A DNA stretch of 64,000 nt from Microbacteriaceae bacterium (GTDB lineage: Bacteria; Actinomycetota; Actinomycetes; Actinomycetales; Microbacteriaceae), in NCBI GenBank assembly GCA_025465095.1, contig JAODME010000005.1, forward strand, positions 124,001-188,000, written 5' to 3'. The position numbers and the translations under genes were made by a program. Below the pieces are notes generated by a model. The model was not told the origin of the DNA and made no database searches. It was given only the letters and a program-made list of their open reading frames with translations. This document shows, in pieces, positions 1-64,000 of the stretch (positions within the stretch are counted from its first letter, which is position 1; every line of letters starts with the position of its first letter).

Positions 1-962
1 CTCCGGATGCCCAACTGGATCCAGCGAGGAAAAGACGCGACTCCGTTGCCCAGGGTGAGGTTGCTCCACGGGTTGTGGACCATGCTCGCTCCGGCATCCG
101 CGATCAGCCGCAGCTCGTCCTCGCTGCACCAGACTCCGTGCGCTGCTGACAGCCGTTCTGTCAGCAGGCCGTGATCGCCGAGCCGCGACACTAGGCCTCT
201 CTCGCCCGCCAGCGGGGAGCTGCATTGGGCTCGCGATTCGAGGAGGTGCGTGTGCACTATCGTGTCAAATTCCTCTGCCGCTCGAGCGCTCCACGCGAGC
301 AGTTCGTCACTGCACCGCTGCGGGCCAGACGGACCGAGGGCGATCTTCACCCTCGAGTCTCGGCCATGCCAGGAGCGCACGAGAGTGTGCTGCAACTCGG
401 CGAGGGTTGCCAAGTCCGGTGTTTCCCTAGCGTCCAAGCGCTTCAAAAGCATCGGCTCGAATGACGGCACGGGCGTGACCGTGCGGTGGGCGGGCATATC
501 GGCCACCATCGGGGCTAGCGTGACGCGGATGCCGAGCTCGACGTACGCCTGAAGGGCCCCCTCTATCGACTCGAGTGTGCCGCCGAGGTGGTCGAGTACG
601 GTGGTGGTGCCCGTGCGGAGAGCCGCGATACCGCCGATCATCGCGCTCACATAGCCTTCCTCGAAGTTGCGTCCAGCGGTGATGGCCGACGAGAAGGGCA
701 CCCAGGCCTCGAGCGTGAGCCCGTCAAACATGCCGCTGCCGAGATTCCCGTAGGAATGTGTGTGCGCGTTGACGAGCCCGGGAAAGACTAGACGCCCATG
801 GGCGGTGATCAGATCGTCATCCCCCGTCGGTGCGACACTGCCCGACGCGACGATGTTGCGGATCAACCCGCCCTCGATAATCAGATCCTGGGGGGACAGG
901 CTCATTTCTCCGGCCGCGCCCGTGACCACTTGTGCACCGACTATGAGGGTCCGACGTGACAT
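1..962 (-). CDS. Amidohydrolase of the TRZ/ATZ/cytosine-deaminase superfamily, C-terminus truncated by window edge
   Basis: Translated by hand from the complement (absent from the supplied ORF track because it runs off the window): MSRRTLIVGAQVVTGAAGEMSLSPQ...FPGLVNAHTHSYGNLGSGMFDG...VHTHLLESRAQ...AAHGVWCSEDELRLIADAGASMVHNPWSNLTLGNGV; HxH metal motif and SMVHNPxSN motif; no stop in 962 nt. Confidence 0.85.
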   Translation of the reverse strand, partial: MSRRTLIVGAQVVTGAAGEMSLSPQDLIIEGGLIRNIVASGSVAPTGDDDLITAHGRLVFPGLVNAHTHSYGNLGSGMFDGLTLEAWVPFSSAITAGRNFEEGYVSAMIGGIAALRTGTTTVLDHLGGTLESIEGALQAYVELGIRVTLAPMVADMPAHRTVTPVPSFEPMLLKRLDARETPDLATLAELQHTLVRSWHGRDSRVKIALGPSGPQRCSDELLAWSARAAEEFDTIVHTHLLESRAQCSSPLAGERGLVSRLGDHGLLTERLSAAHGVWCSEDELRLIADAGASMVHNPWSNLTLGNGVASFPRWIQLGIR

Positions 963-1257
963 CCGCACTCCTTCGACGCTCGCCAGTATGTCCGATTATT
1001 TCATGTCACGGAAACCGATTCGCTGAAAGCGAGTGAGACCCGGGCCCGGCTCGCGGGCGGGGTGACGCGATGAACCAGGCCGACAGCCGTTCTACGCTCT
1101 TCCCGCGCTTCGGTGCCTCATTCGCGAACATGATCGGCGCCTTCCGTGGAAACGCAAATGTCATGAGATGGAAACATTACGGTCCTAGCCTTAGTCGAGT
1201 CGCCCGCATCCTGCGACAGACCGAGATGCAAGCGACAGAGAGAGAAGGGCTTGAGTA

Positions 1258-2121
1258 GTGAGAGAGAATCTCAGCAAGAAGGCCAGTGCTGCCGGCCAGG
1301 GTGAAAACCCCGATGGAGTCGACGCGGTGGCCATCTCCGCGCGCAACATCGTCAAGACGTACACGATCGGACGTGAGGGCAAGCCCATGCTCGTCCTTGA
1401 TGACGTTTCCCTTGACGTCCGTCGCGGCGAATTCCTCGCAATCATCGGGCCAAGTGGCTCCGGAAAGACGACCCTCCTGCGAATTATCGCCAGCCTCGAG
1501 AGTGCAGACTCCGGTCAGGTCATCGCCCAGGGGCGACCGGTAACGCAGCCGAGCGCCGAACGAGCGATGGTCTTCCAGCACTTCGGGCTCTTTCCGTGGA
1601 AGAACATCATCGACAACGTCAAGTTCCCGCTGAAGATTCGTGGGGTCAAAGACGCTGAGGCGACGGCAATTGCACGAGATCAGCTACGGCGCGTAGGACT
1701 TAAGCCGCAGTTCGAGCAGAGCCATCCCCACCAGCTATCGGGCGGCATGCAGCAGCGGGTCGGCCTCGCACGTGCGCTTGCCACCGACGCGGATGTGCTG
1801 TTGATGGACGAGCCGTTCGGCGCGTTGGACGCTCAGACTCGTGAGGTCCTGCAGGGCGACCTGGCACGAGTGTGCGCGCAGACCTCCAAGACGGTCATCC
1901 TCGTCACTCACGACATCGACGAGGCAGTACTCCTCGCCGACCGCATTCTCGTGCTGACCGCCGGCCCCGGGCGGGTGGGCGAGATTGTCGACGTCGACCT
2001 GCCTCGTCCTCGCTGGGAATACGACGTGCGCGCTCACCCGAAGTATCCGGAGGTGCGCCGTCACGTCTGGGATCTGTTGCGTTCGCACATCACCGAGGAC
2101 GGCGCAAATGACGGCGACTGA
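1258..2121 (+). CDS. ABC transporter ATP-binding protein (nitrate/sulfonate/pyrimidine-type, SsuB/TauB-like)
   Basis: Walker A GPSGSGKTT, signature LSGGMQQRVGLARAL, Walker B VLLMDEPFGALD, H-loop LVTHDIDEAV. Confidence 0.93.
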   Translation: MRENLSKKASAAGQGENPDGVDAVAISARNIVKTYTIGREGKPMLVLDDVSLDVRRGEFLAIIGPSGSGKTTLLRIIASLESADSGQVIAQGRPVTQPSAERAMVFQHFGLFPWKNIIDNVKFPLKIRGVKDAEATAIARDQLRRVGLKPQFEQSHPHQLSGGMQQRVGLARALATDADVLLMDEPFGALDAQTREVLQGDLARVCAQTSKTVILVTHDIDEAVLLADRILVLTAGPGRVGEIVDVDLPRPRWEYDVRAHPKYPEVRRHVWDLLRSHITEDGANDGD

Positions 2122-2908
2122 CACAAAACGATTGCGACGGTTCAACACGGCCCGTACTCTGCGCCAGTCGCCGATGTGGGCCAAGCACCTCACGCTCGGG
2201 CTTGGGCTCATTGCGCTGTGGGAGCTGTCCTCACTGTTTCTCGACCCGATCGTGCTCCCACCGTTCCATTCGGTTGTGGTCGCATTCTTCGTGCTCCTCT
2301 TCAACGGTTCGCTCATCGCAGCGCTCGGACAGAGCCTCCTGCTCCTGGTCCTGGGCCTCGCGGCCGCGCTGGTGACCGGGCTCGTTGTGGGGATTATCGT
2401 CGGGCGGGTTTCGATTGTGGAACGCATGGTCGTCCCATTTCTGGGCGCCCTCTACGCGATGCCAACGATCGCGCTGATTCCTCTCATGCTGGTCTGGTTC
2501 GGCTTCGGTCTCGGCGGGCGAGTAGTTGTGGTCTGGCTGGTCGCGTTCTTCCCGATGCTGGTGGCGGTGCATGCCGGAGTGAGGGACGCACCGCGTGATC
2601 TGACAGAGGTGGCGCGTTCGTTCGGCGTTCGCCGAGAGATCACCCTGCTGCGCACTGTCATCCTGCCGAGCGCGCTGCCCATGATTCTCAACGGCCTGCG
2701 ACTCTCGGTGGGACGCGGCATCGTCGGCATGGTGATTGCGGAAGTTTACTTGCGGCTCGGAGGCATTGGCGGCCTGATCTCCGAATACGGCGCCGTCTTC
2801 CGTACCGACTACGTCATTGCGGCGATCGCGTCCCTCCCCGCGCTTGGCTTGCTGCTCGCCGCGGGCGTCGAGTACCTAGAAAGGCGCGTCCGCCACTGGC
2901 GGCGGTAA
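2108..2908 (+). CDS. ABC transporter permease (SsuC-like)
   Basis: Hydrophobic; EAA-loop-like segment; internal ATG at 2108 (MTATDTKRL) preferred over the upstream ORF start because it overlaps the ATPase gene end. Confidence 0.88.
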   Translation: MTATDTKRLRRFNTARTLRQSPMWAKHLTLGLGLIALWELSSLFLDPIVLPPFHSVVVAFFVLLFNGSLIAALGQSLLLLVLGLAAALVTGLVVGIIVGRVSIVERMVVPFLGALYAMPTIALIPLMLVWFGFGLGGRVVVVWLVAFFPMLVAVHAGVRDAPRDLTEVARSFGVRREITLLRTVILPSALPMILNGLRLSVGRGIVGMVIAEVYLRLGGIGGLISEYGAVFRTDYVIAAIASLPALGLLLAAGVEYLERRVRHWRR

Positions 2909-2976
2909 AACCCGAGCCTCGATCCCCCGAGTCCGCAATCCGCGACTAGGGAACATCTTCCACTGAAACAAGCGAA

Positions 2977-4065
2977 ATGGAGTCTCCAATGCTGCACACC
3001 AGCCCAATGCTTCGCCGTAGCGTCACGTTTATAGGAGTGGCCGGTTTGAGTCTGGCCCTTATTACGGGTTGTTCGAGCGCTGAAAATAGTGCAGAACTAG
3101 ACGACTCGAGCCAGACCGGGGAGAAGCCCTCCTTCGAACTGGACGGCGAGAACATCCGAATCACCTTCGGTGACGCGAGCGCCCAGTCGCTCGGCAACCG
3201 GTACATGATCGCCCAGCTTGAAGGATGGGGCGCGACGGTCGACGACATCGCTTTGACGACAGCTACCGGGCTGTCGGCAATAATCGCCGGCCAAGCGGAT
3301 TTCGCGGCCGGCCAGGGTGCGGACGAGGCCATTCTGGGCCTCGCGATGGGCGCCGACCTGACGGCGATCGGCGCACCCGACAGTGCTAATTCGTATGTCG
3401 TCATCGCGAGGAGCGAAATCGAGTCGATCGAGGACCTTCGAGGTGCACGGATCGCGACGTCGGGACCCGGCGGATTCAACACCGCGCTCATGTACCTTGC
3501 GCTTCAAAACGCGGGTATTGACCCCGACTCCGATGCGAGCTTGCTCTCCATCGGCGGCAGTCCGGAGCGCGCGGCCGCGCTGCTCACCGGCAACGTCGAC
3601 GCCACCGTCGTGTTTTATGCCGACTGGGCTCAGATTCAGGCGCAGTCTGACGACGTGCACCTGCTCGCGGTCATGGACGAACTCGTCCCGAATATCCCTG
3701 ACCTGTACTACTACGGGGAGACGGCGTATTGGGATGAGCACCCAGAGGTGGCCTTGGCAGTTGCCTGTGCGAACTTGAACGCGAATGCGATCATCTCCCA
3801 GGACAAAGAAGCGTTCGTCGACTTCGCGGCGTCATCGATCACCGGCTCCGATCGCGAGATCACGGATTACACGTACGATCGGCTCATCGAGCTCGACAAC
3901 TGGCCGACCGAGCCGGAGGAGATCATGAACCTGGATGGTCTTGACGCCCTTCAAGAGCTCCTTCTACAGACCGGCGACCTCGAGTCGCCCACCGACATCG
4001 GCGATCTCGTCGACCTGAGCTACCTCGAGGAGGCTCAGGAAATGGGTTGCGGTGTGAGCGACTGA
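2977..4065 (+). CDS. ABC transporter substrate-binding lipoprotein, NMT1/THI5-like
   Basis: Lipobox LALITGCSS; body typical of the SsuA/THI5/NMT1 family; sits between two permeases. Confidence 0.88.
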   Translation: MESPMLHTSPMLRRSVTFIGVAGLSLALITGCSSAENSAELDDSSQTGEKPSFELDGENIRITFGDASAQSLGNRYMIAQLEGWGATVDDIALTTATGLSAIIAGQADFAAGQGADEAILGLAMGADLTAIGAPDSANSYVVIARSEIESIEDLRGARIATSGPGGFNTALMYLALQNAGIDPDSDASLLSIGGSPERAAALLTGNVDATVVFYADWAQIQAQSDDVHLLAVMDELVPNIPDLYYYGETAYWDEHPEVALAVACANLNANAIISQDKEAFVDFAASSITGSDREITDYTYDRLIELDNWPTEPEEIMNLDGLDALQELLLQTGDLESPTDIGDLVDLSYLEEAQEMGCGVSD

Positions 4066-4937
4066 TGCAGACTCCTCCAAGCCAAGCGGCCAGTCTGCGC
4101 CCAGACGCTGTCACAGCGGAAGCAGCATTGGTGCCTTCGCCGGTAGCGGGGCGGCCACCGGGTTCGGTGCTGCGAGCATCGTGGTGGCAACTTGCGCTTC
4201 GGCGGTGGTGGCCCCCGGCCGTCTTCGGGCTCGCCGCGCTCATCCTGTGGGAGCTCATCAGTCAGTCGATCAACCCGCTTCTCTTCGCCGCACCTAGTCG
4301 CACCGTAGAGGCGTTCGGCGAGCTCATTCTGAGTGGTGAACTGCTCGATGCGCTGATCGTGACGTTGTCTTATCTGGTTCCCGGGCTCCTGATCTCCGTA
4401 GTCCTCGGTATCGCACTCGGAATCTTCATGGGGCGCTCGGTGACCTGGGGCACGCTTCTGCAGCCCTATCTCGACGCCATCTACGCTCTGCCAAGGGTGG
4501 CGATCATCCCGCTCGTCATCCTTTGGTTCGGCGTGGGCTACGAGGCACGAATCTTCATCATTGTGCTTGGTTCAGTGGTCCCCATCGCTATGAGCACGTC
4601 CGCTGGTGTCAGATACACGAGCGTGAAGCTACTGGAGGCCGCGCGAAGCTTCCAGGCCACCGAGTTGCAGATAATCCGGCATGTCGTCATCCCCTCCTCG
4701 ATTCCGTTCATCATTTCGGGACTTCGGATTGGTACTGAACGTGCCCTTGTCGGCGCGGTCATCGCCGAAGTGTTCCTGTCGCTCACAGGTCTGGGCGGCA
4801 TCATCCAGACCGAGGCAGAGCGTTTCAACGCCCCCTACGTGATTGCCGCCGCGCTGGTGTACGCACTACTCGGTGGGCTTTCCATGACGGCGCTCGGCGC
4901 GATCGAACGACGCATTGCGGCCTGGAAAGCCGCTTGA
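4065..4937 (+). CDS. ABC transporter permease (second, SsuC-like)
   Basis: ATG at 4065 overlaps the SBP stop (TGATG); hydrophobic; similar to the 2108-2908 permease. Confidence 0.88.
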   Translation: MQTPPSQAASLRPDAVTAEAALVPSPVAGRPPGSVLRASWWQLALRRWWPPAVFGLAALILWELISQSINPLLFAAPSRTVEAFGELILSGELLDALIVTLSYLVPGLLISVVLGIALGIFMGRSVTWGTLLQPYLDAIYALPRVAIIPLVILWFGVGYEARIFIIVLGSVVPIAMSTSAGVRYTSVKLLEAARSFQATELQIIRHVVIPSSIPFIISGLRIGTERALVGAVIAEVFLSLTGLGGIIQTEAERFNAPYVIAAALVYALLGGLSMTALGAIERRIAAWKAA

Positions 4938-5986
4938 CCGACCACCAATCAAGAAAAGGACCAATTGTGGAGCAGAGACCATTTACCTATGTCTCGAATC
5001 AGGATGTCCGTGCGATTCTCACCCCGGCGGACGCGGTTCGCATCGCACGGGACACCCTCGTCGAGCACGCTCGCGGTCAGGTGGATTGGGGTGACCCTCG
5101 GCAGGCGAACGTGAAGGTGAGGCAGTCACCGACGCACTACAAAATGAAGGGGTGCGTGTTGCACGGCATCGGCGTCGCGGGATTCCGCGTCGTGGGCCTG
5201 CGGCGTACCGATGAGGGCTACGCGGTCGCGGCGCACCGTCCGACCAAGAGCGTCCTCCTAAGCGATCCCTTGACTGGTGCGTTTTTTGGAATAGTGGACG
5301 AGCGCTGGGCCTACGGACTGCGCACCGGGGCGTGCGCCGCCGTAGCGATTGAGGCACTCATGGTGCCCGATGCCACCGACCTGACCATCATCGGTACCGG
5401 ACACATGGCTTACGCGACCGTGCAGACGGTGAATGAGATCATGCCGCTAGAGCGCATCCGGGTGTTCTCCCGGAGTCAAGATCGGCGCGAGGCATTTGCC
5501 GCCCGCCTGGCCCAGGATCTAGGCATCACAGTAGAGGTGATGGATTCCGTCGAGGCGGCTGTACGCGATGCCGCCGTGATCGTCACAGCGACGGAGGCTG
5601 CCCAGCCGATCATCCATCACGAATGGCTTCGACCGGGCGCAGTCGTCTACGCGATGGGCACCAACCAGGAGTGTGACACCGCGAGCTACGATCGAATGCG
5701 CTTCATCGCGGACGAGCGGCAGCAGATCGAAGTTTGTTTTGAAATCAAACGGTGGATCGAAGAAGGTACCTACGACCCATCAATGATCGAGGGCGACCTC
5801 GCCGAGGTCATCACCGGCAAGATCCGACGGGAGTCCGCGGATGACCAGTTTCTCGTGCGCAGCCAGGGCCTGGTCACACAGGACGTTGCCCAGGCCTACT
5901 GGATCTACCAGCAAGCCGTCGAACGCGGTCTCGGGGTCGACCTCGAGGCGTCGCTCGTCGATGACTTCGGCGCGGATCTGTTCTAG
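4934..5986 (+). CDS. Ornithine cyclodeaminase / mu-crystallin family protein
   Basis: Family-typical segments including RTGACAAVAIEALMVPDATDLTIIGTGHMAYATVQ (Rossmann) and QPIIHHEWLRPGAVVYAMGTN; true start may be GTG at 4967. Confidence 0.85.
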   Translation: MTDHQSRKGPIVEQRPFTYVSNQDVRAILTPADAVRIARDTLVEHARGQVDWGDPRQANVKVRQSPTHYKMKGCVLHGIGVAGFRVVGLRRTDEGYAVAAHRPTKSVLLSDPLTGAFFGIVDERWAYGLRTGACAAVAIEALMVPDATDLTIIGTGHMAYATVQTVNEIMPLERIRVFSRSQDRREAFAARLAQDLGITVEVMDSVEAAVRDAAVIVTATEAAQPIIHHEWLRPGAVVYAMGTNQECDTASYDRMRFIADERQQIEVCFEIKRWIEEGTYDPSMIEGDLAEVITGKIRRESADDQFLVRSQGLVTQDVAQAYWIYQQAVERGLGVDLEASLVDDFGADLF

Positions 5987-6420
5987 TGATGTCGTCATTT
6001 CTGGGAGAGGACAGACCCATTTCCAAAGTGAAGATCACGACGCTCGACGACGGCGTGATGATCCCAATGAACGACGAGAAGGGGATCTCCCGCTCGCTCG
6101 TCGGAGCGGCGGACGGAGCCAGGCTCGTTGATGTCCACGTCAACGTGATCAAAGCTTCCGTGCCGCCCGCGCCCTATCACGTCCACGATGTCGCTGAGAA
6201 CGTGTACATCATTCTCGAGGGTACCGCTCACGCGATTGTCGATGGGGTGCACTACATGTTGAAGCCGCGCGACGTCGTATTCATCCCGCCCGGCGTCCCG
6301 CACGCCGCTGGGAGCACGCCGGACGGACCAGTGACACTGATCGAGATCTACGCGCCTGTCGGGAAGGACTACCGACGCGTCCCGGCCTCGACTCCCATCG
6401 GAGCACCCGACGGTGAGTGA
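5986..6420 (+). CDS. Cupin-domain protein
   Basis: APYHVHDVAENVYIILEGTAHAIVDG...PRDVVFIPPGVPHAAGS = two cupin motifs. Confidence 0.88.
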   Translation: MMSSFLGEDRPISKVKITTLDDGVMIPMNDEKGISRSLVGAADGARLVDVHVNVIKASVPPAPYHVHDVAENVYIILEGTAHAIVDGVHYMLKPRDVVFIPPGVPHAAGSTPDGPVTLIEIYAPVGKDYRRVPASTPIGAPDGE

Positions 6421-6488
6421 GTCGATAACCGTCCCAGGCGACCTCGAAGGGATCAGCCCGGTTCTCACAAGAATCGGCTGAAGACTAC

Positions 6489-7103
6489 ATGGACGATCTG
6501 CTCACTGCCCTGCTCGGCCGCAACGGCGACGTGTTCCAGGACCGACTCCAGCGCAAAGCGGAACTGGCCCGCGACATCATCGCTTCGTCGTACCTGACGG
6601 GCGAGTTCACCATGTCAGACGGTCTCAGCTCGACCTACATCTTTCATCCTTCCCTGTTCATGACGAAACCGACGGTCCTCAGGCGCCTCGTAAGCGTGCT
6701 GGCCGCCCTCGTCCCTCAGCGCATCGACCGTTTAGCCGGCTCGGAGCCCGGTTCTCTGCCCATCGCGACGGGGTTGGCTCTCGAGACGGGAATACCGTTC
6801 ATCGCGCTGCGGGAGGTTCCTGAAGCGGCTCCCCTGAGCTTCGCGGCACTGGGGGAGGTGCACGCGGGTGAGCGGGTGGTCGTCGTCGAAGACGTGGTGA
6901 AGTCTGGATCTCGTGCGCTGGCTGCAGCCCGCGCGATCGAGCGCTCCGGCGCGATCGTGGACCGAGTCCTTTGCGTGATCGATCGGGAGGAGGGCGGCTC
7001 GGCGCTGCTATCGGAGGCAGGTCTCCTGCTCGAACCCCTTTTCACCGCTCGTGAGCTGTTAGTCACACCGGGCCGGGCTCCGGGGTCAAGGGGAGGGCGA
7101 TGA
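6489..7103 (+). CDS. Orotate phosphoribosyltransferase-like protein
   Basis: PRPP-loop-like VVVVEDVVKSGSRALAAARAIERSGAIVDRVLCVIDREEGG; OPRT-like fold order. Confidence 0.75.
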   Translation: MDDLLTALLGRNGDVFQDRLQRKAELARDIIASSYLTGEFTMSDGLSSTYIFHPSLFMTKPTVLRRLVSVLAALVPQRIDRLAGSEPGSLPIATGLALETGIPFIALREVPEAAPLSFAALGEVHAGERVVVVEDVVKSGSRALAAARAIERSGAIVDRVLCVIDREEGGSALLSEAGLLLEPLFTARELLVTPGRAPGSRGGR

Positions 7104-8410
7104 CCAGGGGAAAGCTCGACGCGCCCGTAGTGCTTGGTTCAGCGCGTGCCGAGCACATCGAGTCGATGATAGGGCAACTCGCGGAGCTCAGCGAAGGTGG
7201 TCCCGGTGTAACCCGCCTCGCCTACTCGCCCCTCGAACGCCGTGCCCACGCGCTCTTCGCCCAATGGATGAGCGATCTCGGCTGCTCCGTCACTACAGAC
7301 GCTGCCGGCAACACAATCGCGGAGCGGCCGGGAGCAGTGCCGGGAAGACCGGCCATCGGGGTTGGCAGTCACCTCGACTCTGTCTACTCGGGCGGGCGCT
7401 TCGATGGAATCGCGGGCGTTGTCGCGGGCGTTGAACTAGTACGCCTGTTGGCGGAAGCGGGTATGACCCTGGAGCATCCACTTCGCATTGTCGCCTTCGC
7501 GGGCGAGGAAGGCGCCCGCTTCGGGCAGGCCTGCGTCGGATCCAAACTTGCCGCGGGGCTCACCGCCCGGCACGTCCTTGACGAGCTGACAGACCGCAGC
7601 GGAACCAGTCTTTCTGCGGCGATGCGCGAGATCGGCCTCGACCCGGACTCCGCCGCCGCACAAGGGTGGGATGCCGACGACTGGGCAGTCTTCCTCGAAC
7701 TGCACATCGAGCAGGGCAAAGTGCTTGAGAACTCCGGCGCGGCGGTCGGACCCGTCGACCTAATCTCCGGATCCACCCGGCTTTCATTCGTCATGACCGG
7801 ACGGCCGTCGCATACGGGTGGCACCCCCATGCTCAATCGGTCCGACGCGCTCGCGGCGGCGGCCGAGGCGGTTCTCATCGCCGAAACGCTCGCTTCCGAC
7901 GACACTCACCGCGGTACGCGGGCGACGGTAGGGCGACTTTCTGTCGAACCCAATTCGATCACCACAATTCCCGGACGCGTGACATTCAGTCTCGATGTGC
8001 GTGACATCGACGCAGATCGGCAACGCCGCGCTGTCACCGAGATAGTTGGCCGAGTCATGGCGACGTGTCGACGCCGGAAGGTCACGCTTGAGGTGAATCT
8101 CATCGCCGACACGTCGCCGGTCGTGATGCCGCTGTGGGTTCGCCAGGCGCTGGTCGCAGGCGCCAAGGAACTCGATGTGCCCTATCGGGTACTCGGTTCG
8201 GGCGCGAGCCATGACGCTCAGATGATCAATACGTTTGTGCCGACGGCGTTGTTGTTCGTGCCTAGCCGTGACGGGCTTTCGCACGTGCCGGACGAGTGGA
8301 CAGAGTTCGCGCAGGTGGCTACGGGAGTCGACGTTCTCGCGCGCGCGGTGATCGGCTTGGACAAATCTATGACGGCGTCGGAGCGCGTCGCGTCAAAGGA
8401 GGAACTGTGA
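7100..8410 (+). CDS. M20 Zn-dependent hydrolase: N-carbamoyl-L-amino-acid hydrolase / allantoate amidohydrolase family
   Basis: GVGSHLDSVYSGGRFDGIAGV, AFAGEEGARFG, LELHIEQGKVLE, GRPSHTGGTPM, GSGASHDAQ motifs. Confidence 0.93.
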   Translation: MTRGKLDAPVVLGSARAEHIESMIGQLAELSEGGPGVTRLAYSPLERRAHALFAQWMSDLGCSVTTDAAGNTIAERPGAVPGRPAIGVGSHLDSVYSGGRFDGIAGVVAGVELVRLLAEAGMTLEHPLRIVAFAGEEGARFGQACVGSKLAAGLTARHVLDELTDRSGTSLSAAMREIGLDPDSAAAQGWDADDWAVFLELHIEQGKVLENSGAAVGPVDLISGSTRLSFVMTGRPSHTGGTPMLNRSDALAAAAEAVLIAETLASDDTHRGTRATVGRLSVEPNSITTIPGRVTFSLDVRDIDADRQRRAVTEIVGRVMATCRRRKVTLEVNLIADTSPVVMPLWVRQALVAGAKELDVPYRVLGSGASHDAQMINTFVPTALLFVPSRDGLSHVPDEWTEFAQVATGVDVLARAVIGLDKSMTASERVASKEEL

Positions 8411-9702
8411 CCGCGCTGACCATCAGGGGGGGAACCCTGCCAGGAGGCTCCCGCCGGGACCTGTTTGTCGAGAGGGGAGTCTTCGTCGAGTCAGAGGTTC
8501 ACGGTGCGACGGTCATCGATGCCGACGGGCTCGCGATACTGCCCGGCCTCGTCGATTTGCATACACATCTCCGTGAACCAGGATCCGAGCAGTCGGAGAC
8601 AGTGCTGTCCGGGAGTCGTGCGGCAGCCGCCGGGGGATTCACCGCGGTTTTCGCCATGGCAAACACCAGTCCGGTCGCCGACACTGCTCGTCTGGTCGAA
8701 CAGATTCAGTTGCTGGGAGTAGCGGCCGGATATGTCACGGTGCGTCCGATTGGTGCAGTAACCGTCGGTCTCAAGGGTGAGAGACTCGCTGACCTGAGGG
8801 CGATGGCGCGAAGTTCCGCCGCGGTACGCGTTTTCAGCGACGACGGAGCCTGTGTTTCTGATCCGCTCCTGATGCGTCTCGCTCTCGAGGAGGTTTCAGC
8901 ATTCGGCGGCGTCATCGCTCAGCACGCCCAAGAGCCGCGACTCACCGAGGGGGCGCAGATGAACGAAGGAAGCGCCTCCGCCAAGCTCGGCCTGACGGGG
9001 TGGCCGGCCGTGGCGGAGGAGGCCATCATTGCCCGGGACGTGCTGCTCGCGGAGCACGTCGGCGCGCGAGTCCATATCTGTCATCTGTCCACCGCGGGGA
9101 GCGTCGACGTGGTGCGCTGGGCGAAGGCACGGGGAATCCGAGTCACGGCAGAGGTGACGCCGCATCATCTGCTCCTCACCGACAATCTGGTCGCCACGTT
9201 GGACCCGCGCTACAAAGTGAATCCTCCGTTGCGTACCGGGGAGGATGTCGCGGCACTGCGTGCGGCGGTCGCCGACGGCACGATCGATATTGTTGCAACC
9301 GACCACGCGCCGCATCCTGTGGAGGCGAAGGAGGTCGAGTGGAGCGTTGCCGCCAACGGCATGGTAGGGCTCGAGTCGGCACTGTCGGTCGTGCAGGCTA
9401 GTCTGGTCGACACGGGGATGCTCGACTGGCAGGACGTGGCGCGGATTCTCTCCTCCGCGCCCGCCCTTATAGGCGGTCTCCCCGGCTACGACGCGCCGTT
9501 CGTGCCAGGAACGCCCGCCAACCTTGTCGTGCACGATCCGTCTGCGAGCAGGGAATTCGATACGACCGATCTGCATGGCCGGAGCGTCAACTCGCCGTAC
9601 CTGGCTCGTCGACTCCCCGGCCGTGTGATAGCCACCGTGCATGAGGGGCGCCCCACCGTTCTGCAGGGCGAGCTGCTGCCTGTCGATGAGGTCGCACGGT
9701 AA
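8407..9702 (+). CDS. Dihydroorotase-like amidohydrolase (PyrC/hydantoinase superfamily)
   Basis: GTG at 8407 overlaps previous stop; LPGLVDLHTHLREPGSEQSETVLSGSRAAAAGGFTAVFAMANTSPVADT and ATDHAPHPVEAKEVEWSVAANGMVGLESAL are dihydroorotase motifs. Confidence 0.88.
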   Translation: MTALTIRGGTLPGGSRRDLFVERGVFVESEVHGATVIDADGLAILPGLVDLHTHLREPGSEQSETVLSGSRAAAAGGFTAVFAMANTSPVADTARLVEQIQLLGVAAGYVTVRPIGAVTVGLKGERLADLRAMARSSAAVRVFSDDGACVSDPLLMRLALEEVSAFGGVIAQHAQEPRLTEGAQMNEGSASAKLGLTGWPAVAEEAIIARDVLLAEHVGARVHICHLSTAGSVDVVRWAKARGIRVTAEVTPHHLLLTDNLVATLDPRYKVNPPLRTGEDVAALRAAVADGTIDIVATDHAPHPVEAKEVEWSVAANGMVGLESALSVVQASLVDTGMLDWQDVARILSSAPALIGGLPGYDAPFVPGTPANLVVHDPSASREFDTTDLHGRSVNSPYLARRLPGRVIATVHEGRPTVLQGELLPVDEVAR

Positions 9703-9726
9703 TATTCCAGAGAACGAGGGAACATT

Positions 9727-10107
9727 ATGTCCACTGAGATCGCGCGTGTGTTGGCGGACGGGCGTGCCCGGTTGGGTGACGACCCTGGAGCGGCCGAGCG
9801 CATCGGTCGGCAGATGGCCCTATCGATTCGCCCCGCTGAAGCGAGCATCGTCCTCCATTGGGCGGGCGATGCGGACAGCGTTCTGGCCCATGTGGTGGCT
9901 CGCGAGCTGAATGTCGCGCGGGTATGCATCACCATCGACGAGGGTCTGATGTATTTCTCGAGCCCGCTCCCGGAAGCGTGTTCCGCAGCGCTCGTAGGGT
10001 TCGCCTTCACCGCCGATCGGCCGGCGACGGCGATCGGAGCCTATCTCGAGTCGCGAGGCCACCGGCTCGCGCGTACGGCCGACGTCGCTGGGCTCACTGA
10101 GTCCTGA
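9727..10107 (+). CDS. Small protein resembling part of a phosphoribosyltransferase fold (no obvious PRPP loop)
   Basis: SVLAHVVARELNVARVCITIDEGLMYFSS resembles the early PRT core; same strand, 25 nt after the dihydroorotase-like gene. Confidence 0.55.
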   Translation: MSTEIARVLADGRARLGDDPGAAERIGRQMALSIRPAEASIVLHWAGDADSVLAHVVARELNVARVCITIDEGLMYFSSPLPEACSAALVGFAFTADRPATAIGAYLESRGHRLARTADVAGLTES

Positions 10108-10370
10108 CTGCACTCCCGGTTCGATTCGCCGTCTGCTCATGCGCCCGTGCTGTGTAAAGGCACGAATCCGCTCCTCCCGCTCCTTTTTTCCCGGGGTTGA
10201 GCCCGCTTAGGCTCCGTCGACACGGTTCGCCTCATCAGGAGTTCACCTCACGGTTTCGTGCACCTCGAGGCGAACGGCGGCTTCGGGGTGCCTCTAGGCC
10301 TCGACGAGTCCTTCGGTGCGCTCGCCGGTGTGCTGTCGATCAGGGGCCGGATCGATGCGAATCACCCCAA

Positions 10371-10389
10371 CGTACCCCGTGGGGGTATG
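10371..10389. promoter_or_regulatory. CsoR-like copper-responsive operator upstream of copZ-copA
   Basis: TACCCCGTGGGGGTA pseudo-palindrome at 10373-10387, about 105 nt upstream of the copZ start. Confidence 0.6.
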
Positions 10390-10493
10390 CTTGATACCCG
10401 GAACGGTAACACGGGATCCGCCAGGGGGCCGACACCCGAGTGCGCCGCGCAGTTGTGAACGCCACTTTCGCCACCACGAACAGGAGAACCGCT

Positions 10494-10718
10494 GTGTCAA
10501 CCACGACTGAATACCTTGTCTCGGGAATGACCTGTGGCCACTGCGTCGCGAGCGTCACCGAGGAGCTATCAGAGCTGGCGGGTGTTGAATCCGTCTCCGT
10601 CGACCTGAGCGCCGGCGCAGCATCCCGCGTCACCGTGGCGAGCTCGACGGCGCTGAACACGGATGCCGTACGCGCCGCAGTCGAGGAGGCGGGCTACCGG
10701 CTCGTCCCGGCGCCGTGA
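10494..10718 (+). CDS. copZ: Copper chaperone, heavy-metal-associated (HMA) domain
   Basis: [17 protein letters not shown] = GMTCxxC motif; GTG start; overlaps copA. Confidence 0.88.
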
Positions 10719-12940
10719 GCACGGACGTCTACCTCGAGATCGGTGGCATGACCTGCGCCTCGTGCGCGACGCGCATCGAGCGCAAGCTCAACCGTCTTCC
10801 GGGCATCGACGCGACAGTGAACTACGCAACCGAGAAGGCGCACGTGCGAGGTGGAAGCGACACCGCCGCCCTCATCGCCGCGGTGGAGTCCGCGGGATAC
10901 ACCGCAACGCTCCCCGAGGTCGAGACGGATGGCGTGGCGGCGCGGGACCCAGGGGAGGGATTGTCCCGTCTGCGCCACCGATTCCTCGGCACAGCCGCGC
11001 TGAGCGTGCCCGTCGTCATTCTGTCCATGATCCCGGCCCTCCAATTTCCGAACTGGCAATGGCTCGCGCTGACCCTCGCGGCTCCCGTCGTCGTGTGGGG
11101 TGCCTGGCCGTTCCACCGCGCCGCGTGGGTCAACGCACGCCACCGCGCCGTCACCATGGACACCCTCATCTCCATCGGCGTCCTGGCCGCCTTCGGCTGG
11201 TCGCTCTACTCGTTGTTCTTCGGCATGGCAGGCATGCCCGGCATGACCATGAGCTTCTCGCTAGTCACCGAGCCGGGGGCGGGCGCCGACGAGATCTACC
11301 TCGAGGTCGCGACCGCCGTCACGGTGTTCATTCTTGCCGGGCGGTATGCGGAGGCGAGGGCGAAACGTGACTCCGGATCGGCCCTCCGCGCGCTGCTCGA
11401 GCTCGGAGCAAAGGATGCGACAGTGCTTCGGGACGGAGCGGAAACGCGCGTGCCCGTGGACAACCTCGTCGTCGGGGATCGCTTCGTGGTGCGCCCGGGA
11501 GAGAAGGTCGCCACCGACGGACTCGTCGTGGACGGGGCATCCGCCGTGGACATGAGCCTGCTCACCGGCGAGTCCGTCCCCCGGGAAGCGGTGGTGGGCG
11601 ACCGGGTGGTGGGCGCCACCGTCAATGTGGGGGGCCGACTCGTCGTCGAGGCTACCCGTGTCGGAGCCGAAACCGAGCTCGCCCGCATCGGCCGACTCGT
11701 CACCGAGGCGCAGACCGGCAAGGCCGAGGTGCAGCGCCTGGCCGATCGGGTCTCCGCGATCTTCGTGCCCATCGTGATCGCGCTTGCCATCCTCGCCTTC
11801 GCCGGCTGGGCGATCTTCGGCGGCTCGATGGAGATCGCATTCACCGCGGCCGTCGCCACGCTCGTGGTGGCGTGTCCGTGCGCGCTCGGCCTCGCGACAC
11901 CGACCGCGCTGCTCGTCGGCACCGGTCGAGGCTCGCAGCTCGGCATCATCATCCGAGGTCCGCAGGTTCTCGAGCAGACCCGCCGCATCGACACGATCGT
12001 GCTCGACAAGACCGGAACGGTGACGACCGGAAAGATGACGCTCGCAGAGATCGTTCCCGTCGAGGGGGAAACCCGCGCCGAGGTGTTGCGTGCTGCCGCG
12101 GCCGCCGAGCGCGGGTCGGAGCATCCGGTCGGGCTCTCAATCGTTGCGGCGGCAACAGAGGCGGGCCTGAACGTTGCGGGCGCGGAAGGGTTTGCGTCGA
12201 TGCGCGGGCAGGGGGTGAAGGCCCTCGTGGAAGGGCGCCTCGTGCTTGTCGGCAACGCGTCCTGGCTCGCGAGCGAATGGTCGATTCCGGTTCCCTCGGC
12301 GGTCAGTGCGGCCGTCGAGGAGTCGGAAAGCCGCGGGAGCACCGCCGTCGTCGTGGCTTGGGACGGAGCCGTCCGGGGCATGATCGCCGTCGGCGACACC
12401 GTAAAGGCGACCAGCGCTGACGCGGTGGCGGTGTTCCGGCGGCTCGGCCTGTCTCCCGTGCTCCTCACCGGCGACAACGCGGGAGCGGCCGCCGAAGTCG
12501 CTTCGAAGGTCGGGATCACGGATGTCCGAGCCGGGATCACGCCGAAAGGCAAGCTCGACGCGATCAGGCAGCTCCAGGCGCAAGGGCACGTCGTCGCGAT
12601 GGTGGGGGACGGGGTGAACGACGCGGCGGCGCTTGCCGCCGCCGACCTCGGCGTCGCCATGGGAGCGGGAACGGATGCCGCGATCGCTGCGGGCGACGTG
12701 ACAGTTCTGAGCGGGGACCTCGTTGTCGTCGGTGACGCGATCCGACTCGCCAGGAGCACGCTCGGCACGATCAAGGGCAATCTCTTCTGGGCGTTCGCCT
12801 ACAACGTCGCGGCCATTCCGCTCGCGATGCTCGGGCTGCTCAATCCCTTGATTGCGGGCGCGGCGATGGCGCTGTCTTCGGTCTTCGTCGTGACCAACAG
12901 CCTGAGACTGCGGCGGTTTCGCGGAACCACGCCGATTTAG
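10715..12940 (+). CDS. copA: Copper-translocating P1B-type ATPase
   Basis: [52 protein letters not shown]. Confidence 0.95.
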
Positions 12941-12985
12941 GCCTCGCTTGCATTCGTCGTTGTGGTCGGTCTGCTTGCGATGCGC

Positions 12986-13010
12986 TGAATCTCCTCGAAT
13001 CCGAGATTCA
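12986..13010. repeat. Inverted repeat between convergent genes; possible weak terminator
   Basis: TGAATCTC-N9-GAGATTCA, 8-bp arms; no strong U-tract. Confidence 0.3.
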
Positions 13011-13086
13011 TCCGACGGGGGAACTCCTCGCATGTCGCTTCACCGGCCGATGATCGTCGCGGGGGCTGGGTCGATGGCTGCTGAGG

Positions 13087-13953
13087 CTACGCCTCGCCCA
13101 TCATGAGGCCCTCAATGGAGTGCTTCTGGTAAATCGGCTCGAGCTTGTCGACGACAGGGCAGACGAGGTGAGCGCGAAGCCGCTCGGGCAGTCGCTCCCA
13201 GTACTCGCGGGTGACCGCCATGTCGTGGTGCTCGGCGTTACCGGCACCGGGAGCGTCGACGCCGAGCACGAGCACCGGGCGGGACTTCTGCGAGAAGTTG
13301 CGTGTTCCCCGATGGATGGTCAGCGCAGAACGGGCTGAGATGTCACCCATCTTCGGATATTTTCGCACGGCGCGCTCCGCGTAGCGCGAGTACATCGACT
13401 TCGGCGGGAACATCCCGTGTTCGAACTCTTCCGACCAGTCCCACTGCGTTCCGGAGGCGATTTCGAACGGGCCCATCTCCTCCGCGGTGTCCACGGCGGT
13501 CGCATTGAACGCGAGAGAGGTGAGCCGCTTGTTCTGGCGGGTCTCGTCGGGCATGGGAAAGTCGCGATGCCAGGGCTGGTTCATCGCCCCAGGTCGCGGA
13601 ACGTCGAAGCCCAACTCGATGATCTGGTATTCGGGGCCGAGCACGGCCTCGCAGACGGACCGAACCCATGGATGATCTGCGAGCTCGACGAAACCTCGAA
13701 GTTGTTCGGGGTGGATCTCCACGTAGTGACGGTTCGGCCCGCGACCGACGGCGCCATTCGGCCTGGACAGGGCCTCTTTGAAGGCCGTGTCGATGTCTTC
13801 GGCGAGCTGCTCGGCCCATGCCCGCGGAAGCGCCCCTCTGGCCGCGATGATTCCGTCAACGTAGATTCCCCTCACCTGCCCGGCAACCTCTTCGTCGGCA
13901 CCGATCGGAATCGGAACCTCGGCGGGTCCTTCACTCGTCACGACGTTCGTCAC
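13087..13953 (-). CDS. Phytanoyl-CoA dioxygenase (PhyH) family protein
   Basis: PWHRDFPMPDETR (HxD-like) and LTIHRGTRNFSQKSRPVLVLGVDAPG; GTG start at 13953 chosen (VTNVVTSEGPAEV) because the longer ORF runs into low-quality sequence. Confidence 0.72.
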   Translation of the reverse strand: MTNVVTSEGPAEVPIPIGADEEVAGQVRGIYVDGIIAARGALPRAWAEQLAEDIDTAFKEALSRPNGAVGRGPNRHYVEIHPEQLRGFVELADHPWVRSVCEAVLGPEYQIIELGFDVPRPGAMNQPWHRDFPMPDETRQNKRLTSLAFNATAVDTAEEMGPFEIASGTQWDWSEEFEHGMFPPKSMYSRYAERAVRKYPKMGDISARSALTIHRGTRNFSQKSRPVLVLGVDAPGAGNAEHHDMAVTREYWERLPERLRAHLVCPVVDKLEPIYQKHSIEGLMMGEA

Positions 13954-14208
13954 GTCAGCTCCTCCGTTGGCGGATGCATCGCGCTGCGTTGCGCATCTCA
14001 ACTTACAGCGCTGTACCGCGAAGCGACACCCCTCCCTTGCGGCACGGAGAGCCGAATGCACGCACTCGCCCCGAGCATGCGCTCTCGCACGGGCACACGC
14101 GCGGCGAGTACGCACACTCAGCTGCTCTCGTCTGGTGCGGGCCGGATCGACTCCTACCGCCACCGGTACCCTCGATTAGGCTTAGGCAGCCAAAAGCTAA
14201 GGAGCACG

Positions 14209-14619
14209 ATGTCGACGAAGCCGACTGTCCTGTTCGTCTGTGTCCACAACGCGGGCCGCTCGCAGATGGCCGCGGGTTACCTGAAGGCGCTCTCGGACGG
14301 TCGAGTCGAGGTGCTGTCGGCCGGGTCCGAGCCGAAGGCCGCGATCAATCCCGTCGCAGTACAGGCGATGGCGGAGGAGGGCATCGACATCTCCGGCAAC
14401 GTGCCGAAAATCCTCACCTGGGGTGCCGTCAGGGAGTCGGATGTCGTGGTCACCATGGGCTGCGGTGACACCTGCCCGATCTTCCCCGGCAAACGCTACG
14501 AGGACTGGGACCTCGACGATCCCGCCGGTCAGGGCATCGAGTCGGTGCGTCCGATCCGCGACGACATCAAGGCCCGCATCGAACAGCTGCTCAGCGAACT
14601 GATCCGCGCTGAGGAGTGA
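14209..14619 (+). CDS. arsC: Arsenate reductase / low-molecular-weight phosphatase family protein
   Basis: VLFVCVHNAGRSQMAAGYL P-loop, VVTMGCGDTCPIFPGKRYEDWDLDDPAGQ; ATG 14209 (the 13417 ORF start is spurious). Confidence 0.9.
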   Translation: MSTKPTVLFVCVHNAGRSQMAAGYLKALSDGRVEVLSAGSEPKAAINPVAVQAMAEEGIDISGNVPKILTWGAVRESDVVVTMGCGDTCPIFPGKRYEDWDLDDPAGQGIESVRPIRDDIKARIEQLLSELIRAEE

Positions 14620-14624
14620 AGTCC

Positions 14625-15935
14625 TCAGTGCAGCAGGTCGTAGCGCGCGAGGGCGTCCGCGTCGCGCGAGTAGGTCGCCGAGCTGCGGGCGGTGTCGAGT
14701 GCGACCACCGGATCGGCCTCCGCTTCCGCGATTGAGAGCAGGCGCTCCGCCTCAGCCAGTCGGGTGCGAGCCTCCGCTCCTGCTCCTCCGCGTCGACCCC
14801 TGATGTACGCCTTGGTGGTCTCTATCTGGCTGCGTGCCGTGAGCAGGGCGCCGTCAAGCGCTTCGCGGGCATGGCTGAGGCGTTGCTGCTGGTTGCGGGC
14901 GCCGGCGAGCGCCGTGTCGAGAGCATCGGTCGTCGCCTCGATGCGGGCGATGGCGGCATCCGGGTCCGTTCGCTGCCCATGGGCCAGAACCCCGGCGATG
15001 GTGCGCTCGACCCGGGTGACCGCATAGGCGACGGCAGATCCGGTCGCCGGGTCGGGCGGATCTTCACGCACCCTCTTCGCCCTCTCAACGGCGTCTCTCG
15101 CGCTGTCGAGAACCTCTGTCAGGCGCACGGATGACGTGTGCAGAGCGCTCGCGTGCCGATCGAGATCGTCCAGCAGCTGCACAGCCCTCCTCGCATCCCG
15201 CTCGGCAGAGTGGACTGTCGCTGCGATCGCGCCGACGTCGTGGAGTCCCACGGACGCGTCCTCGGCGGTGTTCGCGGCCGAGTCGAGCAGTCGCGCTGCC
15301 TCTGACGGGTGATTGGCCACGGGCGCGATCGCCGAGGGCGCGTAGCGGGCGGTCAGGGACTCGAGGGTGGCCACGGCGGCCGCGATCCGGTCCCGAGTCG
15401 CGTCCACGGCCCGGCGGAGGGTTTGCAGTTCCTGCGGAGCGGCCCGCTCCTGCCCGCGAAGCTCATCGAAGACGGCCCGCTCCGCGGCCAGCTTCTCACT
15501 CGTCGTCTCGCACAGCGTCAGGATCCGGGCGTTCCACTCGCGTTGCTGCGTCGCGCTGTCGGGGGTCGCGTCGTCGAGTTGTTGCTTGAGGGCGAAGGCA
15601 GCGGCGAGGTTGGCGCGAGCGGCACGCAATGCCTCGGCCAGGCCCGCGGCGCGATCCTCCCCGAACTGCGCCACGGCGAACCCCAGTTCGTCGGCGCTCG
15701 ATGCGACCGCGTCATCCAGCCGCACAAGCGCGATGTTGGCACGCCGTCCGGAATCGTCGGACCGGGGACTCTTCCTCGCCGATCGAGCACGGCGAATGAG
15801 CACGGCGAAGCCGACCATGAGAACCACGGCGAAGACGGCGCCCGCGGTGACCACCGCGACACCCAACCCGATCACGGCATCGGACCGGGCGCTCGCCGCG
15901 GCAACGAGGGAGAGGAGCGCCAGCATGGTGAGCAC
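14625..15935 (-). CDS. Hypothetical protein with N-terminal hydrophobic segments and long Ala/Arg-rich helical body
   Basis: MLALLSLVAAASARSDAVIGLGVAVVTAGAVFAVVLMVGFAVLIRR then helical repeats; start approximate. Confidence 0.55.
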   Translation of the reverse strand: MLTMLALLSLVAAASARSDAVIGLGVAVVTAGAVFAVVLMVGFAVLIRRARSARKSPRSDDSGRRANIALVRLDDAVASSADELGFAVAQFGEDRAAGLAEALRAARANLAAAFALKQQLDDATPDSATQQREWNARILTLCETTSEKLAAERAVFDELRGQERAAPQELQTLRRAVDATRDRIAAAVATLESLTARYAPSAIAPVANHPSEAARLLDSAANTAEDASVGLHDVGAIAATVHSAERDARRAVQLLDDLDRHASALHTSSVRLTEVLDSARDAVERAKRVREDPPDPATGSAVAYAVTRVERTIAGVLAHGQRTDPDAAIARIEATTDALDTALAGARNQQQRLSHAREALDGALLTARSQIETTKAYIRGRRGGAGAEARTRLAEAERLLSIAEAEADPVVALDTARSSATYSRDADALARYDLLH

Positions 15936-16010
15936 TTTACGGGCAACGGATAGGGCGAAACTCCACGTCCGCTCCCAACTGTTGCCGCCCGGTAGCCGTA
16001 CAGTGTCGGT

Positions 16011-19000
16011 GTGTGGCGCGCTGATAGACGAGACGAGACGGGGGACTTCCTGTCTGAATTCGAAGAGAACCCGACCCATGCCGAGCCGCAGGTCACTGCA
16101 CCTCACGTGGTCAGTGTCGGGGATTCCTCCCACCGGCTCGGGAATGTCGCCGAGTCGACCTGGCAGAGCTGGCGCGAGGAGCTGTCCCGTGTCGGCGGGC
16201 GATCTCCGCTGCTGCATTTCGTCGACGCCCCGCGCACCCGCATCGAACTGTCCACGACGCACCCCGGTGGGCTCGCGCGGTTCATCACCGGCAAGACGAC
16301 GCTGCTCTCCAATCTCATCCGCGACGACCTCGCTCTCCGCGCGGCGAGGACCGCCGCTGCGGAGATCACTGCCAAGGGCGTGGAGCTGCAGACGGCGCGT
16401 GGCATCGATTCCGTTCACCTAGGCATCGGCATCGCCGAGTGGCAATACGATTCGGAGGCGTTCTGCGCGCCGATCCTGCTGCGCCCCCTCGCGATCCGCC
16501 GCTACGGGCGCGACTTCGAGATCCGGCTCCGCGGTTCGGCCTACCTCAACCCCGAACTCGCCCGCGCACTCAAGGCCCAGTTCGCGATCGAACTCGACGC
16601 GGCCTCTTTCGCCGCGCTGGCCGAGACGGATGGCTCGTTCAAGCCCAACCCGGTCATCGATCGCCTGCGTGGCCTGACCTCGCACCTGGAGTGGTTCAAC
16701 GTCCAACCGCGACTCGTCGTGTCGTCCTTCGCCGACGTTCAGGCCCGCTTGTTCGAGGACGCGGCCGAGCTCGATCACCCTGTTCTCGACGCGCTTGCCG
16801 GAAACGTGAACGCCCGCCGCATAGTCGAGGACGACTATGCCCCGGTCGAACCTCAGCACCAAGACCTGCGGGCACCGGAGACGGACACCCTCCTGCTGGA
16901 CGCCGACGCGGAGCAGGAGAACATCGTTGCGCAGATCGCGGCCGGAAACTCGGTCGTGGTCAAGACCCTTCCTGGCACGGGAGGCACCCAGACCGTGGTG
17001 AACGCGGTCGGCTGTCTCGTCGCCCAGAACAAGAGGGTGCTCGTGGTGAGCCCGCGCCGCTCGAGTCTCCTCGGGCTGCAGGCTCGGTTCGCCGACATCG
17101 GGCTCGGCGGTGTGGCGGTCTCACCGGCGACGCTTCGGCGCGACCTGATCCGGTCGATCGCACGCAACGAGAAGGCGAAGCAGCCCCACGTCGGCGAAGT
17201 CGACGAGGCGCTCGTGCGGCTGCGGAAGGTGCTCCTCGACTACCGCACGGCCATCGCGCGCAAGGACGATGTCCTGGGGATCTCCGTGCTCGACTGCCTC
17301 ACCGAACTCTCCCGCCTCGCCCTGCTGACGAGACCACCGTCGACGACTGTTCGTCTCAGCCGCAGTTCGGTCGAGCGGATGGCGGATGCCCGGGGCAGGG
17401 CCGCGGAGGCGATGGTGCAGGCCGCCACCCTCGGGGAATTCAAGTATGGACCGGGTGATTCGCCCTGGTACGGAGCGACCTTCGCAACGAGCGAGCAGGC
17501 CAGTCGCGCGCACTCGCTCGCGAAGAAGCTGCACCAGACTGATCTGCCGCGACTGCTCGTACGCGCGGGGGAGCTCATCGGTTCCACTCGGATGCGCCCG
17601 TTCGGGAGCATCATCCAGCTCGGCGTGTACCTTCGACTGCTCACCGATATCCGCGACACGCTCGACAAATTCCAGCCGGTCGTCTTCGACCGGTCGCTGA
17701 GCGAACTCGTCGCCGCCACCGCGTCGCGGCGCGAGTCGCCGGAGATGTCCGGGGCCAACCGGCGCCGTCTGAAGAAGCTGGCGCGTGAGTACGTGCGGCC
17801 GGGCGTGCACGTGAGCGACCTGCACGACAGCCTCGCGCGTATCCAGCAGCAGCGCATCCTGTGGCAGCGTTTCGTCGCTGCCGGTGCACCGCCGGAGGTT
17901 CCCGTGGGCATCGCCGACGTTCAGGCCGCGTGGCAGCGAGTTGAACAGGACCTCGCGTCGATCGACGAGCCGCTCAACACGACGCTGCAGAGCGAGCAGC
18001 TCGTGCATCTGCCGATCGCGGAGCTTGGCGATCGACTCGCCCTGCTCGCCGCGGAGTCCGATGTGCTGCACAACCTGCAGGAGCGTGCGGAGATTCGCCA
18101 GATGCTGCGATCACTCGAACTCGACGGGCTCATCGCCGATCTCGCGTCCCGTCACGTGCCCGCAGAGGAAGTAGCCGCCGAGCTCGAACTGGCTTGGTGG
18201 CAGTCCGCACTCGAGTCACTGCTCGAGTCGGACCGTGCCCTCCTCGGAGCCAACACATCTGTCCTCGACCGGCTGGAAGCCGATTTCAGGCTCGTCGACG
18301 ATGCCCACGCCGCGGGCAGCGCTCAGCTGCTCGCTTGGCAGCTGGCGGAGAACTGGAGCATCGGTCTCGTCGACTGGCCGGACGAATCGGCCGGACTGAA
18401 GAGCGCGCTCCGGCAGCCCGCGATCACCTCCGCGAAGCTCCAGTCTGTCGCACCCCACCTGTCCCGGGCGGTGGCCCCGGTGTGGCTAGCTTCGCCATAC
18501 GAGATCGACACCATCACCGACTCCATGCCGGTCGATACCGTGATTCTCGTCGACGCGGGCGCGATGACCCTCGCGGAGAGCATCGGCGCGATCCGACGAG
18601 CCAAGCAGGTCGTCGCCTTCGGTGACCCGGTGACCCAGACACCCGCCGCGTTTCAGATCGCCATCTCGGATGATTTCGAGCAGCCGGCACCGCCGCCGGA
18701 TGAGCCCGACCTCGACGCGCTGCACGCCGACTCGGCGCTCGCCAGGCTCGGCACACTGCTTCCCACCCTCGCTCTCACCAGGAGCTACCGCGCTGGAGGC
18801 GAAGACCTCGCCGAATTGGTGAACAGACGCTTCTACGCCGGAAAGATCGACTCGCTGCCCTGGGCGGGCTCCTTCCTCGGGCATCCCAGCATCAAGGTCG
18901 ACTTCGTGTCGGGCGGACACGGGATGCCGGACCCGGAGAGCGGCGCCGTCGAGAGTGTGGACGCTGAAGTGGCGCGAGTGGTCGAGCTCGTGCTCGAGCA

Positions 19001-19793
19001 TGCCGCAACGCGCCCTCGGGAGTCGCTCATGGTCATTACGGCGAGTGCAAAGCACGTCGTCCGTGTGCAGCACGCGGTGCTGACGGCCGTTGCCGCGCGA
19101 CCGGAATTGAACGAGTTCATCCTGAGCGACCGTCCTGAACCGTTCACCGTGATGACGCTCGATCAGGCCGTCGCGGAAAGCCGGGACCGGGTCATCTTCT
19201 CGATCGGGTACGGACGCACGCCGCACGGCCGGGTTCTCTCCGATTTCGGTGCCCTCGGTCATCCGGGAGGCGAGAGACTGCTCGCCGTCGCCATGACGCG
19301 CGCCCGGCGTTCGATGGTGATCGTCACCTGCTTCGAGTCGTCGGACATCGACGAGTCGCGCATGAACTTCGGCGCCGTTGCGCTTGCCGACATTCTGGCG
19401 GATGCTGCGGGCCGTGCTCTCGAGACCGCTCCGGTGGACAGCGACGACCCGATGCTCGTCGACCTCGCGCGCCGACTCCAGGCTCGCGGCCTTCGCGTAG
19501 CCGTCGGGCATCGCGGCAAGCTTCCGCTGGTCGCATCGCACGGGGGGATGTGCCTCGCGATCGAGACCGACGCGGAGCTGAACGGCACCGACGGTCAGAT
19601 CACGAGCTTGCGGGAGTCGTTGCGCCTGCGCCCGGAGATGCTTCGTCGACTGGGCTGGCACTATCTTCGCGTGCACGCATTCGAACTGTTCAGCGACCCG
19701 GACGCCGTCGCATACCGAATCGCGAACATGCTCGGCGTATCCTCCGCCCCTCATACAGAACCGATCCCGATCGTTGCCTCCCCGAACGCCTGA
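16011..19793 (+). CDS. Large multidomain DUF4011-like / SF1-helicase-like / REase_MTES_1575-like protein with degenerate motifs
   Basis: Helicase-like order: LPGTGGTQTVVNAVGCL, VILVDAGAM, QVVAFGDPVTQTP, LTRSYRAGGEDLAELVNRRFY, AMTRARRSMVIV; C-terminal LAIETDAEL...SLRLRPEMLRRLGWHYLRVHAFELFSDP. Confidence 0.75.
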   Translation: MWRADRRDETGDFLSEFEENPTHAEPQVTAPHVVSVGDSSHRLGNVAESTWQSWREELSRVGGRSPLLHFVDAPRTRIELSTTHPGGLARFITGKTTLLSNLIRDDLALRAARTAAAEITAKGVELQTARGIDSVHLGIGIAEWQYDSEAFCAPILLRPLAIRRYGRDFEIRLRGSAYLNPELARALKAQFAIELDAASFAALAETDGSFKPNPVIDRLRGLTSHLEWFNVQPRLVVSSFADVQARLFEDAAELDHPVLDALAGNVNARRIVEDDYAPVEPQHQDLRAPETDTLLLDADAEQENIVAQIAAGNSVVVKTLPGTGGTQTVVNAVGCLVAQNKRVLVVSPRRSSLLGLQARFADIGLGGVAVSPATLRRDLIRSIARNEKAKQPHVGEVDEALVRLRKVLLDYRTAIARKDDVLGISVLDCLTELSRLALLTRPPSTTVRLSRSSVERMADARGRAAEAMVQAATLGEFKYGPGDSPWYGATFATSEQASRAHSLAKKLHQTDLPRLLVRAGELIGSTRMRPFGSIIQLGVYLRLLTDIRDTLDKFQPVVFDRSLSELVAATASRRESPEMSGANRRRLKKLAREYVRPGVHVSDLHDSLARIQQQRILWQRFVAAGAPPEVPVGIADVQAAWQRVEQDLASIDEPLNTTLQSEQLVHLPIAELGDRLALLAAESDVLHNLQERAEIRQMLRSLELDGLIADLASRHVPAEEVAAELELAWWQSALESLLESDRALLGANTSVLDRLEADFRLVDDAHAAGSAQLLAWQLAENWSIGLVDWPDESAGLKSALRQPAITSAKLQSVAPHLSRAVAPVWLASPYEIDTITDSMPVDTVILVDAGAMTLAESIGAIRRAKQVVAFGDPVTQTPAAFQIAISDDFEQPAPPPDEPDLDALHADSALARLGTLLPTLALTRSYRAGGEDLAELVNRRFYAGKIDSLPWAGSFLGHPSIKVDFVSGGHGMPDPESGAVESVDAEVARVVELVLEHAATRPRESLMVITASAKHVVRVQHAVLTAVAARPELNEFILSDRPEPFTVMTLDQAVAESRDRVIFSIGYGRTPHGRVLSDFGALGHPGGERLLAVAMTRARRSMVIVTCFESSDIDESRMNFGAVALADILADAAGRALETAPVDSDDPMLVDLARRLQARGLRVAVGHRGKLPLVASHGGMCLAIETDAELNGTDGQITSLRESLRLRPEMLRRLGWHYLRVHAFELFSDPDAVAYRIANMLGVSSAPHTEPIPIVASPNA

Positions 19794-19989
19794 GCCGCCC
19801 GAGAATCCGGCCCCCGGGGGCGCCCCGGACCCGCGGCATCGCGCTGATCGTGTGCCGCGCCAACGCCGGCGCGTGACGACGGATGCGGTGCCGGGCTCGG
19901 ACCCGACGCCGCAGAATGAGCCGCCGCGGCACGCCGACGACGAGAACGACGACCGCCTGCGCGGGGACAAGCCGCCGCACTGGGGGTGA
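19774..19989 (+). CDS. Small hydrophilic Pro/Asp-rich protein; true start probably within 19852-19873
   Basis: C-terminus TTDAVPGSDPTPQNEPPRHADDENDDRLRGDKPPHWG looks protein-like; upstream part overlaps the preceding gene. Confidence 0.4.
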   Translation: MPPRTPEPPENPAPGGAPDPRHRADRVPRQRRRVTTDAVPGSDPTPQNEPPRHADDENDDRLRGDKPPHWG

Positions 19990-20017
19990 AGGGCGGCCTA
20001 GCGCCGCGGAGCTGAGA

Positions 20018-20470
20018 CTAGCGACCAGTCGGCAGCGAGTGATTGCCCTCGGCGGTCGGCCGGCCGGCCAGGAGGTCGCGGATCTCGATGAGCAGCTCCG
20101 TCTCGGTGGGCGGCACGTTCGGCGGCGTCGCATCCTCCTCCTGCTTCTGGCGGAGGAATGCGACCTTCTTGAGATGGTTGATCGGCACCACGAGGGCGAA
20201 GTAGACCACCGACGCGACCAGGAGGAACTGCACGAGCGCCGCGATCACCGCGCCGAACGCCAACTCCGCCACCGCCCCGCTCGTGGTGGGAATCTCCACC
20301 ACGAACGCCGTCTTGAGGCTTTCCGCGTTGAAGAGCGCCCCGATGGCCGGGTTGAAGATGCCCTCGACCAGAGAGTTCACGATCGCGGTGAACGCCGCGC
20401 CGATCACGACGGCGACCGCGAGGTCGATGACGTTGCCCCGCAGGATGAATTCCTTGAACCCCTTGATCAT
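20018..20470 (-). CDS. mscL: Large-conductance mechanosensitive channel
   Basis: MIKGFKEFILRGNVIDLAVAVVIGAAFTAIVNSLVEGIFNPAIG. Confidence 0.96.
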   Translation of the reverse strand: MIKGFKEFILRGNVIDLAVAVVIGAAFTAIVNSLVEGIFNPAIGALFNAESLKTAFVVEIPTTSGAVAELAFGAVIAALVQFLLVASVVYFALVVPINHLKKVAFLRQKQEEDATPPNVPPTETELLIEIRDLLAGRPTAEGNHSLPTGR

Positions 20471-20483
20471 GAGGAGCGGAAGC

Positions 20484-20867
20484 TTATGCCGCTGTCGTCG
20501 CGGACGACTTGGGCGCAGCCGATGACGTGGCAGCAGCGGCAGCCGGCTTCGGCTCCGACTTCACGGAGTCCGATTTCCCGGCATCCGAGCCAGAGCCGCT
20601 CGAGTTCGACGAGTCGCTCGAGGACGAGCTCGAGTCGCTTGAGGATGACGATCCGGATGACGATCCACTCGAGCCCTTGCCGCCCGCGGCCGCCCGGGAG
20701 TCGTTGCGGTAGAACCCCGAGCCGTTGAAACTCACGCCGATGGCGGTGAACACCTTGCGGAGTCGCCCGGCGCAGGCGGGACACACGGTGAGCGAGTCAT
20801 CCGTGAATGACTGCTGAATGTCGAAGGCGTTCGTGCACTCGGTGCAGCGGTAGGAATAGGTGGGCAC
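20484..20867 (-). CDS. FmdB-family zinc-ribbon protein with Ser-rich low-complexity tail
   Basis: MPTYSYRCTECTNAFDIQQSFTDDSLTVCPACAGRLRKVFTAIGVSFNGSGFYRNDSR. Confidence 0.92.
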   Translation of the reverse strand: MPTYSYRCTECTNAFDIQQSFTDDSLTVCPACAGRLRKVFTAIGVSFNGSGFYRNDSRAAAGGKGSSGSSSGSSSSSDSSSSSSDSSNSSGSGSDAGKSDSVKSEPKPAAAAATSSAAPKSSATTAA

Positions 20868-20924
20868 GAAGACCTCCGTTGTGGCGCTGAGGAGCGATGG
20901 GGAGAAGAAGTAGAGGTGGCGGAC

Positions 20925-21503
20925 TCAGAAGGTGACGACACCGCTGGGGGTGACGACGCCGTTCACACGCTTGTCGTGCACCTCGCTGGGCACGGAGTCC
21001 ACAAACTCGTTGTCGAAGGTCACAGCATAGACCGGCGGGCAGCGTTCCATCGATCCGAGGGTGCGGTCGAAGTAGCCCCTGCCCCAACCCATGCGCATTC
21101 CTGTCTTGTCGACGGAAGCCGCGGGCACGATGATGAGGTCTACGTCGTTGATCGCGATCGGGCCGAGCAGTTCACCGACCGGCTCGGGAAGGCCGAACAG
21201 CCCCTCCGTCTCCTGCTTCCCGTCGGCGACCGCCCAGTCGAGCAGCCCGTCGTCGCGCGAGATGGGCACCAGAACCCGAATGCCCTGCTCGATCGCCCAG
21301 TCGACGAAGGGACGGGTATCGGGCTCGTCGGTCGTTGACAGGTACGCCGCCACGGACCGTGCACCCGACTCGGTCGTCAGCCGGATCAGTTGATCGCGCA
21401 GCGCCACGGTCGCGTTCGCCCGGTCTCGGGGGCTGAGCTGCCGGCGCCGCTCACGCAGTTCGGCGCGAAGCGCGCGCTTCTCGTGGCTCGCGTCGCGGGT
21501 CAT
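20925..21503 (-). CDS. 5-formyltetrahydrofolate cyclo-ligase family protein
   Basis: LIIVPAASVDKTGMRMGWGRGYFDRTLG; ATG 21503 (MTRDASHEKRALR). Confidence 0.9.
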   Translation of the reverse strand: MTRDASHEKRALRAELRERRRQLSPRDRANATVALRDQLIRLTTESGARSVAAYLSTTDEPDTRPFVDWAIEQGIRVLVPISRDDGLLDWAVADGKQETEGLFGLPEPVGELLGPIAINDVDLIIVPAASVDKTGMRMGWGRGYFDRTLGSMERCPPVYAVTFDNEFVDSVPSEVHDKRVNGVVTPSGVVTF

Positions 21504-21568
21504 CCTGTCATCATAAACCGACCGCGTCGTGAACCCGCGCAAAAGGCACGACCGTATAACGTTGGCCC

Positions 21569-22459
21569 ATGGCGTTCCAGATAACCAAAGCAGTCATTCC
21601 AGCCGCCGGGCTCGGCACGCGGTTCCTTCCGGCAACGAAGGCAATGCCGAAAGAGATGCTGCCGGTCGTTGACAAGCCGGCCATCCAGTACGTGGTCGAA
21701 GAGGCAGTCGCCGCGGGCCTTGATGACGTGCTGATGATCACCGGACGCAACAAGAACGCGCTCGAGAATCATTTCGACCGGATCGGCGAACTCGAGGCGA
21801 CCCTGGAGGCGAAGGGCGACACCGAGCGGCTTCAGAAGGTGAACTTCTCAAGTGACCTCGCCGAGATGCACTACGTTCGCCAGGGTGACCCGCTCGGTCT
21901 CGGGCATGCGGTGCTGCGCGCGAAGATGCACGTCGGTCGGGAGCCGTTCGCGGTGCTCCTCGGCGACGACATCATCGACGAGCGGGACGTTCTGCTCACC
22001 CGGATGATCGAGGAACAGTCGAAGCGCAACGCGAACGTCGTCGCGCTGCTCGAAGTCGACCCTGCGGTCGCTCACATGTACGGTATCGCCACCGTCGAGG
22101 CCACGGAAACGGATGATGTCGTGCGTATCACCGGGCTGGTCGAGAAGCCCGCCTCGGGCACGGCACCGTCGAACTACGCGATCATCGGACGCTACGTGCT
22201 GCGCCCCGAGGTCTTCGAGGTTCTCGAGAACACCGAGCCGGGAAAGGGCGGCGAAATTCAGCTCACCGACGCCCTCCAGACCATGGCGGAGGACTCGGCA
22301 AGCGGAGGAGTCTTCGGCGTCGTCTTCCGCGGCCGCCGGTACGACACCGGCGACAGGCTCGACTACATCAAAGCGATCGTGCAGCTCGCGGTCGAGCGCG
22401 ACGACCTCGGCCCGGAACTGCGGCCCTGGCTCAAGGCGTTTGCTGGCGGCCTGGACTGA
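21569..22459 (+). CDS. galU: UTP-glucose-1-phosphate uridylyltransferase
   Basis: TKAVIPAAGLGTRFLPATKAMPKEMLPVVDKPAIQYVVEEA. Confidence 0.96.
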   Translation: MAFQITKAVIPAAGLGTRFLPATKAMPKEMLPVVDKPAIQYVVEEAVAAGLDDVLMITGRNKNALENHFDRIGELEATLEAKGDTERLQKVNFSSDLAEMHYVRQGDPLGLGHAVLRAKMHVGREPFAVLLGDDIIDERDVLLTRMIEEQSKRNANVVALLEVDPAVAHMYGIATVEATETDDVVRITGLVEKPASGTAPSNYAIIGRYVLRPEVFEVLENTEPGKGGEIQLTDALQTMAEDSASGGVFGVVFRGRRYDTGDRLDYIKAIVQLAVERDDLGPELRPWLKAFAGGLD

Positions 22460-22464
22460 CCGCG

Positions 22465-23127
22465 ATGGCGACGTCCATCCCCACATTGCGCGAAGGTGGC
22501 GTGACGATTCGCCCCATCCGTTTGCGCGACGCACGGGTGCTCGAACGCGAGCTTCTCGAGAACCGGGGGTGGCTGCGCAAGTGGGAGGCCACCAATCCGA
22601 ACGGCCCGCTCAGCTTCGACACGCGTGCGAGCATCCGCAGCCTTCAGGCCAACGCGCGAGCCGGCTTCGGGTTGCCGTTCGCGATCGAGCAGGACGGCGA
22701 TTTCGCCGGCCAGCTCAACGTGTCCTCGATCACCTACGGCTCGCTCGGGTCGGCCACGATCGGATACTGGGTGTCCGAGCGGTTTGCCGGAATGGGGGTG
22801 ACCCCCACCGCGGTGGCCCTCGCCACCGACTTCTGCTTCTTCCAGGCCGGGCTGCACCGTATGGAGATCTGCATCCGCCCCGAGAACGAACCGTCGCTGC
22901 GCGTCGTCGAGAAGCTCGGCTTCCGCTACGAGGGGCTTCGGCGGCGCTATATCCACATCAACGGTGACTGGCGCGACCATTTCTGCTTTGCGCTTGTCGT
23001 CGAGGAGCTGCCCACCGGGGTGCTGCGTCGGTGGCTTGACGGGCGCGTGCCGGCGGCGAACGCGGTCATTCCCGAGGCCGATCGCGTCGCCGCGAAGGTG
23101 CCGATGCGACTGGGCTCATCCGGCTGA
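22465..23127 (+). CDS. GNAT family N-acetyltransferase (RimJ-like)
   Basis: VTIRPIRLRDARVLERELLENRGWL...IGYWVSERFAGMGVTPTAVALATDFCFFQAGLHRMEICIRPENEPSLRVVEKLGFRYEG. Confidence 0.93.
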   Translation: MATSIPTLREGGVTIRPIRLRDARVLERELLENRGWLRKWEATNPNGPLSFDTRASIRSLQANARAGFGLPFAIEQDGDFAGQLNVSSITYGSLGSATIGYWVSERFAGMGVTPTAVALATDFCFFQAGLHRMEICIRPENEPSLRVVEKLGFRYEGLRRRYIHINGDWRDHFCFALVVEELPTGVLRRWLDGRVPAANAVIPEADRVAAKVPMRLGSSG

Positions 23128-23180
23128 CACACCTTCCGGTATTGGCGGTTTTCGCTCGTCTGATCCCCTAGCTTTGAACC

Positions 23181-24101
23181 ATGGGAATAGAAGGCGTCGG
23201 ATCGAGCGTGGTGATCGCTCTCGCCGCCGTGCTCTGGCTTGTCTATCTCATCCCCACCTGGTTCCGTCGTCGCGAATACCTGGCGACCGAACTCAACGCC
23301 GTGCGACTTCAGCAAACCCTCCGCATCCTCGCCGAAACCGCTGAGGTGCCCGAGACTGTGCGCGCCGAGGCGACCGCTCGCAGCGTCGCCGCCCAGCAGA
23401 GGGTCCTGCGGCAGAACTTTCAGCGAGAGCAGGCTGTTCAACGAGCGAGGGAGGCCGTGATGAGCCGCGCCGCGGCGCGGACGCTCGCAAGTCTCAAGCC
23501 GGAGGTGGCCTCGGGCGTGGTCGTGCACTCGGCCGCGGCGCGTCGGCTGCGGCGTTCCCGGGCGACGACGAGCGGTGTGCTGCTGTTCGCTCTCGCCGCC
23601 ATCGGGCTCGGCCTGACCCCGCTCTTCGCGCCCGCAGCGACCCTTCTGGTCGCGACCGGCGGAAGCGTCGCGGTCGGGTCCGTCGCGCTGCTCAGCGCTC
23701 TGGCTTCTGCCGCCCGCAAGCGATCCCGGATCGCGCGCGAACTCCGCACCGCGACGCAGACGTCGAGCGCGATCGTCCCGCCGAACAGGGCTGCCCAGTC
23801 GAGTGAACGGGCGGCGTCCGGCTGGACCCCCGTGCCGTTGCCGAAGCCGCTCTACCTCGGCAAGCCCGCCCCGCAGTCGATCGTGTCCGATGCGACGTTG
23901 GCCCAGACCCGTGCCGCCCTGCTGGCGGAGGCGGAAGAGGCGGAGCGGATGCTGCGTGAAGCCGAGCGCGCCGCGAAGGTGACGCCGATCATCCGTCTCG
24001 CTGCGGCCGAGAGTCGTTTCGCTCGGATGGGAATCATCGACGACAGCGAGAACACCGTCACGAACCTCGACGACGTGCTCCGCCGTCGCCGCGCAGTCTG
24101 A
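23181..24101 (+). CDS. Conserved hypothetical membrane protein
   Basis: N-terminal TM then YLIPTWFRRREYLATELNAVRLQQTLRIL; second hydrophobic hairpin; good coding character. Confidence 0.72.
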   Translation: MGIEGVGSSVVIALAAVLWLVYLIPTWFRRREYLATELNAVRLQQTLRILAETAEVPETVRAEATARSVAAQQRVLRQNFQREQAVQRAREAVMSRAAARTLASLKPEVASGVVVHSAAARRLRRSRATTSGVLLFALAAIGLGLTPLFAPAATLLVATGGSVAVGSVALLSALASAARKRSRIARELRTATQTSSAIVPPNRAAQSSERAASGWTPVPLPKPLYLGKPAPQSIVSDATLAQTRAALLAEAEEAERMLREAERAAKVTPIIRLAAAESRFARMGIIDDSENTVTNLDDVLRRRRAV

Positions 24102-24244
24102 GCTCTCGAGCGCGCACGGCGTCGAGACCCGGGTTATTGCGCTCAAATCGCGCGGCGGGCGACAATCTCCCCACTTCCGGTGGTGAAGTCGCGAGGCGAG
24201 CGCGAATTCGCCGGCCGGAATCCTGATATCGTGAATGTCGGTAC

Positions 24245-24320
24245 GGGCCCTTGGCGCAGTTGGTAGCGCGCCTCGTTCGCATCGAGGAGGTCAGGAGTTC
24301 GAATCTCCTAGGGTCCACCA
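24245..24320 (+). tRNA. tRNA-Ala, anticodon CGC, CCA encoded
   Basis: Acceptor GGGCCCT/AGGGTCC, anticodon arm CCTCG-TTCGCAT-CGAGG, T-loop GTTCGAATC, 3' CCA; 76 nt. Confidence 0.95.
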
Positions 24321-24322
24321 CC

Positions 24323-24358
24323 GGAACAAGCCCCGACCGCAAGGTCGGGGCTTGTTCC
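24323..24358 (+). terminator. Strong intrinsic terminator after tRNA-Ala
   Basis: GGAACAAGCCCCGACC-GCAA-GGTCGGGGCTTGTTCC, 16-bp perfect stem with GNRA-type loop followed by GTTTCTC. Confidence 0.88.
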
Positions 24359-24467
24359 GTTTCTCTCCGAGCGCCATATCCCGGCGCGGCCGCGCAAGCC
24401 CCGTCTGACCACGCCGGAGGTGCTTCAGCTGAGGAGTCTCGAGGCGGTCGACCTGCCGAGGAGGGGT

Positions 24468-25535
24468 TCAGCGGCCCTTCGCATCGGATTCCGAAGCCCT
24501 CGCGCCCTGCTCACGAATGCGCCGGCCGTCCGCAACGTCCTTCTCCTCCTTGTCCGCAGCCTTGGCGCTCTTCTTCGTGCCACGTGGCGGCAACTGAATG
24601 TCTTCCTCGGCCGCGATCCCGGCCTGCAGCTGTCGGCCACGCTCGAGTTCGGCGTCGAACTCCGCGCCGAACAGGAGCGCCATATTGGCGAGCCAGAGCC
24701 ACAACAAGAAGATGACGACGCCCGCGAGGGATCCATAGCTGCGGCTGTAGTTGGAGAAGTTCGCGACGTAGAACGCGAAGGCCACTGACGCGAGGACGAG
24801 CACCACGATCGCGAGGAGCGCCCCGGCGCTGACCCAGCGGAACTTCGGCTGCTTCGCATTCGGTGTCGCGTGATACAGGATCGCGACCATAAGCACGAGG
24901 ATGAGCGCGAGGACCGGCCATTTCGCGATGGACCAGACGACCCGTGCGGCCTCGCCGACGCCGAGGGCGTTACCGACCGCATCCGTCACCGGTCCGGAAA
25001 TGGCCAGAATGATTGCCATGAGAAGGATGAGGAGGATCCCGGTCACCGTCACGAGCAGTTGGACGGGCTTGAGCTTGAGGAACGTTCGCCCCTCGTCGAT
25101 TTCGTAGACGCGGTTCATTGCGCGGGTGAAGGCGCCGACGTAGCCCGAAGCCGACCAGATGGCGAGAACGATGCCGGACACGAGCGCGAAGCCCGCCGCG
25201 GGGGATCGGCTGAAGTCTTCAATCGGCCCGCGCAGCACCTCGACCGCGTCCGGCGGAGCGATGTCCTCGAGAATCGCGATCAACGCGTTCGCCGACTGCC
25301 CGAACACGCCAAGCAACGACACGAGCGCGATGAGCGCCGGAAACAGCGAGAGCACGGCGTAGTAGGTGAGCGACGCCGCGATGTCCGTGCACTCGTCCGC
25401 GCTGAACTCTCTCAACGTCTTGCGGAAAACGTACTTCCATGACGGCTTCTTCAACTTCGCCGGTGAATCCGGCTTGCGTTCGTCGTCTGGTGATGGAGCG
25501 TTTGCGAGCCGCTCGCTCGCGCCTGCCTCGGCCAC
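24468..25535 (-). CDS. YihY/BrkB family inner-membrane protein
   Basis: ECTDIAASLTYYAVLSLFPALIALVSLLGVFG...YGSLAGVVIFLLWLWLANMALLFGAEFDAELER. Confidence 0.93.
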   Translation of the reverse strand: MAEAGASERLANAPSPDDERKPDSPAKLKKPSWKYVFRKTLREFSADECTDIAASLTYYAVLSLFPALIALVSLLGVFGQSANALIAILEDIAPPDAVEVLRGPIEDFSRSPAAGFALVSGIVLAIWSASGYVGAFTRAMNRVYEIDEGRTFLKLKPVQLLVTVTGILLILLMAIILAISGPVTDAVGNALGVGEAARVVWSIAKWPVLALILVLMVAILYHATPNAKQPKFRWVSAGALLAIVVLVLASVAFAFYVANFSNYSRSYGSLAGVVIFLLWLWLANMALLFGAEFDAELERGRQLQAGIAAEEDIQLPPRGTKKSAKAADKEEKDVADGRRIREQGARASESDAKGR

Positions 25536-25562
25536 TACGATCCTTCCCTACAGCATTCGCGG

Positions 25563-25601
25563 AAAAAAACACGGGGGCCGCGGCCGACCGGCCGCGGCCC
25601 C
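25563..25601 (-). terminator. Intrinsic terminator of the DUF3618/Holin-X operon
   Basis: GC-rich stem GGGGCCGCGGCCG/CGGCCGCGGCCCC with AAAAAAA on + strand (T-tract on minus) just after the 25622 stop. Confidence 0.85.
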
Positions 25602-25621
25602 TCGAAAGTCACCTGAGAAAC

Positions 25622-26197
25622 TCAGGGCCCTGTGCTGCCGTCTTGGACGGCGTGCTTCGCCTGGCCGGCCTCGTCCTTCATGTCGCCCGCAGCGGAAGAC
25701 GCGTCGGACTTGACGTGCTCCGCGCCATCCGTCGCCTTGTCCTTGACGGCGGCCACCGCATCCTGGGCTGGTTCGCGCAGGTTCTCGGCGACCTCTTTCG
25801 CGGCGTCGGTCACCTCGTGCACCAGCGGCTCGGCGGCGTCCTTTATCGACGAGGCCATCTCCTTCTCCTTCTGGCTCGCCGGGACGAGCGACGCGGCGAG
25901 CCAGCCCACACCAAACGCGATGAGTCCGACGGCGAGAGGGTTGCCTTTCGCCTTGTCCACCGCGTGATGCGGCGCGCCCGCGATGCTGCCGCCCGCGGAT
26001 GAAGCCCGGTCGCCGACGTCGGAGGCGACTCCCATCACGCGGTCCTTCACCGAGCCGACAGCACCTTTCACCTTGTCGGTCTGGCGTCCGACAATCTTCG
26101 ACGGAGTCACCTTGTCGGCGAGCGCATCCACGTCGCCTCCGAGTTCGCGCCTCGTGCGCTCGATGTCTGCGCGGATCTGGTCCGGGTTGTTCGTCAT
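25622..26197 (-). CDS. DUF3618 domain-containing protein
   Basis: MTNNPDQIRADIERTRRELGGDVDALADKVTPSKIVGRQTDKVKGAVGSVKDRVMG; TM near middle. Confidence 0.9.
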   Translation of the reverse strand: MTNNPDQIRADIERTRRELGGDVDALADKVTPSKIVGRQTDKVKGAVGSVKDRVMGVASDVGDRASSAGGSIAGAPHHAVDKAKGNPLAVGLIAFGVGWLAASLVPASQKEKEMASSIKDAAEPLVHEVTDAAKEVAENLREPAQDAVAAVKDKATDGAEHVKSDASSAAGDMKDEAGQAKHAVQDGSTGP

Positions 26198-26613
26198 CGG
26201 TTCTCCTCATTCTTTCTAAGCGTTTCAGGAATCTTCTTCAGGGAATCGACGGTGCGTGGCGCGCCCTGCACGGTCTTCAACTCCTTCTTGCCCTGTAGAT
26301 ACAGGACGAGCGCGATGATGCCCCAGATCACTGCGACAACGACAGCAGACCAGGCGTTGTTGTTGAACAGGTAGCCGAGGGCCCACCACAGCGCGACGGA
26401 CAGGAAGAACACCGCCATCAGTCCGGCGTAGCCAGCGCCGCCCATCAGGCCGGCGCCCTTTCCTGCCTTCTTGCCGCTCTGGGCCAGTTCAGCCTTCGCG
26501 AGTTCAATCTCCTGGCGCATGAGGGTGGAGAGGTCTCTTGTCACCTCACCGAGCAGGTCGCCGAGAGAAGTTTGCGCCGCCTTCTCCTCTGACGGGGTCG
26601 GGACGTCAGTCAT
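26194..26613 (-). CDS. Actinobacterial Holin-X (phage-holin-family) membrane protein
   Basis: SLGDLLGEVTRDLSTLMRQEIELAKAELAQSGKKAGKGAGLMGGAGYAGLMAVFFLSVALWWALGYL. Confidence 0.88.
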   Translation of the reverse strand: MTDVPTPSEEKAAQTSLGDLLGEVTRDLSTLMRQEIELAKAELAQSGKKAGKGAGLMGGAGYAGLMAVFFLSVALWWALGYLFNNNAWSAVVVAVIWGIIALVLYLQGKKELKTVQGAPRTVDSLKKIPETLRKNEENR

Positions 26614-27383
26614 CGTTGCGCATCCCCGATGAACGGGTCGTCACCGAGGGCCGTAGTGCCGCCCGGCGTCACGGTGCCTCCGGACACCGTTGCGCCAGTC
26701 GTGCCGTAACCGCCAGACTGCCCGGTGAGCGCCGGGTCCGAGTAGGCGGGATCGGCGTAGGTTACGGGGGTAGCCATCGGTGGCTGGGCCAGCCCGGTCG
26801 TACCGGGCGTGGTCGTGTCCGCTCTGGCGTCCGCAGCAGCGGACGTGACCGATCGGGTGAGGCGTCCGGCGAGCACGCCGGCGACGGCGGCCATCGCGAT
26901 GAAGGTTCCGGGCCGTCGGCGGGCGAAGCCGCGCACCTCGTCGAGCAGTGATCCTGGGTCGCGTTCATCGAGCCAGTCGGCGACACTCCCCGCCCTGGTC
27001 GCGGCCTGCTGCACGAGGTCCGATGCCACGCCGTTGCCCTCGGAGTTGGCGGCCATCGAGCTCAGCTCGTCACTGATCGAGTGCAGCCCGGTCGCCACGC
27101 GATGCTGTTGCGAAGAGGCTTGGTCCCTCAGTTCACTCTTCGCATCGGTGTAGAGATCCTTCGCCTGCGTCTTCGCCTCGGACGCGACCTTCGTCGCCTC
27201 CTGCTTCGCAGTGCTGGCTACCTGGTGTCCGGCCTCCGACGCCTTACCGCCGAGGTGGGCGGCCTGGTCCTTCGCAGCGTCGGCCATTCCGCCACCCGTG
27301 CCGGTGGTGCTGCCGGTGGTGGTCGTCCCCACGGGAGGCACCCCTGAACCGACAGGAGGCACCCCTGAATAGCTGTTCGACAT
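26610..27383 (-). CDS. Hypothetical membrane-associated protein, operon partner of DUF3618/Holin-X genes
   Basis: Amphipathic KDQAAHLGGKASEAGHQVASTAKQEATKVASEAKTQAKDLY segment then GFARRRPGTFIAMAAVAGVLAGRLTRSV; overlapping stop/start with next gene. Confidence 0.82.
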   Translation of the reverse strand: MSNSYSGVPPVGSGVPPVGTTTTGSTTGTGGGMADAAKDQAAHLGGKASEAGHQVASTAKQEATKVASEAKTQAKDLYTDAKSELRDQASSQQHRVATGLHSISDELSSMAANSEGNGVASDLVQQAATRAGSVADWLDERDPGSLLDEVRGFARRRPGTFIAMAAVAGVLAGRLTRSVTSAAADARADTTTPGTTGLAQPPMATPVTYADPAYSDPALTGQSGGYGTTGATVSGGTVTPGGTTALGDDPFIGDAQR

Positions 27384-27525
27384 GTTGGTCCCTTTCGTCG
27401 CGCGGGTACGGCACCCGGTTCCCGGGCGCGCGCCGCATCTGTCGTTGGTACCTCCAGCTTTCGCGCTCAGGAATCAATCAGCAACCCCCTCGCGGTTCGC
27501 CAGCAGCGAAGCTATAGTCGTGCCT

Positions 27526-28773
27526 TCAGCGGCCTATCCAGCGGTCGACGAAGTCGTTTCGGAAGACCGCATCCGGGTCCATTCGAGCCGCAAGGTCGCG
27601 GAATACCGGCAGTTTCGGGTAGAGCTCTGCGAGACGGTCGCGGTCCGTCTCGAACACCTTTCCCCAGTGCGGCCTCGCATCGAACGGAGCCAGCGCCGCG
27701 TCGACGAGCGGCAGCAGCGCCGACACTTCGGGGATGTGCTGACGCCAGGTGAAGTGGATGCCGGCGCAGTCCTCGTGCAGGGCCGGGCTGAGCCACAGAT
27801 CGTCCGCCGCCATCGTGCGCAGCTCTGAGACGAACAGGTGTGGCCGGAGGCGCGCGGCGATGCCACGGATCGCCTCGACCGCCGCGAGAGCGTGCCTGCG
27901 CGGCATCAAGTACTCGCTCTGCAACTCCTCCCCGTTGCTCGGCGTGAACCCGAGCCGGAAATGCGGCAGCCGGTCCCACCAGGGGCCGGCGACGCCCAGT
28001 TGCTGTGTGGTGTTCTCGGCCGAGACGTCAGGAAGCGGATGCATCTCGCGCTTGGCCCGGGTGGCCCCGAAGAAGCGGTCGTCCAAATCCGCCGCGGCAT
28101 CAACTCGCGACTTGCGCCACGCCTGAGTGATCCCCTCGTCACCCCAGTGGGTGAACAGGCTCACGCTGTAAGCGCTTGAGGTGATGGCGTCGAAATTGTC
28201 GGCGAGACTCGACCAGGCGAGGTTCTCGTAGACGTCCTGCCTCACTTTGAACGCGGGCACGATATCGAGACTGATCCGCGTGAGGATGCCGAGCATGCCG
28301 AGGGCGACCACCACTCCATCAAAGTCGGGCTCGCCGCGGCGCATCACCACGAGGGTGCCGTCGGCCTTCACCATTTCGACGCCGGCCACGGCGGCAGCGA
28401 GGCTCGGGTTGGAATCGCCGGAACCGTGAGTTCCGGTGGCGATCGCGCCGGCGACCGAGATATGCGGCAGGGAGGCGAGATTGTGAACGGCAAAGCCGGC
28501 GGCGTCCAGCCGCTCGGCGAACTCGCCGTACCGGGCTCCCGCGTTCACGGTCACGGTGCGCGCCGCCTGATCGATGGTCAGCTCCGCGGGCATCCTCTCC
28601 AGCGAGATGTGGGCGCCGGTCGTGTCTGCGATGTGGTTGAACGAGTGCCGGCTGCCGAGGGCCCGCGCGAGGGGAGCGGCGGCGACGACCTCGCTCAGCT
28701 CATCGACGGATTGCGGACGGTGGAAGCTCGCCGCCGCGTAGTTCAGGTTGCCGGCCCAGTTAGTAGAGGTCAT
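27526..28773 (-). CDS. FAD-linked oxidase of the xylitol/alditol oxidase family (FAD_binding_4 + ALO domain)
   Basis: MTSTNWAGNLNYAAASFHRPQSVDELSEVVAAAPLARALGSRHSFNHIADTTG...ATGTHGSGDSNPSL. Confidence 0.9.
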   Translation of the reverse strand: MTSTNWAGNLNYAAASFHRPQSVDELSEVVAAAPLARALGSRHSFNHIADTTGAHISLERMPAELTIDQAARTVTVNAGARYGEFAERLDAAGFAVHNLASLPHISVAGAIATGTHGSGDSNPSLAAAVAGVEMVKADGTLVVMRRGEPDFDGVVVALGMLGILTRISLDIVPAFKVRQDVYENLAWSSLADNFDAITSSAYSVSLFTHWGDEGITQAWRKSRVDAAADLDDRFFGATRAKREMHPLPDVSAENTTQQLGVAGPWWDRLPHFRLGFTPSNGEELQSEYLMPRRHALAAVEAIRGIAARLRPHLFVSELRTMAADDLWLSPALHEDCAGIHFTWRQHIPEVSALLPLVDAALAPFDARPHWGKVFETDRDRLAELYPKLPVFRDLAARMDPDAVFRNDFVDRWIGR

Positions 28774-28875
28774 GGTCCATTGTCGTGCGCACGGGCGCAG
28801 AGTCGGCTGGTCGAGAGCAACGCACGCGCAACGGGCACGACCTCTCGCTCGTTCCCGGCGGGCTACGCTCGAACG

Positions 28876-29859
28876 ATGCAGACACGAACTCTCGGCCGCA
28901 CCGGCCGCGCCGTCTCCGTTCTCGGCCTCGGCACCTGGCAGCTCGGCGCCGACTGGGGTGACGTGGATGAGAGCGACGCGCGCGCGATCCTCGACGCGGC
29001 CGTCACGTCAGGGGTCACACTGTTCGACACCGCCGACGTATACGGGGACGGACGCAGCGAGCGTTTCATCGGCGATTTCCTCCGCGATAATCCGGGGCAC
29101 CGCATCACGGTCGCGACCAAGATGGGCCGCCGGGAGGCGCAAATACCCGAGAACTTCACCCTCGGCAGGTTCCGGGAGTGGACGGATCGGTCAAGGCGCA
29201 ACCTCAAAGTCGACACGCTCGACCTCGTGCAGCTTCACTGCCCGCCCACTGCGGTGCTCTCCAGCGACGAGGTCTACGACGCGCTCGACGTGCTCGTCGA
29301 GAATGAAGCCATCGCCGCGTATGGGGTGAGCGTCGAACGCACCGACGAGGCCCTCGCGGCGATCGCACGGGGCGCGTCCACCGTGCAGATCATCCTCAAC
29401 GCGTTCCGCATCAAGCCGCTCGATGAGGTGCTGCCCGCAGCGATCGCGGCCGACGTCGGAATCATCGCGCGGGTGCCACTGGCATCCGGACTCCTCAGCG
29501 GCAAGTACAGCACCGCCACCACATTCGCCGAGAACGATCACCGCAACTACAACCGCGACGGGTCGGCCTTCGACGTGGGGGAGACGTTTTCCGGCGTCGA
29601 CTTCGAGCAGGGAGTCGCCGCCGCGCAGGAGTTCGCCGCGCTCGCCGCCGCCACCGGGCTGACTACCGCGCAGGCGGCACTCGCCTGGGTCGCGCAACTG
29701 GACGGAGTGAGCACGGTGATTCCCGGCGCCAGGTCGGTGGAGCAGGCACGGTCCAACGCCGTCGCGGGATCGGCGCAAGCCCTGCCCGCAAGCTTCAACG
29801 CCGGTGTCGTGTCGCTTTACGACCGCTATTTCCGCGCCGCCGTGCATCCGCGCTGGTAG
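28876..29859 (+). CDS. Aldo/keto reductase
   Basis: ATG 28876: MQTRTLGRTGRAVSVLGLGTWQLGADWGDVDESDARAILDAAVTSGVTLFDTADVYGDGRSE. Confidence 0.93.
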   Translation: MQTRTLGRTGRAVSVLGLGTWQLGADWGDVDESDARAILDAAVTSGVTLFDTADVYGDGRSERFIGDFLRDNPGHRITVATKMGRREAQIPENFTLGRFREWTDRSRRNLKVDTLDLVQLHCPPTAVLSSDEVYDALDVLVENEAIAAYGVSVERTDEALAAIARGASTVQIILNAFRIKPLDEVLPAAIAADVGIIARVPLASGLLSGKYSTATTFAENDHRNYNRDGSAFDVGETFSGVDFEQGVAAAQEFAALAAATGLTTAQAALAWVAQLDGVSTVIPGARSVEQARSNAVAGSAQALPASFNAGVVSLYDRYFRAAVHPRW

Positions 29860-29867
29860 CTCGGGCG

Positions 29868-31409
29868 TCAGCGAGGCGCAAGCCGCGCGGTGCGCACGCG
29901 GGCTGCCCTGCGTGCCGGAAGCGCCCCGAAGGAGGCGAAGGCCAGCGCGGCGATGGCCGCACCCGCGACCGGCAGGGCGGGGATCAGTGATCCGGTGAGC
30001 GCGAGCGCGACCCACACCGCCGCGACCGTGACCGCGAGCTCGAGCCACAGGGCCACCAGCGTGCCCCACCGACCCGCTCGACGTTCTGTCTTCGGGGTCA
30101 CTCGGAAGACCGCCGCGCCGCCGAAGATCACCTTCGCCGTCGCCCGGAGCGTCACGATCAACGTCGAGCCGTAGAGAGCGCTCGCCATTGCGAGGAATGT
30201 TCCTCCGGCGACGAGTCCCCGTTGTCGCACGACGCGCACCGTCTCCGGCAGAAGCGGAGCTGCCGCGCAGAGGCCCGTGACCGCGATCGCCCACAGCGGC
30301 TGATCCGCGGTGCCCCCGAGCGCGGCGAGCAGAAGGTTCGCGAGCATCAGCACAGCCCCGGCGGTGGCCAGGAGTGGAAAGGTGAGCTGCTCGAGCAGCA
30401 GGTCGAGCTTCTCTGCGACGGACAATCTCGAGCGGATGATGCGCCGCCAGTAGTTCCGCAGGAATTCGGTCGTGCCCTCGACGATTTTCGTATGCTGCGT
30501 GCGGAACGCGTGGTAGTCGACGGGGTAGTCCTCTTCGCACACGAGGTCATGGTCGTAAGCGATGCGGTATCCGGCGATGCGCGCCTCGAAGCTGAACGCG
30601 AGATCTTCCGCGACCGTCTCGGGGATCGGACCCGCGGCCCGGTAGCAGGCGGAGCTGATCATCGCCCCATGGCCGAGGAAGCTGGAGAAGCCGATGCGAG
30701 CACGTGCCGCCTGGCTGATACCGATGTGAGTGCCCAGGATCCCGGCGAACGTCGTGGCGAAGGCGGTCCTGCTCGGCGAAGCCCGGTGCCTGGCCTGCAC
30801 GATCCCCGTTCGCCGGTGATCGGCGAAACCCTGGAGTGCCCTGTGGACGAAGTGCGGAGGCAGCACCTCGTCGCTGTCGAGGACGACGAAATAGTCGAAC
30901 CGGCCGAGAAGGAGCTCAATGCCGTGATTCAGGTTTCCCGCCTTGAAGCCGCTGCGCGTGGACCGCCGGATTACCTCCGCCCCGTTCTCGATCGCGAAGG
31001 CGTCGATCGCGCTCCGCAGCTCGTCGCGCGCGGAGTCGTCGAGGATGACCGTCGTGACCGGGTGCTGCTGAGCCATGCTGCTGTGAAGTGCGGTGGGATC
31101 GAAGTCATCCGCGGTGCAATAGAGCAGGGCCACTCGTCGGCTCGGTGAGGACGACGCCGCTACGGGCGACGTGCCCGCAGGTCGAAACCAGAATCGGGCG
31201 GTCGCCCACATGGCGAGGTGCCGTACTCCGTTCAGCCAGATGGCACTTGATGCGGCGCCGATGAGGACGATCGCGGTGGTCTCGAGCAGGTGACTCGATG
31301 CGACGGTGGCGGCGTAGATGCCAAGGAGCGTCAACCAGATCGTGCCCACGCCGCCCCAGAACAGCGCGACCGCGCGGCCCCCCGCGGATCTTCCTCGACT
31401 CGAATGCAA
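29868..31409 (-). CDS. Membrane-anchored family 2 glycosyltransferase
   Basis: STRSGFKAGNLNHGIELLLGRFDYFVVLDSDEVLPPHFV (DxD region), C-terminal TMs. Confidence 0.87.
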   Translation of the reverse strand: MHSSRGRSAGGRAVALFWGGVGTIWLTLLGIYAATVASSHLLETTAIVLIGAASSAIWLNGVRHLAMWATARFWFRPAGTSPVAASSSPSRRVALLYCTADDFDPTALHSSMAQQHPVTTVILDDSARDELRSAIDAFAIENGAEVIRRSTRSGFKAGNLNHGIELLLGRFDYFVVLDSDEVLPPHFVHRALQGFADHRRTGIVQARHRASPSRTAFATTFAGILGTHIGISQAARARIGFSSFLGHGAMISSACYRAAGPIPETVAEDLAFSFEARIAGYRIAYDHDLVCEEDYPVDYHAFRTQHTKIVEGTTEFLRNYWRRIIRSRLSVAEKLDLLLEQLTFPLLATAGAVLMLANLLLAALGGTADQPLWAIAVTGLCAAAPLLPETVRVVRQRGLVAGGTFLAMASALYGSTLIVTLRATAKVIFGGAAVFRVTPKTERRAGRWGTLVALWLELAVTVAAVWVALALTGSLIPALPVAGAAIAALAFASFGALPARRAARVRTARLAPR

Positions 31410-31547
31410 CGTGACCTCGATCTGCTCGGCAAGCGGCGCGCGAATTGAAGCTGGGTGCAGTTTTTCTCAGGTGATCCAGCATCGATGCTCAGCCTTCAAG
31501 TTCGTTGTGAATCCTCGAGGCGGGAGGGCGACAACGGCGCGAGCTTC

Positions 31548-32390
31548 TCAGCCGTTGTCGTCGGGGTCCATCCCGGTGCGCTCGCCCGATTCGAGACCGG
31601 CGATGTCGGCGAGGTCGGCGGCATCCAACTCGAATCCGAAGACGTCCGCGTTCTCGCGGATCCGCTCCGCCGTCACCGACTTCGGAATCACCACGAGCCC
31701 CTGCTGTAGGTGCCAGCGGATCACCACGCGCGCCGGGCTCACCCCGTGCTTCTCGGCGAGAGTGTCGAGCACGGGGTTTTCGAGCACTCGACCCCGGGCG
31801 AGCGGCGACCACGCCTCGGTCAGAATCGCGTGCTTCGCATCGAACTTGCGCACCGTGCGCTGCGGGAGCCAGGGGTGCAACTCCACCTGATTGATCACCG
31901 GCACCACCTCCGACTCGCCGAGGAGCCTCTCGAGGTGCTGGGGATGGAAGTTTGAGACGCCGATCGAGCGGATCGCACCATCCGCCCTCAACTTCTCCAT
32001 CGCTTTCCAGGTCTCGAGGTAGCGGTCCTGTCGCGGCGCCGGCCAGTGAATCAGGTACAGGTCGAGGTAGTCGAATCGGAGCCTGGCCAGGCTCTGCTCG
32101 AATGCGCGGAGCGTGCTGTCGTAGCCGTGGTCGTCCTGCCACACCTTGGTGGTGACGAAGATGTCCTCGCGCGGAATTCCGGATGCCCGCACTCCGTCGC
32201 CGACGCCGGTCTCGTTGTCGTAGAGGGACGCCGTGTCGATGTGCCGGTAGCCTGCGTCGATCGCCGTGCCGACGACTGCCGCGGCAACATCGTTCGGCAC
32301 CTTGTAGACGCCGAGCCCCAGCTGCGGGATGCCGCGGCCGTCGTTCATCGGGAGCACGGGGGAGAAGGGAGAGGAGGCCATCGCGGTCAC
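31548..32390 (-). CDS. Aldo/keto reductase (2,5-diketo-gluconate reductase type)
   Basis: IPQLGLGVYKVPNDVAAAVVGTAIDAGYRHIDTASLYDNETGVG...DLYLIHWPAP...IPKSV. Confidence 0.94.
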   Translation of the reverse strand: MTAMASSPFSPVLPMNDGRGIPQLGLGVYKVPNDVAAAVVGTAIDAGYRHIDTASLYDNETGVGDGVRASGIPREDIFVTTKVWQDDHGYDSTLRAFEQSLARLRFDYLDLYLIHWPAPRQDRYLETWKAMEKLRADGAIRSIGVSNFHPQHLERLLGESEVVPVINQVELHPWLPQRTVRKFDAKHAILTEAWSPLARGRVLENPVLDTLAEKHGVSPARVVIRWHLQQGLVVIPKSVTAERIRENADVFGFELDAADLADIAGLESGERTGMDPDDNG

Positions 32391-33190
32391 AGCCGCGCGG
32401 ATCGGGCGCGGGCGAAGCTGTACAGGCCGAACGCGACGAAACCCGCACCGACGAGACCCAGAATGATCGCGCCGAACGGCAGCTCGACGAGTGCCTTGAG
32501 CGCCCCGTCGAGACCGGTGGCCCGGCTTGAGTCGGAGGTCACGGCAGCGATCACGAAGAGGATTCCGACGATGGCGAGAGCGATGCCCTTCGCGATGTAG
32601 CCGACCTTACCGAGGGTCACGATGGCCGTGCCGCGCTTGCCCGACGGAACCGCGATGTCTTCGCGGAACTTCTCCTTCGCTCCCTTGGCGCAGAAGTAGC
32701 CGCCGATTACGACGACGGCGAGCCCGATGGTGACGAGCAGCACGACACCAGCCGGCGTGGCGATCAGGGTCGCACTGAAGCTCTGGGTGTCGGAGGAGGA
32801 AGAGGATGACCCGCCGCTGGCGAACGTGAACGCGGTTGCCGCGACCCCGAAATAGGCGACCGCTTTGCCGAACTCGATGACCCGGCGCGCCCACTTGCGC
32901 TTCTCCTCCTGCATCGGCACGAGGATCGCCTCGATTGTCTGCCATAGCCCGAGCGCCACGAGCCCGACCACGACCGCCCACAGCATGAAGACGCCGCCCG
33001 GACGGGAGGCCAGGCTCTCGAGCGCGCCCGACTGGTCCGCCTTACCGCCGGCCCCGCTCGCGACGCCGATCGCGATGCCCCCGATGAGAAGATGCAGCAC
33101 TGCGTTGACGGCGTACCCACCTCTGGCGAACACCTGGAAGTACCGGTTGTTGCTCACGGTTCGCGCCGTGCCGGTCGCTCGATCAGTCAT
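32387..33190 (-). CDS. DUF1206 family membrane protein
   Basis: MTDRATGTARTVSNNRYFQVFARGGYAVNAVLHLLIGGIAIGVASG; three repeated two-TM units; ATG at 33190. Confidence 0.87.
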   Translation of the reverse strand: MTDRATGTARTVSNNRYFQVFARGGYAVNAVLHLLIGGIAIGVASGAGGKADQSGALESLASRPGGVFMLWAVVVGLVALGLWQTIEAILVPMQEEKRKWARRVIEFGKAVAYFGVAATAFTFASGGSSSSSSDTQSFSATLIATPAGVVLLVTIGLAVVVIGGYFCAKGAKEKFREDIAVPSGKRGTAIVTLGKVGYIAKGIALAIVGILFVIAAVTSDSSRATGLDGALKALVELPFGAIILGLVGAGFVAFGLYSFARARSARL

Positions 33191-33233
33191 CGAACCAGCG
33201 TAGTTGTCACGCCGCGGAGGACGAGAACTACGC

Positions 33234-34442
33234 TCAGCTCGGCTGCACCGAGATCGGCTCGGTGTCGGGAATGGGGCTCGCGTCACGGCCACGCAGATCC
33301 GGATGCCAACGGCGGAACACCGTCGGGACGAGAAACCCGACCGCGGCGAACGACGCAGCCGCCCAGAATCCGCCGACGGCGCCGTTCGCGTCGATGAGGA
33401 AACCTGCCGCGGCTGATCCGATCGCCGCACCGATGAGCTGGCCGGTGCCGACCCAGCCGTACGCCTCCGCCGTCTCGCTGAACTTGACGCTCGCCGAGAC
33501 GATCGCGAACATCACGGCGAGAGCGGCGGCGAGCGTGATTCCGGCGACGATGAGCGCCACCGAGAGGGACCAGAACTCCCACGCGAAGATCGCGAGGAAC
33601 ATTCCGACGAAGACCACGAACATTCGTCTCGACAGAGACCATGGTCCGACCGGGGTGTGGCCGAACGACAGGCCGCCGATGAGCGATGCGACCGCCCAGA
33701 TTGCGAGCACGAAGCCGGATTCGGCCGAACCCTCCCCGAAGCTTGCGACGACAGCGGCTTCGACCGCCGCGCAGGCTCCGACGAGCAGGAACCCGGTGAT
33801 GGTTGCGAGCAGTACGGGGCGGCGCGCGAGCACGCGCCCCAACTTGCGTCGGCTTCGAGGAACGCGCACTCGCCCGACCTCCGGAGAGGCGATGAACCAC
33901 GCTCCGCCGCCGAGGAGGAAAACCATGGCTACGGTGATTGCGAGCACTGTCGAGATCTGGGTGGCGATGAAGGTCGTCACGACCGGGCCTGCGATCCAGA
34001 TGATCTCCTGTGCGGACGCGTCCAGGGAGAACAGCGGTGTGAGCTGCCTGGAGTTGACCATTTTCGGGTAGATCGTGCGAACGGCGGGCTGCACGGGCGG
34101 CGTGCTCAGCCCACTGATGAGACCGACGAGCATGTACGCCCAGAGCGGAAGCACGAAGAAGGCGATGCAGCCGATCGACACCGCGCAGATCACCAGGGTG
34201 ACCGTGAGCACGCGCCGCATGCCCCACACGCCCATCCACCGGCTCGTGAGAGGTCCGGCGACGGCCTGACCGACGCTGGTGGCGGCGAGCACGAGCCCTG
34301 CGGCGCCGTAGGAGCCTGTGATCCCCTCGATGTGGAGCAGGTAGGCCAGCGACAGCATCCCCGTCGGGAAGCGGGCGGTGAGCTGTGCGCTGATGATCCG
34401 GGCGACTCCCGGTGTCTTCAGCAGGCTGGCGTAACTACTCAC
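33234..34442 (-). CDS. Major facilitator superfamily transporter
   Basis: 12-TM-like; SYASLLKTPGVARIISAQLTARFPTGMLSLAYLLHIEGITGSYGAAGLVLAATSVGQAVAGPLTSRWMG; GTG 34442 start. Confidence 0.88.
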   Translation of the reverse strand: MSSYASLLKTPGVARIISAQLTARFPTGMLSLAYLLHIEGITGSYGAAGLVLAATSVGQAVAGPLTSRWMGVWGMRRVLTVTLVICAVSIGCIAFFVLPLWAYMLVGLISGLSTPPVQPAVRTIYPKMVNSRQLTPLFSLDASAQEIIWIAGPVVTTFIATQISTVLAITVAMVFLLGGGAWFIASPEVGRVRVPRSRRKLGRVLARRPVLLATITGFLLVGACAAVEAAVVASFGEGSAESGFVLAIWAVASLIGGLSFGHTPVGPWSLSRRMFVVFVGMFLAIFAWEFWSLSVALIVAGITLAAALAVMFAIVSASVKFSETAEAYGWVGTGQLIGAAIGSAAAGFLIDANGAVGGFWAAASFAAVGFLVPTVFRRWHPDLRGRDASPIPDTEPISVQPS

Positions 34443-34502
34443 AACAGGTGAGCCTAGCGGCGTCGATCGCCCGCGCGGCGGTGTCCGACGCCCGCGATAG
34501 CC

Positions 34503-34540
34503 TGTGGATAACTTCGTCGAACTTATACACAGTTGTGGAC
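34503..34540. promoter_or_regulatory. Cluster of DnaA-box-like 9-mers upstream of the RNR operon
   Basis: TGTGGATAA (34503-34511, = TTATCCACA on the other strand), TTATACACA (34523-34531), partial TTGTGGAC (34533-34540). Confidence 0.5.
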
Positions 34541-34546
34541 GACACG

Positions 34547-34594
34547 CCACTAGATGTGGGGGTGGGCGAATGTCAGAAGCCCGCTATATAGTGG
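34547..34594. promoter_or_regulatory. Tandem NrdR-box-like palindromes upstream of nrdA
   Basis: CCACTAGATGTGG (34547-34559) and CCGCTATATAGTGG (34581-34594), centres about 34 bp apart. Confidence 0.55.
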
Positions 34595-34656
34595 TGGAAC
34601 CGTCTGGCCGGCAAACCGGTTTCAGTCGCTTCGTGGGTAGGTAAGAGGAGTTTTTC

Positions 34657-37137
34657 GTGGGAATTACGGTAGTCAAGCGCAATGGTGAACGAGAGCCTTA
34701 CGACGCCAACAAGATCAACCTGGCGATCGAGCACGCGAGCGCCGGTCTCGACGACAACATTGCGTGGGTGACCCAGATCGCGTCGGAACTCGAGATCACG
34801 CTGTTCGACGGGATTTCGACGCAGCAGCTCGACGAGGCCGTCATTCAGGTCGCCCTTCAGAACGTGAAGGACGACCCGGCGTTCGACACCGTCGCCGCGC
34901 GGCTCCTGCTCAAGACCATCTACAAGCGCGTGCTCGGCGACTACGAGAACGATGACGAGCTCAAGTCCCTGCATGCTGCCCACTTCGGCGCCAACATCAT
35001 GCGCGGCGTCGAGGAGAAGCTGCTCGACCCGCGTCTTGGCGAGCTGTTCGACCTCTCGGTTCTTGCGAACGCGCTCGAGCCCGCGCACGACGAACTGCTC
35101 AAGTACATCGGCGTCGTCACCCTCAACAACCGCTACGGCATCAAGGGGCGCAACGGCGACACCCTCGAGGTTCCGCAGTACTTCTGGATGCGCATCGCGA
35201 TGGGGCTCTCGCTCAACGAGGCGAACCCGACAGCACATGCCATCGCCTTCTACGAGAAGATGTCGAAGCTCGAGTACCTGGCCGCCGGATCGACGCTCGT
35301 CAATGCCGGCACGATCTACCCGCAGCTCGCGAACTGCTTCGTCATGGAGATGCAGGACGACATGGAGCACATCGCGAAGACCACTCGCGACGTGATGTGG
35401 CTCACCAAGGGCACCGGCGGCATCGGGCTCTCCGTCACCAAGCTGCGCGCGCAAGGCTCGCCGATCCGCTCGAACAACACGACCTCGACCGGCCCCATCC
35501 CGTTCATGCACACGATCGACTCGATCCTGCGCGCCGTCAGTCGCGGCGGCAAGAAGTTCGGCGCGCTGTGCTTCTACATGGAGAACTGGCACCTCGACTT
35601 TCCCGAGTTCCTCGACCTCCGCCAGAACTCGGGCGACCCCTACCGCCGCACCCGCACCGCGAACACCGCAGTATGGATCAGCGACGAGTTCATGAAGCGC
35701 GTGCAAAACGACGACGACTGGTACCTCTTCGACCCGCTCGAGGTCGCCGACCTCAACGAGCTGTACGGCAAGGCGTTCTCCGCCCGCTACAACGAGTACG
35801 TGGCGCTCGCCGACTCCGGCCAGCTGCGCATGCACAAGAAGATCAAGGCACGCGAGCAGTTCAAGTCGATCCTCATCTCCCTGCAGACGACTTCGCACCC
35901 GTGGCTCACCTGGAAGGACACGATCAACAACCGCGCCCTGAACAACAACACGGGCACGATCCACCTGTCGAACCTGTGCACCGAGATCACGCTGCCGCAG
36001 GACGAAGACAACGTGTCCGTCTGCAATCTCGCATCGATCAACCTGTCCCGGCACCTGCTGTTGGCGGGGGGCGTCGCCAAGCCGACGATGGATTGGGCCA
36101 AGATCGAGGAGAGTGCCCGCCTCGCCGTGCGGCAGCTCGACAACCTGATCGACATCACCAAATCGTCGGTGAAGGAGGCGGACTTCTCTAACCAGCAGAA
36201 CCGCGCCATCGGGCTCGGCGTGATGGGCTTCACCGACATCGTCGAGAAGCTCGGCATCAGCTACGAGAGCGAGGAGTCTTACGACCTGATCGACCAGATC
36301 ATGGAACACGTCTCCTACGCGGCGATCGACGAGAGCGCGGACCTCGCACGGGAGCGTGGCGCCTACTCGAACTTTGAGGGCTCCGGCTGGTCGAAGGGAA
36401 TGGTGCCCATCGACAGCATCGCCCTGACCGAAGCGGATCGCGGAATCGACATCAAGGTCAACCGCACCACACGCCTCGACTGGGACGCCCTTCGAGTCAA
36501 GGTCAAGGGTGGAATGCGCAACGCCACCCTCATGGCGATCGCGCCGACAGCATCCATCGGTCTCGTCGCGGGCACGACTCCGGGTCTCGACCCGCAGTTC
36601 TCGCAGATCTTCAGCCGCGCGACCTCGAACGGCAAGTTCCTCGAGGTCAACCGCAATCTGGTCACCGACCTGCAGCAACTCGGCATCTGGGATTCGACCC
36701 GCGAGCTGATCCTGCGCAGCCAGGGTGACATTCAGAACATCGCCGCCATCCCGGATCACGTCAAGGCCGTCTACAAGACGAGCTTCCAGCTGTCGCCGTA
36801 CGCCTTCATCGAGGTCGCCGCGCGTGCCCAGAAGTGGATCGACCAGGCGATCAGCCGCAACATGTACCTCGAGACGCGGGATCTCGGCGACATGATGGAC
36901 ATCTATTCAGCGGCATGGGAGCGGGGCGTCAAGACCACCTACTACCTGCACATGAAGCCGCGACACACGGCGGAACAGTCGACTGTGAAGGTGAACAAGG
37001 CGGAGCAGATCGGCACCGGCGAGCGCCGCGGCTTCGGGTCGGCGTCGTCCGCATCCGCCGTTGCGGACGCGGAGCCGGCCGCAGCCGTGAGCGCGGGACC
37101 GCGCAAGGGGTTCGGTTTCGGAAAGGCGGGCAACTGA
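34657..37137 (+). CDS. nrdA: Ribonucleoside-diphosphate reductase, large (alpha) subunit
   Basis: N-terminal ATP-cone MGITVVKRNGEREPYDANKINLAIEHA; TKGTGGIGLSVTKLRAQGS; SNLCTEITLP; catalytic core. Confidence 0.95.
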   Translation: MGITVVKRNGEREPYDANKINLAIEHASAGLDDNIAWVTQIASELEITLFDGISTQQLDEAVIQVALQNVKDDPAFDTVAARLLLKTIYKRVLGDYENDDELKSLHAAHFGANIMRGVEEKLLDPRLGELFDLSVLANALEPAHDELLKYIGVVTLNNRYGIKGRNGDTLEVPQYFWMRIAMGLSLNEANPTAHAIAFYEKMSKLEYLAAGSTLVNAGTIYPQLANCFVMEMQDDMEHIAKTTRDVMWLTKGTGGIGLSVTKLRAQGSPIRSNNTTSTGPIPFMHTIDSILRAVSRGGKKFGALCFYMENWHLDFPEFLDLRQNSGDPYRRTRTANTAVWISDEFMKRVQNDDDWYLFDPLEVADLNELYGKAFSARYNEYVALADSGQLRMHKKIKAREQFKSILISLQTTSHPWLTWKDTINNRALNNNTGTIHLSNLCTEITLPQDEDNVSVCNLASINLSRHLLLAGGVAKPTMDWAKIEESARLAVRQLDNLIDITKSSVKEADFSNQQNRAIGLGVMGFTDIVEKLGISYESEESYDLIDQIMEHVSYAAIDESADLARERGAYSNFEGSGWSKGMVPIDSIALTEADRGIDIKVNRTTRLDWDALRVKVKGGMRNATLMAIAPTASIGLVAGTTPGLDPQFSQIFSRATSNGKFLEVNRNLVTDLQQLGIWDSTRELILRSQGDIQNIAAIPDHVKAVYKTSFQLSPYAFIEVAARAQKWIDQAISRNMYLETRDLGDMMDIYSAAWERGVKTTYYLHMKPRHTAEQSTVKVNKAEQIGTGERRGFGSASSASAVADAEPAAAVSAGPRKGFGFGKAGN

Positions 37138-37199
37138 TGGACGAGTATGAAGTTCCGGTCGACCCGATGGACGACCTTCAATGCGACAGCTGCCAGTAA
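37137..37199 (+). CDS. 20-aa micro-ORF encoding an R1-like C-terminal CxxC tail (MDEYEVPVDPMDDLQCDSCQ)
   Basis: ATG at 37137 overlaps the nrdA stop (TGATGG), ends TAA 37197-37199; not in supplied ORF track (below length cutoff). Confidence 0.65.
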   Translation: MDEYEVPVDPMDDLQCDSCQ

Positions 37200-37244
37200 G
37201 CCCGCGGGCATTCGGTACACAGACTAAGAGAGCAGAATAACGAC

Positions 37245-38237
37245 ATGGGCATTCTCGGCACCGGACTGCAGGACGGACTCCTGCTCAAGCCGATCAAGTA
37301 CCAGTGGGCGATGGATCTGTACGACCAGGCGGTGGCGAACACGTGGTTTCCGAACGAGATCCAGTTGGGTGAGGACATCGCCGACTTCAAGAAGATGACG
37401 GATGAGGAGCGTCACGCCGTCACCTTCCTGATGAGCTACTTCAACCCCAACGAGCTGCTCGTGAACAAGGCCCTCGCCTTCGGTGTGTACCCTTACGTCT
37501 CCGCGGCGGAGTGCAGCCTGTACCTCGCCAAGCAGATGTGGGAGGAGGCGAACCACTGCATGTCGTTCGAGTACGTGCTCGAGACGTTCCCAATCGACCG
37601 CGAGGCCGCCTACAACTCCCACGTCGACATCCCCTCGATGGCGCGCAAGGAAGAGTTCGAGATGAAGTACATCCGTCGCATGACGGAGAACACGCTCGAC
37701 ATCACCACCACCGAAGGCAAGAAGGACTTCGTGCGCAATCTCGTCGCGTACAACGTGGTGCTCGAAGGCATCTGGTTCTACTCGGGCTTCATGGTGGCGC
37801 TGTCGTTCCGCCAGCGGAATCTGCTGCGCAACTTCGGGTCGCTCATGGACTGGGTGGTGCGTGACGAGTCGCTGCACCTCAAGTTCGGTATCAATCTGAT
37901 CCTCACGGTGCTGGAGGAGAACCCGGACCTGCAGACGGAGGAGTTCGCGGCAGAGATCAAGCAGATGATTCTGGATGCTGTGGAGATGGAAGAGGCGTAC
38001 AACCAGGATCTGCTGCCGGGCGGCATCCTCGGCCTCAACGCGAACTACATCAACCAGTACGTGAAGTACCTGGCCGACCGCCGGCTCGAGGAGCTCGGCT
38101 TCGAGGCCGAGTACAACGTTTCGAACCCGGCGAAGTGGATGGCGGCGGCGAACGACACGCTGCAGCTCGTGAACTTCTTCGAGTCGACGAACACGTCCTA
38201 CGAATCGAACGCATCGGCGACCGTCAGCTCGAGGTAG
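37245..38237 (+). CDS. nrdB: Ribonucleoside-diphosphate reductase, small (beta) subunit, class Ic-like
   Basis: Ligand motifs FNPNELL, WEEANHCMSF, VLEGIWFYSGF, RDESLHLKFG; Phe at the canonical radical-Tyr position. Confidence 0.93.
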   Translation: MGILGTGLQDGLLLKPIKYQWAMDLYDQAVANTWFPNEIQLGEDIADFKKMTDEERHAVTFLMSYFNPNELLVNKALAFGVYPYVSAAECSLYLAKQMWEEANHCMSFEYVLETFPIDREAAYNSHVDIPSMARKEEFEMKYIRRMTENTLDITTTEGKKDFVRNLVAYNVVLEGIWFYSGFMVALSFRQRNLLRNFGSLMDWVVRDESLHLKFGINLILTVLEENPDLQTEEFAAEIKQMILDAVEMEEAYNQDLLPGGILGLNANYINQYVKYLADRRLEELGFEAEYNVSNPAKWMAAANDTLQLVNFFESTNTSYESNASATVSSR

Positions 38238-38290
38238 GTTCCGCTATCGCCTGCGGCGATGCCGGCTCGGGCCGAGCGGGCCGAACTCGC

Positions 38291-38800
38291 TCAGCCCTGA
38301 AAGTCCTCGGGGTCGACGTCGTCGAGGAATCTCTTGAACTCGGCGAGCTTGGCATCCTCGTCAGTTGCGTCTGCAGTCGCCGCGGCCGCCGTCTCGTCCG
38401 GGATGCCCGCGTCGTCGAGGACCTCGTCAGCAACCCAGATCGGTTTCTCGGTGCGGGCCGCGAGCGCGATGGCATCCGATGGGCGAGCATCGATGACCCG
38501 TCGGCCGTCCGCGGTGCGCAGCGTGATCTCCGCGTAAAAGGTGCCGCCCTCGATGCGCGTCACCTCGACGCGCTCCACCTCGGCACCGAATGCGTCCAGG
38601 AAACTCTTCATCAGGTCGTGGGCCAACGGTCGCGGCGGCGTTGCACCTTCAATGGCGATGAAGATGGATGTCGCCTCCTGGGCGCCGATCCAGATGGGAA
38701 GCAACCTTCCCGCACCGGGCTCGTCGGAGAGGGGTTTCAATAGGATGACCGGTTGCGAACTGGAATCAACCGCGAGGCCTATGACTCGGACCTGGACCAT
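38291..38800 (-). CDS. Bifunctional nuclease family protein (DUF151)
   Basis: LPIWIGAQEATSIFIAIEGATPPRPLAHDLMKSFLDAFGAEVERVEVTRIEGGTFYAEI...IDARPSDAIALAAR. Confidence 0.93.
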   Translation of the reverse strand: MVQVRVIGLAVDSSSQPVILLKPLSDEPGAGRLLPIWIGAQEATSIFIAIEGATPPRPLAHDLMKSFLDAFGAEVERVEVTRIEGGTFYAEITLRTADGRRVIDARPSDAIALAARTEKPIWVADEVLDDAGIPDETAAAATADATDEDAKLAEFKRFLDDVDPEDFQG

Positions 38801-38953
38801 GAGTGGCAACTCCCGGGAACGGGAACGGGAAAGGGTGAACGTCCCATGATAGGTCGTCCACGCGGTGTTGGTTCCCTTGATTGCTGAGCGCCGGAAGCCT
38901 CGACGTGCCGCTTCTCGCGGTGTGTCCGGCCGCGAACTGGTGTCGGAGAGTGG

Positions 38954-39709
38954 CTAGCGTGGCGGCATCCGGATCGCCCCATCGAGACGGATGGTCTCGC
39001 CGTTGAGCATCGGGTTCTGCACGATATGCAGGGCGAGTGCGGCGTATTCGGATGGCCTGCCGAGGCGAGACGGATGCGGCACTTGCGCACCGAGGGCATC
39101 CTGCGTCGCCTGCGGAAGGCCCGCCATCATCGGCGTCGCGAAGATGCCGGGCGCGATCGTGACGACGCGAATGCGATGCTGCGCGAGCTCGCGGGCGATC
39201 GGGAGCGTCATCCCGGCTACGCCCGCCTTGGACGCGGAATACGCGGCCTGTCCCACTTGCCCGTCGAACGCGGCGACGGAGGCGGTCGACACGATCACGC
39301 CACGCTCCTCGCCGATTCGGTCGGCGGCGATCATCGCGGCGGCGGCGAGCCGGATGACGTTGAAGGTTCCGGTGAGGTTGACCCGGAGGACGCGCTCGAA
39401 ATGCTCGAGCGGAAGCGGACCGCTGCGGCCGACAGTTCGGCCCGGCGTAGCGACGCCGGCGCAATTGACCACGATGCGCAGCGGACCGAGGCCCGCCGCG
39501 GTCTCGACGGCCGTCGTCACCTGAACCTCGTCCGCGACGTCGGCCGCAGCGAAAGTGAAGCCATGTTCGACAGCGACCGCCTCGCCCTCCGAACTCGGCA
39601 GGTCGACGATCACTACGATCGCGCCCGCGTCGCGCAGCGCGCTCGCCGTCGCAAGTCCGAGCCCGGACGCCCCGCCGGTCACGAGCGCGACGGATCCGAC
39701 GATCTCCAT
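38954..39709 (-). CDS. SDR-family 3-hydroxyacyl-CoA dehydrogenase-like protein
   Basis: MEIVGSVALVTGGASGLGLATASALRDAG (TGxxxGxG), YSASK catalytic motif; ATG 39709. Confidence 0.9.
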   Translation of the reverse strand: MEIVGSVALVTGGASGLGLATASALRDAGAIVVIVDLPSSEGEAVAVEHGFTFAAADVADEVQVTTAVETAAGLGPLRIVVNCAGVATPGRTVGRSGPLPLEHFERVLRVNLTGTFNVIRLAAAAMIAADRIGEERGVIVSTASVAAFDGQVGQAAYSASKAGVAGMTLPIARELAQHRIRVVTIAPGIFATPMMAGLPQATQDALGAQVPHPSRLGRPSEYAALALHIVQNPMLNGETIRLDGAIRMPPR

Positions 39710-40863
39710 CAGATGCGCTCTATGATCGTCGCATTGGCCATGCCACCGCCCTCGCACATGACCTGCAAGCCGAAGCGTCCCCCGGTCTGCTCGAGTGTGT
39801 TGAGCATCGTGGTGAGCAGCCGCGTTCCCGATGAGCCGAGCGGATGCCCGAGCGCGATCGCCCCACCTCGCGGGTTCACGCGTGCAGGATCGGCCCGCAG
39901 CTCCCGTTGCCAGGCGAGCGGAACGCACGCGAAGGCCTCGTTCACCTCGAAGGTGTCGATGTCGTCGATGCCGAACCCGGACCTGGCAAGAATGCGTTTG
40001 GTGACCGGGATGATGCCGGTCAGCATCTCCACCGGGTCGGACCCCAGCACCGCTGTGGCGCGGACCCGGGCTCGCGGGGTGAGCCCGAGCAGCGCAGCCT
40101 TCTCCTCGCTCATGATCAGCACGGCCGAGGCGCCGTCGGTCAGCGGTGACGAGTTGCCGGCGGTCACCCGCCATTCGATCTCGGGGAACCGTTTCGCTAT
40201 CGCGTCGCTGTGGAAAGCGGGCCGAAGTTCGGCGAGCTTCCGGACGCTCGTGCCGACGCGCACCGTCTCGTCGACCGAGAATCCGCCGACCGGAACGATC
40301 TCGTTCGAGAAGTCCGCCTTCGCGGCGAGCAGGTGCGAGCGTGCGGCGAACTCGTCGAGCGCGTGGCGATCGAGCTTCCAGCGTGCCGCGACCAGCTCGG
40401 CGGAGATGCCCTGCCCGATCAGTCCCTCCGGGTAGCGTTCGCCGATCATCGGCCCGAACGGGTCCTGGCCGAGCGTCGCGAAGTTGATCGGGTTCTGGCT
40501 CATCAGCTCGACGCCGCAGGCGATCACGATGTCGTAGGCGCCGGCGATTACTCCCTGCGTGGCGAAAGCGGTGGCCTGTTGGCTGGATCCGCACTGTCGG
40601 TCGATCGTCGCGCCGGGCACGGACTCCGGGAAACCGGCCGCGAGCACGGCATTTCGCGTGATGTTGACGGCCTGGCGAGCGACCTGGGACAGGCATCCGC
40701 CGATCACGTCGTCGATCATCCCCGGATCGAGATCGCTGCGCGTGACGAGCGCGCGCAGCGTCTCGGCGAGCAGATCGACCGGATGGAATTCGGAGAGCTG
40801 ACCTCCTGGCTTGCCGCGGCCGGAAGCAGTGCGGATGGCGTCGACGATGATGGCTGCGGTCAT
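39709..40863 (-). CDS. Thiolase (acetyl-CoA acyltransferase)
   Basis: DRQCGSSQQA (catalytic Cys), NEAFACVPLAW, GGAIALGHPLGSSGTRLLTT. Confidence 0.94.
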   Translation of the reverse strand: MTAAIIVDAIRTASGRGKPGGQLSEFHPVDLLAETLRALVTRSDLDPGMIDDVIGGCLSQVARQAVNITRNAVLAAGFPESVPGATIDRQCGSSQQATAFATQGVIAGAYDIVIACGVELMSQNPINFATLGQDPFGPMIGERYPEGLIGQGISAELVAARWKLDRHALDEFAARSHLLAAKADFSNEIVPVGGFSVDETVRVGTSVRKLAELRPAFHSDAIAKRFPEIEWRVTAGNSSPLTDGASAVLIMSEEKAALLGLTPRARVRATAVLGSDPVEMLTGIIPVTKRILARSGFGIDDIDTFEVNEAFACVPLAWQRELRADPARVNPRGGAIALGHPLGSSGTRLLTTMLNTLEQTGGRFGLQVMCEGGGMANATIIERI

Positions 40864-40958
40864 GGTCCGACTTCAATCGCGGGTGCTGGCGATGCAGGCA
40901 AGTGACATTGATTGTTCTCCTGCTGAGGGTAGGGGGAGGAGGGGGCGGTCTGAGCAGA

Positions 40959-41870
40959 TCAGGTGCCGCCGAGCCCCGTCGTGGAGATGCCCTTGATGAT
41001 CTGCCGTTGGAAGAACAGGAACACGATGATCAGCGGCAACGCGGCGAGAATCGCCGATGCCATGTTCTGTGCGTACTGCACACCGAACGCGCTCTTCACT
41101 GTTTGCAGCCCGACCGGCAGCGTCATGAGGGATGTGTCGTTGACGACGAGAAACGGCCAGAGGAAGTTGTTCCAGGCGCTGATGAATACGAAGATCGAAA
41201 CCGCGGCGAGGATGGGCCGGGAGAGCGGCAGCACGATCGACCAGAACACCCGCAGGCGGCTCGCGCCGTCGACTCGCGCAGCCTCCTCGAGTTCGATCGG
41301 CACCTGATCGAAGAACTTCGCCAGGATGAAAACCATCGCCGGAGCGACGACCTGCGGCAGAATCAAGCCCAAGTAAGTGTCCACCGTGTTGAAGGCAAGG
41401 GCCTGATAGAACAGCGGAATGATGAGGACTTGCGGTGGAACGATAATCGCCGCGACGATGGCGATGTACCAGGTGCGGCGGCCGGCGAAGTCGAGACGTG
41501 ACAGAGCGTACGCGGCCAGAGCGCCGGTCGCGACGGTCAGCGCTGTGATCACTACCGCGGTGAGAATGCTGTTGACGGTCCACAGCGGGATGTTGCCCTC
41601 CGCGAGCACCTGCGAGTAGGCGCCGAGTGTGAAGCCGTTTTCGGGGATCCACGAGGCTGAGCTCGCCGCATCCGTCTCCGATTTCAAACTCGTCACGATC
41701 GCCCAGGCGAAGGGCAGCAGCCAGGCGATGGCGAGGACGATGAGGATCGCGAACGCGATGACGCGTCCGGCGCCGAAGCTCTTCTCGCCGGGGCGATGAC
41801 CGGTCCCGTTGCTGCCGCGAGCGCCTGTGGTCAGCGGCGCTTTCGGCGTGGTGATGACGTCCGTTGTCAT
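40959..41870 (-). CDS. Carbohydrate ABC transporter permease (MalG-like)
   Basis: EAARVDGASRLRVFWSIVLPLSRPILAAVSIFVFISAWNNFLWPF. Confidence 0.93.
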   Translation of the reverse strand: MTTDVITTPKAPLTTGARGSNGTGHRPGEKSFGAGRVIAFAILIVLAIAWLLPFAWAIVTSLKSETDAASSASWIPENGFTLGAYSQVLAEGNIPLWTVNSILTAVVITALTVATGALAAYALSRLDFAGRRTWYIAIVAAIIVPPQVLIIPLFYQALAFNTVDTYLGLILPQVVAPAMVFILAKFFDQVPIELEEAARVDGASRLRVFWSIVLPLSRPILAAVSIFVFISAWNNFLWPFLVVNDTSLMTLPVGLQTVKSAFGVQYAQNMASAILAALPLIIVFLFFQRQIIKGISTTGLGGT

Positions 41871-41871
41871 G

Positions 41872-42816
41872 TCACAGGCTCTTCCGTGAGGTCGCTCGCA
41901 ACTGCACGAGCGAGACGATGATGATGAGGGCGAAGAAGATGTAGGAGATGGCGGAGGAGTAGCCGAACCGGTAACCGGTGAAGCCGGTCTCGAAGATGTA
42001 GACGACCGCAGACCGCGTGGACGGCGTAATCGCCTGATTGAGCAGCTGGTAGATCTGGTCGAAGACCTTGAGAGATGCCAACACCTGCAGGATGAGAATG
42101 AGTACCGTAGTGGGAGCCAGCTGGGGAATAGTGATCGAGAAGAGCTGGCGCCACTTGCCCGCGCCATCGAGTGCCGCAGCCTCGTATTGCTGGTCTGGAA
42201 TGTTCTGTAGCGCCGCGAGGTAGAGCAGGAAGTTGAATCCGACTGTCCACCACACCGTCGCGATCACGATCGAGACCATCGACCACCGGGGGTCCTGCAG
42301 CCAGGCGACCCCTTCGATTCCGAAAGTGGCGAGGAAGGAGTTGATGAGGCCGAGCGAGGGGTTGAACAGCCAGGCCCAGATCAACGAGACGACCGTCGAT
42401 GCGAGCAGGAACGGCATGAAGAAGCTGAGGCGCCACAGCCACTGTGCGGGAAGGCCCATCTGCACGAGCAGCGCCATGGCGAGGGCGATGAGGACGAGCG
42501 GAACGGTCGAGAGCAGGGTGAACCACAGCGTGTTGAGGATGGCCCCCCACATCTGAGAGTCGGTGAACGCCTCGAGGTAGTTCGAGAAGCCGATGATCTG
42601 CCCACCGGAACCCGTGAGCGACTGGTTGGTGAAGCTCAGATACACGCCGTGAACCACCGGCCAGATCAGGAACAGCAGGAAGAAGACGAGGAACGGCGCC
42701 ATGAACGCGTAGCCGGTCAGGGTGCTTCGTCGTCTGTTGCGAGCTGGGCCTGCAGCCTTGCGTGCCGCAGGCCCAGCGCTTGCCACAGCACGATTGCTCA
42801 CGGTGGATGTCGTCAT
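41872..42816 (-). CDS. Carbohydrate ABC transporter permease (MalF-like)
   Basis: YEAAALDGAGKWRQLFSITIPQLAPTTVLILI. Confidence 0.93.
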   Translation of the reverse strand: MTTSTVSNRAVASAGPAARKAAGPARNRRRSTLTGYAFMAPFLVFFLLFLIWPVVHGVYLSFTNQSLTGSGGQIIGFSNYLEAFTDSQMWGAILNTLWFTLLSTVPLVLIALAMALLVQMGLPAQWLWRLSFFMPFLLASTVVSLIWAWLFNPSLGLINSFLATFGIEGVAWLQDPRWSMVSIVIATVWWTVGFNFLLYLAALQNIPDQQYEAAALDGAGKWRQLFSITIPQLAPTTVLILILQVLASLKVFDQIYQLLNQAITPSTRSAVVYIFETGFTGYRFGYSSAISYIFFALIIIVSLVQLRATSRKSL

Positions 42817-42848
42817 CGATATCTCCTTGTGGGATTGGACCTGGTGGA

Positions 42849-44198
42849 TCAGACCGGGCTGGGCTTGGACAGCAGTCTGTTGATCGCGGTCCGGAATCCC
42901 TGTATTCCCTCGAGGGGGTCAGCTCCGCTGAGGAGCACCGGCTGAAGGTTCTGCCCGAAGACGTTTTGGAAGTCCGACCCAGACCCGGTGAACCAGGCGA
43001 CCGGGTCATAGTTGACGATCTCGGCGATGTTCACATAGTCGGCCTGCGGGTCGAGGCCCGCATAGCCGGGGTCCTCGGTAACCGGCAGATAGGTCGGAAC
43101 GTGACCGGCAGCGGCCCAGTCGAACGAGTTCCGGATGATGCCGCTGACGAATCGGTAGGTGTCCCGTCTCTTCCCCTCATCCGGGTCGTTCTGGTGCGGA
43201 AGCACGAATGAATGCGAGTCGGCGTAGGCGGCGGGAGTGCCGAATAGTGTGGGGATGGGCATCGCGCCGAGAGGAATCTTCGCCGCCTGGGCCGTGGGCA
43301 CCTCCCATACTCCGGAGAAGAACATCCCTGTCTTACCGCCGGTGAATTCGGCGACGGCCGTGGCATAGTCCCCTTTGGATGTGGCGATTTCGTCGTCGAG
43401 GATCTGCCTGATGAACTCGAAGGACGCGACTGCGGCGTCATCGTCCATCTCGATTCGCCCGCCCTCCGGAAGAGACATCGTCGCGCCCTGCTGCAGGTAG
43501 AACGTGTACCAGAGTCGCCACAGCTGTGCACCGTCGTTGAGATACCCGTACGACACCGCACGTCCGCCGGTGACCTGCTGCATCGCCTGGGCCACTTCGA
43601 TGAACTGCTCAGGCGAGGTCATCCCGACCAGCTTGCCGTCGCTGCCGAGCACACCGGCCGATTCGGCGATGTCACGGTTGTACATGAGCACGAACGGATG
43701 GATGTCCAACGCGATCGAGTACAGCTTGTCGCCCGAGAATCCCTTCTTCCAGACGAGCGGCGGGAAGTCCTCCTCGCGGAGCTCCAACTCGGCCAGCAGA
43801 TCGGTGTCCCATGGGTCGAGCAGTCCGCCGGGCGCATAACCGGGCACGCGCGAGGCATGCATGATCGCGACGTCGGGCGCACGACCCCCGGCAGAGGCCA
43901 TCGCGAGCTTCGTGTAGTAGGGCGGCCCCCAGGTGAGCACGGTCTGCTTCGCCAGGAAATCCGGGTTGTCGCCATTTGCCCGATCGACGAGTTCCGACAT
44001 CCGGATGCCGTCTCCGCCACTGAGCAGATGCCAGAACGCGAGCTGATTGACCTGGTCGACACCGGCTGCGGCCAAGGGGGCGCACCCGGCGAGACTCGTC
44101 GCAGCCCATGCCCCGCCGATGACGGCTGCTCCACCGGTGATCAGGGTGCGGCGCGTGAGCGCGCCTCCGTGACCGACGGGTACGAGTCTCTGGTTCAT
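42849..44198 (-). CDS. Carbohydrate ABC transporter substrate-binding lipoprotein with Tat-like signal
   Basis: TRRTLITGGAAVIGGAWAATSLAGC (RR plus lipobox); solute-binding body. Confidence 0.9.
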   Translation of the reverse strand: MNQRLVPVGHGGALTRRTLITGGAAVIGGAWAATSLAGCAPLAAAGVDQVNQLAFWHLLSGGDGIRMSELVDRANGDNPDFLAKQTVLTWGPPYYTKLAMASAGGRAPDVAIMHASRVPGYAPGGLLDPWDTDLLAELELREEDFPPLVWKKGFSGDKLYSIALDIHPFVLMYNRDIAESAGVLGSDGKLVGMTSPEQFIEVAQAMQQVTGGRAVSYGYLNDGAQLWRLWYTFYLQQGATMSLPEGGRIEMDDDAAVASFEFIRQILDDEIATSKGDYATAVAEFTGGKTGMFFSGVWEVPTAQAAKIPLGAMPIPTLFGTPAAYADSHSFVLPHQNDPDEGKRRDTYRFVSGIIRNSFDWAAAGHVPTYLPVTEDPGYAGLDPQADYVNIAEIVNYDPVAWFTGSGSDFQNVFGQNLQPVLLSGADPLEGIQGFRTAINRLLSKPSPV

Positions 44199-44241
44199 GC
44201 GTCACTCCTTCGTGCCTCGCACCGTTGCGTTCCATCGATGC

Positions 44242-44255
44242 TTACATCGATGTAA
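44242..44255. promoter_or_regulatory. LacI-type operator
   Basis: Perfect 14-bp palindrome TTACATCGATGTAA 43 nt upstream of the sugar-binding protein gene. Confidence 0.75.
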
Positions 44256-44295
44256 TGGGATGGCAAGAGCGAAGTGCCACCCAAAATCCACCGGC

Positions 44296-45303
44296 TCAAC
44301 GGGCTGTGGTGCTCGCTCGAGCCTCGATTGCGTGCGGGATCGCCACGCGGACCGGTGGAGCGTCGGGAGTCGACATCCGTTTGACGAGGAGTTCGAGGGT
44401 CTGCTCGGCGAAGTACCGCTTGTTGAACGTCACCGTCGTGAGCGGGGGAGTGGCGAATTGACCGTCGGCGATGTCGTCGAACCCGGCGACCGACACGGCA
44501 CGCCGCGCGCTGAGACCAGCCGACCAGAGCGCGCTCAGCGTGCCGATGGCCATCGAATCCGTGAAGCAGAAAAATGCGTCGGGAGGGTCGTGATGAGTGA
44601 GAAAACTGGACACCCTCTCCGCGGCGGATCGTGGAGTCCACGCCTCACACGACAGCTCGATCGAGGGGTCACGAGCGATGCCCGCTTCGGCGAGAGCCGA
44701 GTGATAGCCCTCCTGTCTGAGTCGAGCGGTCGCCGTGTCGAACCGACCGCCGATGACGCCCACCACACTGATCCTCCGGTGGCCAAGCCCGATCAGGTGT
44801 CTAGTCATGTCCCTGGCCGCTGCGAAACTGTCGACCCAGACCTGGTCAACCGCGTTCTGTTGGACGTCGCCGATCATGACGAGGGGAGGAAGCACACCGC
44901 TTCCGGTGACGATGCTCTCTTCGAGTCGGATCGGGTTCAGGATGACGCCGTCCACGAGGTGGGCTCGGGCGCGCGAGACCAGGTCCCAAGCTCGACCAGG
45001 TTCGACCGCGGTTTCTTCGAACTGAACGCCCCACCCCTGCTCGTGCGCCACCTCCACGAAGTGATGAGCCATCTCTGCCGAGTAGGGCGTGCTGAGGTCG
45101 GGCATCGCGAGGGCGATCACGCCGGAGCGGCCGTTTCTGAGGCCCCTCGCGCTGAGATTGGGAACGTAGCCGAGTTGGGCGATCGCGTGCTCGACACGGG
45201 AACGAGTTTCCGGGCGCACGTACACGATTCCGTTCATGACGTTCGAGACCGTCTTCGGCGAGACGCTGGCAAGAGCGGCAACATCTTTCACCGTCGGGCG
45301 CAT
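44296..45303 (-). CDS. LacI-family transcriptional regulator
   Basis: MRPTVKDVAALASVSPKTVSNVMNGIVYVRPETRSRVEHAIAQLGYVPN. Confidence 0.95.
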   Translation of the reverse strand: MRPTVKDVAALASVSPKTVSNVMNGIVYVRPETRSRVEHAIAQLGYVPNLSARGLRNGRSGVIALAMPDLSTPYSAEMAHHFVEVAHEQGWGVQFEETAVEPGRAWDLVSRARAHLVDGVILNPIRLEESIVTGSGVLPPLVMIGDVQQNAVDQVWVDSFAAARDMTRHLIGLGHRRISVVGVIGGRFDTATARLRQEGYHSALAEAGIARDPSIELSCEAWTPRSAAERVSSFLTHHDPPDAFFCFTDSMAIGTLSALWSAGLSARRAVSVAGFDDIADGQFATPPLTTVTFNKRYFAEQTLELLVKRMSTPDAPPVRVAIPHAIEARASTTAR

Positions 45304-45313
45304 GTTCCACAGG

Positions 45314-48300
45314 TTAGCCTGCAAGCGCCTTCACGATGCGCTGAGTCGAGACCGGCTCTGCGGTGCGCAACTGCTGCGCGAACAGGCTCACCCGTAACTC
45401 CTCGAGCAGCCAGCGCACTCGCACGAGTCGCTCCGGCGCGTCGGCGGGCAGCGGGATCCGGCCCCCCGCCGCGACGAACCGCGCCGTCGCCGCGGCAACC
45501 TCGTTCTGGCTCACCCGATCCTGGGCGACACTCGTCGGGAGCTTCTCGAGCCGTGCCACGATTGCGCGCAGGTAGCGGGGCAGGTGCTTCAGTTGAGCGC
45601 TGCCGGTGCGGGCGATGAAGCCGGGATAGATGAGCCTCCCCAACTGTTCACGCACATCCGAAAGCGCGGGAAGCAGCGTCATACTCGTCGTCGCCGTGAT
45701 CGCCCGCTCGACGTCGCGAGCTGCCGCGAGGGTGCTCGTGACGACGTTCACGACTTCGTACAGCGCGTCGATGAGCCCCGCAGAGACACTCGTTCTCGCG
45801 CGTTCGAACTCGGCCCGGGTCCACAGGAGCCCTCCGGGTGCGATGTCGCGCAGCGCAGCGTCCGTCACCGCGACCAGGCAGTCGTCGAACAGGGACTGCA
45901 CGTTCTGGTAGGGGCTCGTCGCGAGGGTGAGCTTCTCGCTCTGGCTGAGGTGCTCGCGCACCCACGACAGCGGAGACGGAACAGCGAGGAGCAGCAGCCG
46001 ACGGATGCCGCTCGGCAGGGCCTCGGCCTGATCCTGCGCGGTGCTCATCACCCGGATCGCGACGCTCGACCCCTCGTCGACGAGCGTCGGATAGCCCCGG
46101 ATGACCGTGCCGCCGCGGCGCGTGTCGACGAATCTCGGCAGCTCATCGAAGTCCCAACTCGTGAGGCCGCTCCGCTCCAGCGCGTGCGGGGTGCTCTCGG
46201 TGACTTTCACCACGGACTCCCGCGCGCGCGACTTGAGCTTGTGCTGCAGGGCGGTCAGGTCCTTTGCGGCCGCGACCTGACGGCCGCGGTCATCGAGAAC
46301 GGCGAAGGTGATGCGAAGGTGCGGCGGGATTCGATCGGAGTCGAAGTCGTCCGCGGTCACCGGAGTGTGGGTCTTTCGCTGGATCATCTCCGCGAGGTAC
46401 TCTGTGATGCTCGTGCCCTCGAGCTCCTCGACGGGCAGGCCGGTCGCGTTCTCGAGCAGTCGGCGCGCCCACTCGCCGGCGGGGACGACGTTGCGGCGGA
46501 TCGCCTTCGGCAGGCTCTTGATGAGAGCCGTGACGAGTTCCTCGCGGAGTCCGGGCACCTGCCAGTCGAAGCCGGCCGGCGAGAGCCTCGCCACGAGGGC
46601 GAGCGGAACGTGAGCGGTGACCCCGTCCTCCTCCGAGCCCGGTTCGAAGCGATAGCTGAGTGTGAGCCGCTGATCGCCCTGCTCCCAGCTGCTCGGGAAC
46701 GCGTTCTCATCGATGCGCGCCTCCGCGTCGGACTCATCGAGGAGGTTCTCCGCGGTCATCGTCAGCAGGTCGGGTGTCTCAAGGCGGGCCTTCGTCCACC
46801 AGCTCTCGAATGAGCGGGTGGAATGCACCTCTGCCGGAATGCGACGATGGTAGAACTCGAAGACCGTTTCGTCGTCGACGAGGATGTCCCGGCGCCTCGT
46901 GCGCTCCTCGAGCTCGGCCAGCTCTTTGCGGAGAGCACGGTTGGCGCGGTCGAACGCGCCGACCCGCTTGTCGAGCTGGTCGAGGTTCCAGTCGCCCTCG
47001 ATGAGCGCGTGCCGGATGAACAGCTCGCGCGCGTAGGCGGGGTCGATTTTCGAGAACTGGGTGCGGCGGCGCTCGATGATGGGCACGCCATAGAGCGTCA
47101 CCCGTTCCCAGGCGACGATCGCGCCCTGCTTCTTCTCCCAGTGCGGCTCGCTGTAGCTTCTTTTGGCGAGGTCACCGGCGAGGGGTTCCGCCCAGGACGG
47201 ATCGATGGCCGCGTTCACGCGGGCGAACAGGCGACTCGTCTCCACCAGCTCGGCGCTCATGACGGCATCCGGTTGCTTCTTCGCCAACGCGGAACCGGGA
47301 AAGATCAGGAAGCGCACCTGTCTGGCGCCGGCGTAGTCCTTCTTCTGCCGGTCCCTGATGCCGATCTGGCTGAGCAGCCCGGCGAGCAGCGACTTGTGGA
47401 TGCCCACGGGGTTGACGCTCGCGTCACCGATCGTGAGGCCGAGCGGCTTGGCCATCCGCTGTAGCTGGCGGTAGACGTCGCCCCACTCCCGAATTCGAAG
47501 GAAGTTGAGGTACTCGGCCTTGCACAGTCGCCGGAACGCGCTGCTGGAAAGCTCGTTCTCCTTCGTCTTCAGGTAGTTCCAGAGGTTCAGCAGGGTGAGG
47601 AAATCGCTCGTCGGATCGACGAATCTGGCGTGCTGCTGGTCGGCCTGCGCGCGCTTGTCGAGTGGGCGCTCGCGCGGATCCTGAATGCTCAGCGCGGCGA
47701 CGATCGCCATGACCTCCCGTGTGGTGCCGTGCTGCTTCGACTCGGTCACCATCCGGGCGAGCCGCGGATCGATCGGCAGCTGCGTGAGTTGCCTGCCGAT
47801 GCGGGTGATCTCGTTCTTCGCCGTCACCGCGCCGAGTTCGCGCAGCAGGTCGAGCCCGTCTTTGATGCCGCGTGAGTCCGGCGGCTGCAGGAACGGGAAC
47901 GCGCCGATGTCGCCAAGCCCGAGTGAGATCATCTGCAGGATGACCGCCGCGAGGTTCGTGCGCAGGATCTCCGGCTCGGTGTACTCGGGCCTCCGCTTGA
48001 AGTCGTCCTCGGAGTAGAGGCGGATCGCGATACCGTCACTCGTGCGGCCGCTTCTCCCGGACCGCTGGTTCGCGGACGCCTGAGAGATCGCCTCGATCGG
48101 CAGCCGTTGGACCTTCGCGCGCACGCTGTAGCGCGAAATGCGGGCCATCCCGGCGTCGATGACGTAGCGGATGCCCGGGACGGTGAGGCTCGTCTCGGCG
48201 ACGTTCGTGGCGAGGATGATGCGGCGGCGGGTTCCCGCGGTCGTCGACGGTCGGAACACCTTGTGTTGGTCGGCGGCGCTGAGCCGACCATAGAGCGGGA

Positions 48301-49144
48301 GGACTTCGGTTCCCGGAAGGTTCCGGCCGCGAATCGCCTCCTCGGCATCCCGGATCTCATTCTCCCCACTGAGGAAGACCAGGACGTCACCGCTCGACTC
48401 CCGCGCCAGTTCGTCCAGCGCCGCGTTGATGCCGTCGATCGGGTCGATGCTCGCCTGCGGCCGCTCGTCGAGGTCGTCGCTCTCGACCGCGTCCGCGACG
48501 AGCGGACGGTAGCGGATCTCCACGGGAAAGGTGCGCCCGGAGACCTCCACGATCGGGGCGGGCCTGCCGATGGCATCCGCGAAGTGCTTCGCGAAGCTCT
48601 CCGGATCGATCGTCGCCGAGGTGATGACGACCTTCAGATCGGGGCGGCGGGGAAGCAGCTGCTTGAGGTACCCGAGCAGGAAATCGATGGTGAGGCTGCG
48701 CTCGTGCGCCTCGTCGATGATGATGGCGTCGTACTTCTTGAGGAGGCGGTCGCGGTGGATCTCATTGAGCAGGATGCCGTCGGTCATGAGCTTGACCTTG
48801 GTGTTCTTGCCGACCCGGTCGGTGAAGCGCACCTGGTACCCGACAAGCTCACCGAGTTCCTGGCCCAGTTCCTCCGCGATGCGCTCCGCGATGGTGCGGG
48901 CGGCGATGCGCCGCGGCTGGGTGTGCCCGATGCTCTCGCGACCGAGCTCGAGCAGGATCTTCGGAAGCTGGGTCGTCTTGCCCGATCCGGTCTCGCCCGC
49001 GACGATCACCACCTGGTTGTCGCGGATGACCCTCGCGATCTCCTGCCGCATCCGGCTGACCGGCAGCTCTTCGGGGTAGGTGATGACGAGCGGCGTTGCG
49101 CGGTCGAGCGGCGGCTGCGGTGGCGGGACTTCGGTGGCAGACAT
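45314..49144 (-). CDS. hrpA: ATP-dependent RNA helicase HrpA
   Basis: GETGSGKTTQLPKILLELG, DEAHERSLTIDFLLGYLK, QRSGRSGR; ~1276 aa. Confidence 0.95.
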   Translation of the reverse strand: MSATEVPPPQPPLDRATPLVITYPEELPVSRMRQEIARVIRDNQVVIVAGETGSGKTTQLPKILLELGRESIGHTQPRRIAARTIAERIAEELGQELGELVGYQVRFTDRVGKNTKVKLMTDGILLNEIHRDRLLKKYDAIIIDEAHERSLTIDFLLGYLKQLLPRRPDLKVVITSATIDPESFAKHFADAIGRPAPIVEVSGRTFPVEIRYRPLVADAVESDDLDERPQASIDPIDGINAALDELARESSGDVLVFLSGENEIRDAEEAIRGRNLPGTEVLPLYGRLSAADQHKVFRPSTTAGTRRRIILATNVAETSLTVPGIRYVIDAGMARISRYSVRAKVQRLPIEAISQASANQRSGRSGRTSDGIAIRLYSEDDFKRRPEYTEPEILRTNLAAVILQMISLGLGDIGAFPFLQPPDSRGIKDGLDLLRELGAVTAKNEITRIGRQLTQLPIDPRLARMVTESKQHGTTREVMAIVAALSIQDPRERPLDKRAQADQQHARFVDPTSDFLTLLNLWNYLKTKENELSSSAFRRLCKAEYLNFLRIREWGDVYRQLQRMAKPLGLTIGDASVNPVGIHKSLLAGLLSQIGIRDRQKKDYAGARQVRFLIFPGSALAKKQPDAVMSAELVETSRLFARVNAAIDPSWAEPLAGDLAKRSYSEPHWEKKQGAIVAWERVTLYGVPIIERRRTQFSKIDPAYARELFIRHALIEGDWNLDQLDKRVGAFDRANRALRKELAELEERTRRRDILVDDETVFEFYHRRIPAEVHSTRSFESWWTKARLETPDLLTMTAENLLDESDAEARIDENAFPSSWEQGDQRLTLSYRFEPGSEEDGVTAHVPLALVARLSPAGFDWQVPGLREELVTALIKSLPKAIRRNVVPAGEWARRLLENATGLPVEELEGTSITEYLAEMIQRKTHTPVTADDFDSDRIPPHLRITFAVLDDRGRQVAAAKDLTALQHKLKSRARESVVKVTESTPHALERSGLTSWDFDELPRFVDTRRGGTVIRGYPTLVDEGSSVAIRVMSTAQDQAEALPSGIRRLLLLAVPSPLSWVREHLSQSEKLTLATSPYQNVQSLFDDCLVAVTDAALRDIAPGGLLWTRAEFERARTSVSAGLIDALYEVVNVVTSTLAAARDVERAITATTSMTLLPALSDVREQLGRLIYPGFIARTGSAQLKHLPRYLRAIVARLEKLPTSVAQDRVSQNEVAAATARFVAAGGRIPLPADAPERLVRVRWLLEELRVSLFAQQLRTAEPVSTQRIVKALAG

Positions 49145-49257
49145 CAGCCCTCCATCGTAGAACGCCTCGCCCCGCCCCGCGTGCCCCCTCGGTGCCTATG
49201 CGTCGGCGCGTCGGCCCGCTTCTCCTTCTGCCTTGGCCAGACCCATAGGCTGGACCG

Positions 49258-50763
49258 GTGCGATCACACGATGTGCGGGTTCACCGCAGCGACGAGAATC
49301 TGGCGCGCGAGCAGCAACTCGCCTGGAAGATCGCCGAGGTCGCGGTCGATCCCGTCGAGGTGACGGATGACGCGATCGAAATGGTCATCAACCGCGTCAT
49401 CGATAACGCGGCGGTCGCCACGGCGTCGCTGACCCGGGCTCCCGTAGCCGCGGCCCGGGCTCAAGCTGAGGCACACAGCTACCGACCGGGTTCGACCGTG
49501 TTCGGCGCCACCGGCCGGTACAGCCCCGAGTGGGCTGCGTGGGCCAACGGCGTCGCCGTGCGAGAGCTCGACTACCACGACACGTTCCTCGCCGCCGAGT
49601 ACTCGCATCCCGGCGACAACATTCCACCGATCCTCGCCGTGGCCCAGCACTGCGGCCGCACCGGCGCCGAGCTCGTGCGGGGCATCGCCACCGGTTACGA
49701 GATCCAGGTCGACCTCGTCAAGGCGATCAGCCTGCACAAGCACAAGATCGACCACGTCGCACACCTCGGACCCAGCGCCGCCGCAGGCATAGGCACCCTC
49801 CTCGGCCTCGACACCACGACGATCTTTCAGGCAGTCGGGCAGGCGCTGCACACCACGACCGCCACCCGTCAGTCGCGCAAGGGCGAGATCTCGAGCTGGA
49901 AGGCGCACGCCCCTGCCTTCGCCGGCAAGATGGCCGTCGAGGCCGTCGACAGGGCCATGCGCGGCCAGACCAGCCCTACCCCGATCTACGAGGGAGAGGA
50001 CGGCGTCATCGCGTGGCTCCTTGACGGACCCGACGCCCGCTACCGGGTGCCGCTTCCGAGCGCAGGCGAGGCGAAGCGCGGCATCCTCGACACGTACACG
50101 AAGGAGCACTCTGCTGAATACCAGGCGCAGGCGCTCATCGACCTCGCGAGAAGACTGCACCGCGAGTATCCGCAGATCGATGCCGGCACCGTCGAGCGCA
50201 TCGTCATTCACACCTCGCATCACACGCACAACGTGATCGGGTCCGGTTCGAACGACCCGCAGAAGTACGATCCGACCGCGAGTCGCGAGACGCTCGATCA
50301 CTCGATTCCGTACATCTTCACGGTTGCTCTGCAGGACGGCGCCTGGCATCACGAGCGTTCATACGCGCCGGAGCGTGCGGGTCGCCCGGACACCGTGGCG
50401 CTGTGGCGGAAGGTGACCACGGCCGAGGATCCCGAGTGGACTCGCCGCTACCATTCGACCGACCCCGCGGAGAAGGCGTTCGGCGGGCGTGTGGAGATCG
50501 TGCTCACCGACGGACTCACGATCGTCGACGAAATCGCGGTCGCCGACGCCCACCCGCTCGGCGCGAAGCCGTTCGCCCGCGCCGAGTACGTGGACAAGTT
50601 CCGCACCCTCGCCGACGGGGTGCTAGAGGAGGGCGAGATCGAGCGCTTCCTGGAGGTCGCGCAGCGGCTCCCCAGGCTCACGGCCGACGAGCTCGGTGGT
50701 CTCACCGTCGCCGCGCGTCCGGGACTTCTCGGTCCCGCCAGCGCTTCGAAGGGGCTGTTCTGA
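49258..50763 (+). CDS. prpD: 2-methylcitrate dehydratase (MmgE/PrpD family)
   Basis: MmgE/PrpD-like sequence; adjacent prpB and prpC. Confidence 0.93.
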
Positions 50764-51662
50764 TGCTGTACTCCCAGGTGACCCCCGCCGCCAAGCGCGT
50801 GAACCTCCGCGCTGCCCTCGACACGGGCAGGCTGCTCCGCTTCCCCGGGGCCTTCAACCCGCTGAGCGCGAAGCTCATTCAGGACAAGGGCTTCGAGGGC
50901 GTGTACATCTCAGGAGCGGTCATCTCCGCCGACCTCGGACTCCCGGACGTCGGCCTCACGACCCTCACGGAGGTCGCTGGTCGTGCCCAGCAGATCAGCA
51001 GGATGACGGATCTCCCGTCACTCGTCGACGCCGACACCGGATTCGGCGAGCCAATGAACGTCGCCCGCACGGTGCAGACCCTCGAAGACGCGGGCGTCGC
51101 GGGGCTGCACATAGAGGACCAGGTCAATCCGAAGCGCTGCGGGCACCTCGACGGCAAGGCGGTCGTCGACGCCGACACGGCGATCAAACGCATCCGGGCC
51201 GCCGCGGCCGCGCGCCGCGACCCCAACCTGCTCATCATGGCGCGCACCGACATTCGCGCCTTGGACGGCCTCGACGCCGCAATCGACCGTGTGAAGGCGC
51301 TCGTAGATGCCGGAGCGGACGCCGTCTTTCCGGAGGCAATGCGCGACCTCAGCGAATTCGACGCGGTCTGCGCTGCCGTCGACGTGCCGGTGCTCGCGAA
51401 TATGACCGAGTTCGGGAAGAGCGAATTGTTCGCCACCCAGCAACTTGCGGATGTCGGCGTGCGAATCGTCATCTACCCGGTAAGCCTTTTGCGCCTCGCG
51501 ATGGGGGCGGCCGAGCGCGGACTCGATGCCCTCGCCGCCGAGGGAACGTTGCAGTTCACCGTGGGCGACATGCAGACGCGCGCGAGGTTGTACGAGCTGC
51601 TCGACTACGAGGCCTACAACGAGTTCGACACCTCCGTCTTCAACTTCGAACTCGACCACTGA
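50763..51662 (+). CDS. prpB: Methylisocitrate lyase
   Basis: FPGAFNPLSAKLIQDKGFEGVYISGAVISADLGLPDVG...HIEDQVNPKRCGHLDGK; ATG overlaps prpD stop. Confidence 0.95.
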   Translation: MLYSQVTPAAKRVNLRAALDTGRLLRFPGAFNPLSAKLIQDKGFEGVYISGAVISADLGLPDVGLTTLTEVAGRAQQISRMTDLPSLVDADTGFGEPMNVARTVQTLEDAGVAGLHIEDQVNPKRCGHLDGKAVVDADTAIKRIRAAAAARRDPNLLIMARTDIRALDGLDAAIDRVKALVDAGADAVFPEAMRDLSEFDAVCAAVDVPVLANMTEFGKSELFATQQLADVGVRIVIYPVSLLRLAMGAAERGLDALAAEGTLQFTVGDMQTRARLYELLDYEAYNEFDTSVFNFELDH

Positions 51663-51703
51663 GCATCCAAAGCGCCCGACAACACTTCACACGAGGGGGA
51701 ACA

Positions 51704-52828
51704 ATGAGCGATTCGGACATCCGGAAGGGTCTCGCCGGGGTCGTCGTCGACTACACCGCGGTCTCCAAGGTCAATCCCGACACCAATTCGCTGCTCTACC
51801 GGGGCTACCCGGTGCAGGAACTCGCCGAAAAATGCTCCTTCGAGGAGGTCGCTTACCTGCTCTGGCACGGCGAGCTGCCGGATGAGCGCCAACTCGCCGA
51901 ATTCGAACAGCTTGAGCGGTCGCTGCGCCCCCTCGACGCCCGCACGAAGCGGGTCATCGACGAACTGCCGCTCACCGCGCATCCGATGGACGTGGTCCGC
52001 ACCGCCGTGAGCGTGATCGGCGCGACAGACACGACGCTGAACGAACACAACGGCAGCTCCGACCCGAAGCTCAACGAGCGCCGCTCGATTCAGCTGCTCG
52101 CCCAGCTGCCCGCCGTCGTCGCCTACGACCAGCGTCGGCGTCGCGGCGAACACCTCATCGCGCCGCGGAGTGACCTCGGGTACAGTGCCAACTTCCTGCA
52201 CATGACCTTCGGCGAGGTGCCGGACCTCGTCGTCGTCGACGCGTTCGACGTGTCGATGATCCTCTACGCCGAGCATTCGTTCAACGCCTCCACGTTCACG
52301 GCACGCGTCGTCACCTCGACCCTCGCCGACCTGTATTCGGCGGTAACCGCTGCGATCGGCGCGCTCAAGGGGCCCCTGCACGGCGGAGCGAACGAGGCCG
52401 TCATGCACGTCTTCGACGAGATCGGCCGTGCGGACAAGGCGGAGCAGTGGCTAGATGCCGCGCTGGCCGAAAAGCGCAAGATCATGGGTTTCGGTCACCG
52501 GGTGTACAAGAACGGCGACTCCCGTGTGCCGACGATGAAGGCCGCGCTGGACACGCTCATCGACAAGTTCGACCGTCACGACCTCGCGGAACTCTACGAC
52601 ACTCTCGAGAGCGCGATGGAGGAGCGCAAGGCGATCAGACCGAACCTGGATTACCCGAGCGGCCCCGCGTACCACCTGATGGGGTTCGACACACTCACCT
52701 TCACCCCGCTTTTCGTCGCCAGCCGAATCGTCGGCTGGACGGCGCACATCGCGGAGCAGCTCGCGTCGAACGCCCTCATCCGACCGCTCAGCTCGTACAC
52801 CGGACCAGATGAAAGGCACCTGCCATGA
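51704..52828 (+). CDS. prpC: 2-methylcitrate synthase
   Basis: GLAGVVVDYTAVSKVNPDTNSLLYRGYPVQELAE...GPLHGGANEAVMH...IMGFGHRVYKNGDSR. Confidence 0.95.
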   Translation: MSDSDIRKGLAGVVVDYTAVSKVNPDTNSLLYRGYPVQELAEKCSFEEVAYLLWHGELPDERQLAEFEQLERSLRPLDARTKRVIDELPLTAHPMDVVRTAVSVIGATDTTLNEHNGSSDPKLNERRSIQLLAQLPAVVAYDQRRRRGEHLIAPRSDLGYSANFLHMTFGEVPDLVVVDAFDVSMILYAEHSFNASTFTARVVTSTLADLYSAVTAAIGALKGPLHGGANEAVMHVFDEIGRADKAEQWLDAALAEKRKIMGFGHRVYKNGDSRVPTMKAALDTLIDKFDRHDLAELYDTLESAMEERKAIRPNLDYPSGPAYHLMGFDTLTFTPLFVASRIVGWTAHIAEQLASNALIRPLSSYTGPDERHLP

Positions 52829-53652
52829 CCGTTCCCACCCTGACCCTCAACGATGGAAACACCATTCCGCAACTCGGCTTCGGAGTGTTCAAGATCGACG
52901 CGGAGCAGACCGAGCGGATCGTCACCGATGCCCTCGAAGTCGGCTACCGGCACATCGACACCGCAGCAATCTACGGAAACGAGGAAGGCGTCGGCAAGGC
53001 GATCGCGGCATCCGGAATCCCGCGGAACGAGCTGTTCATCACGACGAAGCTGTGGAACGACGACCAGGGGACGCAGTCGGCGTTCGACGCGATCGACAGG
53101 AGTCTCGAGAAGCTCGGCCTCGAGCAGGTGAACCTGTACTTGATCCATTGGCCGACCCCCAAGCGGGACCGGTACGTCGAAAGCTGGAAGGCCCTCGAGC
53201 AGATCAAGGCTGATGGCAAGTCCGCGTCGATCGGCGTCAGCAACTTCCTCGTCGAGCACCTCGACCGAATCCAGGTTGAGGCCGACACGGTTCCGGCTGT
53301 GAACCAGATCGAACTGCACCCCTATCATCAGCGTCCGGCCGAAACCGCGTACGGGCACGATCACGGCATCGTCACCGAGGCGTGGGGTCCGCTCGGGCAG
53401 GGAAAGTATCCGCTGCTGGAGCTGCCGGAGATCACGGAGGTCGCGTTCGCGCACGACCGGACGCCCGCCCAGGTCGTCCTGCGCTGGCACATCCAGCAGG
53501 GACACGTCGTGTTCCCGAAGTCGAACAGCCGCTCGCGGATCGAGGAGAACTTCGCCCTGTTCGACTTCGAGCTCACTGCGGAGGAGCAGGCGCGCATCAG
53601 CGGCCTCGAGCGCGGCGGTCGCGTGGGCGGGCACCCGAACGAGGTCAACTGA
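52825..53652 (+). CDS. Aldo/keto reductase
   Basis: ATGA overlap with prpC; IPQLGFGVFKIDAEQTERIVTDALEVGYRHIDTAAIYGNEEGVG. Confidence 0.95.
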   Translation: MTVPTLTLNDGNTIPQLGFGVFKIDAEQTERIVTDALEVGYRHIDTAAIYGNEEGVGKAIAASGIPRNELFITTKLWNDDQGTQSAFDAIDRSLEKLGLEQVNLYLIHWPTPKRDRYVESWKALEQIKADGKSASIGVSNFLVEHLDRIQVEADTVPAVNQIELHPYHQRPAETAYGHDHGIVTEAWGPLGQGKYPLLELPEITEVAFAHDRTPAQVVLRWHIQQGHVVFPKSNSRSRIEENFALFDFELTAEEQARISGLERGGRVGGHPNEVN

Positions 53653-53676
53653 CGCATCCCGGGCAGCCGGGATGCG
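53653..53676. terminator. Hairpin between convergent genes
   Basis: CGCATCCCGG-GCAG-CCGGGATGCG, 10-bp perfect stem. Confidence 0.7.
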
Positions 53677-53680
53677 GGGG

Positions 53681-54442
53681 TCAACCGCCTGGGCCGAGTA
53701 ACACGCGCTCCCCGCGGGGGCTCGCCACGAGTAGACCGGTGTCGGCGAAGGCCTCCTCGAGCTCGGCGGGGCCTTCGCTGAAATGCTCCCAGTCCTCAGT
53801 GTGCAGGCCGACCACCTCGACGGCGCCGAGGATGCTGGCCGCCTCCGCGGCATCCGCCGACGTGAGTGTGAGCGGAGCGTCGATTCCGGGCAGACGAGCC
53901 GCCCCCGCGCACAGTAGTGCGACGTCGATGTCGGGGAACCTGTCGGATATCTGTTCGACAAGCCCGAGTGACGCATTGTCGCCGCTGAAGTAGATCGTCG
54001 ACTCACCGGATGCCTGGAGCACGAATCCGACGACAGGCCCGACCCGAGTCTCCGATCCGGGCGGTCCATGCAGGGCGGGCACGATGGTGATGGTCACCCC
54101 GCTCACCTCGTACGTCTCCCAGTCGTCGAAACCGAGCACGCTGCCGCCCCACAGGTCGTTCGCCGCGCGCATCGTGCTGAGCGTGACCGGCCCCTGCGCG
54201 ATCAGCTCCAGGCCCTCCCAGTCGAGGTTGTCCTTGTGACCGTGATGTGACAGCAGCACCAGGTCGACCGGCCAGACGTCTTTTCGGCTGACGCCCGGCC
54301 CCGCCGTCTTCACGAGCGTGGTCGCCCCGGCCTCCACGTACTCCTGCGGATGATCGAAGGTGGGATCGGTGACGATCCGAAGCCCCGCATACTCCAGGAG
54401 CACGGTCGGTCCGCCGATGTAGGTGAGGGCTGTCTGAGACAC
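53681..54442 (-). CDS. MBL-fold metallo-hydrolase (UlaG-like)
   Basis: [16 protein letters not shown] = HxHxDxxD-like (HHGHKDN) motif; YFSGDN. Confidence 0.88.
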
Positions 54443-54477
54443 ACTGCGAGCCTAGCCGCGTGCCTATGCTTTCAGGC

Positions 54478-56364
<1,887 letters not shown>

Positions 56365-56394
56365 GCGGGTCCGCCAGGGTGGTCTCCAGAGGCT

Positions 56395-56418
56395 GGGTCC
56401 CCTGTGACGAGGGGACCC
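56395..56418. terminator. Hairpin between convergent genes
   Basis: GGGTCCCCT-GTGACG-AGGGGACCC, 9-bp perfect stem. Confidence 0.65.
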
Positions 56419-56451
56419 TCCGCAGGTCGCGGCTCGATCTGGATCGAGCGC

Positions 56452-57117
56452 TCAGCGCACTACCTTGCGGGAGGTGATCACTCCGGTGTCGAAGCCGAGC
56501 AGGTGAAGTCCGCCGTGGAATCGCGCGTGCTCAACCTTGATGCAACGGTCCATGACGATCGTGAGACCCTGCGTCTCGCCGTAGACCGCGGCATCCTCAT
56601 TCCAGATGCCGAGCTGGATCCACACGGTTTTCGCGCCCACCGCGAGCACGTCGGCGATGACCGAGGGGATGTCGCTCGCCTTGCGGAACACGTCGACGAT
56701 GTCCGGCACCTCCGGCAGCGAGGCGAGGTCGGGGTAGGCCTTGTGGCCGAGGATGGTGTCGGCGTTCGGGTTGACGAAGTACACGCGATAGTCACTCGAC
56801 TGCAGAAGGTAGGTGCCGACGAAGTAGCTCGAACGCGCCGCGTTCGGCGAGGCGCCGACGATCGCGATGGACTTGGCTCTTCGCAGGATGCCGAGTCGTT
56901 CCTTCGCGGTCGGTCCGACCCAGGTGCGCTGCGACTTGAGCAGCCTCGCGAGCGGGCTGTTCGCGGGCATGCTGCAGGTGAGCCCGTTGGAGAGCTGCAC
57001 CGTCTCGGTGATCGCGGAGTCGGCTCGTTCTGCGCTTACAGGCGCAGCGGCGTCGGGCGCCGTGTCGGGCGCCACGGTCGGGGTCGAGGTGATGGGTCCG
57101 CCGGTGTCGAAGCTCAT
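56452..57117 (-). CDS. CoA-binding (Rossmann) domain protein
   Basis: SIAIVGASPNAARSSYFVGTYLLQSSDYRVYFVNPNADTILGHKAYPDLASLPEVPDIVDVFRKASDIP. Confidence 0.92.
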   Translation of the reverse strand: MSFDTGGPITSTPTVAPDTAPDAAAPVSAERADSAITETVQLSNGLTCSMPANSPLARLLKSQRTWVGPTAKERLGILRRAKSIAIVGASPNAARSSYFVGTYLLQSSDYRVYFVNPNADTILGHKAYPDLASLPEVPDIVDVFRKASDIPSVIADVLAVGAKTVWIQLGIWNEDAAVYGETQGLTIVMDRCIKVEHARFHGGLHLLGFDTGVITSRKVVR

Positions 57118-58433
57118 GAGCTGCCCTTCGTCGTGTCGCCTCTGACGGCGCTGTCGAGCGCCTGATCGAGGTCGTAGAGGATGTCGTCGACGTCTTCTAT
57201 TCCCACACTAATTCGCACGACGCCGGGAAGCACCCCCGCCTCTACCAGCTGCTGTTCGCTGAGTTGCGCGTGGGTGGTCGACGCCGGGTGGATGACGAGA
57301 GTCTTCGCGTCGCCGATGTTGGCCAGGTGGCTGGCCAGGTTCACCGCCTCGATGAACCCCTGGCCCACCTCGCGACCGCCCTTGACCACGAAGCTGAACA
57401 CGGAACCGGCGCCCTTCGGCAGGTACTTTCTCGCCCGGTCGTGGTGCGGGTGCGCGGGCAGTCCGGCCCAGAGGACGCTCTCGATCCGGTCGTCCGCGTC
57501 CAGCCACTCGGCGACCCGGCGGGCGTTGTCGACGTGCGCCTGCATTCGGTACGGCAGCGTCTCGACGCCCTGGGCGAGCAGGAAGGCCGAGTGCGGGGCG
57601 AGGGACGGTCCGATATCGCGTAGCTGCTCCGCGCGCAGTCGCGTGAGGAATGCGTACTCGCCGAAGTTGCCGTCCCAGTTGAGCCCGCCGTAGCTTGGCA
57701 CCGGCTGATCGAACAGCGGGAAGTGCTCGTTCGCCCAGGCGAACCGGCCGCTTTCGACGACGACGCCGCCGAGGGTCGTGCCGTGCCCGCCGAGGAACTT
57801 CGTGGCCGAGTGAACGACGACGTCCGCCCCCCATTCGATCGGACGATTCAAGTAGGGAGTCGAAATGGTGGAGTCGATGATGAGGGGGAGGTCGCGGGCG
57901 TGGGCGACGTCGGCGAGCCCCTCGATGTCCGCGATCTCCCCTGAGGGATTCGCAACCGTCTCGGCGAAGACCAGCTTCGTCTTGTCGGTGATCGCTGCGG
58001 CGTAGTCCTCGGGGTCGCTGCCCTTCACAAAGGTCGTCTCGACGCCGAACCGGCGCAGGGTGACATCGAGTTGGGTGATCGAGCCGCCGTACAGGTTCGC
58101 GGACGCGACGATGTGATCGCCGGCACCGGCGAGGGACGCGAAGGTGATGAACTGGGCGGAGAGACCGGATGCCGTGGCGACAGCGCCGAGGCCACCCTCG
58201 AGACTTGCGACGCGCTCCTCGAACGACGCGACGGTCGGGTTGCCCACCCGGGAGTAGATGTTGCCGTACTTTTGCAGGGCGAACCGGGCGGCCGCATCCG
58301 CCGTGTCATCGAAGACGAACGCGGACGTCTGGTAGATCGGTAGCGCGCGGCTGCCGGTCACCGCGTCCGGAATATTGCCGGCATGGATTGCGCGCGTGCG
58401 GAATCCCCATTCTCGATCCGTTTCAGTTGCCAT
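57114..58433 (-). CDS. O-acetylhomoserine aminocarboxypropyltransferase/sulfhydrylase (Cys/Met PLP family)
   Basis: GFRTRAIHAGNIPDAVTGSRALPIYQTSAFVFDD...VVVHSATKFLGGHGTTLGGVVVE. Confidence 0.94.
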   Translation of the reverse strand: MATETDREWGFRTRAIHAGNIPDAVTGSRALPIYQTSAFVFDDTADAAARFALQKYGNIYSRVGNPTVASFEERVASLEGGLGAVATASGLSAQFITFASLAGAGDHIVASANLYGGSITQLDVTLRRFGVETTFVKGSDPEDYAAAITDKTKLVFAETVANPSGEIADIEGLADVAHARDLPLIIDSTISTPYLNRPIEWGADVVVHSATKFLGGHGTTLGGVVVESGRFAWANEHFPLFDQPVPSYGGLNWDGNFGEYAFLTRLRAEQLRDIGPSLAPHSAFLLAQGVETLPYRMQAHVDNARRVAEWLDADDRIESVLWAGLPAHPHHDRARKYLPKGAGSVFSFVVKGGREVGQGFIEAVNLASHLANIGDAKTLVIHPASTTHAQLSEQQLVEAGVLPGVVRISVGIEDVDDILYDLDQALDSAVRGDTTKGSS

Positions 58434-58511
58434 GCGGCAACGCTACCTGAGCGCGAGAACCGGATTGTGCGCCTCGTAACAGTGTGACGTTGCTTTGCGC
58501 GCCGAGGCACG

Positions 58512-60113
58512 TCAGCGCCAGGTCGGCAACCAGTAGTGCAGCTGCTGGTACTGGCCGGAAACCTGCAGTCCCGTCCACGCCGGCCAGAAGAAGGCGCTGA
58601 CGAGGACGATGAAGCCGAGCACGATCGCGGTTACGCGGATGCCGCTGAGTCGCCGCGAAGACGCATCCGTCGGTCTCCCGAGAATGAGCCCGAGCGCGAA
58701 GGTGAGACCTAGGACCAGGTACGGCAAGAATACGATCGTGTAGAACTGGAACACCGTGCGCTCTGTGTACAGCAGCCAGGGCAGGTACCCGGCGGCGACC
58801 CCGGTCAGAATGAGGCCGACCTGCCACTCCCTGCGGCGGATGAGTCGGTAGAGGAGGTACAGCGCGGCGGCGACCGCGAGCCACCAGAGCAGCGGATTCG
58901 CGATCGAGGTGATGAATCTCGCGCAAGTGCTGACCACGCATCCGTCCTCACCCTCGACGCTGCCGTCGTAAAGGAACGCAGTCGGGCGGATGAGCAGGAG
59001 CCAACCGAGCGGATTCGCCTGGTACGCGTGCGGCGACTCCTGTCCGACGTTGGTGGTGTAGATCGACACCTGGTAATGCCAGAGGCTCTGCAGTGACGCC
59101 AGGATCCCGGACTCGCCTTGCGTCTTCGCCCAGTCGCGGTCGTAACCGCCATCGGTGACCAGCCAGCCCGTCCAGCTGGCAAGGTAGGCGGCGGCCGCGA
59201 CCGGCACCGTGAGCAGGAAGCTAACGGGCGCCTGGCGCAGCAGCGTCGAGCTGAGCCAGAACTGCACCCCGGCGCGGCGCCGGGCGACCGCATCGACGAC
59301 GAGGGTGTACACCGCGAACGCGGCGAGGAAGTAGAGGCCGCTCCATTTCACGGCGGTCGCGAGTCCGAACAGCAGGCCGGCGGTGAGGAGCCACGGGCGC
59401 CACCACAGGGCCGGGCCCCAGTGGGTGCTGCCGCCGAGATGCGCTCTCCCGGTCATCCAGCGGGCGAGACGGGCGGCGCTCTGTCGCCGGTCGAGGAGGA
59501 CAGCGCCGAAGCCGAGCAGGGCGAGGAACATGAGCGAGTTGTCGAGGAGTGCGGTGCGGGACATTACGATCGCCAGACCGTCGACCGCGAGGAGGCCTCC
59601 CGCGACCGTCGCAAGCAGCGTCGATCGGAACAGCGCGAAGGCGATCAGGCAGATCAGTGCGACGGCGAGCACTCCGACGATCGCGGTACTGATCCGCCAG
59701 CCGGCCGGATCCTCGGCGCCGAACACCTGCAGGCCGAGTGAGATGATCCACTTTCCGAGCGGCGGATGCGCGATGTATGCGGCATCGGACGAGAAGATAT
59801 CGACGTTGCCCGCGACGAACCTCGCGTCCGCGCCCTCCGGCCACCGGCCCTCGTAGCCGAGCTTCACCAGGCTGTATGCGTCTTTGACGTAGTAGGTCTC
59901 GTCGAAGACGAGCCTGCGTGGGCTGCCGAGATTCCACAGCCGCAGCACCGCGGCCAGCAGCGTGACCGCGATCGGGCCGCCCCACACCCATACCCGTCGG
60001 CGGAGGGGAGTGCTCAGTGTGCGGGACCACCAGACGTCGATACGGGTGCCGACGGGCTCGACGCTCACCGTCGTGCGTGCGCGCGCGTCGGAGATCTCGG
60101 TGGCGAGGGTCAC
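58512..60113 (-). CDS. Dolichyl-phosphate-mannose--protein mannosyltransferase (PMT, GT39)
   Basis: LWNLGSPRRLVFDETYYVKDAYSLVKLGYEGRWPEGAD; multi-TM; GTG 60113. Confidence 0.92.
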   Translation of the reverse strand: MTLATEISDARARTTVSVEPVGTRIDVWWSRTLSTPLRRRVWVWGGPIAVTLLAAVLRLWNLGSPRRLVFDETYYVKDAYSLVKLGYEGRWPEGADARFVAGNVDIFSSDAAYIAHPPLGKWIISLGLQVFGAEDPAGWRISTAIVGVLAVALICLIAFALFRSTLLATVAGGLLAVDGLAIVMSRTALLDNSLMFLALLGFGAVLLDRRQSAARLARWMTGRAHLGGSTHWGPALWWRPWLLTAGLLFGLATAVKWSGLYFLAAFAVYTLVVDAVARRRAGVQFWLSSTLLRQAPVSFLLTVPVAAAAYLASWTGWLVTDGGYDRDWAKTQGESGILASLQSLWHYQVSIYTTNVGQESPHAYQANPLGWLLLIRPTAFLYDGSVEGEDGCVVSTCARFITSIANPLLWWLAVAAALYLLYRLIRRREWQVGLILTGVAAGYLPWLLYTERTVFQFYTIVFLPYLVLGLTFALGLILGRPTDASSRRLSGIRVTAIVLGFIVLVSAFFWPAWTGLQVSGQYQQLHYWLPTWR

Positions 60114-60151
60114 ACCGGCAATGGTAATCGCGCCGCGTTCGCGTGTGACTG

Positions 60152-60455
60152 TTACCACTTTGTGGCGGCGTTTTGTGATCGCTTCGCGGCGCTAATTTCC
60201 GATGACGAGGATGCTAGTCGTTTCCAGTGGCGGTCGAGGACGAAGAGGAGTTCGTCGCGGTCGAGGGCGCGGTAGCGGTGGGAGAAGCCCAGGCGGCTGT
60301 AGAGCTGAGGGTAGTGACGAAAGCGTTGGTCGATTCCGGGCGTGCTGATGAGGATCATGGCAAGGTGTTCGCGGTCGTGTCGGTCGCGGAGCAGCTCAAG
60401 CGCGGTGGGTGTGAGACGTTCGGCTTCGTCGATGGTGTTCGCCGGCGCAGATCCC
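60152..60455 (-). pseudogene. Remnant of a transposition-type AAA ATPase (TniB/IstB-like), N-terminus missing
   Basis: Hand translation: ...TIDEAERLTPTALELLRDRHDREHLAMILISTPGIDQRFRHYPQLYSRLGFSHRYRALDRDELLFVLDRHWKRLASSSS; Walker B DEAERL but no Walker A upstream in frame. Confidence 0.7.
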
Positions 60456-60761
60456 GACCTTGATTTGCCAGTGATCGATCTCGCTCATAAGTGTCCTGGG
60501 CCGGCAGAGCACTTCGGGTGTGGAGAAGGTGCGGGAGCAGTTTGCGAGGGAGTAATGCTTGGCGTCGTGGTCGCCGTGCGGCCCCCACTCGTTGATGTAG
60601 GGCTCCGCGAGGCTGCACTGCAGCGGCTCTTGGCGGAAGTAGGCAATCCCTCGGGCGCAGCGATTAGAACCACAATCATGCTGACACCGGCAAGCACCGC
60701 AACCGCCCACGTCATCGCAATTCCGCCACGAAGGAGCCCGGCGGACTGACTGACTTCCCCC

Positions 60762-61331
60762 TCACGTTGGCGCTCCGGCGACCTTATGGGTCACGGAAGG
60801 CGCTTCCGCTGGCTTGCGGGGGAAGATGGTGTAACTGAGAGCCCAAATGAAGTCGATCGCCAGCACGATTCCGAGCACCCGATACCACTGCGTGAGGGCC
60901 TCGGTTCGTGACAGGTCGTTTACCCACCAGGTGATGAGAGCAAGAATGCCAGAGGCGACAGCGATGGCGCCGAGGGTCCGCAAAACGTCTCCCCAGCATT
61001 TCTTCGTGTAGCTCCAACCGGTCAGCTTCGTGGGCGCGGGTCCGTCGGCGAACCGCTGTGCAAAGCGGGTGTCGGCCCAGACGATCATGCGGTGGCCGTA
61101 CGCCAGGGAGAAGCCGATGTACAGCGCGGCCAAGCCGTGGTGCCAGGAGGCGGCAGCCCCACTCGACAGATGTGCGACGACCGCCACGAGTAGAACCACG
61201 TCGATGAGGGGCGCGCAGACCAGAAGGGCTGCACCGAGACGTTTAGCTCGAAGTAGATACCGTGCCGCCAGGCCCCCGACGATGGCGACCCAAAAGCCGA
61301 TTTCGCCGGCGATGATCAGGGCAAGGATCAT
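60762..61331 (-). CDS. Hypothetical multi-TM membrane protein
   Basis: Five-ish hydrophobic segments; divergent from a TetR gene. Confidence 0.72.
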   Translation of the reverse strand: MILALIIAGEIGFWVAIVGGLAARYLLRAKRLGAALLVCAPLIDVVLLVAVVAHLSSGAAASWHHGLAALYIGFSLAYGHRMIVWADTRFAQRFADGPAPTKLTGWSYTKKCWGDVLRTLGAIAVASGILALITWWVNDLSRTEALTQWYRVLGIVLAIDFIWALSYTIFPRKPAEAPSVTHKVAGAPT

Positions 61332-61341
61332 GGCGTCTCCA

Positions 61342-61389
61342 ATTTTGGTACAACTGTGTTAGCAAGTTATCATACAGTCGTGCCAAAAT
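61342..61389. promoter_or_regulatory. Long imperfect inverted repeat, probable TetR operator
   Basis: ATTTTGGTACAACTGTGT ... ATACAGTCGTGCCAAAAT, 15/18 arm matches, 12-nt spacer, in the divergent promoter region. Confidence 0.72.
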
Positions 61390-61395
61390 GTCGTT

Positions 61396-61980
61396 ATGCC
61401 GAGGAGAATCGATAGGCTCGCGAAAGAGCGCGCTGTTGGCGAAGCCGCCTGGCGGGTCGTGGTCCGGGACGGTGTCACGAAGCTATCCGTCCGCAACGTA
61501 GCGGCGGAGGCTGAAATTGCAGCGGGCTCTTTGCGCTATCTCTTTCCGACTCAAGAAGCCCTGCGCACCTATGTCCTAGACCTGGTGCGGCGAAGGGTCG
61601 CCGACCGCATACGCGGCCTTACGCCTCAGCGGACGATGCGGCAGACGGTGGAGGGCTATTTTGCCCAACTCTTACCGCTCGACGCTGAGCGGCGCGTGGA
61701 GATGGAGGTATTCCTATCGGTAGGAGTCCTCGCCTTCACCGACCCAACCCTCCGGCCAGCCTACGAGCGCGCTCACAAGGATCTGCGCGAAGGATGCCAG
61801 CGGATACTCGAGATGTTAGCAACCGACCCCGAATACTCAGCTCTGGACGCGGGCGGCGAGACAGCAAGAACTCATGCCCTGATTGATGGACTCGCTTTTC
61901 ACCTTGTCCGCCAGCAAGCGAACGAAGCCACAACGTGGGCTTGCGAAGAACTTGCTCGGCACCTTGACTCATTGCGTTGA
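61396..61980 (+). CDS. TetR-family transcriptional regulator
   Basis: AAWRVVVRDGVTKLSVRNVAAEAEIAAGSLRYLFPTQEALRTYVLDL. Confidence 0.9.
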   Translation: MPRRIDRLAKERAVGEAAWRVVVRDGVTKLSVRNVAAEAEIAAGSLRYLFPTQEALRTYVLDLVRRRVADRIRGLTPQRTMRQTVEGYFAQLLPLDAERRVEMEVFLSVGVLAFTDPTLRPAYERAHKDLREGCQRILEMLATDPEYSALDAGGETARTHALIDGLAFHLVRQQANEATTWACEELARHLDSLR

Positions 61981-62138
61981 GCGTAAGTGCGCACAGTTGC
62001 GGCAGCGCGTCCGGATTCTTCTTTCGGACACAGCGTTCGCGACCCCGGGCGATAACCGCCGTCGCCGGTGCTGAAACCGTGGTGTTATCCACCGAAACAC
62101 GATTGAGTTATGGTGCGACGCGCTCAGAAAGGGATGTC

Positions 62139-62924
62139 ATGTCCGGATCGGTTGTCTCGCGGGATGGCACCCGCATCGCCTTCGACCGTCAGGGAGACGG
62201 TCCACCGGTCATCCTGGTCGGCGGGGCGATGCAGTTCAGGGCATTCGACCCTGAGACGAGCGAGATGGCTCGGCAGTTGGCCGGGAAGGGGTTCACGGTC
62301 GTGAACTACGACCGGCGTGGTCGAGGAGGAAGCGTGGATGCGGCGTCCTTCACTCTCCGGGACGAGATCGACGACATCGCAGCGCTGCTCGAGGCAGCAG
62401 GAGGCGAGGCGGCGCTGTTCGGCAACTCTTCCGGGGGCGCCATCAGCCTGGCCGCCGCAGCTGCCGGGCTGCCCGTTACCAAACTCGCCCTGTGGGAGCC
62501 TCCCTTGGGGGTCGAGGGCGGAAGCGAAGGCACCGAGTTCCTCGACGGTCTTCGCGCCCGGATCGAAGCCGGTGACCAAGACGGCACGATCGAGTACTTC
62601 ATGAAGGACATGCCGCCTGAGTGGCTCGAGGGAGCGAGAGACGGTCCAGGCTGGTCGACGATGGTGGGGATGGGCCGCAGCCTCGCGCCGGATGCCGAGG
62701 CGCTCGCGTGGGCCCAGTCCGCTCCTCGCACCGGGCTGTGGGCCGCCGTGTCACAGCCCGTAATCGTTCTCGTCGGCGAAGATACGCTACCGATGATGGT
62801 CCCGGCCGCCGACGCCATCGTCGCCGCCATCCCCACCGCTCGTAAGGCGACCATCCGTGCCGCGGACCACCGCTGGGAGCCGAAGGTGATGGCCGCGGCG
62901 CTCGCCGACTTCCTCGCCGAATAG
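62139..62924 (+). CDS. Alpha/beta-hydrolase
   Basis: NYDRRGRGGS, ALFGNSSGGAISLAAAAAG (nucleophile elbow), ADHRWEP. Confidence 0.92.
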   Translation: MSGSVVSRDGTRIAFDRQGDGPPVILVGGAMQFRAFDPETSEMARQLAGKGFTVVNYDRRGRGGSVDAASFTLRDEIDDIAALLEAAGGEAALFGNSSGGAISLAAAAAGLPVTKLALWEPPLGVEGGSEGTEFLDGLRARIEAGDQDGTIEYFMKDMPPEWLEGARDGPGWSTMVGMGRSLAPDAEALAWAQSAPRTGLWAAVSQPVIVLVGEDTLPMMVPAADAIVAAIPTARKATIRAADHRWEPKVMAAALADFLAE

Positions 62925-62981
62925 GATGCGGCCGGCGTCGACGGAAAGTCGACCTGCGCCGCCGGGTGGGACAATGGGCGG

Positions 62982-63797
62982 GTGATCATCCTCGCGGCGA
63001 CGCCCATCGGCAACCTAGGTGACGCGTCCCGTCGGCTCGTCGAGGCGCTCGGCAACGCGACGGTGATCGCGTCGGAGGACACCCGTGTGACGATCCACCT
63101 CATGCGCGCGCTCGGCGTCGAGAACCGCCCGCGGCTGATCGCGCTGCACGAGCACAACGAGGCCGCGAAGGCTGCCGAGATCGTCGAGCTCGCGAGGGAC
63201 ACCGATGTTCTCGTGCTTACCGATGCAGGCATGCCCGCGATCAGCGACCCCGGGTTTCCCCTCGTCGCCGCCGCCGCGGCCGCCGGGGTGACCGTGACCG
63301 CTCTGCCGGGACCGTCCGCCGTGCTCACCGCGCTCGCGCTCTCGGGGCTGCCGACGGATCGCTTCAGCTTCGAGGGCTTCGTTCCCCGCAAGGGCCGGCT
63401 CGCGGCTTTCCGTGCGCTCGCCAGGGAGCAACGCACCATGGTGTTCTTCGAGTCGCCGCACCGCGTCGCCGAGTCGCTCGCCGATATCGCCACGGCCCTC
63501 GGTGCGGACCGCCGTGTCGCCGTCTGCCGCGAGTTGACCAAGCTCTTCGAGGAGGTGCGCCGGGGCACGGCCGCCGAGTTGGCGGAATGGGCGGCCTCCG
63601 GTGTGAAGGGTGAGATCTGCATCGTCGTCGAGGGTGCCGCGCCGCTCGAGCTCGACCTGGCTGCGGGCGTCGTGCAGGTGCTCGAGCTCGTGGCATCCGG
63701 TGTCCGGCTCAGGGACGCCTCGACCGAGGTCGCCGACGCGAGCGGGCTAGGCCGCCGCGACCTCTACGAAGGGGCGCTGGCGGCGAAGAAGGTGTGA
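62982..63797 (+). CDS. rsmI: 16S rRNA (cytidine1402-2'-O)-methyltransferase
   Basis: IILAATPIGNLGDASRRLVEALGNATVIASEDTRVT...LTDAGMPAISDPGF. Confidence 0.95.
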   Translation: MIILAATPIGNLGDASRRLVEALGNATVIASEDTRVTIHLMRALGVENRPRLIALHEHNEAAKAAEIVELARDTDVLVLTDAGMPAISDPGFPLVAAAAAAGVTVTALPGPSAVLTALALSGLPTDRFSFEGFVPRKGRLAAFRALAREQRTMVFFESPHRVAESLADIATALGADRRVAVCRELTKLFEEVRRGTAAELAEWAASGVKGEICIVVEGAAPLELDLAAGVVQVLELVASGVRLRDASTEVADASGLGRRDLYEGALAAKKV

Positions 63798-63885
63798 CCT
63801 GGGCTGTGCGAGAGCACCGGGCGCCGAGGGAATCGGTGTCCGACTGTCGATCAGATGCTTGGCGACGCGTCTACGACACGGTCGA

Positions 63886-64000
63886 TCAGTCGATCGTGAT
63901 CGGTGTTCCGAGCGGAAGCATCGCGGCAAGCGCGGCGATGTGTTCGTTCGACAGCCGGATGCACCCGTGGCTCGCGGCTGTTCCGATGCTCGCCGCGTCG
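63886..64000 (-). CDS. L,D-transpeptidase (YkuD) C-terminal end, truncated by window edge
   Basis: Hand translation ...DAASIGTAASHGCIRLSNEHIAALAAMLPLGTPITID* (SHGCIRLS catalytic motif); absent from ORF track. Confidence 0.85.
   Translation of the reverse strand, partial: DAASIGTAASHGCIRLSNEHIAALAAMLPLGTPITID

Follow-up and report, generated by a model that had tools for sequence, protein, structure and literature searches.

The window analysed here, a stretch of 64,000 nucleotides, contains an open coding sequence at 16011-19793 (+) that starts with GTG and encodes a protein of 1260 amino acids, in which a DUF4011 domain, an Upf1-like SF1 helicase and a Vsr-type nuclease follow one another. 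The Pfam matches of the protein (DUF4011, AAA_12 and REase_MTES_1575) are weak. The N-terminal DUF4011 domain (PF13195; residues 48-285, 16152-16865 (+), Pfam core 101-183) scores 20.7 bits with the whole protein and 23.6 bits in a genome search, against a gathering cut-off of 22.2, and the orthologues with intact motifs score 27-29 bits. It is followed by the first half of RecA-like domain 1 (residues 286-400, 16866-17210 (+)), which was delimited from the alignment with intact orthologues and the AlphaFold2 model and holds the Q motif, a degenerate motif I and motif Ia. A helical insert, placed between motifs Ia and II by the AlphaFold2 secondary structure (residues 401-835, 17211-18515 (+)), shows 33% mean identity among degenerate members of different families. 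At the C-terminus, the Vsr-type REase domain (Pfam MTES_1575; residues 1154-1240, 19470-19730 (+)) reaches 24.3 bits against a cut-off of 38.2, compared to 74-76 bits in intact orthologues. The PDB searched by sequence gave no match to the protein, and we examined the fold with an AlphaFold2 model built from 56 family sequences (pLDDT 84.3, pTM 0.67). The top PDB matches of this model in Foldseek were Senataxin, Aquarius, IGHMBP2, UPF1 and Dna2, with E-values down to 8e-13, indicating that the fold is that of an Upf1-like SF1 helicase, and the model displays two RecA-like lobes with motifs I, II, III, IV, V and VI in order.

Downstream of the gene, at 20018-23127, lies a block encoding MscL, an FmdB-type zinc ribbon, 5-FTHF cyclo-ligase, GalU and a RimJ-like GNAT (the first four identified by Pfam, the last named from its sequence), which adjoins the gene throughout the family Microbacteriaceae and partly across the order. 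The gene and MscL are transcribed convergently, and the gene belongs to no evident operon. MscL and FmdB flank it in most members of the order, including those whose copy has intact motifs, and therefore the intact and the dead copies are positional orthologues. Directly 5' of the GTG start is a -10 box, TACAGT (15999-16004 (+)), from which a leaderless transcript is predicted. Of 108 family members, 107 have a TANNNT box at -12 (85) or -13 (22) relative to the GTG, where ~0.7 would be expected per position; this fixed spacing of 12-13 nt fixes the GTG start, and the conservation of the box in a leaderless layout argues that the gene is expressed.

Several other open reading frames were noted in the window. 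An ORF at 14625-16418 (-) has no Pfam match and, outside the part antisense to the gene, is conserved only in near relatives; its divergent upstream portion (14625-15950 (-)) amounts to ~400 aa, is Ala/Arg-rich and coiled-coil-like, and has homologues of 33-65% identity at the same position in near relatives only. Long open reading frames also run antisense to the gene, at 16103-18071 (-) and 18486-19970 (-), and recur in relatives; high-GC codon usage most likely accounts for them. Farther away are a very long ORF of 1276 aa at 45314-49144 (-) and two ORFs at 34657-38237 (+) whose codon-position GC pattern is unlike that of the surroundings, the first of which, judged by its start, looks like the large subunit of ribonucleotide reductase.

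To describe the loss of motifs, we used as reference ten intact orthologues from a few other families, and residue counts for the family refer to 110 Microbacteriaceae sequences. The ten orthologues all share K325, DE at 847-848, Q-G at 1054-1055 and D1172. In our protein the Walker A segment reads PGTGGTQT (residues 321-328, 16971-16994 (+)), with Gly in place of Lys325. This lysine is absent from all 110 family sequences (G in 95, A in 9, S in 5 and R in 1), none of which has at this position the GxxxxGK[ST] required of an active SF1 helicase, and from every degenerate member of the order and class. The Walker B segment, VILVDAGAM (residues 844-852, 18540-18566 (+)), has VD for DE; throughout the family D847 is lost (V, L or A) and D occupies the Glu position 848, so that VD, LD or AD replaces the required DE in 110/110 sequences. 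The substitutions K325 to G, D847 to V and E848 to D emerge when the protein is aligned with its intact same-locus orthologues, which excludes an alignment slip. Motif III is altered to GDPVTQTP (residues 871-878, 18621-18644 (+)), which is GDERQLPP in intact orthologues. Motif IV, LTRSYRAGGEDL (residues 922-933, 18774-18809 (+)), retains Arg927, as in 110/110 sequences, and has lost His925 of the HYR found in intact orthologues; SYRAGGEDL is present in the translated ORF. The segment spanning motifs V-VI, RDRVIFSIGYGRTPHGR...AMTRARR (residues 1058-1100, 19182-19310 (+)), retains Arg1099 (110/110), and the QG immediately preceding it at 1054-1055 is VA here, Q1054 being gone in the family. An earlier sequence-only reading of this DNA had reported the ORF and the motifs PGTGGTQT, VILVDAGAM and GDPVTQTP, all borne out letter for letter in the translation, and the replacement of K/S by G/T that it proposed to look for across the clade is what we find, the Walker A Lys being absent from every family sequence.

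The nuclease shows the same kind of loss, a point absent from that reading. Asp1172 is Pro and Asp1204 is Leu in this protein, and at least 105 of the 110 family sequences carry G, A, P, T or S instead of D1172, with E1185 and D1187 largely retained; the PD-motif Asp that, together with a downstream acidic residue, marks an active Vsr / PD-(D/E)xK (MTES_1575) nuclease is therefore missing. Among the residues that never vary in the ten intact orthologues but are gone from the family are K325, D847, E848, H925, Q1054, D1172 and D1204. As these make up the catalytic set, the catalytic residues have been struck specifically, in motor and nuclease alike. Other positions of the nucleotide pocket are near-invariant in the family (T326 in 109/110; D848, R927 and R1099 in 110/110), as are W54, W144, N180, W486, R584, R714, G1073 and W1216. 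We also considered ARFITGKT (residues 89-96), the sole [AG]x4GK[ST] match in the protein, as a replacement P-loop and rejected it: it lies in the DUF4011 domain, where the model shows a helix-loop context unlike the strand-loop-helix of a P-loop, its Lys varies in the family (K in 71/110), and most intact orthologues have GRP there. A second correctly placed P-loop, which would have contradicted the proposed loss of ATPase function, is thus found neither in the sequence nor in the AlphaFold2 model.

The gene is nearly universal in the order. It was found in 198 of 199 good-quality Microbacteriaceae genomes (78/78 genera), in 147 of 149 order genomes (63/63 genera; 146/148 counting good quality) and in 60/60 close and order-level relatives, and genomes of the order as small as 0.8-0.9 Mb retain it; outside the order its distribution is patchy. 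Among 80 Microbacteriaceae records, the named relatives, including Cryobacterium, Curtobacterium, Leifsonia, Agromyces and Salinibacterium, all have the degenerate Walker A. The median dN/dS of the gene is 0.09 over 14 close pairs, and in the same genomes GalU gives 0.067, the RimJ-like GNAT 0.087, FTHF cyclo-ligase 0.135 and MscL 0.21. Strong purifying selection, comparable to that on the neighbouring galU, is well supported by these ratios, confirming what the sequence-only reading had proposed to check, and the relatives together with the dN/dS rule out sequencing error or decay.

For the origin of the gene, we compared it with defence proteins and with its own paralogues. It matches ProA (NF058533) with 295 bits (curated cut-off 1500; intact orthologues ~800), Hhe (NF042953) with 121 bits (curated cut-off 2000) and the PADLOC model PDC-S37 with 303 bits. 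A DUF4011 search of this genome found no active paralogue, which disposes of the possibility that a working copy lies elsewhere in it. Of 200 family genomes, 19 contain the DNA pattern of an intact Walker A, PG[TS]GK[ST]QT, though never in this gene: 16 of the 19 matches fall outside the coordinates listed for the orthologues, and the remaining three belong to large paralogues with at most ~31% identity over the main matches. We thus rejected the possibility that family members carry an intact Walker A at this locus. Separate large DUF4011 proteins of ~1400-2350 aa, whose Walker motifs are intact, are found here and there (in 19 of 200 family genomes, judged by this DNA pattern), which fits mobile defence genes. 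A few lineages carry an intact orthologue at the same locus, and these, together with the implausibility of regaining four catalytic positions, firmly indicate that the ancestor was a working helicase-nuclease from which activity was lost. In a gene tree rooted with the large DUF4011 paralogues, intact copies branch basally or nearly so within the orthologue group and also occur in f5, f18 and f45, and the dead copies fall into a single large clade and some smaller groups, with a minimum of four changes; f18 mixes intact and dead members. Recurrent loss of catalysis in independent events is suggested by this tree, and it stays a suggestion because AU tests leave a single dead clade unrejected (p 0.25 and 0.43). 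The order of events may also be visible: in lineages f6 and f7 the nuclease Asp is often retained where the Walker A Lys is absent, which suggests that helicase activity was lost before the nuclease.

Taken together, the gene very probably encodes a catalytically dead protein that has kept a non-catalytic function. The sequence-only reading had proposed an intact pseudo-helicase kept for such a role, and the loss of the same residues throughout the family, the purifying selection, the synteny and the promoter all support it. Neutral decay of a helicase gene would explain the lost catalytic residues and the high divergence across the order, but with the ORF open in essentially all genomes, dN/dS at ~0.09 and both promoter and locus conserved, we regard it as negligible. 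An active ATPase of non-canonical type, with another residue in place of the Walker Lys, would account for the well-conserved Arg fingers and motif V-VI segment; it is nevertheless very improbable, since almost every family member has G, A or S for the Lys, the Asp of Walker B is lost too, and no [AG]x4GK[ST] occupies the P-loop position in the model. As the best explanation we propose, with a probability of roughly 0.6 overall, that the protein descends from a DUF4011/Upf1-like SF1 helicase fused to a Vsr nuclease, has lost catalysis and now probably has a housekeeping role. We infer its exact role as follows. Both RecA-like lobes would join with the helical insert and the nuclease fold in a static platform, which would bind nucleic acid and/or a partner protein without ATP turnover and could serve, for example, DNA repair, replication-fork or RNA-polymerase maintenance; for this nucleic-acid or partner platform taken by itself, we see about even odds. 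The dead helicase domains of RecC, AddB and Deinococcus PriA may be taken as models for such ATP-independent work.

An observation that speaks against a platform independent of nucleotide is the near-invariance of T326, D848, R927 and R1099, which may indicate that the nucleotide pocket is still in use. The best rival is accordingly a nucleotide sensor, in which this pocket would bind ATP/ADP with very slow or no hydrolysis and binding would switch the two lobes and control a partner. The family has kept these four residues, and also the PGTG loop, despite the loss of K325 and D847, but other members of the order have had the loop destroyed (ASSGSSAL, LGADVAGT, FPKGTAEQ) and still keep the gene, so retention of the pocket is not general, and we consider a sensor rather unlikely. 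Descent from ProA/Hhe-type helicases would also allow a decoy, sensor or assembly subunit in anti-phage defence, with the effector partner encoded elsewhere. Its case lies in the homology to ProA, Hhe and PDC-S37 and in the high ProA scores of the intact orthologues; yet the scores of our protein fall far under the curated cut-offs, the gene is single-copy, syntenic and near-universal even in strongly reduced genomes, and our search for close homologues on plasmids or phages found none. This universal, syntenic and non-mobile distribution weakens a defence role to the point where we find it improbable, more so than the sensor. Of the earlier suggestion that the protein is possibly defence-related, the ancestry shared with ProA/Hhe thus stands, while a present role in defence fits poorly with a near-universal gene inherited vertically and kept in genomes of 0.8-0.9 Mb.

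The housekeeping platform that we prefer can be set against several known systems. ProA, Hhe and PDC-S37 share the order DUF4011, SF1 helicase, Vsr-type REase and give significant HMM matches, but our protein is ~600 aa shorter than the ProA/Hhe models, lies far under their cut-offs and has both catalytic sites dead, and they are patchy defence genes whereas this is a core chromosomal gene. A Microbacterium testaceum protein has the same REase family (REase_MTES_1575) fused to an SF1 helicase; it exceeds 2000 aa, carries HEPN, transglutaminase and wHTH domains and was described as active (HEPN) (PMC3710099), and it corresponds to the class of large intact paralogues, unlike this gene. In RecC, helicase and nuclease are both inactivated (PMC1185551), and in AddB a helicase-like domain reads Chi (PMC4824097). 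Like our protein, these retain an inactivated SF1 helicase fold, and RecC also a nuclease domain, for non-catalytic work; they are however UvrD-type SF1A proteins co-encoded with an active partner, whereas ours is Upf1-like and has no operon partner gene, and so the context gives no indication of a RecBC-like complex. The PriA of Deinococcus radiodurans, a measured pseudohelicase that retains DNA binding (PMC4504706), resembles it in that a whole clade has lost helicase motifs from a conserved bacterial gene, but is an SF2 protein of replication restart in which activity was measured, whereas the loss in ours is read from sequence. We offer the comparisons with RecC, AddB and PriA as analogies and imply no membership.

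A 3.8-kb gene is thus kept in nearly all genomes of the order though its helicase and nuclease sites look dead. Pseudohelicases are few and typically known from one protein or one clade. Our search of the open-access literature on DUF4011, pseudohelicases and MTES_1575 brought up no work on this gene. It is a large core gene, as yet uncharacterised, that probably goes under the name of an ATPase or helicase and is hence mis-assigned. The intact orthologues at the same locus provide a natural before/after comparison. More speculatively, this order-wide actinobacterial core gene might be a RecC-like double pseudoenzyme that arose from a defence-type helicase-nuclease, lost catalysis several times independently (parsimony minimum 4) and now has an unrecognised, possibly essential role in chromosome maintenance. 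Its history suggests a route by which a defence-type enzyme may become a housekeeping factor.
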